A stretch of 45,335 nt of DNA from Phycisphaerae bacterium (GTDB lineage Bacteria > Planctomycetota > Phycisphaerae > Tepidisphaerales > Tepidisphaeraceae), in the NCBI GenBank assembly GCA_014379105.1, contig JACMML010000189.1, forward strand, positions 1 through 45,335, given 5' to 3'. Each line of letters starts with the position of its first letter. Position 1 is the stretch's first letter. The notes under the pieces were generated by a model, which worked only from the letters and a program-made list of their open reading frames with translations, was not told where the DNA came from and did no database searches. This document shows, piece by piece, positions 1 through 45,335 of this stretch. The translations under genes were made by a program, and so were the position numbers.

Positions 1-1
1 C

Positions 2-916
2 AGCGCCGATGCCAATGTGCCGGAAAAGCCCGACGCCAAACCGCTGAATCGGCGCGGCGTGGGCGAAGTGATCTTTGAGAACGTCAGCTTCGGCTATGAC
101 CCGCAAAAGCCGGTGTTGCACGATCTGACCTTCAAAGTGCCCGGCGGGAAGATCGTCGCGGTCGTCGGACCGACCGGCGCGGGCAAGAGCACGCTGGTGA
201 GCCTGATCTCACGCTTCTACGACCCCTCCCACGGCCGCATTCTGCTCGACGGCACGGACTTGCGCGACCTGCGTCTCTCGGACCTGCGCACGCAGATCAG
301 CTTCGTCTTCCAGGAAACCTACCTCTTCAGCGACACCGTGTCGGCCAACATCGCGTACGGACGCCCCGGGCTGAACCAGGGAGAGATCGAGTCGGCCGCG
401 CGGCTGGCGCAGGCGCACGAGTTCATCGAGACGCTCCCGCAAGGCTACGACACGCTGCTCGGCGAGCGCGGCACGAATCTGTCCGGCGGGCAGCGCCAGC
501 GCCTCGCGATCGCCCGCGCGATCGTCACCAACCCGCGCGTGCTGATCCTCGACGATGCCACCGCCGCGGTCGATCCGGAAACCGAAGACCTCATCCGCCG
601 CGGCATGCGCCTGACGCTGTTCGGGCGCACCACGTTCGTCATAGCCCACCGCATCAGCACGGTGAAAACCGCCGACCTCGTGCTGGTCGTCGAGCACGGC
701 CGGATCACGCAGATGGGCACGCACGCGGAATTGATGCAGACGGGCGGGCATTACCGGGAGATCGCCAAGGCGCAGCTCTCCGGCGACGACGGCACGGGCA
801 GCGCCGACGAGACGCCGTCGCATATGGATCGTCGCTTCGATCCGCACCTGCCGCCGGAAGGTAAAAACAAGCCCGTGCCTCAAGGCGCCCAGGAACAAGT
901 GGAGCAGGTTCCGTAA
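2..916 (+). CDS. ABC exporter subunit, C-terminal nucleotide-binding part (cut by left edge)
   Basis: This is the ATPase end of a type I (MsbA/TAP-like) ABC exporter subunit. The reading frame is open to the left edge, so the membrane domain lies outside the window and a GTG at 17 is not the real start. Visible motifs in order are the A-loop Tyr (FGYDP), Walker A GPTGAGKST, the Q-loop in FVFQE, signature LSGGQRQR, Walker B LILDDATAAVD and the H-loop in FVIAHR. The catalytic Glu after Walker B is replaced by Asp (codon 554-556), which is the hallmark of the degenerate ATP site in heterodimeric exporters. A hydrophilic tail of about 50 residues follows the NBD. The stop codon (914-916) directly abuts the ATG of the next exporter subunit, so the two are certainly co-translated and very probably partners. 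The substrate is unknown. Confidence 0.93.
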   Translation, partial: SADANVPEKPDAKPLNRRGVGEVIFENVSFGYDPQKPVLHDLTFKVPGGKIVAVVGPTGAGKSTLVSLISRFYDPSHGRILLDGTDLRDLRLSDLRTQISFVFQETYLFSDTVSANIAYGRPGLNQGEIESAARLAQAHEFIETLPQGYDTLLGERGTNLSGGQRQRLAIARAIVTNPRVLILDDATAAVDPETEDLIRRGMRLTLFGRTTFVIAHRISTVKTADLVLVVEHGRITQMGTHAELMQTGGHYREIAKAQLSGDDGTGSADETPSHMDRRFDPHLPPEGKNKPVPQGAQEQVEQVP

Positions 917-2851
917 ATGACCGCAGTCATTCGCAAAATCTTCTCCCGCAAGCCCGCGGCCGCGCCGGCGAACCTTCCGCAGACCGACGAAGAGGCCCGC
1001 TACCGTCCGATCGAATGGCCGATGGTGAAAAAGGTGTTCTCGGCGATGAAGCCCTACCGCCGCACCTATATCCTGGGCATCGTGATCTGCTGGGCGCACG
1101 TCGTCCTGGACATGCTCGGCCCGCAGGTGATCGGCACGATCATCAATTTCCTGGGAGACTATATCGGCGACACCCAGCGCACGCAGAGCGCCGGTTTCAT
1201 CGAATGGCTGTTCCGCAAAGTCACCGGCGCCTACGCACCAGCGGAGCTCACGCCCACGCGCGCGATCATTGATCTGGCGATACTCGTGTGGGTCATCTGG
1301 GGCACGGCGATCGCGGTCTCCATCCTGCTGCAGCGATGGACGATCCTGACGATGACCCGCGCCGGCGAGAGCGTGCAGTTTGATTTCCGCCGCAAGATCT
1401 TCGCCAAGCTGCAGCAGCTGGACATGAGCTTTTACGACAAGACCAAGCTCGGCCGCATCATCAGCCGGTGCACCAGCGATATCGGCGGCATGCGCGAGGT
1501 CAATGTCTGGGGCATCGCGCACATCTTCGTGCAGACCTCGATGATGGTGATCGCTGGCATCATGCTGGCATACACCGACTTGCGACTGTTTTTCGCGGTG
1601 GCCTGGATCGCGCCGGTGCTCTATTGCATCAACCGATTCTTCCTCAAGCGCGTGGCCGTCAGCGCGCAGGTGGTTCGCGAAGGGTTCACGCGCATCAGCA
1701 CGAACCTGGCCGAGAACATCAACGGGATGCGCGTGGTGACGGCGTTCAACCGGCAGGACCCGAATCTGCAGACCTTCAACCGCCTGCAGATCGACAACAC
1801 CGACAACAATCTGAAGCAGGCGCGGCTGAACGGAACGTACCAGCCGACGCTGGAAATCGTCCGCGTCGTCGGCCGGTGGATCATTGTTGTATATGGCGGG
1901 TACCTGGTCGCTTCGGGGCAGATGGCGCAGAAAGGCGTCGGCTGCGTCGTGCAGGCGTACCTGTACTGGGATTGGTTCATGAACCCGATCCTCGTGCTCG
2001 GCAATTTCTACAACCAGCTCATGGTCGCGATGGCCGGCGCGGAGCGCGTTTTCTCGCTTCTGGAAACATCGCCGCAGGTGCAGGACGTGCCGGACGCCAA
2101 GCCGCTGCCGCGCATCTCAGGACGGGTGACATTTGAGAATGTGACGTTCGGTTACAAACCCGATCGGCCGGTGTTGCATGACGTGAATTTCGAAGCAGCG
2201 CCGGGGCAGATGTTCGCACTCGTCGGCCACACCGGCAGCGGCAAGAGCTCGATCATCTCACTCATCGCCCGCTTCTATCAACCCCAGAGCGGCCGGGTTC
2301 TGGTGGATGGACACGATATCCGCCTCATCAACGGCGATTCACTTCACAAGCAGATGGGACTGGTGCTACAGGTGAATTACCTGTTCACCGGCACGGTGCT
2401 GGACAACATCCGCTACGCCAAACCCGACGCCACCGAGCAGGATGTCATCCGCGCCGCGACTGATCTGGGGACGTATGACGCGATCATGAATCTGAACGAC
2501 GGCCTGCAGACCGACGTCGGCGAGCGCGGCGCGAATATGTCGCTCGGGCAACGTCAGCTCATCTGTTTCACGCGCGCGTATCTCGCCGATCCGCGCATCT
2601 TCATGCTGGATGAGGCGACCAGCGCTGTCGATACCGCGACGGAGCTGGTCGTGCAGAATTCGCTCGAGAAGCTGCTGAAAGGCCGCACGACTTTTGTCGT
2701 CGCGCACCGCCTGAGCACGATCATGCGGGCAGATCGCATTCTTGTGATCGATCAGGGACAGATCATAGAGCAAGGCACCCACGCCGAACTCCTGGCCGCG
2801 AATGGGCGCTACGCGCACCTGTACGAGCAGTTCGTCGCAGCGGCGGAATAG
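917..2851 (+). CDS. ABC exporter subunit, full-length half-transporter (partner of upstream gene)
   Basis: This is a 644-residue half-transporter with an N-terminal six-helix exporter membrane domain (roughly residues 45-360) followed by an NBD. NBD motifs are the A-loop FGYKP, Walker A GHTGSGKSS (about residue 436), signature MSLGQRQ (about 541), Walker B FMLDEATSAVD with the catalytic Glu (codon 2612-2614), and the H-loop in FVVAHR. The signature is aberrant because Leu (codon 2543-2545) stands where the first Gly of LSGGQ should be. Combined with the Asp-for-Glu change in the upstream subunit, the pair would form one consensus site (this Walker A/B with the partner's LSGGQ) and one degenerate site, the same split as in TAP1/TAP2. 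The ATG follows the upstream TAA with no gap. Substrate not predictable; membrane complex. Confidence 0.95.
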   Translation: MTAVIRKIFSRKPAAAPANLPQTDEEARYRPIEWPMVKKVFSAMKPYRRTYILGIVICWAHVVLDMLGPQVIGTIINFLGDYIGDTQRTQSAGFIEWLFRKVTGAYAPAELTPTRAIIDLAILVWVIWGTAIAVSILLQRWTILTMTRAGESVQFDFRRKIFAKLQQLDMSFYDKTKLGRIISRCTSDIGGMREVNVWGIAHIFVQTSMMVIAGIMLAYTDLRLFFAVAWIAPVLYCINRFFLKRVAVSAQVVREGFTRISTNLAENINGMRVVTAFNRQDPNLQTFNRLQIDNTDNNLKQARLNGTYQPTLEIVRVVGRWIIVVYGGYLVASGQMAQKGVGCVVQAYLYWDWFMNPILVLGNFYNQLMVAMAGAERVFSLLETSPQVQDVPDAKPLPRISGRVTFENVTFGYKPDRPVLHDVNFEAAPGQMFALVGHTGSGKSSIISLIARFYQPQSGRVLVDGHDIRLINGDSLHKQMGLVLQVNYLFTGTVLDNIRYAKPDATEQDVIRAATDLGTYDAIMNLNDGLQTDVGERGANMSLGQRQLICFTRAYLADPRIFMLDEATSAVDTATELVVQNSLEKLLKGRTTFVVAHRLSTIMRADRILVIDQGQIIEQGTHAELLAANGRYAHLYEQFVAAAE

Positions 2852-2898
2852 ACCGCGCGGGCAAGACAGCTGATCTGCCAGCTCCATCTGAAAATTTT

Positions 2899-2958
2899 GT
2901 GGCACGGGCTTCCAGCCCGTGTGCCTTTCAAGAAAACATGGCTGGAACCCCATGCCAC
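2899..2958. repeat. Imperfect palindromic intergenic repeat (copy 1)
   Basis: About 60 bp with arms reading GTGGCACGGGCTTCCAGCCC on the left and the inverse (GGCTGGAA..CCATGCCAC) on the right. It can fold into a long hairpin. A relative lies at 12364-12427. There is no coding potential. It resembles dispersed REP-like elements common between planctomycete genes; that family assignment is from general knowledge. Confidence 0.7.
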
Positions 2959-3085
2959 GAAGTCCCCGGTAAACACGACAATTCCGTGCCTCGCTCACTT
3001 TTACCGGACCCGCACCTCCGCACATGACCGGCGATTCGCGGGCAATGTTAGTTAGCACCGCAGCGCTGCGAGCCGATACCAAAGA

Positions 3086-4219
3086 GTGCGGACCCGCCGA
3101 TCCAACATCCAGGCATACCGACGACGCGCGACCACGATGGTCTACGCGGCGGTGCTGATGTTCGTGCTGATGGGGGTGATGTCGCTCGGCGTCGATCTCG
3201 GCCGAGTTCAATGTGCCAAAACCGAATTGCAGAACGCAGCCGACGCCGCGGCACGCTACGCGGCGACCGGCCTGTCCGACGGCACCACGCTCGCCAAGGC
3301 GCAAACCGCGGCATCGGAAAACCGCGCCGACGGATCGACCGTTGCGCTGCTGGCCGCGGACGTGGAAACCGGCACGTGGAACAGCTCCACGAAGGTCTTC
3401 ACCGTCACCGGCACGTCTCCCGATGCGGTGCGCGTCACCGCGCGGCGCGTCGCATCGCGCAGCACCGCTGTTCCGCTGTATTTCGGCCGCGCCATCGGGC
3501 AGGCTTCGGTCGACGTGCGCGGCGTCTCCATCGCCAGGTTCACCCCTTCGGCGCTATCGCACCAGATCGTCGGCATCGACGGGATCAATATGTCCGGCAC
3601 ATCAATCATCGACGCCGACACCGGGCAGAGCAGCGTCGTCACGGTCACCAGCAACAACGGCTGGTGGAACATGAACTCCGGCACGATCAGCGGCAATGTC
3701 TACTATCGAAACAGTGCCCCGACGGGAAACATCACCGGAACCAAGACATTGATGCCGGCGAACGTGGCGTACGCAACGCCCACCACACCCGGGGGTTGTA
3801 CCCCGCTGGGCAATGTGAACTCCTCGACCAATCAGACGCTCGCCGGCGGCAACTACTCCGCGACATCCATCAGCCTCACCGGCGGCACCATCACCATCAA
3901 TGGCGACATCAACATCTATTGCAGCGGCAACTTCACGATCAGCGGCAATACGCTTTTCAATACGCTCGGCACGACACGCAAAGTAAAGATCTACATCACC
4001 GTCGCGTCCGGCTTCAATTACAGCTCGCCCAACACGCTGTACGCACCGGCGTGCCCGGCGAACATCAACGATGGCGTGCTCATCGGGTCGCTGGTCGCCA
4101 AGTCGCTCAGTGTCGCCGGCGACGCACGCATTCGTTACAACGCGCTGTTGCCCATCCCGCCGGCCTACGGCGGCTCGGGTGGTGGAAGCGGCGCCGGCAC
4201 GATCGCAATGGTGGACTAG
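3086..4219 (+). CDS. TadE/TadG-like Flp pilus-associated or secreted protein
   Basis: This 377-residue protein has the layout of the Tad (TadE/TadG, 'pilus assembly') family. A short Arg-rich N-terminus is followed by a single hydrophobic segment at about residues 18-37 (MVYAAVLMFVLMGVMSLGVD). Next comes the family's typical VDLGRVQCAKTELQNAADAA stretch, and then a long Gly/Ser/Thr/Asn-rich extracytoplasmic region. That region has repetitive beta-like sequence (NGDINIYCSGNFTISGN), ending in a Gly/Ser-rich tail. The start is a GTG at 3086; an internal ATG at 3137 falls within the hydrophobic segment and would remove the basic flank, so it is less likely. No other tad genes are present, so it may be a lone surface protein. 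It converges on the CPBP gene with a 4-bp gap. Confidence 0.8.
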   Translation: MRTRRSNIQAYRRRATTMVYAAVLMFVLMGVMSLGVDLGRVQCAKTELQNAADAAARYAATGLSDGTTLAKAQTAASENRADGSTVALLAADVETGTWNSSTKVFTVTGTSPDAVRVTARRVASRSTAVPLYFGRAIGQASVDVRGVSIARFTPSALSHQIVGIDGINMSGTSIIDADTGQSSVVTVTSNNGWWNMNSGTISGNVYYRNSAPTGNITGTKTLMPANVAYATPTTPGGCTPLGNVNSSTNQTLAGGNYSATSISLTGGTITINGDINIYCSGNFTISGNTLFNTLGTTRKVKIYITVASGFNYSSPNTLYAPACPANINDGVLIGSLVAKSLSVAGDARIRYNALLPIPPAYGGSGGGSGAGTIAMVD

Positions 4220-4223
4220 GCAA

Positions 4224-5486
4224 TCAACGCAGTAGCGCTAAAGCGATGCAGACCACGATCCCATTATGGATCGCGTGCGCTGTTATTGATGCGATCAGCG
4301 AATCGCGCCACTGGCGGATGATCGCCAGCGCAAACCCCATGCTCCCCAGCACAGGTATCAGCACCCAACCCTGCGGATGAATGGCCGCGAAAATCAAACC
4401 GCTTATCGCGGCGCAGAGGAAAATGCCGACTCCGGCGCGCATGTGCGAGACCAATACGCCGCGGAACATCAGTTCTTCGGTCAGCGGAGCGAGTACCGAT
4501 ACGATCAGCAGCAGCACCCACGGGCTGACCCGCTGAAACTCATTGATGATCGGGTGTGTCGGCTGCTCCCCGCTGAGGCGCATCAATCCGAAACTGATAA
4601 AGAACCCCACCGCCAGCAACGGCAGGCTCGCCAGATAGCCCAGCACGCCGGCGCCAATCTCCATGAACCATCCGCGCCCCGTGTGCCAGCCGATATCCCG
4701 CGTGTAGTCCGCCCACGACACCCCGCGTATCAGCGGCCACGAGGCGGCGAACATCACCACCGCGACTAGCGGCACGACCCGCAGCAGCAGCGATGCGCCC
4801 GGAAGCAGTACGGATATCGCGATGGATGCCCCTATGTACAGCAACAGGTACAGCGCCACCGCTTCAACATACATATGGGCCGGACCCGCGGGCGCAGTTG
4901 TTCGAAAACTCGCCCCTTTGGTCGCCAGTAGGATGATTCCGGTCAATAACAACGCCAGCCCCAGCGCGCAGCAGAACAGAATGGACATAAAGACGATGAA
5001 CATGACGCGAAACGCCCGATCCGCTCCGGCGAGCACGGCGGTGCGCTCCGGATCGAGCGGCGGCCTGTGGTTCAGGCGCGCGAGCTGGAAAAACCACGGG
5101 TGGGTCTCGGCGAATTCAGGCGCGGGCATCGCGGAGTGCGGATCGGCGTAGAGCTGCGCGATCGACTCGGCCTCTGGATCGCCAATCGCGCGCAGCCGTG
5201 AGACCGCGGCGTCAGCGCCCATGACCTCGCCGGCGAGGATGGCAACTGCTATTTTTTGTTCCGGGCGACCGGCTATTTCTTCCACCTGCCTGATCATCTG
5301 CGGCCCGTGCTCCGGGATCGTCCGCGCCGCGCCCAGTGCATAGCGACCCTGTATCTGGAACTGCACGTCCGGGCCGGATGCGTGATCGCCGGGTCCGCTG
5401 GTGCGCTGCGACAGGTGCATCCGCACCGGCAGGCCGATCGCGATCACCGCGATGATCGCCCAGGAGATGATGGCGGTGGGTCTCAT
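4224..5486 (-). CDS. CPBP-family intramembrane metalloprotease (CAAX/Abi-like)
   Basis: This is an integral membrane protein of 420 residues. The C-terminal half has the CPBP (Abi, PF02517) signature: EELMFRG beginning about residue 337, FAAIHP with its His near 370, and HAIHN near 404-408. These supply the glutamates, histidines and Asn of the predicted active site. An N-terminal helix is followed by an extracytoplasmic region of about 130 residues, then multiple helices. The reading frame is open further upstream, but the ATG at 5486 is preferred because it overlaps the gyrA stop as ATGA, giving translational coupling, and because it starts directly before a membrane helix. Family members are prenyl-protein or bacteriocin-related proteases, but the substrate here is unknown. 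Its coupling to gyrA is unusual. Confidence 0.88.
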   Translation of the reverse strand: MRPTAIISWAIIAVIAIGLPVRMHLSQRTSGPGDHASGPDVQFQIQGRYALGAARTIPEHGPQMIRQVEEIAGRPEQKIAVAILAGEVMGADAAVSRLRAIGDPEAESIAQLYADPHSAMPAPEFAETHPWFFQLARLNHRPPLDPERTAVLAGADRAFRVMFIVFMSILFCCALGLALLLTGIILLATKGASFRTTAPAGPAHMYVEAVALYLLLYIGASIAISVLLPGASLLLRVVPLVAVVMFAASWPLIRGVSWADYTRDIGWHTGRGWFMEIGAGVLGYLASLPLLAVGFFISFGLMRLSGEQPTHPIINEFQRVSPWVLLLIVSVLAPLTEELMFRGVLVSHMRAGVGIFLCAAISGLIFAAIHPQGWVLIPVLGSMGFALAIIRQWRDSLIASITAHAIHNGIVVCIALALLR

Positions 5487-6391
5487 TCCCCGCGCGGCGC
5501 TTCTGGGTCGGAATCGTCTGCGCCCTCGGCGGGCGAATGGGGGGGCGATTCGGGCGACGGGTCGGAGGAGGGAATGGTGGAATCGCCGCATGGGTCGGAC
5601 GCCGCGTCCGGCGAAGCGTCGGCGGTTCCGTCCGTGGCTCCTTCGGCGGCGGCGACCACTTCTTCTTCCCGATCGACGCGCGCCATCGCGACCAGCTTGT
5701 CATTGTCGTCCAGATTAATCAGCCGAACCCCGGCGGCATTGCGGCCGGTCTCGCGGATCTCGTCGACGCGCATGCGGATCAGGATTCCCTTCTCGCTGAT
5801 CATCATCAGCTCGTCGTTCGGCCGAACGAGCCTGACCGTAACGACATCGCCGTTGCGATCATTGGCGTCGATATTGATCACGCCCTGCGTGCCGCGGCCC
5901 TTGACCGGATAATCTTCCAGCGGCGTCCGCTTGCCGTAGCCGTGGACGCTGGCGGTGAGCACCTGGAACTCGGTGTTGGCGCCGCCGGGAATGACGTTCA
6001 TGCTGACGACCTCATCCCCTTCGCGCTTGAATCGGACGCCCGTCACGCCGCCGGCCGGGCGGCCCATCGCGCGGACGTGGGATTCTTCAAATCGCACCGC
6101 TAAGCCGCTCTTGGTGCAGAGCAGCGCGTGATCATTACCGCTGGTGCACGAGACGCCGATGAGCGAATCGCCGTCCTCCATGCCGATCGCGATGATGCCG
6201 TTGGTACGGATGTTGACGTACGCGCTCAGTGCCGTCTTCTTGACGGTGCCCTTGGCGGTGGCAAACAGCAGGAACTTTTCCTCGGCCTCGAAATCCGTGA
6301 TTGCCAGCACATTGGCGATCTTCTCGCCTTCCTGGAACTCCAGCAGATTCGCCGCCGCCCGGCCGATGCTGGTGCGGCTCATCTCCGGCAC
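5483..6391 (-). CDS. gyrA: DNA gyrase subunit A, C-terminal beta-propeller part, separated by an in-frame TGA
   Basis: This stretch is in the same frame as the upstream gyrA ORF and continues it without loss. The codons between the TGA (6442-6440) and the GTG at 6391 still read LFFTNKGRVYERRVYD, which is normal GyrA sequence. The six-bladed DNA-wrapping propeller follows in full, with blade motifs such as GIIAIG, GGVTGVRF, GTQGVINI and AAGVRLINL. An acidic Asp/Glu/Ser/Pro-rich tail ends at 5483. The natural product is therefore the C-terminal third of GyrA, made by read-through, by reinitiation at GTG 6391, or not at all if the stop is genuine. It overlaps the CPBP start by 4 bp. A sequencing error at the TGA is a real possibility. 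Confidence 0.85.
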   Translation of the reverse strand: MPEMSRTSIGRAAANLLEFQEGEKIANVLAITDFEAEEKFLLFATAKGTVKKTALSAYVNIRTNGIIAIGMEDGDSLIGVSCTSGNDHALLCTKSGLAVRFEESHVRAMGRPAGGVTGVRFKREGDEVVSMNVIPGGANTEFQVLTASVHGYGKRTPLEDYPVKGRGTQGVINIDANDRNGDVVTVRLVRPNDELMMISEKGILIRMRVDEIRETGRNAAGVRLINLDDNDKLVAMARVDREEEVVAAAEGATDGTADASPDAASDPCGDSTIPSSDPSPESPPHSPAEGADDSDPEAPRGE

Positions 6392-6439
6392 GTCGTAGAC
6401 GCGCCGCTCGTAGACGCGGCCTTTATTGGTGAAAAACAG

Positions 6440-8200
6440 TCAATAGTCGTGCGTGTTGGCGACGAAAAGGTGCTCGACAAAATCGCCTTCGCGGGTTTCG
6501 CCGCCTTTGATCCCGCGCCCGCCCCGACCCTGCGCGCGGTACGTGCCGACCGGCAGCCGCTTCACATAGCCGGCGTGGCTGAGCGTGACCACCACGTCTT
6601 CGCGGGTGATCAATTGCTCCATGTTCATGATGCCGACGTCGCCGGTGATCTCGGTGCGCCGATTGTCGCCGTACTTTTCCTTTAGCTCCAGCGTGTCTTC
6701 GCGGATGATGTCCATGATCAGCCGCTCGTCGCGCAAGATCGCTTCGTAGCCTTCGATCTCCTCAACCACTTCGCGGTATTCCTTCGCCAGCCGCTCGATC
6801 TCCAGCCCGACTAATTGAATCAGCTGCAGTCGACCGATCGCCTCGGCCTGCGCCTGGGAGAGCAGGATATCGTTCTGGGCCCGGCGGAGCAGTGATTCGG
6901 GGATCTGCGGCGCGAACTGGTGATCCGGCGCGATGCGGAACGCGCGTTTGCGCAGTTTGTCGATGGCCTCGTCGCGCGTTTTGCTGGTGCGGATCAGGCG
7001 GACGATCTCGTCGATGTCGCACACCGCGAAGATCAGCCCTTCAAGAATATGCCCGCGCTGCTGCGCCTTGCGGAGCAGGAACTTGGTGCGGCGGGTGATG
7101 ACCTCGCGCCGGTGCGCGATGAAGTGACAGATCATCTCCTTGAGCCCCATCGTGCGCGGCTGACGATTCACCAGCGCGATGTTGATGATGCTGACGGTGA
7201 TCTGGCATTGCGTGTACTGATACAGCTGATTGATTACGACATCCGGATCGGCGTCGCGCTTCAGATCGACGACGATGCGCACTTTGTGCAACCGGCCGGA
7301 TTCGTCGTTGGCGCCTGCGATGTCTTTGATCTTGTCGTTGCTGATCGCCGATTTGATCGCTTCAAGAATGTCCTTGCGGATCACGTTGTACGGCATCTCG
7401 TCGATGATGATCGAGCTTCGGCCGTTCTTGTTTTCTTCGACATGCAGTTTGCAGCGCAGCGTGATCTTCCCGCGGCCGGTGCTGTAGCCGTCCACGATCC
7501 CGCCGCGCCCGCAGATGATGCCGCCGGTTGGGAAATCGGGTCCCGGAACGATGTTCAGCAGGTCGGCGATCTGGCAATCGGGATGATCGATCACATGCAC
7601 GATCGCATCGCAGATTTCCCGCAGGTTGTGCGGCACCAGATTGCATGCCATGCCGACGGCGATGCCGGTGGAACCGTTGACCAGCAGATTGGGAAACTTG
7701 GACGGTAGCACCGTCGGCTCCATCAGGCGCTCGTCGTAATTGGGCTGGAAATTGACGGTATCCAGGTCCAGATCCGCCATCATCTCGGATTCCACCTGTG
7801 ACGGCCGTGCCTCGGTGTATCGCATGGCGGCGGGTGGGTCGCCGTCGGTGGAGCCGAAGTTGCCTTGCCCGTCGATCAGCTTGTAGCGCAGGTTCCAGTC
7901 CTGCGCCATGCGCACGAGCGTGGGGTAGACAATCGCCTCGCCGTGCGGGTGGTAGTCGCCGGACGTATTGCCGGCGATTTTGGCGCATTTGAGGTGCTTC
8001 GACCCCGGGCGGAGGTTCAGGTCGTTCATCGAGACCAGAATTCGCCGCTGCGACGGCTTGAGCCCGTCGCGCACGTCGGGCAGCGCGCGATCCATGATCG
8101 TGCTCATCGCGTACGTGAGGTACGAATCCTGCAGCTCGCGCTCGATATTCAGTTCTTCAATCCGCTCGGGCGCGGGCGGGGGCGTAGTGGGGTCGGCCAT
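6440..8200 (-). CDS. gyrA: DNA gyrase subunit A, N-terminal breakage-reunion part, ending at an in-frame TGA
   Basis: This is the type IIA topoisomerase A subunit, which cuts and rejoins DNA with GyrB to introduce negative supercoils. The 586 residues include the winged-helix region, catalytic Tyr128 in AAMRYTEAR, the tower and coiled-coil domains, and a GyrA-box-like QGRGGRG that identifies gyrase rather than topo IV. Translation stops at TGA 6442-6440, just after ANTHDY at the start of propeller blade 1, while homology continues in the same frame. In the quinolone-determining region the sequence is [10 protein letters not shown], with Ala89 and Pro93 at the E. coli Ser83 and Asp87 positions. 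The ATG at 8200 is well placed, with MADPTTPPP leading into the conserved [11 protein letters not shown]. The usual family length of 800-900 residues is reached only if both parts are joined. Confidence 0.95.
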
Positions 8201-8264
8201 CGCGTGTGATTATCGTGGAATCGTCCGCAAGGGGCAAGCAATTGGGCACCGCGGCCGTGCATAA

Positions 8265-8308
8265 CCGACCTACAGCGCCGTGTATCGCCGATAGCGTCTG
8301 TAGATCGG
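8265..8308 (-). terminator. Inverted repeat between PEP-CTERM gene and gyrA, possible terminator
   Basis: Arms CCGA-CTACAG and CTGTAG-TCGG pair over ten positions with one mismatch, enclosing about 22 nt that contain a small inner TATC/GATA hairpin. It lies just after the stop of the minus-strand PEP-CTERM gene and before gyrA. The U-run is poor on the minus strand (TTAT) and four T's on the plus strand, so function as a terminator is only plausible. Confidence 0.4.
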
Positions 8309-8326
8309 TTTTGCCGGCTATGCGCC

Positions 8327-8863
8327 TTACGCGGAGCGTCGACGACGACGCATGAGTGCGCCCGCGCCGATACCCAGCAGGCTCAGCATCGCGGGCTCGG
8401 GAAGTGGGCCGGTTTGCGAGGAGAAGCCGGTGTCGATCAATGCGTAGTCGCTGCCGTTGATGGATCCGTCATAGTTCACGTCGCCGTAGAACCAGCCTGT
8501 GCCGCCGCCCGAGAAGCCCGTGTCCGCCAGCGCGTAGTCGCTGCCGTTCACGACGCCATCGAGGTTCGTGTCGCCACGCCAGGTGTATTTGACCAGCACC
8601 GATGTCGTCGGGTTCGTGACCGTAAAGCCTGACAGGCTCGTCACCTGTCCGCCGGTCGTGCTGCCGTCGATCACACCGAGCATCGTGCCGTTGAGCCCCA
8701 TGCCGCCGGCACCCTGGGCTTGCACCTCCGCGGACGTGATGCCTTTACCAGTGCCGCCGAAACCCAGCAGCGGCAGGCCGAGCTTTACTTTGTCGAGAAT
8801 GGAGGTGTAGACCGTCGATCCGCCGGTGTAATCCACGATCAGGTCATTGTCGTGCAGCTCGAG
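8327..8863 (-). repeat. Shared PEP-CTERM 3' cassette, copy 1
   Basis: About 535 bp encoding the block from LELHDNDL through two DxNxDGxxNGxDY loops to the PEP-CTERM tail. By eye most positions match the copies at 14163-14696 and 17735-18268 even at third codon positions. Recent duplication or gene conversion is the likely cause. Confidence 0.8.
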
Positions 8864-11800
8864 CGTGCTGGCTGCGTCGATGTTTAGGCTTTTCACCTGC
8901 GTAACGCCGGTTGATGACCCGTTGAGTGTCACGTCCAGCTTGCCGCCGGTGTTGAGTGAGATCGCGTTCTGAATTACACCGAACTTGGCGGTCAGTTTCG
9001 ACCCGGTCCCGGCCACCTCGGTCGTTCCGGTGCCGGTGATTTTGGAAACCGTCGTCTGGCTGCCGCTGGAGATTTTCAGCGTCCCCGTGGTGCCGGTATT
9101 CACATCAATGCTGTTCAAGCCGCTGGTGAAAACATCCGCACCCTTGTTTTCTACTGTCCCGCTGACGATCTGCAGCGTCGCGCCCGCGCCCAATGTCACG
9201 GCCGATGATGTGCGATTAAACGCGATCGTATTCGGCCCGACTTTATAATTATTGCCGGCGTACCACTCGTCATTCCCGGCACCGGTGAGCGCCGTGTTGG
9301 CGACAGTGACATCAGCAGCGTTGATGCCGGCATCATCGTTCAACTCAGCATCGACCAGGCTGATCTGCCGCCGCGCGGTCGTGCCGTCGAGTGTCGGATC
9401 GGTCGGCGTCGCACCGGTGCCGTAGAAGATGGTCCCGCCATCATTGACGGTGGTGGCGACGACGGCGTTGAGCTGATGGTCGAGGTTCGTATACGACTGT
9501 CCGTTGAACCCATCGACGATCGCGGCGTCGAAGAAATTCGCCTTGCCGTCGCGGTTGACGTCGAGCTTGTTGAATGCGTTCGTGCCGGCCGCATCGAAGG
9601 TATAGGTGTTGACCAGCGTCGGGCCGGCGCCCGTGGATGTGATCAATGTCGCGCCCGACGGCAATGCCGCGCCGGGCTTGCCGACCAGCACCGCTCGGGC
9701 GGTCTTGCGCAAAAATGCCCTGGCCGAGTTCGCGCCGTCGGGATTTCCGCCGATCGCGCTTGTCGCATTATGCGCGTCATCCAGCGCGGCGTTTTTGTTC
9801 AATTTCGCGTTCACATTACGAACCCGCTCGCTGAACGCCGCACCCGAGGCGGCCGTCAGTTGATCGCCGCCGGCGGCGTCGGACAAACTGGCGCCGCGGG
9901 CGAGTCGATAGACATCCTGCCCGTCGAACGCGCCGTCGCTGTTGAAATCGCCGAGCACAATCAGGTCGCCTTTGGTGTTGGCTTTGTTCAACTGTGACCA
10001 CCCGGGCGTGCCGGAGTTGGGCGTGATCACCGTGCCGTTGGCGATCCCGCCGACGTAGATGCTTCCCACGCTAGCGTCCGGCGTCGCGGCGAGCAGTTCC
10101 GCCTTGGCGAGCGAAATCGCGGCATTGATGCCTTCCTTCACGGCGGCGTAGTCGCGAGATCCGTTTTGATTGAAGTTTCCGAACAGGTAGTTACCCGCCG
10201 GCGCGATGACGGTATTGCCGACGCTCGCACCAGCAGCGTCTTTGGCGGTGATCGGAATCGTCCCGTTGATCACCGGCGCGCCCGCCGGGTTGAGAAATCC
10301 GTAGAACGCGTTGGCGCCGGTTCCTCGCGTCTGATTATTCGATCCCGGCGTCCCGTCGGCGCTGAACAGCGGGCCGTAGTTGGCTTTCACCGCCGCCTGA
10401 ATCGCAAGGTTGGGAGAATTGGGCGTCAGCGGCGCGCCGTCGTATTCGCGTTTGTAGTTCAACAGGCCGGGAATGAGATAGCCGGCTGAGTAAAGACCGT
10501 CGGCCGGGTTGTTCGCACTCGCGGTGGCGACGGTCGCACCGCTGCCGACGCTTTGAATGATATTGTCGGTGAAGGTTTTCACATTGCCGAATTGATCCCC
10601 TTTAATGCCGGTCAGCGATGACAGAATGATCGCCCAGGCGGCCTGTTCAAAAGTCAGCGATGGATTGGCGGTCTGGAACGCCGTGATGGCGGCGTTATTC
10701 GAGGGATTATTCTTAAACGAATCCAGCGCTGCCTGGTTCGGCTTTTTCACGGTATTGATGTGTGAGATGAGCACGCCGGCGTAGTCAAAGTTCACGACGT
10801 TATCGAAATTAACCGCTTTGAAGTCGGCAAGATTGCCCGTATCGGTCTGGTTTACAAAATCCACATCCAGCACGCGAATTGGCAGCGCCGCCGACGCGCC
10901 GCGCGCTTCGGAGATCGACAGCGGGCCAAACCCGAGCCGGCTCTGGGCGATCGCGTTGCGCGCGTCGGTACCGGACGTTTTGCCCGAGAGGCGGAACGAC
11001 GAGCCGAGCGTGCGCTGCGCGTTGGAGTTGGCGGTTCCGCTGGTGTTGCCGTCGTCATTCTCGCCGACCGAATAGCTCGGATCGAGCCCTACGCTGGCGG
11101 CGGGAACGGTGCGCTGGCCGGCGTCGTTGGCACGATTGATGACGTTGAAATCCGCGCCATTCGCCAGCCGACCGGTCGCGAGCAGCCATTGGCCGTCGCC
11201 TTTATTGATTCGATGGATCCCCGTGCCCGGATTCGCGCTATAGGTGACGGCCGTCACCGCGAATTGCTGACTATCAATGTTGTTCGCGCCCGCGGTGTTC
11301 CATGGTCCGGTCGCGTATGTCGCGTTGGCGCCGCCGCCCGATGCGGGTGATTCGGGGTTCACTTTGTTTGTCGAAAGATTCGCCGAGGATTCGGGAATAA
11401 ACGACTGGCGTCCCCCCGCCACGCCCAGCCCCTGCGGCGTGGCCGCCGGCAGGAGCGCGGGATTGCCCTGGCCGAAGCCTGCCTGTCCGGGAATGCGATT
11501 CTTATTCGGCGTACCGGCGAGCGCGAAGTTTTCGGTCTTGAATTCGCCTTGCGAGAACTGAATGCGGTTCTGTGCTCCCGAGAGATTTTTCCCGCTGGCG
11601 CGCTCGTAAACCGCCGAGTCATACGTGTCGGCAAAATTTCCACCCGCCAGAACATGCCCGTTGCTCGATCCACCGGCGGTGAATTGGTTGCCGTTCACCC
11701 AGGTCGGATTGCTCACCGACGCACCGCGTGCCGCCGCGTTGGAGATGATCCCGGTTCCACCCACTCCGGTCGTATAGCCGATCTGGTCGTTTACCAGGTC

Positions 11801-12238
11801 ATACAAACCCTGCACCGAACCCTGTTCGTGCCACTCGACGCGCAGCCCCGAGTGCTGTTCCACGTCGGCGGGGAAAGTCGGGTGAGGATTTGCGGGGGAG
11901 TAAACGTCAGCGGAGTTGAAGCTCTGTTTTCCCAGCTGGAAATAGCTGTCGCTGGTGTTGGTCGCGGTGTAGGTGATCGGCGTCGCACCGGCCGGCCCGA
12001 AATAGTAGGTGCTTGATCCACCCGGGCGCAGCGTGGAGATCGCCGGGCTGGATGTCCAGTTGCGCAGCGCGACCTGGCCGCTCAAGGAAATGGTGATCGC
12101 GTCAAGGCTGCCTTGTTTGGAGACATTGCCTGATGACGTATTGACTGACGTCCCCGCCAGCGCGCTCGTCGCCAGAAGTTGAGACGTGACAGCCGCTGCG
12201 GCACTGAAAATTACGATGTGATGCGAATTGCGATTCAT
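8327..12238 (-). CDS. Large secreted PEP-CTERM protein with dockerin-like calcium loops
   Basis: A secreted protein of 1303 residues. It begins with an N-terminal signal peptide ending near ATSALAG. A long Asn/Gly/Ala-rich region of unknown fold follows. Three degenerate EF-hand or dockerin-like loops (GDFNSDGAFDGQDV, DVNRDGKANFFDA, LNDDAGINAADV) come next, then the shared C-terminal cassette with two clean loops (DTNLDGVVNGSDY and DVNYDGSINGSDY). It ends in a PEP-CTERM anchor: LPEPAMLSLLG, a hydrophobic stretch, and RRRRR. PEP-CTERM tails are processed by an exosortase, which is not in this window. The start is supported by an AGGAA about six bases upstream of ATG 12238. The family suggests an extracellular matrix or envelope role; no enzymatic motif was recognised. 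Its last ~180 codons are almost identical at DNA level to those of two neighbours. Confidence 0.9.
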   Translation of the reverse strand: MNRNSHHIVIFSAAAAVTSQLLATSALAGTSVNTSSGNVSKQGSLDAITISLSGQVALRNWTSSPAISTLRPGGSSTYYFGPAGATPITYTATNTSDSYFQLGKQSFNSADVYSPANPHPTFPADVEQHSGLRVEWHEQGSVQGLYDLVNDQIGYTTGVGGTGIISNAAARGASVSNPTWVNGNQFTAGGSSNGHVLAGGNFADTYDSAVYERASGKNLSGAQNRIQFSQGEFKTENFALAGTPNKNRIPGQAGFGQGNPALLPAATPQGLGVAGGRQSFIPESSANLSTNKVNPESPASGGGANATYATGPWNTAGANNIDSQQFAVTAVTYSANPGTGIHRINKGDGQWLLATGRLANGADFNVINRANDAGQRTVPAASVGLDPSYSVGENDDGNTSGTANSNAQRTLGSSFRLSGKTSGTDARNAIAQSRLGFGPLSISEARGASAALPIRVLDVDFVNQTDTGNLADFKAVNFDNVVNFDYAGVLISHINTVKKPNQAALDSFKNNPSNNAAITAFQTANPSLTFEQAAWAIILSSLTGIKGDQFGNVKTFTDNIIQSVGSGATVATASANNPADGLYSAGYLIPGLLNYKREYDGAPLTPNSPNLAIQAAVKANYGPLFSADGTPGSNNQTRGTGANAFYGFLNPAGAPVINGTIPITAKDAAGASVGNTVIAPAGNYLFGNFNQNGSRDYAAVKEGINAAISLAKAELLAATPDASVGSIYVGGIANGTVITPNSGTPGWSQLNKANTKGDLIVLGDFNSDGAFDGQDVYRLARGASLSDAAGGDQLTAASGAAFSERVRNVNAKLNKNAALDDAHNATSAIGGNPDGANSARAFLRKTARAVLVGKPGAALPSGATLITSTGAGPTLVNTYTFDAAGTNAFNKLDVNRDGKANFFDAAIVDGFNGQSYTNLDHQLNAVVATTVNDGGTIFYGTGATPTDPTLDGTTARRQISLVDAELNDDAGINAADVTVANTALTGAGNDEWYAGNNYKVGPNTIAFNRTSSAVTLGAGATLQIVSGTVENKGADVFTSGLNSIDVNTGTTGTLKISSGSQTTVSKITGTGTTEVAGTGSKLTAKFGVIQNAISLNTGGKLDVTLNGSSTGVTQVKSLNIDAASTLELHDNDLIVDYTGGSTVYTSILDKVKLGLPLLGFGGTGKGITSAEVQAQGAGGMGLNGTMLGVIDGSTTGGQVTSLSGFTVTNPTTSVLVKYTWRGDTNLDGVVNGSDYALADTGFSGGGTGWFYGDVNYDGSINGSDYALIDTGFSSQTGPLPEPAMLSLLGIGAGALMRRRRRSA

Positions 12239-12363
12239 GATTGATTCCTAGTTTCTTAATAGCGATATAGATTAAAGGTGCCGATTCATGTCCGGCGATA
12301 ACATTCGTTGCTGCGACGCTCGCCGGACTGCCCGGATATGTCCGTCCGGGCGTAATGATTCCC

Positions 12364-12427
12364 GTGGCATGGGCTTCCCCCATGTTTGATTTAGAACTTG
12401 AAGACATGGGCTGGAAGCCCATGCCAC
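12364..12427. repeat. Imperfect palindromic intergenic repeat (copy 2)
   Basis: The outer arms GTGGCATGGGCTTCC and GGAAGCCCATGCCAC are perfectly complementary, with an extra CATGGGCT half-site between them. It is a relative of the element at 2899-2958. It lies about 125 bp upstream of the PEP-CTERM gene start, between that gene and the pseudopilin. The rest of 12239-12528 shows no gene. Confidence 0.75.
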
Positions 12428-12528
12428 AATGGGTTGGCAATCGGTCTTCGGGGCGTCAACAGCGCCGGTAGTGTTCAGATCTCAGCATTTTCATTCTCCG
12501 GTAATCCTTTGGACTTTCTCTTGACCCA

Positions 12529-13536
12529 CTACTCGAGCGAGTAAAATCGCTGTCCCCACTGGAATGGCGTAAGCGTTTCTTTGATGTGCTTGAGCTCGAC
12601 GTGTCCGTCGACGTAGAGGAAATTGGTTTTGCGAGCGTCGAAGCCTTCGCTATCCAGTTTCTTCGCCTGATGATTACGCCCGACCCAATCGAGAAGCGTC
12701 GGCGGTGTGGAGTTGCCTCCATTGTCGGCCGACGGATCCTTGCCCAGGTCGCTTTTGATCACCTTGTAGAATTTGCCGGTAGACGGAATTTTATAGAGCA
12801 CGTCCGGCTTGGTGATTCCGCCGGTGAATCCATTAACCGGCCGGCGTGATGCACTGACCAGGGACGAACCGTCCACCAGCGACGCCGCCTGCACCGCGAG
12901 TTGATTTCCCCAGATTTCAGTCGCCAGGATCGTTGTGGACGACGCTTTGACCTGCGCCGCCTTGACGCCGTGATAAGCCCGTACGTTGCCGCGATCGCCG
13001 ACGAACTGGCGGAACAGGCCGCGCGGGAGCAGGGCTTCATTGACGGTGTACGCGACCCGCGGCGCCTGCCAGTCGATGACGCCGGGGGTTTCATTGGGCA
13101 GGCCGTCACTGTTTGCGGCGTAGGTGTTCGCCGGCGGCAGTCCGCCATTGGGGAGGCTCGGGCACCGGAACGCGTCCCAGCCGCGGTCGCTTAGGAAGGG
13201 TTGATCCGTTCCCGTCGCGCCTTTTTCGCCATAGAGATAGCTTGACCAGTGCACATATCCCGCGTCCGGCGTCGTCGGCAACTGCCCGCTGCCTTCAAAT
13301 CGCAGGCCTTTGTAATAGTTCGATGCCGGGAAGACGCCGCGGTTCTGGCTGACATACAGCGCGATGCCCTGCCCGATGCTCTTCAGATTAGCGCCGCATT
13401 TGACGACCCGCGCCGCCTCGCGGGCTTTATTCAACGCCGGCAGCAATATTCCGATCAATAGTGCGATGATTCCGATAACGACCAGTAGTTCGACCAGCGT
13501 AAAGCCCGCCTTGCGGCGTAATTGATGCCAATACAT
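12529..13536 (-). CDS. Type II secretion-like pseudopilin with prepilin methylation motif
   Basis: A 335-residue protein with a short basic leader followed by the prepilin peptidase/methylation motif [19 protein letters not shown], then [13 protein letters not shown]. This is the standard type IV pilin/pseudopilin N-terminal helix. The C-terminal [11 protein letters not shown] resembles the H-X9-DG ending of the large planctomycete prepilin-like families. ATG 13536 is chosen because a GGAGAG lies five bases upstream; an in-frame GTG-type start 36 bp earlier lacks such support. The processed protein should sit in the inner membrane as part of a pseudopilus or as a free surface protein. It lies upstream of and in the same orientation as the first PEP-CTERM gene, with a palindromic repeat between them, so shared transcription is possible but not shown. 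Confidence 0.9.
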
Positions 13537-13730
13537 GTTGCTCTCCAGTTTTCTAGTCCGATAGGGACACACAGCGAACGACTTAATTCCCTATCAAATA
13601 CATAGATTAAGTATGATTAAATTATGGCAAAGGTTTTCGCGTCTTCAATAGGTCTCGCATTCAAGTCAATTGGATTAGGCGCTATGGGCCCGCTGATGGG
13701 TTTAACAGCGATTCAGGCAGTTCCTACGGC

Positions 13731-14012
13731 TCATATCCCGTCCCGAATCGCCGATCGCGGCACGAGAAGTTGTATCGGATCGACTCCAAGCGCTTGCGCC
13801 AGACTGGTGATGGTCGAAAGGCGCGGATCGCAGTTGCCGGCCTCGATCAGGTGGACAGTCGCCCGCGACAGCTCGGCCGCCTCAGCCAAACCAAGCTGAG
13901 TGAGCCCGACGCGCGACCGCTCGTCCGCAACGTTTGTCGCAAGCGCGAGGACAAACGTCCGGGTCAACTGGCCTCGCGGACGAGGATCCGGTGGAGTTGT
14001 GATTGCACGCAT
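13731..14012 (-). CDS. XRE-family helix-turn-helix regulator
   Basis: A small DNA-binding protein of 93 residues. Residues about 35-85 form a lambda-repressor-like helix-turn-helix: GLTQLGLAEAAELSRATVHL, then IEAGNCDPRLSTITSLAQAL. There is no second domain, so it probably binds DNA as a dimer and senses no ligand through an extra module. The ATG at 14012 is preferred; a GTG at 14024 is in frame and neither has a clear Shine-Dalgarno. A near-perfect dyad, CTAACCCTGTAGGGTTAG, lies about 50 bp upstream (14062-14079) and is a natural candidate for its own operator. It sits alone between a pseudopilin gene and a PEP-CTERM gene, all on the minus strand, so it may control surface-protein expression. 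That role is inference. Confidence 0.88.
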   Translation of the reverse strand: MRAITTPPDPRPRGQLTRTFVLALATNVADERSRVGLTQLGLAEAAELSRATVHLIEAGNCDPRLSTITSLAQALGVDPIQLLVPRSAIRDGI

Positions 14013-14061
14013 GGTTTCGAACACGTCGAGAACGAATATTTCTGGCCGTCCTCATTTCCTT

Positions 14062-14079
14062 CTAACCCTGTAGGGTTAG
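14062..14079. promoter_or_regulatory. Perfect 8-bp dyad upstream of XRE gene, candidate operator
   Basis: CTAACCCT and AGGGTTAG are exact inverse complements separated by GT. The site falls in the promoter-proximal gap between the XRE gene (start 14012, minus) and the end of the next PEP-CTERM gene (14163). XRE proteins commonly autoregulate through such dyads. Confidence 0.6.
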
Positions 14080-14162
14080 TAGGAATATTGCGCGAAGTGG
14101 TGGGCGGGATCAAGTCCATTCTAATTGACATTCGTATCAGGTCGATTTTGGGCTGTAGCGCT

Positions 14163-14696
14163 TTAGAGGAAGCGCCGACGACGTTTCATAAGCACCAGAC
14201 CCAGCCCCAACAGGCTCAGCATCGCGGGCTCGGGAAGCGGGCCGGTCTGGCTGCTGAAGCCCGTGTCGATCAGTGCGTAATCGCTGCCGTTGATGGATCC
14301 GTCGTAGTTCACGTCGCCGTAGAACCAGCCTGTGCCGCCGCCGGAGAAGCCGGTGTCCGCCAGCGCGTAGTCGCTGCCGTTGACCACGCCATCGAGATTC
14401 GCGTCGCCGCGCCAAGTGTATTTGACCAGCACTGATGACGTCGGATTCGCGACCGTGAAGCCTGAGAGGCTGGTCACCTGTCCGCCGGTCGTGCTGCCGT
14501 CGATGACTGCGAGCATCGTGCCGTTCAATCCCACGCCACCCGCGCCTTGCGCGATGACTTCCGCGGAGGTGATCCCTTTACCCGTGCCGCCGAATCCCAG
14601 CAGCGGCAGGCCGAGCTTCACCTTGTCCAGAATGGACGTGTAGACCGTCGAGCCGCCGGTGTAATCAACGACCAGGTCGTTGTCGTGCAGCTCCAG
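14163..14696 (-). repeat. Shared PEP-CTERM 3' cassette, copy 2
   Basis: About 534 bp, collinear with 8327-8863 and 17735-18268. It differs by scattered substitutions only, and the divergence rises sharply upstream of the LELHDNDL codons. Confidence 0.8.
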
Positions 14697-17450
14697 CTTG
14701 CTGGCGGAATCGATGGCCAGTGATTTGACGACCGACACGCCGGTTGCGCCGCCATTGAGCGCGATTGCCGTCGTTGAAGTATTCGAGAGGGACAACGCAT
14801 TCTGCGTAATCCCCAGGGATGAATTGAGCGTCCCGCCGGTGACGTTGGTGGCGCCGGCGCCGGTGATGCCGGCGACGTTTCCGCCGGCACTTGTGGAGAG
14901 CGTGCCGGCGTTATTGATTACGGTGGTGCTGTTCAGCGTCGATGCGCCGAGGGTGCCGGTAGCGCCGATGTCGAGCACGGCGGTGCCGGTGACGCTGTAC
15001 GGAGAATTCTGATTGTGAGAGCCCGTGATCGAAAGCTGGCCGCCGGTCACGCTGGTTGCGCCGGTGTATAAGTTCGCGGCCGCCAGGACCATTTTACCGT
15101 TGCCGGTTTTGGTCAGTGCGCCGACATTTGCCGGCGAACTTGTGGAACCGGCGGAGTTGGTCAATCGGACGGAAACGGTCAGGTCCGCGCCGGCGTCGGC
15201 GGTCGCGTCGGCGACGTCAAAGGTGATTGTCTTGGATCCCGCGGAGGCATCGCCGAGCATCACGCCGTTGGCGACGGTGTTGGAGGCGTCGGTGGTGATG
15301 CTGGAAGCGGTACTGCCGCCGACCGTGACGGTTCCCAGCAGAATGGCTGCCTGGTAATCGGTGTCGTAGCCTTTGCCGGTTCGCAGCGTTCCGCCGTGGA
15401 GGGTGATTTTGCCGAGGATGTTGGCATCGCCGCCGCCGGGCCCACCGGCATCGTTGGCGGCGGTCTGGAGCACGCCGCCGGGGTTGACGATGAACTCCAG
15501 CGCCGGCGCCTGCGCGATCGACGAACCGCCGGTGCCCAGAACATTGCCCAGCGCGAGGATCACCATGCCGTTGTTGATCGTGACGGTCCGTCCTGCGATG
15601 GATGGGTCGCCTAACGGGCCGCTGGTTCGCAAGAACGTATTGGACGCGTCGGCGGCGATCAGCGTGCTGGAATTGACGACGACATTGCCGGTGAACGTGT
15701 TGGTGGTCGGGAGCGTCAGCACGCCGCCGGAGCCGGTGCCCGAATCGACGGTCAGAGCGCCTGCGCCGGAGATCAAGCCGTTAATGACGCCGCTGCGCGC
15801 GACCGCATGATCGTACCAGTCGCGCAGGCCGACGGTGAGATTGGAACCGGCGTTCAACAGGATGTTGCCCGAGACGAAACCCTGCGTTCCATTCTCGAAG
15901 CTGATCACGCTGTTGGTGTTGCCGGTAACGGTGATGGCATTGGGCAGCGTCGTGGTGCCCGAGCCCTGGACCGCCAGTTCGGCCTGATTTTCGAGCGTAA
16001 ACGTGGAAGCCGAATCCACTGCCCCTGTCTTGCCGTATTCGAGAATTCCACCGTTCTTGATCGTCACCGCGCCGCTGTACGTGTTGGTTTGACCCAGTCG
16101 CACGTTGCTGAAATTGGCCGCCAGTGTGCCCGCGCCTGTGATGGCCAGCGGACCGCTGCCGGTCAGTTGGTTAGTCGTAGGGAAAAAGAACTGACCAGTC
16201 GTCGTGACGTTGATCGTTGCGCCGGCGGCGCCGATGGTCACCGGGTGCGAGTTCACAATCCCCGCGGTCGTGCGGAGCGTGCCGCCGTTGATCGTCATTG
16301 ATGATCCGGCGGCGCCGATGTTATTGTCGGCCTGGATCGAGATCGCCCCGCCATTGATGGTCGTCGTGCCCGTGTAGAGATTTTCGTTTGAGAGCGTGAG
16401 CGTGCCCGTTCCGGTCTTGACCAGGTTCAGGTTGGAACCCGCGTTACCGCCGGAGATGACGCCGGAGAACGCGGTGCTTGTGTTGAGGTTGCCCACCTCG
16501 AGCGTATTCGGGCCAGAATCATTGAACGAGGACTGGAACACGCCGTCGCCGGACAACGCGCCGATCTTGATTGTCGCACCCGTGATGCCGTCGGGCAGCC
16601 CGAAGTTTTTGCTGAACGACGTGCTCAGATCGGTGACATTTCCCTTGTTGATAATCACGCTCGCGTTCGAGAGGTTCACGGTCGCATTGCTCGCGCCGAA
16701 CCGCCACCATTGCGTGGCCGTCAGTGTGTCGCAGGTGTAGTTCAGGGTTCCGGTGAATCCGCTGAAATCGCCGGTGAAGAACACGTTGGAGTTGCCTGCC
16801 ATTCCCACGAAGTTAGACAACGTGCCATTTCCGGAAATCGCTCCCGACAAAGTGATGGTCCCGGTCTGTCCGGCATAGCCGAGGGTGTTGCTGCCGGTTA
16901 GCGCGATGTTGTTCGCGATGTTGACGGTGCTCGTCGTCGCCAGGAGCGCGCCGTTGAGGCCGAGCGTGCCGGTGCCGAAAGCCGAGGAATGGCCCGCGAA
17001 CAGCGATCCGCCGTTGATGGTGGTTCCGCCGGAATAGGAATTGTTGGTCGAGATCGTCAGCGATCCCGTGCCGCTCTTGGTCATCGCAGTGGCGCCCGCG
17101 ATACCGAACGAGCCGGTGGTGATGATGGAATAGTTCTTGGTTGTATTATCGAACGTGATGCCGGTCGGGGAGACGTGGGCGGAGTTGATGTTGATGGTGG
17201 TCGTGCCGGTGGCGGTATCGTTGAACAGCACGTCATCACCGGCGGCGAAGTCGATCGGGGTGCCGGCGGTTTCCAGCTTCCAGTTCTTGTTCGGGCCGGT
17301 CGTGCCGATGCGCCAGTTCCCGTCGTCGCCGCCGGTCCACATCGGACGATCCGCGATCGCCAGGCCATTCATTCCCAGCGTGATGAGCACGGCGCTGACC
17401 GCCGCTTGACGCATGCACCGCGCCGATTGATGTCCAGAATTTATGCGCAC
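14163..17450 (-). CDS. Secreted PEP-CTERM protein with autotransporter-associated beta-strand repeats
   Basis: A 1095-residue secreted protein. A signal peptide ends near GLAIADRP. The body consists of many passenger-associated beta-strand repeats of the pattern K(T/S)GTGxLTxSxxNxYxGxTTINGG (for example TKSGTGSLTISTNNSYSGG and KTGTGTLTLSNENLYTGT), predicting a long right-handed beta-helix. The shared C-terminal cassette with two dockerin-like calcium loops follows, and then the anchor LPEPAMLSLLGLG..KRRRR. There is no beta-barrel translocator, so the repeats are used without classical autotransport. The start is GTG 17450, backed by AGGAG seven bases upstream. It is likely an adhesive or matrix surface protein sorted by an exosortase encoded elsewhere. 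Confidence 0.92.
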   Translation of the reverse strand: MRINSGHQSARCMRQAAVSAVLITLGMNGLAIADRPMWTGGDDGNWRIGTTGPNKNWKLETAGTPIDFAAGDDVLFNDTATGTTTININSAHVSPTGITFDNTTKNYSIITTGSFGIAGATAMTKSGTGSLTISTNNSYSGGTTINGGSLFAGHSSAFGTGTLGLNGALLATTSTVNIANNIALTGSNTLGYAGQTGTITLSGAISGNGTLSNFVGMAGNSNVFFTGDFSGFTGTLNYTCDTLTATQWWRFGASNATVNLSNASVIINKGNVTDLSTSFSKNFGLPDGITGATIKIGALSGDGVFQSSFNDSGPNTLEVGNLNTSTAFSGVISGGNAGSNLNLVKTGTGTLTLSNENLYTGTTTINGGAISIQADNNIGAAGSSMTINGGTLRTTAGIVNSHPVTIGAAGATINVTTTGQFFFPTTNQLTGSGPLAITGAGTLAANFSNVRLGQTNTYSGAVTIKNGGILEYGKTGAVDSASTFTLENQAELAVQGSGTTTLPNAITVTGNTNSVISFENGTQGFVSGNILLNAGSNLTVGLRDWYDHAVARSGVINGLISGAGALTVDSGTGSGGVLTLPTTNTFTGNVVVNSSTLIAADASNTFLRTSGPLGDPSIAGRTVTINNGMVILALGNVLGTGGSSIAQAPALEFIVNPGGVLQTAANDAGGPGGGDANILGKITLHGGTLRTGKGYDTDYQAAILLGTVTVGGSTASSITTDASNTVANGVMLGDASAGSKTITFDVADATADAGADLTVSVRLTNSAGSTSSPANVGALTKTGNGKMVLAAANLYTGATSVTGGQLSITGSHNQNSPYSVTGTAVLDIGATGTLGASTLNSTTVINNAGTLSTSAGGNVAGITGAGATNVTGGTLNSSLGITQNALSLSNTSTTAIALNGGATGVSVVKSLAIDSASKLELHDNDLVVDYTGGSTVYTSILDKVKLGLPLLGFGGTGKGITSAEVIAQGAGGVGLNGTMLAVIDGSTTGGQVTSLSGFTVANPTSSVLVKYTWRGDANLDGVVNGSDYALADTGFSGGGTGWFYGDVNYDGSINGSDYALIDTGFSSQTGPLPEPAMLSLLGLGLVLMKRRRRFL

Positions 17451-17734
17451 GATAGATCTCCTCTCCCGAAAATCGCTCGAACGGGTGACCTCAAACGGGT
17501 GACTTGGTCGCTTCGCGATCGCGCGCCACTGTACCGGGCCGACCCACCCGGTTCATTCATAAAACCTACAAAATTCCCATCTTCTCGATCTGGGATTGGT
17601 AATCTGGGAGAGGTCTTTGGTATCTGGCGGCCCGTCACGCGCAGTGAGCGATGAAAATGGCACGCTGGCCGCTGGCGGCGATATTTTTTCACAATTTTGC
17701 GATCGAGGCGTGTTGATGTGACGCTCCCGCGCCC

Positions 17735-18268
17735 TTACGCCATCCGACGACGCCGCAACAGCGCACCTGCGCCGACACCCAGCAGGCCTAGCATCGCGGG
17801 CTCGGGAAGCGGGCCGGTCTGGCTGCTGAAGCCCGTGTCGATCAGTGCATAGTCGCTGCCGTTAATCGTCCCGTCGTAGTTCACGTCGCCGTAGAACCAG
17901 CCTGTGCCGCCGCCGGAGAAGCCCGTGTCCGCCAGCGCGTAGTCGCTGCCGTTCACGACGCCGTCCAGATTCGTGTCACCACGCCAGGTGTATTTGACCA
18001 GAACAGATGTCGTCGGATTCGCGACCGTGAAGCCTGAGAGGCTGGTGACCTGTCCACCGGTCGTGCTGCCGTCGATCACACCGAGCATCGTGCCGTTCAA
18101 TCCCACGCCGCCCGCGCCTTGCGCGATCACTTCCGCGGAGGTGATCCCTTTACCCGTACCGCCGAAACCCAACAGCGGCAGGCCGAGCTTCACCTTGTCC
18201 AGAATGGACGTGTAGACCGTCGAGCCGCCGGTGTAATCCACGATCAGGTCGTTGTCGTGCAGTTCAAG
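17735..18268 (-). repeat. Shared PEP-CTERM 3' cassette, copy 3
   Basis: About 534 bp, nearly identical to the copies at 8327-8863 and 14163-14696. In this copy the LPEPAMLGLLG tail has Gly where the others have Ser. Confidence 0.8.
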
Positions 18269-21148
18269 CTTGCTGGTGCCGGTGATCGTCAGGGCTTTGG
18301 TGTATGAGACGCCCGTTGCCCCGCCGCTGAGAGCAATGGTCATCGCGCCGCCGCTGGTGAGATTGATCGCATTCTGCCTCACCCCCAGCGAAGCGTTGAA
18401 CGTCCCACCGCTGACGGTCGTGGTGCCGATGCCTGTGACGGCACCGACGCTGGTGGTGGCGGCGGAATTGAAGAGGCCGTCGTTTTGAACCGCGGCCGCG
18501 GTGAAGGTGCCGCCGGCGTTGTCGATCTTGCCGTTTGGGCCAATCGTTGTCAGCCCGGTGCCCGTCTGCAAGGTTCCGCCGTTTTGAATATTCACCGAGC
18601 ACGCAACGGAGCCGGTTCCAAGTGCCATGCCGAATGCCCCGTTCAGCGTGATCTTCGAGCCGGCGCCATTAACGTTGACGACCCCCGCTCCGGGTCCACC
18701 GGCGATACTGCCAAGCTGCAGAAAATTTGATGTCAACTGAGCGCCCGTCGTCACGTTTAACGTGCCCATCGAACCCGGAGTACTGGACCGTGCCAGGCCG
18801 AGAAAAGCGCCTCCAAAATTTGCAGTCGCCTGATCAGCGATCGTCACCGTTGCGCTAAACCCAAATAGCCCGATGTCGTTACCCGTGCTTGCAACGGTAT
18901 TGGTATTCAGGCTCGACCCGGGACCGGTGACGATGAGTGTTCCGCCGCCACTGGCGCGTGCCACGCCAATGTCGTTTGTGGCCGAAAGAGTGGAGCCACT
19001 CTGTATCGTGAAGACGCCGCCATTCTGGACGTAGAAGCTGCCGGTGTAACTGACTTGTGCCGCGTTGCTGGCGGTGAGATTCTTTCCTGCGGCGAAATTT
19101 AACGTGCCCGAGGTATGCAACAGCTTGCCGCCGTCGATGGTGACATCGCCGTTGGCGTTAAACGTGCCGCCGGCGATGTTGAGGGTGCCGGTTTTTTGGA
19201 TCGTGGTTGTGCCGGTGCCGGTGCTATAGACGCCGGAGGATTGCAGATTGATCGTCCCCGTCGTCGTTGAGGTCAGGCCGCCGATCAGAGCGGTGGTTGC
19301 GCCAAGTCCCGTCAGACTGGATCCCGAGCCGTTCACCGTGATGACGGATGCTCCCGCGGCAGTTGCACCACCAAGGTGCATATCATCGTCCGCATTTGGT
19401 TTCTGCCCGTAAACAACGTGCCCGCCGGTCGTGATGTTCACGGTGCAATTTCCAGGACTGCCAATACCAAAATCAACTCCTGCATTGAACGTGGCCGTTG
19501 CCTGATCGGCAACAGTCATATTCGCTGTGCTTGGCCCAATACCTGGAACGAAGCTCGCTGCGCCCGTATTGCTGGAAAAGGTGGATCCGAGCCCGGTGAC
19601 GACCAAAGTACCGGTCGAGTTCAAGCCAACGGCAAAATAATCAGTCGCCGAAAGAGAGGAACCACTCTGAATAGTAAAGGTACTTCCATTTTCGAAGATA
19701 TATCCGCCAGTGAAACCAACCTGAGCACCGTTGCTGGCGGTGAGATTCTTTCCTGCAGCAAGATTGAACGTGCCGGAGGTATGCAGCAACTTGCCGCCAT
19801 CGAGTGTGATGTCGCCATTGGCGTTGAAGGTGCCGCCGGCAATGTTGACGGTGCCGGTCTTCTGGATCGCGATCGCGCCAGTGCCGGTGGTGAAACTGCC
19901 AGCGGATTGGATGTTAATCGTTCCGACACTCGTGGATGCGCCTGCTCCACCGAGCGTGAGGGTCGATGCACCGGCTTGGGTAATCGCAGAACCGCTGCCA
20001 TTGACCGTAATTGTTCCAGTGCCGGCCGAACCGGTCGCTGCGGATATATTGTTGCTATTGAGTTTTCCTTGTGTGTTCACAATCAGTGTGCCGGTACTGG
20101 CAGGATTGTTGTCAAAAGCGAAGCGGAGGGTATTGGAGTTGTAGGTGGCGATCGCCTGATCACTGACCGTCAAACTCCCCGAAAACCCATTGAAACCATA
20201 CGAGGAGTTCACCGAAGGTGTTCCGGCGGCGGAAAGGGATGAGCCCAGACCGGTGACGACCAGACTTCCATTGCCGAAAAAGCCTGCGCCGACGAAATCC
20301 GTGGCAGAGATGGATGAGCCGGACTGGATCGTCACCGTGCCGCCATTCGCCAGCGAAAATCCGCCAGTGAAGCTCACTTGGGCGCTATTGCTGGCGGTGA
20401 GATTCTTGCCGGCAGCGAGGTTGAACGCGCCGCTGGTGTGCAGCAGCTTGCCGCCATTGAGCACGACATTGTTGTTGGCGTTGTATGTCCCGCCTGTGAT
20501 ATTGAGCAGACCGCCGGATTTGATTGTGGTCGTGCCGGCATTAGTCATCGTACCCGAGGCGACATTGAAGTTGGCGGTATTGGCGCCGACACCGGTGGTG
20601 CCAAAGGTCAGCGAACTGATCGTCGCGGTACCCGTCGGCGTAACGCTGCTGAGGGTCATCGCGTCGGCTGGGCCGACGAGGTCGGTCGTCCAAGGGCCGA
20701 TAGCGTTGTTGCCGAACTCGATCAGGTTAAGCCGGTAGTTGCCGGACGCCAGCGGATTTGGGTTCAGCGCTGTACCATTTACCTGCGTCCAGGTCAGCAA
20801 TGAATCGAACACGCTGCTAGTAACCTGATCATCATTAAAGCCGCGGGAGAAGTTGCCGCTATCGAACAGTTCAAACACCGAATCGATGCCCGATGCATTG
20901 GCAGGAATTCCTTCGCCAGCGGCATTCGTTCCGCCATTACGGGAGAAGGTCTGGAACTTGAGCGTCTCCCCACTGCCGACACTGCGACTGAGGTTGATGC
21001 CGAAGTCTTCCTTATCACCTGTCGTGGCGAAGTTGCCCTGAAACGAAAAATACGCCTGCTGCGCCATCGCCGGCGACGCGGTGCCGATCGCGAGCAGCAC
21101 CGCCGCCATCCCGTGGCGGTTTCCGAACTTGATATTTTTCCCAGCCAT
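17735..21148 (-). CDS. Secreted PEP-CTERM protein with long internal tandem repeats
   Basis: A 1137-residue protein. A signal peptide ends near SPAMAQQ. The N-terminal ~140 residues (GGTNAAGEGIPANASGIDSV, FELFDSGN, ASGNYRLNLIEFGNN) resemble the FDxxLxLF/GxYxLxLxxxxN domain seen in DVUA0089-type PEP-CTERM proteins; that match is by eye. Three long repeats follow, each containing GGKLLHTSGxxNLAAGKNLT, then xxxGSxLSATD and VTGLGSxxS, which suggests a repetitive beta-solenoid. The shared calcium-loop cassette and the LPEPAMLGLLG anchor close the protein. ATG 21148 is chosen because it directly precedes the signal peptide; the frame is open 34 codons further but that adds a non-signal-like leader. 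Surface or matrix role inferred. Confidence 0.9.
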   Translation of the reverse strand: MAGKNIKFGNRHGMAAVLLAIGTASPAMAQQAYFSFQGNFATTGDKEDFGINLSRSVGSGETLKFQTFSRNGGTNAAGEGIPANASGIDSVFELFDSGNFSRGFNDDQVTSSVFDSLLTWTQVNGTALNPNPLASGNYRLNLIEFGNNAIGPWTTDLVGPADAMTLSSVTPTGTATISSLTFGTTGVGANTANFNVASGTMTNAGTTTIKSGGLLNITGGTYNANNNVVLNGGKLLHTSGAFNLAAGKNLTASNSAQVSFTGGFSLANGGTVTIQSGSSISATDFVGAGFFGNGSLVVTGLGSSLSAAGTPSVNSSYGFNGFSGSLTVSDQAIATYNSNTLRFAFDNNPASTGTLIVNTQGKLNSNNISAATGSAGTGTITVNGSGSAITQAGASTLTLGGAGASTSVGTINIQSAGSFTTGTGAIAIQKTGTVNIAGGTFNANGDITLDGGKLLHTSGTFNLAAGKNLTASNGAQVGFTGGYIFENGSTFTIQSGSSLSATDYFAVGLNSTGTLVVTGLGSTFSSNTGAASFVPGIGPSTANMTVADQATATFNAGVDFGIGSPGNCTVNITTGGHVVYGQKPNADDDMHLGGATAAGASVITVNGSGSSLTGLGATTALIGGLTSTTTGTINLQSSGVYSTGTGTTTIQKTGTLNIAGGTFNANGDVTIDGGKLLHTSGTLNFAAGKNLTASNAAQVSYTGSFYVQNGGVFTIQSGSTLSATNDIGVARASGGGTLIVTGPGSSLNTNTVASTGNDIGLFGFSATVTIADQATANFGGAFLGLARSSTPGSMGTLNVTTGAQLTSNFLQLGSIAGGPGAGVVNVNGAGSKITLNGAFGMALGTGSVACSVNIQNGGTLQTGTGLTTIGPNGKIDNAGGTFTAAAVQNDGLFNSAATTSVGAVTGIGTTTVSGGTFNASLGVRQNAINLTSGGAMTIALSGGATGVSYTKALTITGTSKLELHDNDLIVDYTGGSTVYTSILDKVKLGLPLLGFGGTGKGITSAEVIAQGAGGVGLNGTMLGVIDGSTTGGQVTSLSGFTVANPTTSVLVKYTWRGDTNLDGVVNGSDYALADTGFSGGGTGWFYGDVNYDGTINGSDYALIDTGFSSQTGPLPEPAMLGLLGVGAGALLRRRRMA
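19065..20520 (-). repeat. Three tandem units of ~660 bp inside the PEP-CTERM gene
   Basis: The plus-strand string TTGCTGGCGGTGAGATTCTT recurs at 19065, 19731 and 20388, spaced 666 and 657 bp. Each copy is followed by about 120-160 bp of closely similar sequence encoding the GGKLLHTSG..NLAAGKNLTASN block. The units mark internal duplication of the coding sequence; exact outer boundaries were not resolved. Confidence 0.75.
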
Positions 21149-21621
21149 TTTGCCGTCCCGTGCCGGAGTTTGATCGCCGGCTTCTGCAAGAAGTGTCCCC
21201 GGTGCGCCAGCGGTTCCCGCCGATGCACGCGGCCAACATATAGCCGTCACGACACAGAAACGAGGAAATACTGCGTTTGCGGTTTAATCTTTTTGAGTTC
21301 TTTACATCCCGAGTCAGGCAAGCGTCCAACAGCACGTCGCCCACACACATCCGCTTCGGCCTCCCGTATCCCTTTTGAGACCGCAAAGTGAGCCGTCTTA
21401 TTTTGATAGGACATATCGAAACAATCAGACGCGACATAAGCCCTGTATTAAAGCACGTTTATGATCAATATTATCGGATCGCGTAGTCATTTCGATGTGT
21501 TGGGGGTCTTTTTTTGGCTTCGTGCCGACTTGAATCATAAGTCTATCAATGTGCTGCGCTTACGGTCCAAATATCGGATATTCCCGGACGTGGTATGCGG
21601 ATCGCTTTGATGTTTCTCGAG
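21149..21621. other. Divergent intergenic region, no gene recognised
   Basis: About 470 bp between the divergently transcribed PEP-CTERM gene and the receiver-like gene. It is more A+T-rich than its surroundings, with a T7 run at 21509-21515. It must hold promoters for both directions, but I could not place them with confidence. ORFs here lack start signals. Confidence 0.5.
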
Positions 21622-21666
21622 GGAGAAATTGCTCACACCGCCACACGTGTGGCTGAGCATATCTCC
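21622..21666 (+). promoter_or_regulatory. Long leader hairpin upstream of receiver-like gene
   Basis: Nested inverted repeats: GGAGA/TCTCC outermost, GCTCA/TGAGC next, and a perfect 12-bp palindrome CCACACGTGTGG at the centre. The structure ends 25 bp before the ATG at 21692. It could act as an mRNA leader stem or as a protein-binding dyad in DNA; the central palindrome fits either. Confidence 0.55.
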
Positions 21667-21691
21667 GGTTTGTCAGAGAAGAAAATCGTCC

Positions 21692-22066
21692 ATGTCGGAG
21701 CCCGTGCCCTGTGTTCTCTCGGTTGGGCTTAAAAGCCCGGCGGACAGCGCACGAGTGTCGTACGTAAGTGCGAACGGCGCTTCAAGGGCTTTGGAGCTGA
21801 TGAAGCTCCTTCACTTCGACCTCATGGTCGTCGCTCCGGCGATAGAGGATTTGTCGATTCCGATGTTCGTCCGGCAGATGCGGACGATTGCACCCTGGCT
21901 CAAGTGGGTGCTGGCCGGGCCGGGAATTACTTCCCAGCTTGAGCTGGCGGCCCGGGCGAACGGGGCGCTGGCGGTGATCGACGACTTGGCTGATTGGTCC
22001 GAATTGGAAACGCTGGTGGCTACAGTTCGCCAGCGGTCGGGTCGCTCAAGTCTGGCTGAAGCATAG
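21692..22066 (+). CDS. Small degenerate receiver-like protein
   Basis: A 124-residue protein with the alternating beta/alpha pattern of a CheY-type receiver: VLSVGL, then a helix, LHFDLMVVAP, a helix, LKWVLAGPG, a helix, ALAVIDDL, and a final helix. At the position where response regulators carry the phosphorylated Asp (after the hydrophobic strand MVV) there is Ala48, so phosphorelay is unlikely. It would be a pseudo-receiver used for protein-protein contact. ATG 21692 is chosen because it follows an AGAGAAG and a leader hairpin; the frame is open upstream through the hairpin, which argues against earlier starts. The following genes on the same strand are two very small basic proteins and a structured RNA. 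The fold assignment is from pattern, so moderate. Confidence 0.7.
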   Translation: MSEPVPCVLSVGLKSPADSARVSYVSANGASRALELMKLLHFDLMVVAPAIEDLSIPMFVRQMRTIAPWLKWVLAGPGITSQLELAARANGALAVIDDLADWSELETLVATVRQRSGRSSLAEA

Positions 22067-22156
22067 CTGTTCGATGTTTTAGCCCCTGGCAAGAGAGTAA
22101 ACGTTCGGCGCGCAGCCGAGGGACATTGGAGAGTTTTTTTTCGAGCGAGGTGAGCT

Positions 22157-22339
22157 ATGTCGGTACAGGATTCCTATGTGGATCGTCGTTCCAAGGGTCA
22201 GGTTTTCGCAGGCACCGCCGGCGACCAGGGCATCGCCCGGACGTTGGCCGCCAAGGCGAACGCGGTACGTCGATTAGAGCGTCAGGGGCGTCGAGCAAAG
22301 ATTTCCGCTCGCATGAGCAAGAACTCCTGGGCGGCCTAG
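22157..22339 (+). CDS. Small basic orphan protein (60 aa)
   Basis: I do not recognise this protein. It has 60 residues and is strongly basic, with Arg/Lys clusters (DRRSKGQ, AVRRLERQGRRAK) in what look like one or two amphipathic helices; there is no membrane segment, Cys or signal peptide. The gene looks real because an AGGTGAG sits about six bases before ATG 22157 and because small genes are packed head to tail here on one strand. A T8 run precedes it at 22134-22141. Its charge is compatible with nucleic-acid binding, and a structured RNA lies about 370 bp downstream, but the link is only positional. Confidence 0.65.
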   Translation: MSVQDSYVDRRSKGQVFAGTAGDQGIARTLAAKANAVRRLERQGRRAKISARMSKNSWAA

Positions 22340-22395
22340 CCCGGCATTGGTAGTTACGGGCGCACCCCCCGTTCATCGGGTGTGAGTTGATTGAT

Positions 22396-22419
22396 GTCGC
22401 ATCAGTTCTCTGATGTGAC
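22396..22419 (+). promoter_or_regulatory. 10-bp hairpin just upstream of small ORF
   Basis: GTCGCATCAG and CTGATGTGAC pair over ten consecutive positions (one G-U) around a TTCT loop. It lies six bases before the AAGGA of the next gene. There is no U-run, so it is a leader stem rather than a terminator. The G-U pair favours the plus strand. Confidence 0.6.
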
Positions 22420-22436
22420 CACGAAAGGAACGTGTT

Positions 22437-22682
22437 ATGAGCCAGATCTTAGATAGAGGCGTTCGGTCGTCACCGAAAATCGCCACAGCGACGACCAAGT
22501 CCGTCGCCCAGTTCGAGGCGGCCCGTCGTAATCGCATGCCGTCGCATGCAGCAAGCCACGGAACCGTCGTCTCCCTCAAGGATTCGACCCCGGGCGCGAT
22601 GCTGATCGGCATGGCGATCGCCGAAGCGATCTTCGTGGAACCGCTTCGTTCATTCCGCCGCAAGCTCCGTCGGGCCAGCTAG
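22437..22682 (+). CDS. Small basic orphan protein (81 aa)
   Basis: Unrecognised protein of 81 residues. The N-terminal half is polar and Ser/Thr/Arg-rich (RSSPKIATATTKSVAQFEAA). The C-terminal half holds a short hydrophobic stretch, GAMLIGMAIAEAIF, followed by a basic end (RSFRRKLRRAS). This could be a membrane-touching or amphipathic helix with a positive tail. An AAGGA eight bases upstream of ATG 22437 supports the start. It follows the 60-residue protein by about 100 bp and precedes the structured RNA directly, so the RNA may be part of the same transcript. No function can be named. Confidence 0.65.
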   Translation: MSQILDRGVRSSPKIATATTKSVAQFEAARRNRMPSHAASHGTVVSLKDSTPGAMLIGMAIAEAIFVEPLRSFRRKLRRAS

Positions 22683-22704
22683 GCCTGACGCACTCGCGAG
22701 TAGT

Positions 22705-23231
22705 TCCAACCGGCGTGGTTGAGAGCGTGTGAGGAGGACAAAGGCATTGGCGTGCCGATGTCCGTAAGTTGGTGTGCCGGATTGGCGTCCGGAGCACCAG
22801 GCGTCGAAAGACGGCGTGGAGAAGTAGGGTGCGAGGACGGCGTCGTATTGGCGTACGACATCGGCCAACAATCGGTGAAGCTGGATTGGCGTCCGGTCTT
22901 CATCAGGGTTCGCACTCGAGATTCGCGCGTGGATCGAGATGTAAGGGAAACGTCGTTGGGCAAACGACGAAGGCAAATTTAGATCGATGATTCCGATTGG
23001 CGTCGGGATCAACAGATAAAAGGTCGCTGGCGCTGACTTAAGCGTGCCGGTGACGACAGGGTAAAAGATCGCCGGCTTGCCGCGTGGGGCAGACGGCGTG
23101 ACCGTGACGACGTATTGGCGTACGAAGTCACAAACGGTAGTCGCGGCGATTGCGTATTCGAGCTTCGGCACGATCGCGAAGTCGCCGCATACAACCCGCC
23201 CTCCTGGCGAAAGCCGGGAGGCGGGTTTTTT
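22705..23231 (+). ncRNA. Candidate novel structured RNA with repeated UUGGCG-loop hairpins
   Basis: The octamer AUUGGCGU occurs at 22746, 22781, 22847, 22885, 22996 and 23114. In every case UUGGCG is a hairpin hexaloop closed by A-U, with differing but complementary stems: GGCA/UGCC, CCGGA/UCCGG, GUCGUA/UACGAC, CUGGA/UCCGG, GAUUCCGA/UCGGGAUC and CGUA/UACG. Three hairpins (22736-22763, 22770-22799, 23104-23131) share one plan: a 5-bp outer stem (GGACA/UGUCC, UGGUG/CACCA, GUGAC/GUCAC), a 2x2 internal loop and the inner stem. A seventh, 23021-23039, has loop CUGGCG; another, 22707-22721, has loop GGCGU. Further helices are CGUC-GAAA-GACG (22802-22813), a 7-bp hairpin at 22951-22969, 23070-23098, and a closing helix 23143-23149/23182-23188. 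U-G pairs in the 22876 and 22989 hairpins, GNRA loops and the U-run terminator all indicate the plus strand. The 5' end is not defined; no known class recognised. Confidence 0.85.
23193..23231 (+). terminator. Strong intrinsic terminator of the structured RNA
   Basis: A stem of roughly 18 pairs (AACCCGCC... with ...GGCGGGTT, one bulged C) is capped by a GAAA tetraloop and followed by T6 at 23226-23231. The minus strand has no matching U-run. This fixes the 3' end and strand of the upstream RNA. Confidence 0.93.
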
Positions 23232-23326
23232 GTTGCGCGGATCGCGGAGATATCGCGCGCAATACGCAACGCATCCAGCGTGAGGCGCAAGTCCACCATC
23301 TCTCCGCGCAGCGTTGTACTATCTTG

Positions 23327-23343
23327 ATGACACTCGTTGTCAT
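23327..23343. promoter_or_regulatory. Dyad upstream of znuC-like gene, candidate metal-regulator site
   Basis: ATGACA and TGTCAT are perfect inverse complements with a 5-bp spacer, 24 bp before ATG 23367. Importers of this family are usually repressed by Zur, MntR or similar proteins through such sites. The sequence does not match a specific regulator consensus that I can name. Confidence 0.45.
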
Positions 23344-23366
23344 TTGTCCTAACATTACATCCAGCC

Positions 23367-24164
23367 ATGGCCGCTGTGATCGACATCCGCAACTTGAGCT
23401 TTGCTTACGAGCGCCAGAAGGTGCTTTGCGGTGTGGATCTCTCCGTCGATCCGCGCACAACCCTCGGCCTCATCGGTCCCAATGGCGGCGGTAAGACGAC
23501 GTTGGTGAAACTGCTGCTCGGATTGCTGAAGCCCGACAGCGGCGAGATTCGCGTCGCGGGTTTGTCGCCGGCACAGGCCGTTTCGCGGGGGAATATCGTC
23601 GGATACGTTCCGCAGAATCCCACGTTCGAGCAGCGCTTCCCGATCAGCCTGCGCCAACTCGTGCGGCTCGGACTCGCCGGCAAAACGGGGCTCTTTCGTT
23701 CCCACACCGCCGGCGACGTGGAGTTTGTCGAGACGCTCCTGCGGCTGGTGGGTATCAAGGATGTTGCCGACAATCCCGTGGCCGAGGTGTCTGGCGGGCA
23801 GCTCCAGCGGGCGTTCATCGCGCGGGCGCTAGCGCCGCGACCCAAAATTCTCGTTCTCGACGAACCCACCACCGGCATCGACCCGCGCGGCCAGCGCGAC
23901 TTCGTGCAATTGATCCAACAGCTCAAGAACGACCTCGGCCTCACGGTTATTTTCGTCAGCCATGACCTGCGCGCGGTGACCAGCATCAGCGATCGCGTCG
24001 CATGCCTGAGCATGCACCTGCACTACCACGACACGCCCAATCACCTCCCGGCCGAGCTAGTGTACAACATGTTCGCGTGCGACCTGCACGCGATGGGCAT
24101 CGGCGATCCGCATCACACTTGCGCGATTCATAAACCATTATTGGCCGCAGATGAACGCAGATGA
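23367..24164 (+). CDS. znuC: Zinc/manganese-type ABC importer, ATP-binding protein
   Basis: The ATPase of a metal-ion ABC importer (ZnuC/MntB-like), 265 residues from the ATG at 23367. Motifs are Walker A GPNGGGKTT, a Q-loop in YVPQNP, signature VSGGQLQR, Walker B LVLDEPTTGID and the H-loop in FVSHD. The C-terminus carries the His-rich LSMHLHYHDTP and CDLHAMG segments typical of this family. ATG 23367 starts right before the conserved VIDIRNLSF; there is no clear Shine-Dalgarno. The last nine residues (PLLAADERR) and the stop are encoded inside a repeat element that begins at 24141, so the natural C-terminus appears to have been replaced. The permease follows; the substrate-binding protein is not in the window. 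The exact metal is inferred from family only. Confidence 0.88.
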   Translation: MAAVIDIRNLSFAYERQKVLCGVDLSVDPRTTLGLIGPNGGGKTTLVKLLLGLLKPDSGEIRVAGLSPAQAVSRGNIVGYVPQNPTFEQRFPISLRQLVRLGLAGKTGLFRSHTAGDVEFVETLLRLVGIKDVADNPVAEVSGGQLQRAFIARALAPRPKILVLDEPTTGIDPRGQRDFVQLIQQLKNDLGLTVIFVSHDLRAVTSISDRVACLSMHLHYHDTPNHLPAELVYNMFACDLHAMGIGDPHHTCAIHKPLLAADERR

Positions 24165-24308
24165 ACGCGGATAAGACAATGCGATTCAATGAATACGTAA
24201 AGAAAGGGAAAAGCGGGCAACATAAGAATTGACCAAGACAGCGGCTCCCAATTTTGAATCTTTATCTGCCTTCTTTATCTGCGTTCATCCGCGTTCATCT
24301 GCGGCCAA
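24141..24308. repeat. Long inverted-repeat element overlapping znuC 3' end
   Basis: The arm TTGGCCGCAGATGAACGCAG.. (24141-24176) has its inverse at 24272-24308, with only a few mismatches over ~36 bp. The ~95-bp centre is A+T-rich and non-coding. Similar 'gcagatgaacgcag' repeats are familiar between genes in planctomycetes. It supplies the end of znuC and sits 7 bp before the permease start. Confidence 0.85.
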
Positions 24309-24315
24309 AAATTGC

Positions 24316-25164
24316 ATGTCTATTTTCACTGACGAAGCCGTTCGCAATGCATTTCTCGCCGCTGGCGCGATGGCGGTGGCGTGCGCCATTCTCAGCGTGT
24401 TTGTGGTCGCGCGGCGATGGGCGTTTATGGGCGAGGGCATCAGCCATGCCGGGTTTGGCGGCGCGGGGACGGCGTGGATGCTCGCGGTGGCGTTCCCAGG
24501 CACATTCTCCGATCCGCGCTATCCGTACCTGTTCGTCTTTATCTTCTGTTTCATCGCAGCGATCGGGATCGGCTGGCTCGTGCAAAGCCAGCGCGTGACC
24601 AACGACGCGGCCATCGGCATATTCCTCGTCGCGTCCCTCGCGTGGGGATTCGTCGGGCAGCACATCTATGTGCACCGCTATCACACCGACCCCGCGGGAT
24701 TCGAGAATCTGCTGTGGGGACAGATGAAATCCATCACCACCGCGTACGCGATGTGGTCCGTCATCGCCGCCGTCGCGGTGGCGGGCATCACGTGGGCGAT
24801 GTCCAAGGAATTGATCGCGTATTGCTTTGATCCGCTGCTTGCGCGCACCAGCGGCGTGAGGACAACGCTGGTTCACTATCTGCTGATGCTGATGCTGGCG
24901 ATGACGATCGTTATCGGTAGCCGCGTGGTCGGCAGCGTGCTGGTGACGGCGCTGCTCGTGCTGCCGGCCGCGACTGGAAATCTGCTGACCAGGCGGCTCA
25001 ACCGGGCGCTGGCGATCGGGATCGCCGTATCACTCGTCGGCGCATGGGGCGGTCTGCTGATCAGCTCCGTATGGCGAGCCCTGCCGGCCGGATCGACGAT
25101 CGTACTACTGATGGTGGCCGAGTTCGCGGCGGCGCTGGTCGTCTCACGATTCGCTCCACGATAA
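24316..25164 (+). CDS. znuB: Zinc/manganese-type ABC importer, membrane permease
   Basis: An ABC-3 family permease of 282 residues with about eight hydrophobic helices. Recognisable family segments are FVVARRWAFMGEGISHAGFGG near the N-terminus, QSQRVTNDAAIGI, and SRVVGSVLVTALLVLPAAT in the second half. It would form the membrane channel for the ATPase encoded just upstream. ATG 24316 is chosen because the family's N-terminal helix begins directly after it; the frame is open further upstream, but that extension is encoded by the inverted-repeat element. The start has no Shine-Dalgarno, perhaps because the element displaced the original leader. The predicted metal is Zn or Mn by family, not by residue evidence. 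Confidence 0.9.
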   Translation: MSIFTDEAVRNAFLAAGAMAVACAILSVFVVARRWAFMGEGISHAGFGGAGTAWMLAVAFPGTFSDPRYPYLFVFIFCFIAAIGIGWLVQSQRVTNDAAIGIFLVASLAWGFVGQHIYVHRYHTDPAGFENLLWGQMKSITTAYAMWSVIAAVAVAGITWAMSKELIAYCFDPLLARTSGVRTTLVHYLLMLMLAMTIVIGSRVVGSVLVTALLVLPAATGNLLTRRLNRALAIGIAVSLVGAWGGLLISSVWRALPAGSTIVLLMVAEFAAALVVSRFAPR

Positions 25165-25178
25165 AATCATGGGGATGA

Positions 25179-25333
25179 ATTGGCCACGGAGGCACAGAGA
25201 CACAGAGAAATACGAAGAGTTGGAACCGCAGATTTTCGCAGATGAAGAAATGCATTTGTATTCAATCTGCGTGATCTGCGTGATCTGCGGTTAATAGTCT
25301 TATCTCCGTGCCTCTGTGTCTCTGTGGCCAATT
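25179..25333. repeat. Nested inverted-repeat element between permease and hrpB
   Basis: Outer arms (25179-25208 and 25303-25333) read GGCCACGGAGGCACAGAGAC and its near inverse. Inner arms (25224-25243 and 25265-25292) read AACCGCAGATTTTCGCAGAT and a near inverse with an extra GTGATCTGC unit. Two different common planctomycete repeat motifs are thus nested in one ~155-bp palindrome. No ORF is present. Confidence 0.85.
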
Positions 25334-25370
25334 CTCTTTTTGCAGTAATAAGTCATCGACAAAGCGATCC

Positions 25371-27920
25371 ATGATTGAGCTCCCGATCGATTCATTTCTT
25401 CCGCAGATCATTGATGCGTTGCGTCAGCATCGCGCGCTCGTCCTCGTGGCCGAGCCGGGCGCGGGTAAGACGACGCGTGTGCCGCCGGCGATTCTTCGTG
25501 CCGGACTGCTGAATGTCGCTAATCCCAATCTTGTGATGCTCCAGCCGCGCCGCCTCGCGACCCGAGCCGCGGCGGCGCGAATCGCTGAGGAAAATGGCTG
25601 GGCGCTGGGCGATGAGGTGGGTTATCAGGTGCGGTTTGAGAAGCGCATCACCGCGCGCACCCGCCTGCGTGTCATTACCGAGGCCATTCTCACACGGCAG
25701 CTTCTGGACGATCCGTCATTAGAAGGCGTCGGCTGCGTGGTGCTTGATGAGTTTCACGAACGATCCGTCCACACCGATCTTGCGATCGCGCTGCTGAACG
25801 AGGTGAAGCAATCGCTGCGGGACGATCTGATGCTTGTCGTGATGTCGGCGACGCTGGATGCCGATCCGGTCGCGGCGTTTCTCGGCGGTGCACCGATCAT
25901 TCATGTTCCTGGGCGCGTTTTTCCGGTGGAGATCACCCACCGCGCCCGCGGCGGTGAATATCTGGAAGAAACCATCGCGGATGTCGTGATGCAGCAGCCG
26001 GATGACGGACACGTGCTGGTTTTTCTACCCGGCACCGAGGAGATCCGCCGAGCCGAGGAAGCCATCCGTGCGATTGCGCCGGGGCGCGATGTCCTTCCGC
26101 TGCACGGGTCGCTGTCGTTTGAAGATCAGCAGCGGGCGATCGCGCCGTCGCGGCGGCAGAAGATCATCCTTTCAACCAACATCGCCGAGACGTCGCTGAC
26201 GATTGATGGCGTGCGCACCGTCATCGACTCCGGACTGGCCCGGCGGCCAAGCTTTGATCCGCAGCGCGGACTGGATTCACTGAATCTCGATCGCATCTCC
26301 AATGCGAGCGCCGTCCAGCGTGCCGGACGCGCGGGTCGAACCGCTGCGGGGCGATGCGTTCGATTATGGACTCAGCAGGAGCACGCGCTGCTCGAGGCGT
26401 TCGACGCGCCGGAGATCGCACGGATCGATCTTGCGCCGACCCTGCTCGATCTGCATGCCTGGGGACAAAGCGATGTAACCAAATTTGGCTGGTACGAATC
26501 CCCGCCGACGGGCGCGATCAGCTCGGCCGAGACGCTGCTGCGCATGCTTGGCGCACTCGACGCCGAGGGCAAGATCACCCCGCTGGGCAAGCGCCTGCAG
26601 AGGATGCCGGTCCACCCGCGCCTCGCGCGATTGCTCATCGAGGCCGCCGACGCCGGCGCGCCGATGCTCGGCGCTAATGTCGCGGCGATCCTGAGCGAGA
26701 AGGATTTCGTCTTCCGCTCCCGGCTTGATCGCAATGCGATCGGCTCGACGCAGACAACGTCAACCAGTGATGTGATCGTCCGACTCCATCTGCTGGAAGA
26801 CGCCGAGCGCGGAAATTTCGCCAAGTCTCGGATACCCGACAATGTCGATGCGTTCGCCGCCCGGCAAGTGGCGCGCGTTCGTGACCAGTTGGCGCGGATG
26901 ATGGATGCCAGATCATCGCGGGAGAATGTCACGGATGACCTGGTCCGCCGTCTGGTGCTGCTGGCGTATCCCGACCGGGTCTGCCGGCGTCGGAACGACG
27001 TGCGAACCGGCACGATGGTGCGCGGCGTGGGCGTCCGGCTCGATCAGGATTGCTCTGTTTTATCGGGAGATTATTTCGTAGCCGTTGACCCGCGGCAGGA
27101 CGATCGGGCGCGAGCCCGCGAGGCGTATGTCCGCATCGCCAGCAGCATTGAACCGCAGTGGCTGGAAGAGCTGTTTCCCCAATCGTGCGCGCGGACTCAG
27201 GAAGCGAGCTACGACGACGCGCGGGATCGCGTCGTCGTGCGTGCCCAGACCATGTACCTGGACCTCGTGCTTCGCGAGGACGTCGACGCCCAGGCAAAAG
27301 GCGCCGATGCCGGTGACATCCTCGCCGCCGCGCTGCGGCCACGGCTCAAGGAGTTGATTGAGGCAAATGAATCGCTCACGGCGCTGCTGGCACGGGTCCG
27401 GCTGCTTCGGCGGCACATGCCGGAATTACATATCCCGGATCTGGACAGTCTCTTCACGGATCAATCGGGCGATAACCTTTTGCTCGAGGCCGCGCGCGGC
27501 AAGACGTCGAAGCAGCAGGTGCAGCGGGCGCTATATGACGTGACGCGCAGCCGTCTCATTTATCCGCACGATCGATTGCTCGAGGAGCACGCCCCCGAGG
27601 CGATTATCGTGCCGACCGGATCGAGCATCAAGTTGGCGTACAACCCCGACCCGGCCAAGGCCCCGGTGCTGGCGGTGCGGCTGCAGGAGATGTTCGGCCT
27701 GACAACGACGCCACGCGTCGCCGGCGGGCGGGTCGCGGTGCTGCTGCATTTGCTGGGACCGAACTATCGGCCGGTCCAGATCACGCAGGACCTGGCGAGT
27801 TTCTGGAAAAATACTTATGCCCAGGTGCGAAAGGACCTGCGCGCCGACTACCCCAAGCACTCGTGGCCGGACGATCCGCTTACCGCACCGGCGGTGCGCG
27901 GGGCAAGGCGACGGAGGTAG
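25371..27920 (+). CDS. hrpB: ATP-dependent RNA helicase HrpB
   Basis: A DEAH-type superfamily 2 helicase of 849 residues, the usual HrpB length. Motifs in order are Walker A EPGAGKTTRVP (about 28), TRAAAARI, DEFHERS as motif II (about 125; HrpB proteins have DEFH rather than DEAH), MSATLD (motif III), STNIAETSLTIDGV (motif V) and QRAGRAGRTAAG (motif VI). The specific C-terminal domain ends with SFWKNTYAQVRKDLRADYPK, then HSWPDDP, and a basic tail. The role in vivo is poorly defined in the family. ATG 25371 is chosen because it starts directly before the conserved LPIDSFLPQI; upstream in-frame codons are encoded by the repeat element. It lies directly before the candidate origin region. Confidence 0.95.
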   Translation: MIELPIDSFLPQIIDALRQHRALVLVAEPGAGKTTRVPPAILRAGLLNVANPNLVMLQPRRLATRAAAARIAEENGWALGDEVGYQVRFEKRITARTRLRVITEAILTRQLLDDPSLEGVGCVVLDEFHERSVHTDLAIALLNEVKQSLRDDLMLVVMSATLDADPVAAFLGGAPIIHVPGRVFPVEITHRARGGEYLEETIADVVMQQPDDGHVLVFLPGTEEIRRAEEAIRAIAPGRDVLPLHGSLSFEDQQRAIAPSRRQKIILSTNIAETSLTIDGVRTVIDSGLARRPSFDPQRGLDSLNLDRISNASAVQRAGRAGRTAAGRCVRLWTQQEHALLEAFDAPEIARIDLAPTLLDLHAWGQSDVTKFGWYESPPTGAISSAETLLRMLGALDAEGKITPLGKRLQRMPVHPRLARLLIEAADAGAPMLGANVAAILSEKDFVFRSRLDRNAIGSTQTTSTSDVIVRLHLLEDAERGNFAKSRIPDNVDAFAARQVARVRDQLARMMDARSSRENVTDDLVRRLVLLAYPDRVCRRRNDVRTGTMVRGVGVRLDQDCSVLSGDYFVAVDPRQDDRARAREAYVRIASSIEPQWLEELFPQSCARTQEASYDDARDRVVVRAQTMYLDLVLREDVDAQAKGADAGDILAAALRPRLKELIEANESLTALLARVRLLRRHMPELHIPDLDSLFTDQSGDNLLLEAARGKTSKQQVQRALYDVTRSRLIYPHDRLLEEHAPEAIIVPTGSSIKLAYNPDPAKAPVLAVRLQEMFGLTTTPRVAGGRVAVLLHLLGPNYRPVQITQDLASFWKNTYAQVRKDLRADYPKHSWPDDPLTAPAVRGARRRR

Positions 27921-28088
27921 CCGCCGCTTTGAACAGCAAACCTTGGACGAGCGGTGGACAGAACAGGGACAATGTGATGCCGCCTGTCGCGGTGGCTGGC
28001 CGGGCTGTTCAAGCACCTCAGCGCCGAGGCGGGGCGCTGTTGGCGAAGCCCGAATCTGGCGTTCGGGCGCGACAGGCAACATGACAGC

Positions 28089-28221
28089 TTATCCACACGC
28101 AATGTCCGATAATGATGAACGTAAGTCTATATCAATAATATCATTAGGTCGGTTGTCCAATAGTTATCCCCAAACGGCGCACGTTTACTACTACGACTAC
28201 TTTCAAAGATTTCTTATATAG
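28089..28221 (+). other. Candidate chromosomal replication origin (DnaA boxes, DnaA-trios, AT-rich region)
   Basis: A perfect DnaA box TTATCCACA lies at 28089-28097 and a one-mismatch box TTATCCCCA at 28164-28172. The second box is followed by a GC-rich spacer (28173-28183). Next come repeated triplets TTA CTA CTA CGA CTA CTT (28185-28202) and then the AT-rich TTTCTTATATAG. Box, GC cluster, CTA-type triplets and AT-rich DNA in that order is the basal unwinding arrangement described for Bacillus subtilis oriC. A second AT-rich stretch lies at 28125-28146. dnaN follows and dciA is nearby, both typical origin neighbours. The rest of 27921-28332 has only GC-rich hairpins (for example 28048-28068). 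dnaA itself is not in the window. Confidence 0.7.
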
Positions 28222-28237
28222 GTAACACAGTGATACC
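28221..28237. promoter_or_regulatory. Dyad upstream of dnaN
   Basis: GGTAACACAGTGATACC has GGTA/TACC and CAC/GTG arms around a central A, with symmetric A/A mismatches. It lies between the candidate unwinding region and the dnaN promoter. It could be a regulator site; nothing more can be said. Confidence 0.4.
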
Positions 28238-28278
28238 ATTCCGCACTCCTAGGACGTACAACACGCGATGCACCTGCG

Positions 28279-28308
28279 TGGACACCGATCGCGGGTCCGG
28301 TGTATACA
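28279..28308 (+). promoter_or_regulatory. Probable sigma-70-type promoter of dnaN
   Basis: TGGACA (28279-28284) and TATACA (28303-28308) are separated by 18 bp. A start near 28315 would give a short leader containing AAGGATCG before the dnaN ATG. Good match but unsupported by anything else. Confidence 0.5.
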
Positions 28309-28332
28309 ACTCCGTAAGGCAAGGATCGATTC

Positions 28333-29436
28333 ATGAAAGTTATCTGTAATCGCGGCGCGCTCCAGGAAGCGCTGAGCATCGCGGGCACTGTTTCATCGGG
28401 GCGCACACCCAAGCCCGTTCTGCAGTGCGTGAAGCTCACCGTAAGCGAAGATCGCCTGACCATCGCCGCCACCGATCTTGAAGTCGCGATTCGCTATTCC
28501 GATACGCAGGTGCAAGTCGAGCAGCAAGGCGAGACGCTGGTGATGGCCGACAAGCTTCGCGATATCGTGCGCGAGAGTGTGGACGACACCCTCTCCCTGG
28601 AGCTGCACGGCGATCAGTTGCACATCAAAGGCCAAGACTCGCATTTTAAGATATTCACGCAGAACCCGGCCGAGTTTCCGCCGGTGCCTGATTTTGAAGG
28701 AAACGCCGATTTTCAGGTTCAGGGTAAACAGCTCAAGCAGTTGATCAGCCAGACGCTTTTTGCCGCGGCGAAAGAAGCGACGCGCTATGCCTTCAACGGC
28801 GTGCTGACGACTGTGAAAGGCCGCCGACTGATCATGGTCGCCACCGACGGCCGCCGACTCGCAATGGCCAAGGGTGATTTGCTGGACGGCGACAAAGCCC
28901 AAGACGGCGGACTATCGATCGTCCCTGCCAAGACGCTCAATCTCGTCGACAAACTCATCAGCAACCCGGACGAGCCGGTGATGATCAAGCTGACCGAGAA
29001 CCAGGTCATCTTCCACACCAACGAGGCCACGCTCACCAGCAATCTCATCGAAGGGCAATTCCCGCCGTACGAAGACGTGATCCCCAAGGAATGCGATCGC
29101 AAGATGGTCGCCGGCACCGCCGACCTGCTCAGCGCCGTCCGCCGCTCGGCACTGCTGACGACCAACGACAGCAAAGGCGTGCGCATGACGTTCACGAAAA
29201 AAGGCCTCACCCTCTCCAGCCGCAACCCCGACGCCGGCGAAGCTACGATCAACTTCGCCTGCAAATTTGACGGACCTGACGTGGAGATCGGTTTTAATCC
29301 GATGTTCATGACCGACGCGCTGAAGGTCGTCAACACCGACGAAATCACGTTCGAACTGCTCGCGCCAAATCGTCCGGGTCTGCTCAAAGGCGGGCCGAAT
29401 TTCACTTACGTGATTATGCCTGTGAACCTGACTTAG
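28333..29436 (+). CDS. dnaN: DNA polymerase III beta sliding clamp
   Basis: The ring-shaped processivity clamp of DNA polymerase III, 367 residues, which is normal length. It has the three-domain clamp pattern: MKVICNRGALQEAL at the start, ATDLEVAIRY in domain 1, FNGVLTTVKGRRLIMVATDG and RRLAMAK in domain 2, and QFPPYEDVIPKE opening domain 3. The family C-terminal motif YVIMPVNLT closes the protein. A promoter with TATACA and an AAGGATCG leader precede ATG 28333. The origin-like DNA upstream and dciA downstream place it in a replication cluster. There is no recF or gyrB next to it; a dinD-like gene follows instead. Confidence 0.97.
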   Translation: MKVICNRGALQEALSIAGTVSSGRTPKPVLQCVKLTVSEDRLTIAATDLEVAIRYSDTQVQVEQQGETLVMADKLRDIVRESVDDTLSLELHGDQLHIKGQDSHFKIFTQNPAEFPPVPDFEGNADFQVQGKQLKQLISQTLFAAAKEATRYAFNGVLTTVKGRRLIMVATDGRRLAMAKGDLLDGDKAQDGGLSIVPAKTLNLVDKLISNPDEPVMIKLTENQVIFHTNEATLTSNLIEGQFPPYEDVIPKECDRKMVAGTADLLSAVRRSALLTTNDSKGVRMTFTKKGLTLSSRNPDAGEATINFACKFDGPDVEIGFNPMFMTDALKVVNTDEITFELLAPNRPGLLKGGPNFTYVIMPVNLT

Positions 29437-29491
29437 GGCTGGGCGGTTAATAACGATCGATCGTGTCGGCTTAAGGGCGCATGAGGTTTCA

Positions 29492-30328
29492 ATGAAACGG
29501 GAAACGATCGACCAGCTTTGTGGGCATTTCGAGCGATTAGTGCAAGTCGAGCAACTGACGGGAATTGAATTCTGGCTCGCGCGCGATTTACAAGAAGTTT
29601 TGGGATATGACAAGTGGGAGAATTTCGCAAAGGTCGTGGAACGAGCAATTATCTCCTGCAAAACAGCCGGGTATGATTCTGCGGACCATTTTCTTGAAGC
29701 CAGGAAAATGGTTGAGCTCGGGTCTGGCGCGCAGCGTCAAATCGCTGATTACATGCTAACGCGGTACGCGTGTTACTTGATCGCGCAAAACGGTGATTCG
29801 GGAAAAGAGCCCATCGCGTTCGCCCAAACGTACTTCGCCATTCAAACACGCCGAGCGGAGTTGATCGAAAAACGATTGGTGGAAGTTGAGAGGGTGCAAG
29901 CGCGAAAAAAGCTATCGGTTTCGGAAAAGGAATTGTCGGGACTAATCTACGAACGCACCAGAAACGAGAAGAGTTTTGGTCTCATCCGGAGCAGGGGTGA
30001 TCAAGCGCTGTTCGGAGGCAAGACGACCCACCAGATGAAAGAGAATTTGGGTGTACCGGACAACCGCCCACTTGCCGACTTTCTTCCCACCATCACAATT
30101 AAAGCCAAAGATTTTGCGAATGAGATTACGAATTTCAATATTCACAAGGACGATCTCAAGAGCGAATTCAAGATTTCCCAAGAGCACGTAAAGAACAATC
30201 AGGATGTTCGCAAGGTGCTCACCGATCGCGGAATCATTCCCGAGCGGCTACCGCCTGCTGATGACGTAAAGAAAATCGAAAGAAGGCTGGCTTCTGAAGA
30301 AAAAAAGCTGCCCAATCAATCAGGTTAA
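29492..30328 (+). CDS. dinD: DinD-like DNA-damage-inducible protein (BRO-N domain)
   Basis: A 278-residue protein that matches E. coli DinD in length and layout. An N-terminal BRO-N domain contains GIEFWLARDLQEVLGYDKWE, then the conserved DHFLEARKMVELGSGAQR and LTRYACYLIAQNGDSGK. A FAQTYFAIQTRRAEL helix follows, and then a longer polar C-terminal region with LFGG and DNRPLADFLP. In E. coli DinD is SOS-induced and inhibits RecA filament functions; that role is from the family. The gene is visibly more A+T-rich than its neighbours and interrupts the dnaN-dciA order, which suggests acquisition. GAGG precedes the ATG. No SOS box was recognised; the planctomycete LexA site is not one I can identify. 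Confidence 0.88.
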   Translation: MKRETIDQLCGHFERLVQVEQLTGIEFWLARDLQEVLGYDKWENFAKVVERAIISCKTAGYDSADHFLEARKMVELGSGAQRQIADYMLTRYACYLIAQNGDSGKEPIAFAQTYFAIQTRRAELIEKRLVEVERVQARKKLSVSEKELSGLIYERTRNEKSFGLIRSRGDQALFGGKTTHQMKENLGVPDNRPLADFLPTITIKAKDFANEITNFNIHKDDLKSEFKISQEHVKNNQDVRKVLTDRGIIPERLPPADDVKKIERRLASEEKKLPNQSG

Positions 30329-30331
30329 ATC

Positions 30332-30688
30332 ATGTCAGCCGAGACAGACTTGTATAAACTGACCAAATGGAAGACCACCCGTCGCCCCCAGGCCGGCCGA
30401 CTCGGGGTTGAGGTCGTTGATATTTTCAAACGCGATCTCGAAAAGCGCCAGAAGAAGTTTGGCCATATCGGTGAAGTGTGGATGAAAGTGATCCCTGCGG
30501 CGCTGCAGGAGGCGTCGGAGCTGACGGCCTTGTCGCGCGGGGTGTTGACGGTGATCGTGCAGGGCTCCACGCACCTCTATAACCTCAAGCAGGGGCTGCT
30601 TTCGGGGCTGCAGGATCAACTGCTGCATGCGTGCCGTGGTGACGGACTTAAGAAGATCAATCTGAAGCCGGGCAGGCTGACGCGGTAG
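30332..30688 (+). CDS. dciA: DciA-like replicative helicase loader (DUF721)
   Basis: A 118-residue protein with the DUF721 core: GEVWMKVIPAALQEASELTA, then SRGVLTVIVQGSTHLYNLKQ, then LLSGLQDQLL and INLKPGRLTR. DciA proteins load or manage the replicative helicase DnaB in bacteria lacking DnaC or DnaI. The N-terminal ~40 residues are basic. It starts 3 bp after the stop of the dinD-like gene, so the two are co-translated, and it is in the usual neighbourhood of dnaN and the origin. The assignment rests on the domain pattern and the context. Confidence 0.85.
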   Translation: MSAETDLYKLTKWKTTRRPQAGRLGVEVVDIFKRDLEKRQKKFGHIGEVWMKVIPAALQEASELTALSRGVLTVIVQGSTHLYNLKQGLLSGLQDQLLHACRGDGLKKINLKPGRLTR

Positions 30689-30825
30689 TTGCGATTCGTT
30701 CGTTCCGCGGCGCCTGAAGCGTGCGCAGAGTCAACGCGGCGGCGGTAAGTGTCATTGCGTTCACACAGCGTGCGTAGTATCTGGGGTTACGGCGACGCTT
30801 GACGGCGACCCGTGCCTGAACTCCC

Positions 30826-32682
30826 ATGCCAGATCCCATCGAACAGCCAGTCCCCCGCCCGTCGCTCAAGCGGTTTCTCGCTTATCTGCTGGATTACAAG
30901 CCGATGCTGTTCCTGGCGATCTTTGCGGGGCTATCAAAATTCGCGCTCAATTACACGTTTCCCTGGTTAATCGGCAGCGCCCTCGATCATGTGATGGTGC
31001 CCAAGCACGGGGAGACATGGGACCAGCGGCTGCAGTGGCTGCGGATGCTCGCGATCGCCGGCGTTGTCCTCTCGATCGCGCACGCGATTAGCTCCTACGC
31101 CCGCGGCTTTCTCTCGGCCAAGCTGGGGAATCGGGTGATTCGGGATATTCGTCAGGACCTGTTTGATCATCTGCACCGGCTGTCGCTGCACTTTTATTCC
31201 AAGGAGCGCACCGGCAGCATCGTCAGCCGAATCATTACCGATATCCAGACGGCCTCGCAGCTGATCAACGGTGGGCTGATCAGCCTGGCGATGGATTGCT
31301 TCAGCCTGGTCATAGGGCTCTATCTCATCTTCTCGATCAACACGCGGCTTGCGCTGGCGACGCTTTGCATTCTGCCGCTGTATCTGCTTCTGTTCCGGAC
31401 GCTGAACCACCGCGTGAAGTCCGCATCCGCCGCGGTGCAGAGTCAGATCAGCAAGATCAGCGGCAACGTGCAGGAACGATTGGCCGGCATCGCGCTGGTG
31501 AAAACCTATGCGGCCGAGGAGCGCGAATCGGATCAGTTTAAAGTTGATACCGAAGAACATCTTGATCGTGTATTGCAGCAGACGAATCTCGCGCAGATCG
31601 TCGGCGCGGCCAGTGAAGGCCTGGTCCATTTGGGTCAAACGATCGTCATCGGCTACGGCGGATACCTCGCGATCCAGGGGCAAATCACGTCCGGTGAAGC
31701 GGTGAAGTTCATGGGTTACCTGGCGGTGATGTATCTGCCGATCCGGCGGTTTGCGGAGATCAATGTCGTGTGGCAGACGAGCTTGTCGGCGATCGACCGC
31801 GTCTTTGAAGTCTTCGATATCACGCCGAAAATCACCCAGAAGCTCGACGCGCCCAAGATCAGCCCGGTCCGCGGCGAAGTGCGGTTCGAGCAGGTGATGT
31901 TTGACTACGACGACGACAGCGACGAAACGCGGATCCACCTTGAGGAGCGCGAGATTGGCACGCTGCCGCAGAAGCCGCGGAATCGCCCGGTGCTGGCGGA
32001 TATCAATCTCAGCGTCGCGCCCGGCGAGCGGATTGCGCTGGTCGGCCCGAGTGGATCCGGTAAGACGACGCTCGTGTCGCTGTTGCCGCGCCTGTACGAC
32101 GTGAAGAGCGGCCGAATCATCATCGACGGGCTGGACGTGCGCGATTACCGCCTGCGACCGCTGCGGCGTGCGATCGGGATTGTGCAGCAGGACAGCTTCC
32201 TATTCTCCGGATCGGTCAGCGAGAACATCGCCTACGGCCGGCCGGACGCAACCGAGGAGCAGATCGTTAACGCCGCCCGCGCCGCCAATGCGCACGAGTT
32301 CATCACGCAGCTTCCCGACGGCTACGGCTCGCGCCTCGGCGAACGCGGCGTGCAGATGTCCGGCGGGCAGCGGCAACGCGTCAGCATCGCCCGCGCGATC
32401 TTAAAAGACCCGCGCATCCTCATCCTCGACGAAGCCACCAGTGCTCTGGACAGTGAGAGCGAATCACTCGTACAACAGGCGCTGGAGCGATTGATGAGCG
32501 GCCGCACCTGCTTCATCATCGCGCACCGGTTGAGCACCGTGCGCAACGCCGACCGGATCGTCGTGCTCGAGGCCGGGCACATCCGCGAGATCGGCAATCA
32601 CACCGAGCTCCTGGCGCGCGGCGGGCTCTACGCTCGCCTGGTGAGACAGCAGTTCGGCGACGCCCTTGAACCGCCCCCTTGA
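30826..32682 (+). CDS. MsbA-type ABC exporter (full consensus half-transporter)
   Basis: A 618-residue half-transporter. About six membrane helices occupy residues 15-320, with exporter segments such as DLFDHLHRLSLHFYSKERTG and IGYGGYLAIQG. The NBD follows with Walker A GPSGSGKTT, Q-loop VQQDSF, signature MSGGQRQR, Walker B LILDEATSALD and H-loop IAHRLST. All catalytic residues are consensus, so it should work as a homodimer, unlike the pair at the left edge. The NBD has an unusual charged insertion of about 25 residues (DDDSDETRIHLEEREIG..) right after the A-loop Tyr. The substrate is unknown; lipid or lipopolysaccharide export is possible by family. An asparagine synthetase follows 57 bp later. 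Confidence 0.93.
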   Translation: MPDPIEQPVPRPSLKRFLAYLLDYKPMLFLAIFAGLSKFALNYTFPWLIGSALDHVMVPKHGETWDQRLQWLRMLAIAGVVLSIAHAISSYARGFLSAKLGNRVIRDIRQDLFDHLHRLSLHFYSKERTGSIVSRIITDIQTASQLINGGLISLAMDCFSLVIGLYLIFSINTRLALATLCILPLYLLLFRTLNHRVKSASAAVQSQISKISGNVQERLAGIALVKTYAAEERESDQFKVDTEEHLDRVLQQTNLAQIVGAASEGLVHLGQTIVIGYGGYLAIQGQITSGEAVKFMGYLAVMYLPIRRFAEINVVWQTSLSAIDRVFEVFDITPKITQKLDAPKISPVRGEVRFEQVMFDYDDDSDETRIHLEEREIGTLPQKPRNRPVLADINLSVAPGERIALVGPSGSGKTTLVSLLPRLYDVKSGRIIIDGLDVRDYRLRPLRRAIGIVQQDSFLFSGSVSENIAYGRPDATEEQIVNAARAANAHEFITQLPDGYGSRLGERGVQMSGGQRQRVSIARAILKDPRILILDEATSALDSESESLVQQALERLMSGRTCFIIAHRLSTVRNADRIVVLEAGHIREIGNHTELLARGGLYARLVRQQFGDALEPPP

Positions 32683-32739
32683 ACGCTCGGCGCCGCCGCG
32701 ACAGACGCCTGAGGCGCGTGCGGCTATACTCGCCGGTCT

Positions 32740-34572
32740 ATGTGCGGAATTGCCGGCGTTGTTTCATGGGATCGGGATCTGCGGATCACGCGCCAGCACC
32801 TGGCGAACATGTCCGCGCACATCGCACACCGCGGACCGGATGGCCACGACCTGTGGCTTGATGATTCTGAGCCGCAAGCGGGATTCGCATTTCGCCGGCT
32901 GGCGGTGCTCGATCCCGATCCGCGAGCGATGCAGCCGATGTCCACGCCGGATGGGCGCTTCACGCTGGTCTTTAATGGCGAGATTTATAACTTCCGTGAG
33001 CTGCGCACCGAGCTGTCTCCACGTGACTGGCGATCCACCGGCGACGCTGAGGTGCTATTGCACGCGCTGGCGACCTGGGGCGAGGGTGCATTGGAAAAGC
33101 TGAACGGCATGTTCGCCTTTGCGCTGTGGGACGCGCACGCGAAATCGCTGTTGCTGGCCCGCGACCGGATGGGCCAGAAGCCGCTTTATTTCACCACCGG
33201 CCGGAGGTCGATGGCGTTCGCGTCCGAGCGCCGCGCGCTCGAAGCGTGGCCGGACTGGGAACAGGAGATCGATAAGACCGCGCTGGCCGATTACCTCCGC
33301 CTGGGCTGCATCGCCGCGCCGCGCACGCTGCTCACTGGCGCGCACCAGCTTTTGCCCGGGCACTATCTGAAGATCGATCGCTTCGATAACTTTGCGCAAG
33401 AGTCGCTGGTGCAGATGCGGTATTTTGATCCCAACGCGCTAATCCCGAATCTGACAACCTCCTTTCGCACGCTGATCGAGCGGGCCGTCTCGCGGCAGCT
33501 TGTGTCGGACGTGCCGCTGGGTGTGTTTCTGTCCGGTGGCGTTGATTCGAGCGTCATCGCGTTGTGCGCCCGCAAATCGGGCGCGGTCAAGACATTCTCG
33601 ATCGGGTTTGACGACCCGCGCTATGACGAGAGCGCTTATGCAAGAGAGGTCGCGGAGCACCTGGGGACCGAGCACCACGAGTTCCGCGTAACGCCGGGCA
33701 TCGCAAGCGATCTGGCGGCGCTGGCGGGCGTGTTCGGCGATCCGTTCGCGGACTCCTCGGCGCTGCCGACGCACTACCTGGCGCGGGAGACGCGCAAACA
33801 TGTGACTGTCGCGCTCTCCGGCGACGGCGGCGACGAACTCTTCGGCGGGTACGATCGGTACCGCGCCATCGGCATCCCCGCCCGCCTGTTCCGCCCGCTG
33901 GCGCCGGTTGGCCGCCGATTCGCTCGCGGGCACCCTAAATCGCGGCTGACGCGGCTGGGTCGATTTCTCGCATCAGCTTCGTATCCGCAGGCGTTGCGAT
34001 ATCGCAGCTACATACAGATCTTCAGTGATTCGCAGATCAAATTGCTCTGTCGCGAACCCGCGCCGCCGGACGGCAACTGGGCGCGAGCGTGGTCCGAGCT
34101 TCGCCGTACGCGCGGCCCGGTCGAGGCGGCAGTCGCGATGGACCGGACGCATTATCTGCCCGACGATCTGCTGACCAAAGTGGATCGCGCCGCGATGCTG
34201 CACGCGCTGGAAGTCCGCAGCCCGTTCATGGACCACGAACTGATTCAACGCGCCGCGGGTTTGTCGCGAACGGAACTCCTCGGCGGTGGAAAGAAGCGCG
34301 TCCTGCGGCACGCTTTTTCCGGAGATTTGCCAGAGTCCGTCTTCGCGCGGCCGAAGATGGGATTTGCGGTGCCTATCGGCGATTGGCTCCGCACGTCCTG
34401 GCGCACGATGCTGCACGATCACCTGTTTGCCAGCACGTCCTTTGCGCGCCAGCACTTTAATATGCCCGTCATCGAGCACCTCGTCGCCGGCCACGAGAGC
34501 GGGCGGGCGGATCAATCGCAGCGTCTTTATGCACTGCTGATGCTGGAGCTGAGCCAGCTTCCCGGTGCCTAG
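32740..34572 (+). CDS. asnB: Asparagine synthase (glutamine-hydrolysing)
   Basis: An AsnB-type amidotransferase of 610 residues. Cys2 (MCGIAG) is the glutaminase nucleophile. HRGPDG, FNGEIYNF and GDAEVLLHAL are glutaminase-domain landmarks. The synthetase domain has the ATP-pyrophosphatase loop FLSGGVDSS at about residue 262-270 and LSGDGGDELFGGYDRY, which is the usual SGxGxDExFGG. It would convert aspartate, glutamine and ATP to asparagine. Members of this family next to surface-polysaccharide genes can instead modify sugars or peptides, and nothing here excludes that. ATG 32740 is fixed by the required N-terminal Cys. It follows the MsbA-like exporter on the same strand. Confidence 0.94.
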   Translation: MCGIAGVVSWDRDLRITRQHLANMSAHIAHRGPDGHDLWLDDSEPQAGFAFRRLAVLDPDPRAMQPMSTPDGRFTLVFNGEIYNFRELRTELSPRDWRSTGDAEVLLHALATWGEGALEKLNGMFAFALWDAHAKSLLLARDRMGQKPLYFTTGRRSMAFASERRALEAWPDWEQEIDKTALADYLRLGCIAAPRTLLTGAHQLLPGHYLKIDRFDNFAQESLVQMRYFDPNALIPNLTTSFRTLIERAVSRQLVSDVPLGVFLSGGVDSSVIALCARKSGAVKTFSIGFDDPRYDESAYAREVAEHLGTEHHEFRVTPGIASDLAALAGVFGDPFADSSALPTHYLARETRKHVTVALSGDGGDELFGGYDRYRAIGIPARLFRPLAPVGRRFARGHPKSRLTRLGRFLASASYPQALRYRSYIQIFSDSQIKLLCREPAPPDGNWARAWSELRRTRGPVEAAVAMDRTHYLPDDLLTKVDRAAMLHALEVRSPFMDHELIQRAAGLSRTELLGGGKKRVLRHAFSGDLPESVFARPKMGFAVPIGDWLRTSWRTMLHDHLFASTSFARQHFNMPVIEHLVAGHESGRADQSQRLYALLMLELSQLPGA

Positions 34573-34592
34573 CCCGGCACCTAGCGCCGTAC

Positions 34593-35060
34593 CTAGCGCG
34601 GGGCGTAATTCGGCGCCGAATGCGGGTTGCGGAGCATGATGATGATCGCCGCGACGTACGCGGTCAGTCCGATGAGCATGATCAGCAGGCTGATGCGATA
34701 GCTGCGCGTCTTGAGATCGCGATACGCGAGACTGGTGATCAGCCACTGCCGCGTGGTCTGCCCGGTCTGCATCGTCAGCCACCGCAGGTGCAGCACGCCC
34801 CAGCACACCACCGCGGCCGCGAGGAGGATCAGAAAGATCCCCGCGAGCACTAGCCCCTGCGCCCAAGGTCCGGTGCCCGCGATGTTGCGCCCGGCGAATC
34901 CCGTGGTGCTGATGATGATCCCGCACAATCCCAGCAGCACCTGGGCGCGGTTGTGCAAAACCGCGAACTGCCGCTCGAGCATCGCCATGATCGCCGGCAA
35001 TGCGTCGGCGCCGTAATAGCCGAGCACGCGGTCGGCCTCCTGTTCGCGCGGAAGGATCAT
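34593..35060 (-). CDS. Small membrane protein of unknown function
   Basis: 155 residues with four hydrophobic segments in two pairs: around VLLGLCGIIISTTGFAG and LVLAGIFLILLAAAVVCWGV, then ISLLIMLIGLTAYVAAIII near the C-terminus. The N-terminus is cytoplasmic-looking and charged (LPREQEADRVLGYYGADALP). I do not recognise a family. The start ATG 35060 overlaps the stop of the preceding gene as ATGA, so it is translationally coupled as the third gene of an envelope operon with an LolA-like protein and an S41 protease. Function can only be tied to that context. Confidence 0.75.
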   Translation of the reverse strand: MILPREQEADRVLGYYGADALPAIMAMLERQFAVLHNRAQVLLGLCGIIISTTGFAGRNIAGTGPWAQGLVLAGIFLILLAAAVVCWGVLHLRWLTMQTGQTTRQWLITSLAYRDLKTRSYRISLLIMLIGLTAYVAAIIIMLRNPHSAPNYAPR

Positions 35061-35914
35061 CGTTGACCACCCGCGCCAGTGGGCGGCTGGGTGCCCGACG
35101 CCGCGCCCGGCTGCGTGCTCGGTTTGGCGTCCTGGGCGGCGGCGAGCTTCTTTACTTCATCGGGCAGCACAAACTTCTCGTCGTCGATCTCCGGATTGAT
35201 CGCGATCTCTTTAATTGTGATGACCGCCGACATCGGGCCCATCGACTGTTTGATCGTCATCGGGATGGTCATCCCGTCGACGAGCTTGAAATCGGCAAAA
35301 TCCAGTGTGGCGTTCATCTTTCCCATCACGCTGGCGATCACAATGCTGCTTCGGACGGTCTGGTTCGAGGTGGTATCGATCCAGTGCGATTCGGGGTCGC
35401 CGGTGTCGGTTTTGCCGGTGAGCTTCCATGCGGTTGCGCCGCCAATCTGCTCCGGGCCGCTGACGACGGGGTTGGTCAGCTTCATCAGGCGGTCGAGTTG
35501 TGACTGCGGGTCCAGCCCGTCGGTCAGTTGCTTCTTCTCGGCTTCTGCCAGCAGCCGGACGCCCATCAGATCGCTTTGCTCGTAAGCGAGCTTGCCTTCG
35601 ATGCCGTAGCGCATGAGCCCGACGCCGGGCATCTCGATCAGGATCAGCGCCTTGTCGTTTTTGCGGAGCATCTCAACGCTGCCCGCCAGATTCTGCGCCG
35701 CCAGGGTCATCGTGGCCTTCATAGAAAGACTTTTGACTGCCAGCGCCTTCTCGCGTCCGCCGCCGGCTTCGATGGTTTTGGCGACGAGATCCGCCGGCGT
35801 CGGTGTTGCGGTTGTCGGCGGTGATTCGGCGCGGGCCGTTGCCGTGCCGAACAGCGCCAGCAGCAGTGTCGGCAAAAGTGCGATTCGTGTGAATGAGCTT
35901 CGGACGATTTTCAT
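35057..35914 (-). CDS. Secreted LolA-like/lipoprotein-sorting-type protein
   Basis: 286 residues with a signal peptide (basic start, hydrophobic core, ATARA). The body has the half-barrel pattern of LolA/LolB-type or 'outer-membrane lipoprotein-sorting' proteins: SMKATMTL, RKNDKALILIEMPGVGLMRY, GIEGKLAYEQSD, then NATLDFADFKLVDGMTIPMT and a final FVLPDEVKK. A disordered Pro/Gly/Gln tail follows. The ATG at 35914 overlaps the S41 protease stop (ATGA) and precedes the signal peptide; the open frame extends far upstream only as a shadow. It probably binds lipid or lipoprotein in the periplasm; a specific role is not shown. Confidence 0.78.
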   Translation of the reverse strand: MKIVRSSFTRIALLPTLLLALFGTATARAESPPTTATPTPADLVAKTIEAGGGREKALAVKSLSMKATMTLAAQNLAGSVEMLRKNDKALILIEMPGVGLMRYGIEGKLAYEQSDLMGVRLLAEAEKKQLTDGLDPQSQLDRLMKLTNPVVSGPEQIGGATAWKLTGKTDTGDPESHWIDTTSNQTVRSSIVIASVMGKMNATLDFADFKLVDGMTIPMTIKQSMGPMSAVITIKEIAINPEIDDEKFVLPDEVKKLAAAQDAKPSTQPGAASGTQPPTGAGGQR

Positions 35915-36903
35915 TGTTTTTTCTCCGTTTGTGATTTGATCCACTTTACCGCCGCCGCCAGGACCGGGTCGTTGTCGCCGGACGGCTCGGCGGTGACGAC
36001 TTCGTCCGGTTCCACGCCGCGGCCTTCCAAAGTCTGCCCGCCGGTGCTGATGTAGTTGGCGATGGCATATTGGAAGGTATCGCCGTTGGGCAGCTTTTCG
36101 ACAACGCTCGGCAGCGCCATTCCCGCGGATCGGGTGCCGAAGACCCGAGCACGCCCGATGTCCTGCAGCCCGCCGGCGAGGATCTCGGCGGTCGATGCCG
36201 AGCCGGAATCGATCAATATCGCCAGCGGCGTGGTATGCGGCTCGGCCTGGGGAGTCAGCACAAATTTCAGTTCCAGGTCCCGCTGAATCATCGTGCCCAG
36301 TTTCTGATCCGGCTTGGTGACAAAAACATTTCCCATGCCCATCGCCATGCCCCCGATGCCGCCGGGATTGTGGCGCAGGTCGAGGACGAATCCATCGCAC
36401 GCCCGCGCGTCGGCGATCGCTTTTCGGTACGCCGGCATGACCCGGCCGGGCTCGAGGAAGATGCTGAGATAGAAGTACCCGATATTTTCCGGCAATCTCT
36501 GGTAATGGTGCCGCAGCGATATCTCCGGCAGATTCGCGAACTGCACCATCTCGGCCGGTGCATCCTGAGCCAGCGGCGGCGTGGCGTTCCCCAACTCGTG
36601 CCGCGGCTTGGCGCCCGCGGGCGCGATCGCGTAGTGCGACAGCTTCAGCCGATCGAGCAGCTGTACCATCGCGGCCCGCGCATCGTCATCGGTCTTGGCC
36701 GCCTCGACCAGCGGCCGCAGCTCGGCGCGGGCGGCGTCCCAATCCACACCGCCGAGCTTCGGGTCGTAATGCTTGTCGCGGACTGTCTCCCACACGTAGT
36801 CGAATGACTGCAGATGCTCCTGCCGCCGCGCGTCGTCGATCTCCACCGCCTGGCGACAACCCGCCAGCAACAACAACGCCGCCAACCACATCCGGATTCG
36901 CAT
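35911..36903 (-). CDS. S41-family (C-terminal processing-like) peptidase, lipoprotein
   Basis: 330 residues. The N-terminus is a lipoprotein signal with lipobox LLAGC. The fold markers of peptidase S41/tricorn core proteins are GYFYLSIF, GFVLDLRHNPGGIGG and the nucleophile region IDSGSASTAEILAGGL with the presumed catalytic Ser near residue 235, then VFGTRSAGMALPS and the ending GRGVEPDEVV. There is no obvious PDZ domain, so it is a short family member. It would act at the outer face of a membrane. It is first in an operon with an LolA-like protein and a membrane protein, each joined by a 4-bp ATGA overlap. The substrate is unknown. Confidence 0.88.
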   Translation of the reverse strand: MRIRMWLAALLLLAGCRQAVEIDDARRQEHLQSFDYVWETVRDKHYDPKLGGVDWDAARAELRPLVEAAKTDDDARAAMVQLLDRLKLSHYAIAPAGAKPRHELGNATPPLAQDAPAEMVQFANLPEISLRHHYQRLPENIGYFYLSIFLEPGRVMPAYRKAIADARACDGFVLDLRHNPGGIGGMAMGMGNVFVTKPDQKLGTMIQRDLELKFVLTPQAEPHTTPLAILIDSGSASTAEILAGGLQDIGRARVFGTRSAGMALPSVVEKLPNGDTFQYAIANYISTGGQTLEGRGVEPDEVVTAEPSGDNDPVLAAAVKWIKSQTEKKQ

Positions 36904-37068
36904 CGGGGTATAGTGACACGCGGGGAGGGATCGTCAACAACGGGCGTTCTGGTGGGATGAACAGTTCGAACAAATACGCAGGCGTCGCATTTGTTGCATT
37001 CTGGCGACGTAACTTCAGCGCTGCCGCCCCTGGTCAGCGTGGTTAAGCGTCAGCGGACGCAGGATTTT

Positions 37069-37302
37069 CTATGCAGCCTGGCTTGTCACAGGCTCGATCG
37101 ATGTGATGTGCAGAAGGGATACGACCTTAAACTCCGCCGGTACGCCATCGTCGGCCAGGTCAGTGCCGATCAGAATGCTTGTGCGCGTCAACATCGCCAT
37201 TTCTGGATGGCGGATCTCGAATGCCTGTCCGCTTGAAACCGTTAACTTCACAGCTTGGAATGGACGACGGCCGAGCATTTCACGGAAGGTCTGGACGGTC
37301 AT
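37069..37302 (-). CDS. Small conserved protein of unknown function (77 aa)
   Basis: A compact beta-rich protein starting MTVQTFREMLGRRPFQAVKL, with VSSGQAFEIRHPEMAML and a final VVSLLHITSIEPV. This layout (an FRxxLxxxPF motif, then 'RHPE', then a hydrophobic end) matches a small family that I know as frequent in planctomycete genomes without a function. The ATG at 37302 is chosen; a TTG two codons upstream is less likely. No Shine-Dalgarno is visible. It is transcribed towards the S41 operon, 165 bp away; that gap contains an AACAAAT/ATTTGTT hairpin (36969-36995) and nothing else seen. Confidence 0.65.
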   Translation of the reverse strand: MTVQTFREMLGRRPFQAVKLTVSSGQAFEIRHPEMAMLTRTSILIGTDLADDGVPAEFKVVSLLHITSIEPVTSQAA

Positions 37303-37403
37303 ACCCAAACTATATCAATGTCTCATGGTTTGGTGCCAGTTAATCGAGCCATTAGACAATCCGGGTTCAGGGCCGGGGAGACATGACGTAATATGATCGG
37401 CCT

Positions 37404-37601
37404 ATGAACGTGACAGTAAATGGACAAAACCGCGAAGTCGCCGACGGAACGACCGTGCGGCAGCTTGTCGAGGCGTCGAATCTTACACCCGAGAAGGTGG
37501 CGATCGAGCTGAATCGGCGGCTGTTGAAGGGGGAAAACTACGATACGGTGCTACAGACGGGGGATGAGGTGGAAATCGTCACCTTCGTCGGCGGGGGATG
37601 A
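37404..37601 (+). CDS. thiS: ThiS-like sulfur-carrier protein
   Basis: 65 residues with the ubiquitin-like beta-grasp pattern: MNVTVNGQ, DGTTVRQLVEASNL, VAIELNRRLL, GDEVEIVTFVGGG. The C-terminal GG is the residue pair that is adenylated and thiocarboxylated in thiazole synthesis of thiamine. It ends GGG, normal for ThiS. No thiG, thiF or thiO lies next to it here, so it is an isolated gene; it could serve thiamine or another sulfur-transfer pathway. It has its own upstream space of about 100 bp. Confidence 0.9.
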   Translation: MNVTVNGQNREVADGTTVRQLVEASNLTPEKVAIELNRRLLKGENYDTVLQTGDEVEIVTFVGGG

Positions 37602-37727
37602 CGTCGGTTTAGTCACCGGTTGCGTGGATTACCCAATATGGGCCTGGTGCGGAATTATGCGCTATCAAATCCTTGCATAACGGATACGCCGCAGGGTACA
37701 CCTGTTTTATTCTTGCATCGGGGTTTT

Positions 37728-39428
37728 ATGCGAATGGCCCGCGGCCTGATCGTCTGTCTTGCGCTGATCTGCTGCACCCTGTCGATGGGCGCGAAGATGA
37801 CCCTCAAGGACGGCACGGTCTATGAAGGTGACATCAAGAAAACCGGTGGCAGCTATTCGGTGAAGCTGAAGGACGGCTCGCTGAAGCTGGTGCCGGCCGG
37901 GGACATCCTCTCGCTGGACGATCCGACCGGGAAAGTATCGCTCAATCCCCCTGCCGCTGCTGCGGGAAGCGCCGCGGGTGGAGCGGCAGGCAGCACGCCG
38001 GGCGGTACGGGACCATTGACCGGCGGGACCGATGCGTTCTCCGCGACAGTTCGGGCGGCGGAGCGATCTGAGAACCCGATCATCGCGGTCACCTACTGGC
38101 AAAAATACATCGACGATCACCCCGCCGCCGCCGACCTCGACAAAGCCAAGGCTGAGCTGAAGCGCTGGCAAGAGATGGCGGATAAGGGCGCGGAGAAGGT
38201 CAAAGGCAAATGGGTCACCGGCGAAGAGCTCAAGACACTGCGCGCCAAGGTCCGTGATCTGCTCAAAGAATCGCGCGAGTTGATGGGCAGCAATCAGACG
38301 CTTAAATCCGTGGAAAAAGTGCAGGAGGTCATCAAGATCTACCCCAACAGCTTTGATGCGCATTTCCAGCTCGGATACATCCACCTGCTCAAAGGCGGAA
38401 TCCAGCAGTACGACAAAGCCATCGCCTCGCTCGAGACCGCGAGCAAGATCAAATCCAATTCCCCCGAAGCGCTGTCGAACCTGGCGATCGCGTACAACTT
38501 CCGCGGCAACTATGAGAAGGCCGTCACCACTGCGTACAAGGCGGTGCAGATTGAGGACAACCAGGAGATCGTGCAGAACCTGGTGAACGCGATCAGCTTC
38601 GCGCCGCCGGGCATGCGGCAGAACAACCCGCGCGTGCGCGCGATCATGGAAGAGGTGCCGGTGCTGATGGCGCGGCACCGCATCGCCGGGCCTTCGGGGC
38701 GCTGGGCGTATCTGCATCCGCGCGAGCGCGCCCGCGAAAAGAAATCCGACGACGACAAAGCCGACAGCGGCCCGCCGGGCGTGGTGGGATCGGGCACGGG
38801 GTTCTTCATCTCCGCAGACGGCTACCTGCTCACCAATCGCCACGTCGCGGCCGCGGGGGATCAGTTGATCATCCGCATGTCCGACGGCACACAGAAGGTG
38901 GCCGAGAAGATTCTGGTGGATGAGGAGCAGGACATTGCGATTCTGAAGATCAAGACCGACAAGCCCACGCCGTTCATCCGCCTTGCGGGGTATGACAGTC
39001 CGCCAATCGGCACGGATGTGACGGTGATGGGATTCCCGCTGGGCGCGATGCTGGGAAGCCACGTGAAAATCACCCGCGGCGTGGTGACGAGCTACGAATC
39101 GAGCGGGCCGGAGTGCGATGTGATCGTCGACGCGCAGGTAAACCCCGGCAACTCCGGCGGCCCGATGATCGACAAATACGGCAACCTGATGGCGCTGGTG
39201 GCGATGAAGACCTTTGCCGATGAATCGGTCAGCAGCTACGGGCTGGGCATCAGTACCGGTCGGCTGCGGAAATTCTTTGAAAAGCACAAGGAAAAGCTGA
39301 AAATCACGCTCGAGCCGGCGGTGAAATCGACCACGATGCTGAACACCGAAGAAATCGCCGGGCAGTACACCAAAGCGACGCTGATGATCCTGATTGTGAG
39401 CGGGGACATGCCCGAGGGATTGAAGTAG
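37728..39428 (+). CDS. Secreted TPR-containing trypsin-like serine protease
   Basis: 566 residues from ATG 37728. A signal peptide ends near LSMGAK. A small beta domain follows (MTLKDGTVYEGDIKKTGG, then KLKDGSLKLVPAGDI), resembling the Sm-like/SHD modules common in planctomycetes. Next come a Gly/Ala/Pro linker, alpha-helical TPR-like repeats around residues 150-280 (for example PNSFDAHFQLGYIHL and PEALSNLAIAYNFRG), and a trypsin/DegP-type protease domain. The catalytic triad is visible: His372 in LLTNRHVA, Asp402 in DIAILKI and Ser476 in NPGNSGGP. No PDZ domain follows. An ORF start further upstream would lose the signal peptide. It probably acts in the periplasm or at the surface; the substrate is unknown. 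Confidence 0.88.
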   Translation: MRMARGLIVCLALICCTLSMGAKMTLKDGTVYEGDIKKTGGSYSVKLKDGSLKLVPAGDILSLDDPTGKVSLNPPAAAAGSAAGGAAGSTPGGTGPLTGGTDAFSATVRAAERSENPIIAVTYWQKYIDDHPAAADLDKAKAELKRWQEMADKGAEKVKGKWVTGEELKTLRAKVRDLLKESRELMGSNQTLKSVEKVQEVIKIYPNSFDAHFQLGYIHLLKGGIQQYDKAIASLETASKIKSNSPEALSNLAIAYNFRGNYEKAVTTAYKAVQIEDNQEIVQNLVNAISFAPPGMRQNNPRVRAIMEEVPVLMARHRIAGPSGRWAYLHPRERAREKKSDDDKADSGPPGVVGSGTGFFISADGYLLTNRHVAAAGDQLIIRMSDGTQKVAEKILVDEEQDIAILKIKTDKPTPFIRLAGYDSPPIGTDVTVMGFPLGAMLGSHVKITRGVVTSYESSGPECDVIVDAQVNPGNSGGPMIDKYGNLMALVAMKTFADESVSSYGLGISTGRLRKFFEKHKEKLKITLEPAVKSTTMLNTEEIAGQYTKATLMILIVSGDMPEGLK

Positions 39429-39563
39429 GCGCGGGTAAAAATCCCTCGCCCAGCCGCCGGCCCGAATTTCACGACGGAATTATCTGTTTCTTGCCGTGCC
39501 TCCCAGTATGCTTTTGAAGTCGGGGGTCAAATCTAGGCGTCAGGTAAGAGAGGAGAGAATTCG

Positions 39564-41246
39564 ATGTTCTTGTCCGCATTCACGCGCAGCCGCCCGTTGG
39601 CGGCAGTGGTCGTATTATCGATTGTCGCACTGACGGGGTCGTTCGCTGAAGCACAATCCGGTCCCGGAGCCAACGCACAGCAGGTTGCCGACGCGGTCGC
39701 CCGCACGACCGCCCTCCCCGCAAACGGCGCTTACCAGCCCAATTGGAACTCACTACAGAGTCACGGCGTTCCCGATTGGTTTTATAAAGCCAAGTTCGGA
39801 ATCATGATGCATTGGGGCGTCTATTCCGCGCCCGCCAAGCACAACGAGTGGGATGAGAAATACATGTACGGTGCCAACTCCGGCATCCGTCAATGGTACA
39901 TCGACAACTTCGGCCGGTCCGACACGTTTGGGTATCTTGATTTCCTGGACCCCACCAAGACCGCCAAGCCCGGCTCGGCGGCATCGGCGTATTACAAACC
40001 ATTCACGGCCAACAACTGGAACCCCGACCAATGGGCGGCGCTATTCAAGCAATCGGGCGCCAAAGTCGTCAGCATGACCGCGCAGCACCATGACGCGTTC
40101 GCGCTGTGGGACAGCCAGGTGACGCCGTACAACACCAAGCTGATGGGCCCGAAGCGCGATCTGGTCGGCGATCTCAGCAAGGCGGTGCGGGCGCAAGGGC
40201 TTAAGTTTGGCGTGCAGGATCACGGGATCGAAAACTACACTTTTCTAAAGCAGTTCACGATCACCGACCGGGCCAACAGCGACATCGACCGCCCGGATCG
40301 CCAGCCGTATTACATGCCCAGCGCCAAACAGTCCCCGGACCCGCTGACCGATTTTCTGGTGAACTGGTACGAGCGCAATGTTGAGCTTATCAATAAATAT
40401 CAGCCTGACCTGATGTGGTACGACAACGGCATGAACGACCGGCTGCTGGATCCGTTGAAGACCAAGCTGTCTGCGTACTACTACAATCAATCCCAGGCGC
40501 TGGGCAAAGAGGTGATCATCAGCGGCAAAGGCGACGATGCTGATAAGTCATTCCTGCAAGGCGCGATCCACGATCATGAAAAAATGGGCCGGGCACCGAC
40601 GTCATTGCGGGCGACGCCTTGGCTGGTCCACGACACGCTCACCAATGGCAATAGTTGGTGCTACAACATGATCGACACGCCCGGCGTACGCGGGAATGCG
40701 GGCACCTATATCCGCACGATCTCGCACGTGACGTCGCTGAACGGCGTGTTCCTGCTCAACATCGGCCCGGGGCCGGACGGAATCATCCCGCAGGCGCAAC
40801 AGGACATTCTCACCGGCATCGGCGACTGGATGGCTGACAACGGCGAAGCGATCTACGACACAAAGCCGTGGAAGCAGTTCGCCGAGGGGAGCACCAGTTC
40901 CGGAACGACGGCGAGCACGGCGTTTCGTTTCACGCTCAAAGGCAATGATCTGTACGCGATCATGATGGGCTGGCCGACCAGTGGTTCGACCGCGACGATC
41001 CTGTCGCTCGGCACCGGCGATCATGTCGGCAGCACGATTCTGGGCGTCGAGCTTCTCGGGCATGGCCCGCTGACCTTCACGCGCGACGATACGAAATTGC
41101 TGATCAATCTCCCGCCAAGCCAGCCAAGCGGATTGAACCATGTGTTCAGCTTCAAAATCACCGGCGCGGGACTGGTGCCCGAACCATCAACCCTGGCAAT
41201 TCTGGGCTTGGGCGCGGCGGCGCTGATGCGTCGACGCAACAGGTAA
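39564..41246 (+). CDS. Secreted GH29 alpha-L-fucosidase with PEP-CTERM anchor
   Basis: 560 residues. A signal peptide ends near SFAEAQ. The GH29 barrel follows with KFGIMMHWGVYSAPAKHNEW, VSMTAQHHDAFALWDS, KFGVQDHGIENY and MWYDNGMNDR, whose Asp287 matches the nucleophile position of the family. The C-terminal beta domain ends in a PEP-CTERM signal, LVPEPSTLAILGLGAAAL plus MRRRNR. It should release L-fucose from fucosylated glycans or sulfated polysaccharides outside the cell, anchored or sorted through an exosortase. A GAGGAGAG before ATG 39564 gives a clear start. A close paralogue follows 84 bp later. Specificity is not predictable. Confidence 0.93.
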   Translation: MFLSAFTRSRPLAAVVVLSIVALTGSFAEAQSGPGANAQQVADAVARTTALPANGAYQPNWNSLQSHGVPDWFYKAKFGIMMHWGVYSAPAKHNEWDEKYMYGANSGIRQWYIDNFGRSDTFGYLDFLDPTKTAKPGSAASAYYKPFTANNWNPDQWAALFKQSGAKVVSMTAQHHDAFALWDSQVTPYNTKLMGPKRDLVGDLSKAVRAQGLKFGVQDHGIENYTFLKQFTITDRANSDIDRPDRQPYYMPSAKQSPDPLTDFLVNWYERNVELINKYQPDLMWYDNGMNDRLLDPLKTKLSAYYYNQSQALGKEVIISGKGDDADKSFLQGAIHDHEKMGRAPTSLRATPWLVHDTLTNGNSWCYNMIDTPGVRGNAGTYIRTISHVTSLNGVFLLNIGPGPDGIIPQAQQDILTGIGDWMADNGEAIYDTKPWKQFAEGSTSSGTTASTAFRFTLKGNDLYAIMMGWPTSGSTATILSLGTGDHVGSTILGVELLGHGPLTFTRDDTKLLINLPPSQPSGLNHVFSFKITGAGLVPEPSTLAILGLGAAALMRRRNR

Positions 41247-41330
41247 GCGCGCGTGATGTAAAACGTTCTATAGCCGCCGCGCAATCGGCGCATGCGGCGA
41301 ACTGTCTCTGGCCGAGTTGGAGAATTCAAG

Positions 41331-42959
41331 GTGTTATTGTCAAAACGATTCCAGCGTCACGCATCCGGTGTCGCAGCGTTGTTGTCATTGGCGTGCGTGG
41401 CGGTGGTTGCTCCATTTGCGGTTGCCCAGTCCGGGCCGGGCGCGACCGTGGAACAGGTGGCGGACGCGATCGCGCGCACCCCCGCCATACCGGCGGATGC
41501 GACTGTTCAGCCGGACTGGAAATCCATCCAGGCGAACTACGCCACGCCGCAATGGTTCTATGACGGCAAATTCGGAATCATGATGCACTGGGGCGTCTAC
41601 TCCGCGCCCGCTAAGCACAACGAATGGGATTTGAAATACATGTACGGTGCCAATGCCGGCATCCGCAAATGGTATATCGAAAACTTCGGCCCGCTCAACG
41701 AGTTTGGCTATCTCGATTTCATGGACCCGACCAAAGGTCCCAAGCCCGGATCGGCGGCCGCAGCGTATTACAAGCCGTTCACCGCCAGCAAGTGGGACCC
41801 CGACGCCTGGGCGTCGCTGTTCAAGGCCACCGGCGCGCGGATCGTCACCATCTCCGCGGAACATCACGACGGGTTCGCGCTATGGGACAGCCAGGTCACG
41901 CCGTTCAACACCAAACAGATGGGCCCCAAGCGGGATCTGGTCGGCGACCTCGCGACGGCGGTGCGGAAACAGGGAATGAAATACGGCATTCAGGATCACG
42001 GGATCGAGAATTACACGTTCATGTCGCAGTTTAAGATGCCCGAGCGCGAGAATACCGATGTCGATCGCCCGGATCGCAAGCCCTATTACCTGCCCGGCGA
42101 GAACACGCAGAACGGCGATCCGGTGGCGGCGTTCCTCGACAACTGGTATCGGCGGCAAGTCGAGATGATCGACAAATATCAGCCCGAACTGCTCTGGTAC
42201 GACAACGGCATCAATGACCGCAAGCTCGATCCGCTCAAGACCAAGCTGGCGGCGTATTACTACAACAAGGCGCTGGAATGGAAAAAGCAGGTGACGATCA
42301 CCGGCAAGGGCGCCAACGGTAACGAAGCGTTCTTACAGGGCGCAATGCACGACCACGAGAAAATCGGCCGTGCGCCAAAATCTATTCAGCAGACGCCTTG
42401 GATGGTGCATGACACCATGACCAAGGGAACAAGCTGGGCGTTCAATAAAATCGATCAGCCAGGCCTAAACGGCGACGCAAGCCGGCATATTCGCATGCTG
42501 GCGCATATCGCCTCACTGAACGGCGTGCTTCTGCTGAACATCGGGCCCGAAGCGGATGGGACGATCCCGCAGGAGCAGCAGGATGTTCTCAAAGACATCG
42601 GCGCCTGGATGGCGATCAACGGTGAGGCGATTTACGACACCCGCCCGTGGAAGCAGAACTCCGAAGGCAGCAACAGCTCCGGCGCATCGGCGAGCACGTC
42701 GTTCCGGTTCCTCGCAAAAGCGCCGACGTTATACGCAGTGATGATGGGCTGGCCGACCGAAGGCGCCGCCGCCACGATCGAGTCCCTCGGCGCTGATGAC
42801 CTGCCCGGCAGCACCATCACCGGCATCGAACTGCTCGGGCACGGCCCGGTCACCTTCACCCGCGAACCGGGCAAGCTGACGATCAACCTCCCGGCCCAGC
42901 CGGCGGGCGTGAAGCACGCGTTTGCGTTTAAGATTTCCGGGAATGGATTGGTGCCCTGA
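41331..42959 (+). CDS. Secreted GH29 alpha-L-fucosidase without PEP-CTERM tail
   Basis: 542 residues and a close paralogue of the upstream gene along its whole length. It has a signal peptide ending near FAVAQ, the barrel motifs KFGIMMHWGVYSAPAKHNEW, ITISAEHHDGFALWDS-like sequence, and LWYDNGINDR with nucleophile Asp291. The final segment FKISGNGLVP ends in TGA exactly where the paralogue continues into EPSTLAILGL. The sorting signal is therefore missing and this enzyme is predicted to be freely secreted. The start is taken as GTG 41331 because GGAG lies eight bases upstream, at the same place as in the first copy; an ATG at 41292 is in frame but has no ribosome site. Tandem duplication is the likely origin. 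Confidence 0.92.
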   Translation: MLLSKRFQRHASGVAALLSLACVAVVAPFAVAQSGPGATVEQVADAIARTPAIPADATVQPDWKSIQANYATPQWFYDGKFGIMMHWGVYSAPAKHNEWDLKYMYGANAGIRKWYIENFGPLNEFGYLDFMDPTKGPKPGSAAAAYYKPFTASKWDPDAWASLFKATGARIVTISAEHHDGFALWDSQVTPFNTKQMGPKRDLVGDLATAVRKQGMKYGIQDHGIENYTFMSQFKMPERENTDVDRPDRKPYYLPGENTQNGDPVAAFLDNWYRRQVEMIDKYQPELLWYDNGINDRKLDPLKTKLAAYYYNKALEWKKQVTITGKGANGNEAFLQGAMHDHEKIGRAPKSIQQTPWMVHDTMTKGTSWAFNKIDQPGLNGDASRHIRMLAHIASLNGVLLLNIGPEADGTIPQEQQDVLKDIGAWMAINGEAIYDTRPWKQNSEGSNSSGASASTSFRFLAKAPTLYAVMMGWPTEGAAATIESLGADDLPGSTITGIELLGHGPVTFTREPGKLTINLPAQPAGVKHAFAFKISGNGLVP

Positions 42960-42992
42960 TTCGTAAAGTCTCCCGCCGAGAATGACGTTGAC

Positions 42993-43013
42993 GTATATAC
43001 GTTCTGTATATAC
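42993..43013. promoter_or_regulatory. Tandem palindromic octamers, candidate operator of the toxin-antitoxin pair
   Basis: The self-complementary octamer GTATATAC occurs at 42993-43000 and 43006-43013, spaced 13 bp, ending 10 bp before the antitoxin ATG. Such paired palindromes in a TA promoter are typical binding sites for the antitoxin-toxin complex. It overlaps the only AT-rich promoter-like DNA here. Confidence 0.6.
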
Positions 43014-43022
43014 ATTGAGAGC

Positions 43023-43337
43023 ATGGCTTCGCTGAACATACGCCTCACGCCGGACGATTCTCGCGCGGTCGCGGAACTGCGGGCGGAGAACGTCAATGTT
43101 TCGGAGTTGCTTCGCAAAGCGCTGCACGATGCTGCGGGCAAGCGACGCAAAAAGAAAATCATTTGGAACAAGGCCCGTGTTGATGCTCTCTTCGCCAAGC
43201 TTGATGCGATGAGCGAGGGCGCTCCAGTGCCGGAATATATTCGAGAAGGCATCGATACGACTGATCGCCATGCGATGTCGGCTTACATGCGCCGAAAGTT
43301 GTCCAAAAAGCTTGGCAAGCTCGCCAATTTCGAATGA
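43023..43337 (+). CDS. vapB: VapB-like antitoxin
   Basis: A 104-residue protein. The N-terminus (SLNIRLTPDDSRAVAELRAE, then NVSELLRKALHDAA) has the strand-helix-helix pattern of a ribbon-helix-helix DNA-binding domain. The C-terminal half is basic and probably unfolded when free, as in many antitoxins. The stop overlaps the toxin ATG by 4 bp, which is the normal antitoxin-first order. A GAGAG precedes ATG 43023 and palindromic operator-like octamers lie just upstream. It should neutralise the downstream PIN toxin and repress its own promoter. VapB assignment is by context; other RHH antitoxins are possible. Confidence 0.8.
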   Translation: MASLNIRLTPDDSRAVAELRAENVNVSELLRKALHDAAGKRRKKKIIWNKARVDALFAKLDAMSEGAPVPEYIREGIDTTDRHAMSAYMRRKLSKKLGKLANFE

Positions 43338-43747
43338 TCCTCGTTGATACCAACGTCATTCTCGGCTTCCTTCATCCTGATCCCCGCGAAAAGGCGATCG
43401 TTCGCCGTCAACTGACAAAAATAAACTCCAGTACATTCCAGTTGGTTCCGCCGGTGCTTCAGGAAGTAATGAGTTTTCTCAGATCGCCCCGGTATATGGA
43501 TTTATTTCTCGAATTGATCGAAGACATGAATATCGAATATCTCGATCCCGGGAATGATGTCCCGTGGCGTGAGGTGCTCGCGTGGCTAAAACGGTACGCC
43601 GAACACAGGCCTGATTATGCCGACGGATATCTGGTCGTGCTCAGCGGAGTAAATCGAAAATACAAAGTCTGGACCAACGACCGCGAGTTCCGAACAATCT
43701 GGCGTCGCCCCGACGGCTCGGCGGTGCCGCTGGCGGTGAGGAAATGA
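43334..43747 (+). CDS. vapC: VapC-like PIN-domain toxin
   Basis: A PIN-domain ribonuclease of 137 residues. The acidic active-site residues are visible: Asp5 in ILVDTNVIL, Glu44 in PPVLQEVMSF, Asp94/Asp97 in HRPDYADGYL and Asp116 in WTNDREF. PIN toxins cleave specific RNAs, often tRNA, using Mg2+. It overlaps the antitoxin by ATGA. A typical two-gene type II TA module; it lies between the fucosidase genes and thrS and may stabilise the locus. Its target is unknown. Confidence 0.9.
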   Translation: MILVDTNVILGFLHPDPREKAIVRRQLTKINSSTFQLVPPVLQEVMSFLRSPRYMDLFLELIEDMNIEYLDPGNDVPWREVLAWLKRYAEHRPDYADGYLVVLSGVNRKYKVWTNDREFRTIWRRPDGSAVPLAVRK

Positions 43748-43766
43748 GTGAAAGAGTTCCTCGCGC

Positions 43767-45335
43767 TCACGCCCGCTCCCGCACCGTTGTCGTCACCATC
43801 GCCACAAACTCATCCGCAGTGATCGCGCCTTTGTCCCCCTCGGTCCGATGCCTCACCGCGACCTTCCCCTCGGCCACTTCTTTTTCGCCGACGACGAGCA
43901 TGTAGGGCACCTTTGCCAGCGTGGATTCACGGATCTTGTAGCCGATCTTGTTCGCTCCCAGGTCGGACGCGGCGCGGATCCCTTCGCTTAGCAGCTTCGA
44001 TTCCAATTCTTTGGCGTAATCGTTGAATTTCTCCGAGATCGACAGAATCCGCACCTGCTCCGGCGCCAGCCACAGCGGGAACGCGCCGGCGTAATTCTCG
44101 ATCAGGATGCCGAGAAATCGCTCGAGGCTGCCGAGGATCGCGCGGTGCAGCATCACCGGCGTGTGCTCAGCGTTGTCTTCGCCGATGTAGCGCGCGCCGA
44201 GGCGCTCGGGGAGATTAAAATCCACCTGAATCGTCCCGAGTTGCCACATCCGGCCGATCGCGTCGTTGACCTGGTATTCTAGTTTCGGGCCGTAGAAAGC
44301 GCCCTCGCCGGGTTGATACTCGAACGCCACGCCGATGTGCTCCATCGCCAACGCCAGCGCTTTTTCTGATTTGTCCCAGATCGCGTCGCTGCCGACGCGC
44401 TTTTCCGGACGCGTGCTGAGCTTCACCTTGATGTCGTGAAAACCAAAATCCTTGAAGATCTCCACCAGGAGCTTGTTGAACGCGATTACTTCGCTCTCGA
44501 TCTGGTCCTCGGTGCAGAAGATGTGCGCGTCATCCTGCGTGAAAGCGCGCACGCGCATGATGCCGTGCAATGTTCCGCCGGGCTCGTTGCGATGGCAGCT
44601 TCCGAACTCGGCCATGCGCAGCGGCAGGTCGCGGTAGCTCTTGGTGCCCTGGTTGAAGATCTGGATATGACACGGACAGTTCATCGGCTTGAGCGCGTAG
44701 GTATGCTTCTCGCTCTCGGTGGTGAACATCAGTTCGCTGTATTTCTCCCAGTGGCCGGATTTTTCCCAGAGGATGCGGTCGACAATCAACGGCGTGCGCA
44801 CTTCGATATAGCCGCTTGTGCGCAGCCGATCGCGGATGTGATTCTCGACGATGCGCCACAGCGTCCATCCTTTGTCATGCCAGAATACGGTGCCCGGCGC
44901 CTCGGGCTGCTGGTGGAACAAGCCCAGCGCCGGGCCGATGTGCCGGTGATCGCGCTTCTTGGCCTCCTCGATCTGAAGGGTGTAGGCATCGAGCTGCTTT
45001 TTATCAAAAAAGCTGATGCCGTAGATGCGGATGAGCTGCTCGCGGGCCGCGTCGCCTTGAAAGTACGCGCCAGCCAGGCTGAGCAGTTTGAATGATTTGA
45101 TGCGCCCGGTCGCCGGCACGTGCGGGCCGCGGCAGAAGTCGGTGAAGTCGCCTTGCTTATAGACGCTGAAGACTTTCTCCCCTTTGGCGACCACCTCGTC
45201 GATCAGCTCGTCTTTGAAGCGCTGGTTCTCGCCGCGCAGAATTGTCTTGGCCTCGTCGGCGTCGTGTTCGGTGCGCGAGAAGGTGTGATTGGCTTCGATG
45301 ATCTTCTGCATCTCGGCCTCGATCTTCGGCAGATC
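43767..45335 (-). CDS. thrS: Threonyl-tRNA synthetase (N-terminus beyond right edge)
   Basis: A class II aminoacyl-tRNA synthetase that charges tRNA-Thr. About 522 codons are present, and the frame stays open to 45335, so the TGS domain and most of the editing domain lie outside. Visible parts are the end of the editing domain (GDFTDFCRGPHVPATGRIKS), the catalytic core with the zinc ligand Cys in MNCPCHIQIF, motif 2 (FGSCHRNEPGGTLHGIMRVR), motif 3 (HRAILGSLERFLGILIE), and the anticodon-binding domain (LAPEQVRILSISEKF..VPYMLVVGEKE). An ATG at 45311 is internal, not the start. It converges on the toxin-antitoxin pair. Confidence 0.96.
   Translation of the reverse strand, partial: DLPKIEAEMQKIIEANHTFSRTEHDADEAKTILRGENQRFKDELIDEVVAKGEKVFSVYKQGDFTDFCRGPHVPATGRIKSFKLLSLAGAYFQGDAAREQLIRIYGISFFDKKQLDAYTLQIEEAKKRDHRHIGPALGLFHQQPEAPGTVFWHDKGWTLWRIVENHIRDRLRTSGYIEVRTPLIVDRILWEKSGHWEKYSELMFTTESEKHTYALKPMNCPCHIQIFNQGTKSYRDLPLRMAEFGSCHRNEPGGTLHGIMRVRAFTQDDAHIFCTEDQIESEVIAFNKLLVEIFKDFGFHDIKVKLSTRPEKRVGSDAIWDKSEKALALAMEHIGVAFEYQPGEGAFYGPKLEYQVNDAIGRMWQLGTIQVDFNLPERLGARYIGEDNAEHTPVMLHRAILGSLERFLGILIENYAGAFPLWLAPEQVRILSISEKFNDYAKELESKLLSEGIRAASDLGANKIGYKIRESTLAKVPYMLVVGEKEVAEGKVAVRHRTEGDKGAITADEFVAMVTTTVRERA

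Follow-up and report, generated by a model that had tools for sequence, protein, structure and literature searches.

A six-hairpin array with one repeated loop, apparently an undescribed structured RNA known from a single Phycisphaerae genome

Does the half kilobase that lies between a group of small-protein genes and a metal-type transporter in this Phycisphaerae genome specify an RNA, and what could an RNA with so many copies of one loop be for? We approached this question by a computational analysis of the window (the whole stretch of DNA analysed, 45,335 nucleotides), following up an earlier note which had proposed that the plus strand specifies a structured RNA of an undescribed kind. For this one genome the proposal is well supported by covariation within the molecule, by the lack of an Rfam match and by the lack of a homologue for a minus-strand protein, and the locus apparently holds a real, undescribed structured RNA, known from one genome.

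Fold of the element and pairing of its stems

The 527-nt stretch folds with a minimum free energy of about -240 kcal/mol and a z score of -6.96 against 100 dinucleotide shuffles, as compared to a mean z of -0.3 for 527-nt stretches across the window. The fold also has a clear strand bias: the energy is -239 kcal/mol for the plus strand and -179 kcal/mol for the minus strand, a difference of 60 kcal/mol in favour of the former. The plus strand had previously been chosen on the basis of GNRA loops, U-G pairs and the terminator, and both the strand energies and a terminator scan agree with this choice. In our view, the fold of the plus strand very likely has biological meaning. One other comparable stretch was seen in the window; it contains a long inverted repeat between genes (GTGGCATGGGCTTCC...GGAAGCCCATGCCAC, 12365-12432, z about -5.7 on the plus strand), which has the appearance of a terminator or of an intergenic repeat.

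The element as a whole (22700-23231, plus strand, as are all of its parts) is a structured RNA or 3'UTR-like region of about 0.5 kb that extends approximately from a point just past the stop of an 81-aa gene to the U-run of a terminator, and is supported by the fold z score, the strand bias and the lack of an Rfam match. It is organized around six hairpins, H1 to H6, that present the loop UUGGCG. H1 (22736-22763) has a 5-bp outer stem, an AA/GA 2x2 internal loop and a 4-bp inner stem, with its loop at 22747-22752 (closing pair probability 0.964), and H6 (23104-23131) repeats this plan with a GA/AA 2x2 internal loop and its own loop at 23115-23120 (0.974). The plan had been attributed to three copies; it is exact in these two only, as H2 to H5 depart from it by mismatched positions (1x1), a bulged base or an uninterrupted stem. 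H2 (22769-22800) carries a 1x1 mismatch in its stem and has its loop at 22782-22787 (0.979), H3 (22835-22866) has its loop at 22848-22853 (0.981), H4 (22874-22904) contains one bulged U in its stem and has its loop at 22886-22891 (0.979), and H5 (22988-23011) is a continuous stem of 9 bp, including a U-G pair, with its loop at 22997-23002 (0.952). H3 and H4 are enclosed in a multibranch domain (22827-22917), which is closed by a stem of 8 bp (22827-22834 with 22910-22917). For all six hairpins, the ensemble of the full-length RNA gives the closing A-U pair a probability of 0.95-0.98 and leaves the central UGGC of the loop unpaired; a wobble pair between the outer U and G of each loop is possible in the predicted fold.

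Other hairpins are found around and between these six. H0 (22707-22721, CAACC-GGCGU-GGUUG) is drawn from the sequence and its local fold, which makes the 5-nt loop GGCGU proposed at 22712-22716 plausible. A GNRA hairpin (CGUC-GAAA-GACG, 22802-22813) occupies the interval between H2 and H3, and a linker hairpin with a different loop (CGUCGUU-GGGCA-AACGACG) is predicted at 22951-22969. A variant loop, CUGGCG (23027-23032), had been counted with the array, and we rejected it as an array hairpin: it is buried inside an 11-bp hairpin (23023-23054, local fold) and its claimed closing pair has a probability of 0. Accordingly, the figure of at least eight loops presenting GGCG holds for the six hexaloops and the one GGCGU loop, and not for the rest. 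The element ends with a long imperfect hairpin (23143-23188, inverted repeat I1 and fold) placed directly 5' of an intrinsic terminator with a GAAA loop followed by a U-run (23193-23231, terminator scan and fold; the scan itself marks 23200-23231).

The sequence AUUGGCGU is found six times on the plus strand within 22746-23121, in line with the six occurrences in about 380 nt described before; at the DNA level the copies of ATTGGCGT start at 22746, 22781, 22847, 22885, 22996 and 23114, all on the plus strand. Over the whole 45 kb and both strands, there are 10 copies of ATTGGCGT as compared to a chance expectation of 2.3. We then counted the contiguous base pairs that close each UUGGCG of the window as a hexaloop. 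All six array copies hold the hexaloop position, with 4 to 9 contiguous pairs, as against a stem of at least 4 bp in one of the 68 copies outside the array, that one being of 4 bp and none longer (hypergeometric p about 4e-8). When the six hairpins are aligned in six rows, double changes are found at 7 of the 9 stem pair positions, and 88.9% of the cells are paired, compared with 58.7% when the letters of the 3' arms are shuffled (none of 500 shuffles reached the observed value). The covariation signal is lost when the pairing partners are slid along the alignment, and of the 720 permutations that match 5' arms to 3' arms, all but the native one fall short of the pairing observed. These results bear out the earlier observation that the stems differ and still pair, giving covariation within one molecule; since the copies sit in one molecule, this is covariation among paralogous hairpins and not among species. 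Compensatory differences at 7 of 9 positions, together with arm-specific pairing, indicate that the stems are kept for pairing and the 8-nt loop element for its sequence. A fixed loop on varying paired stems is the pattern expected of a loop that is read by a partner, which is what the array suggests.

These same data bear on the opposite reading, that there is no RNA element here and that the region reflects chance, a minus-strand gene or a repeat acting at the level of DNA, which we regard as extremely improbable. A 173-aa minus-strand open reading frame (22650-23171) does run without a stop through the greater part of the array, with a codon score (-0.009) not clearly worse than those of the small plus-strand genes. 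However, it has no Pfam match and no homologue among 60 relatives, on which grounds we dismissed a minus-strand protein gene; the plus strand is much more stable and the G-U pairs fall on it; covarying stems with a fixed loop would be senseless for a coding frame or a double-stranded DNA site; and the hairpin statistics (1 of 68, 0 of 500, 1 of 720) oppose it.

Relatives, known RNA families and genomic setting

If the structured RNA is real, does it belong to a known family or recur in other genomes? A scan of the 45 kb with Rfam 15 gave no match at the gathering score, the best matches below threshold being unrelated, and the earlier description of the element as likely undescribed therefore stands. 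We built a covariance model, R1, from the six array hairpins, which themselves score 26.7-37 bits with it; in the remainder of the genome (which is 81% complete) no match exceeds 18.9 bits, and the matches inspected there fall in possible open reading frames. With R1, no hairpin cluster was found in 25 other genomes of the same family, and 397 class and 392 phylum genomes (partly overlapping, about 750 further genomes), run with stricter, lossy filters and as partial samples, gave isolated matches and no clusters. Among these isolated matches, we noticed lone hairpins of 11-12 bp, perfect or near-perfect, with the AUUGGCGU loop in other class or phylum genomes (L213, L214, L216, L218 and L347, the last near position 1511 of the strand that matches); several are apparently intergenic and one is a terminator with a U-run. 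Such isolated hairpins could be due to chance or to a favoured stable loop.

Searches by sequence and by pattern led to the same picture. The only blastn match to the element among 60 relatives, 54 nt in G027, lies inside a protein-coding frame and was rejected, as were pairs of ATTGGCGT in same-family genomes, which are single chance matches (the one inspected was coding), and a triple TTGGCG pattern, which is too common in class genomes to inform. Triple-motif scans revealed no array with divergent stems among the matches listed for genome contigs, nor in viral contigs; the hairpin clusters that they returned (for genome contigs, among the matches listed) consist of tandem repeats whose stems are the same or nearly so. 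A DNA search of phages and plasmids matched nothing, and a search for any same-loop array with at least four distinct stems, over 1.5 Mb drawn mostly from this genome, G013 and G009, found none besides this one. Based on the absence of a relative in the Rfam, family, class, phylum, viral, phage and plasmid searches, the array is apparently lineage-specific on present sequence evidence. The comparison with homologues that the earlier note had suggested matched none in the family, class and phylum samples, a result that counts neither for nor against the proposal, and the covariation described here is that among the copies within one molecule.

The array can also be compared with systems that repeat a structural unit. 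REP and BIME elements are hairpin arrays downstream of genes, with conserved stems and copies dispersed over the genome; in our array, by contrast, it is the stems that differ and the loop that is constant, and the strong R1 matches in this genome are confined to this single locus. LhrC and the cuckoo RNAs are multi-loop antisense sRNAs whose repeated C-rich single-stranded loops bind Shine-Dalgarno-like sequence; they have in common with the array the repetition of identical loops, but UUGGCG would not bind such a sequence. The STAXI motif is a structural unit that is repeated, usually three times, in noncoding RNA (Weinberg et al., 2010, PMC2864571). Its units are pseudoknots, whereas those of the array are simple hairpins with a fixed hexaloop.

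A further possibility would be a scaffold or cage-like RNA, comparable to GOLLD, ROOL or OLE, in which the hairpins organize a ribonucleoprotein or an RNA-only multimer and titrate nothing. Large ornate RNAs do form multimers (PMC12286853), and the array resembles them in its size of about 0.5 kb, its multibranch domain and its GNRA loops. Nevertheless, GOLLD, ROOL and OLE are conserved across many species, and the array, which is known from a single genome, does not show the deep conservation across phylogeny that characterizes such RNAs; it also has no sequence match or Rfam model match to these families. We therefore find this reading distinctly unlikely.

The genes around the array offer another explanation. 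Upstream on the plus strand are genes for proteins of 145, 60 and 81 aa, none with a significant Pfam match, the first of which may, by eye, be a degenerate receiver-like protein. The 60-aa protein (22157-22339, plus strand) is very basic (pI 11.7), with a homologue 69% identical in the nearest relative, G009, and weaker ones in G016 and G011; the 81-aa protein (22437-22682, plus strand) is also basic (pI 11.8), with a homologue 53% identical in G009. An arginine-rich segment, RRLERQGRRAK, was noticed in these basic proteins (22157-22682) and is kept in G009; Pfam assigns the proteins to no family. The array starts 18-25 nt past the 81-aa stop on the same strand, a promoter scan found no promoter-like site in the gap, and a terminator closes the unit, so that the array could be the 3' end of the small-protein operon mRNA, where it would guard against 3' exonucleases, with loops that are alike by local duplication. 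Short direct repeats common to the hairpin copies fit with this, and some of the hairpins are probably related by old duplication. However, duplication alone leaves the compensated stem changes and the eight identical loop bases unexplained, and in G009 the same 60-aa and 81-aa genes are followed by a single ordinary terminator-like hairpin, without an array. We judge this explanation unlikely.

Downstream of the array is a metal-type ABC transporter (ABC_tran, ABC-3). Its genes have their own promoter-like site, which overlaps a palindrome (ATGACA-CTCGT-TGTCAT, 23327-23343) that looks like a metal-repressor operator and was not seen at the equivalent place in relatives. The array is therefore probably not a leader of the transporter, a role that we set aside also because the terminator lies before these genes. 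On the minus strand of the window, we also noted a repetitive, secreted-type protein of 1171 aa (17735-21250) with a dockerin domain (Pfam match) and, read by eye, a PEP-CTERM-like tail, both of which agree with a planctomycete origin.

Possible partners of the repeated loop

What, then, could read the loop? The best explanation that we can offer, which we hold tentatively and as something short of probable, is that the array is a multivalent decoy or platform RNA for a loop-specific RNA-binding protein. For the array RNA we infer transcription, protein binding and titration. From its plus strand the locus would yield a structured RNA of about 500 nt that ends at the intrinsic terminator and is either a separate sRNA or a long 3'UTR of the upstream small-protein operon. 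This RNA would display six copies of one hairpin, defined by a closing A-U pair and the loop UUGGCG, on unrelated and well-paired stems; a sequence-specific RNA-binding protein would read the loop together with the A-U closing pair, and several copies of the protein would load on one RNA, which would serve as a decoy or as an assembly platform in the manner of CsrB or RsmZ for CsrA, with another loop specificity. The presence of six loop copies in one RNA suggests multivalent binding, and the exposure of all six loops in the full-length ensemble argues for this reading. Candidate binders exist, as the genome encodes a canonical CsrA, a divergent 196-aa tandem CsrA-like protein and the two small proteins of pI 11.7-11.8, of which the 60-aa protein is a possible RNA-binding partner. 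Several findings go against it. A second strong UUGGCG hairpin was not found in the genome (the best scores 18.9 bits, and those inspected are in possible open reading frames), so that the protein to be titrated has no obvious mRNA targets. The array is also lacking in G009, which encodes both basic small proteins, in G016 and G011, which encode relatives of the 60-aa protein, and in relatives with divergent CsrA-like proteins. In addition, the family, class and phylum samples gave no homologue, and the interval between the 81-aa gene and the array showed no promoter-like site.

A likeness to CsrB, as decoy or scaffold, had been suggested from the start, and the anatomy agrees with it: CsrB/CsrC, RsmX/Y/Z and the array have in common many hairpins, one repeated loop element and an intrinsic terminator, and in Csr sites, as in those of the array, the loop has six nucleotides, of which the third and fourth are GG. 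The recognition element does not. Csr decoy RNAs carry multiple single-stranded GGA motifs, placed in the hairpin loops or in the intervals that separate them. In a SELEX study, the CsrA consensus was RUACARGGAUGU, with GGA invariant among the selected ligands and mostly placed in six-nt loops in the form A-R-G-G-A-U (PMC7652899; see also PMC4005645). The array has a C after GG where the Csr sites, A(N)GGA, have an A, its closing pair is A-U where that of Csr is C-G, none of its six hexaloops contains GGA (the sole ANGGA of the whole element is at 22944), and the Rfam models of CsrB, CsrC and RsmX/Y/Z have no match in it. As no hexaloop carries GGA, the array is not a Csr RNA.

This leads to a more specific version of the protein-binding reading. 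CsrA is present in all 26 genomes of the family (G000:C242 is the canonical copy here), and several of them, including this one, also encode divergent CsrA-like proteins that carry an insertion around an RGxxxGGPxDG-type motif and could be a paralogue family of RNA-binding proteins. In this genome it is the 196-aa tandem form (G000:C298:15981-16262, minus strand, locus L362), with relatives at loci L364, L366, L368, L371 and L373. The array could be a dedicated decoy of this protein, which would read GGC where CsrA reads GGA; we find this improbable, and the protein is a candidate partner only, a UUGGCG array being absent from the relatives that encode such proteins. If true, the two would form an RNA-protein pair that has diverged away from the Csr code.

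Finally, it could also be that the loops kiss another RNA, for example the anticodon loop of tRNA-Gly(GCC), and that the array takes up that RNA as a sponge. UUGGCG can form five Watson-Crick pairs and one G-U pair with U33-G34-C35-C36-A37-A38 of the genome's own tRNA-Gly(GCC), whose anticodon loop, UUGCCAA, is the sole one found to match all six loop bases, five of them by Watson-Crick pairing; the predicted duplex has an energy of -6.7 kcal/mol, and six-nt loops fit kissing. Against this, 6.5% of all hexamers would pair just as well with one or another of the anticodon loops of this genome, which makes the match weak evidence, the H0 loop is unfit for pairing with this tRNA, kissing does not need a conserved A-U closing pair, and we found no precedent in the literature for tRNA sponges that act by anticodon kissing. 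We regard a tRNA sponge as highly doubtful.

Significance of the array

In conclusion, our results emphasize that, where comparative material is lacking, covariation within a molecule can expose a structured RNA from one genome alone. A literature search for UUGGCG hairpins returned nothing from bacteria, and UUGGCG would thus be a recognition loop without a description in the literature searched. Because the loop is identical among the copies and the stems are not, a single hairpin used as bait could name the partner cheaply. If the array is transcribed and bound, it would extend multivalent decoy or scaffold RNAs beyond the groups in which these are best studied.
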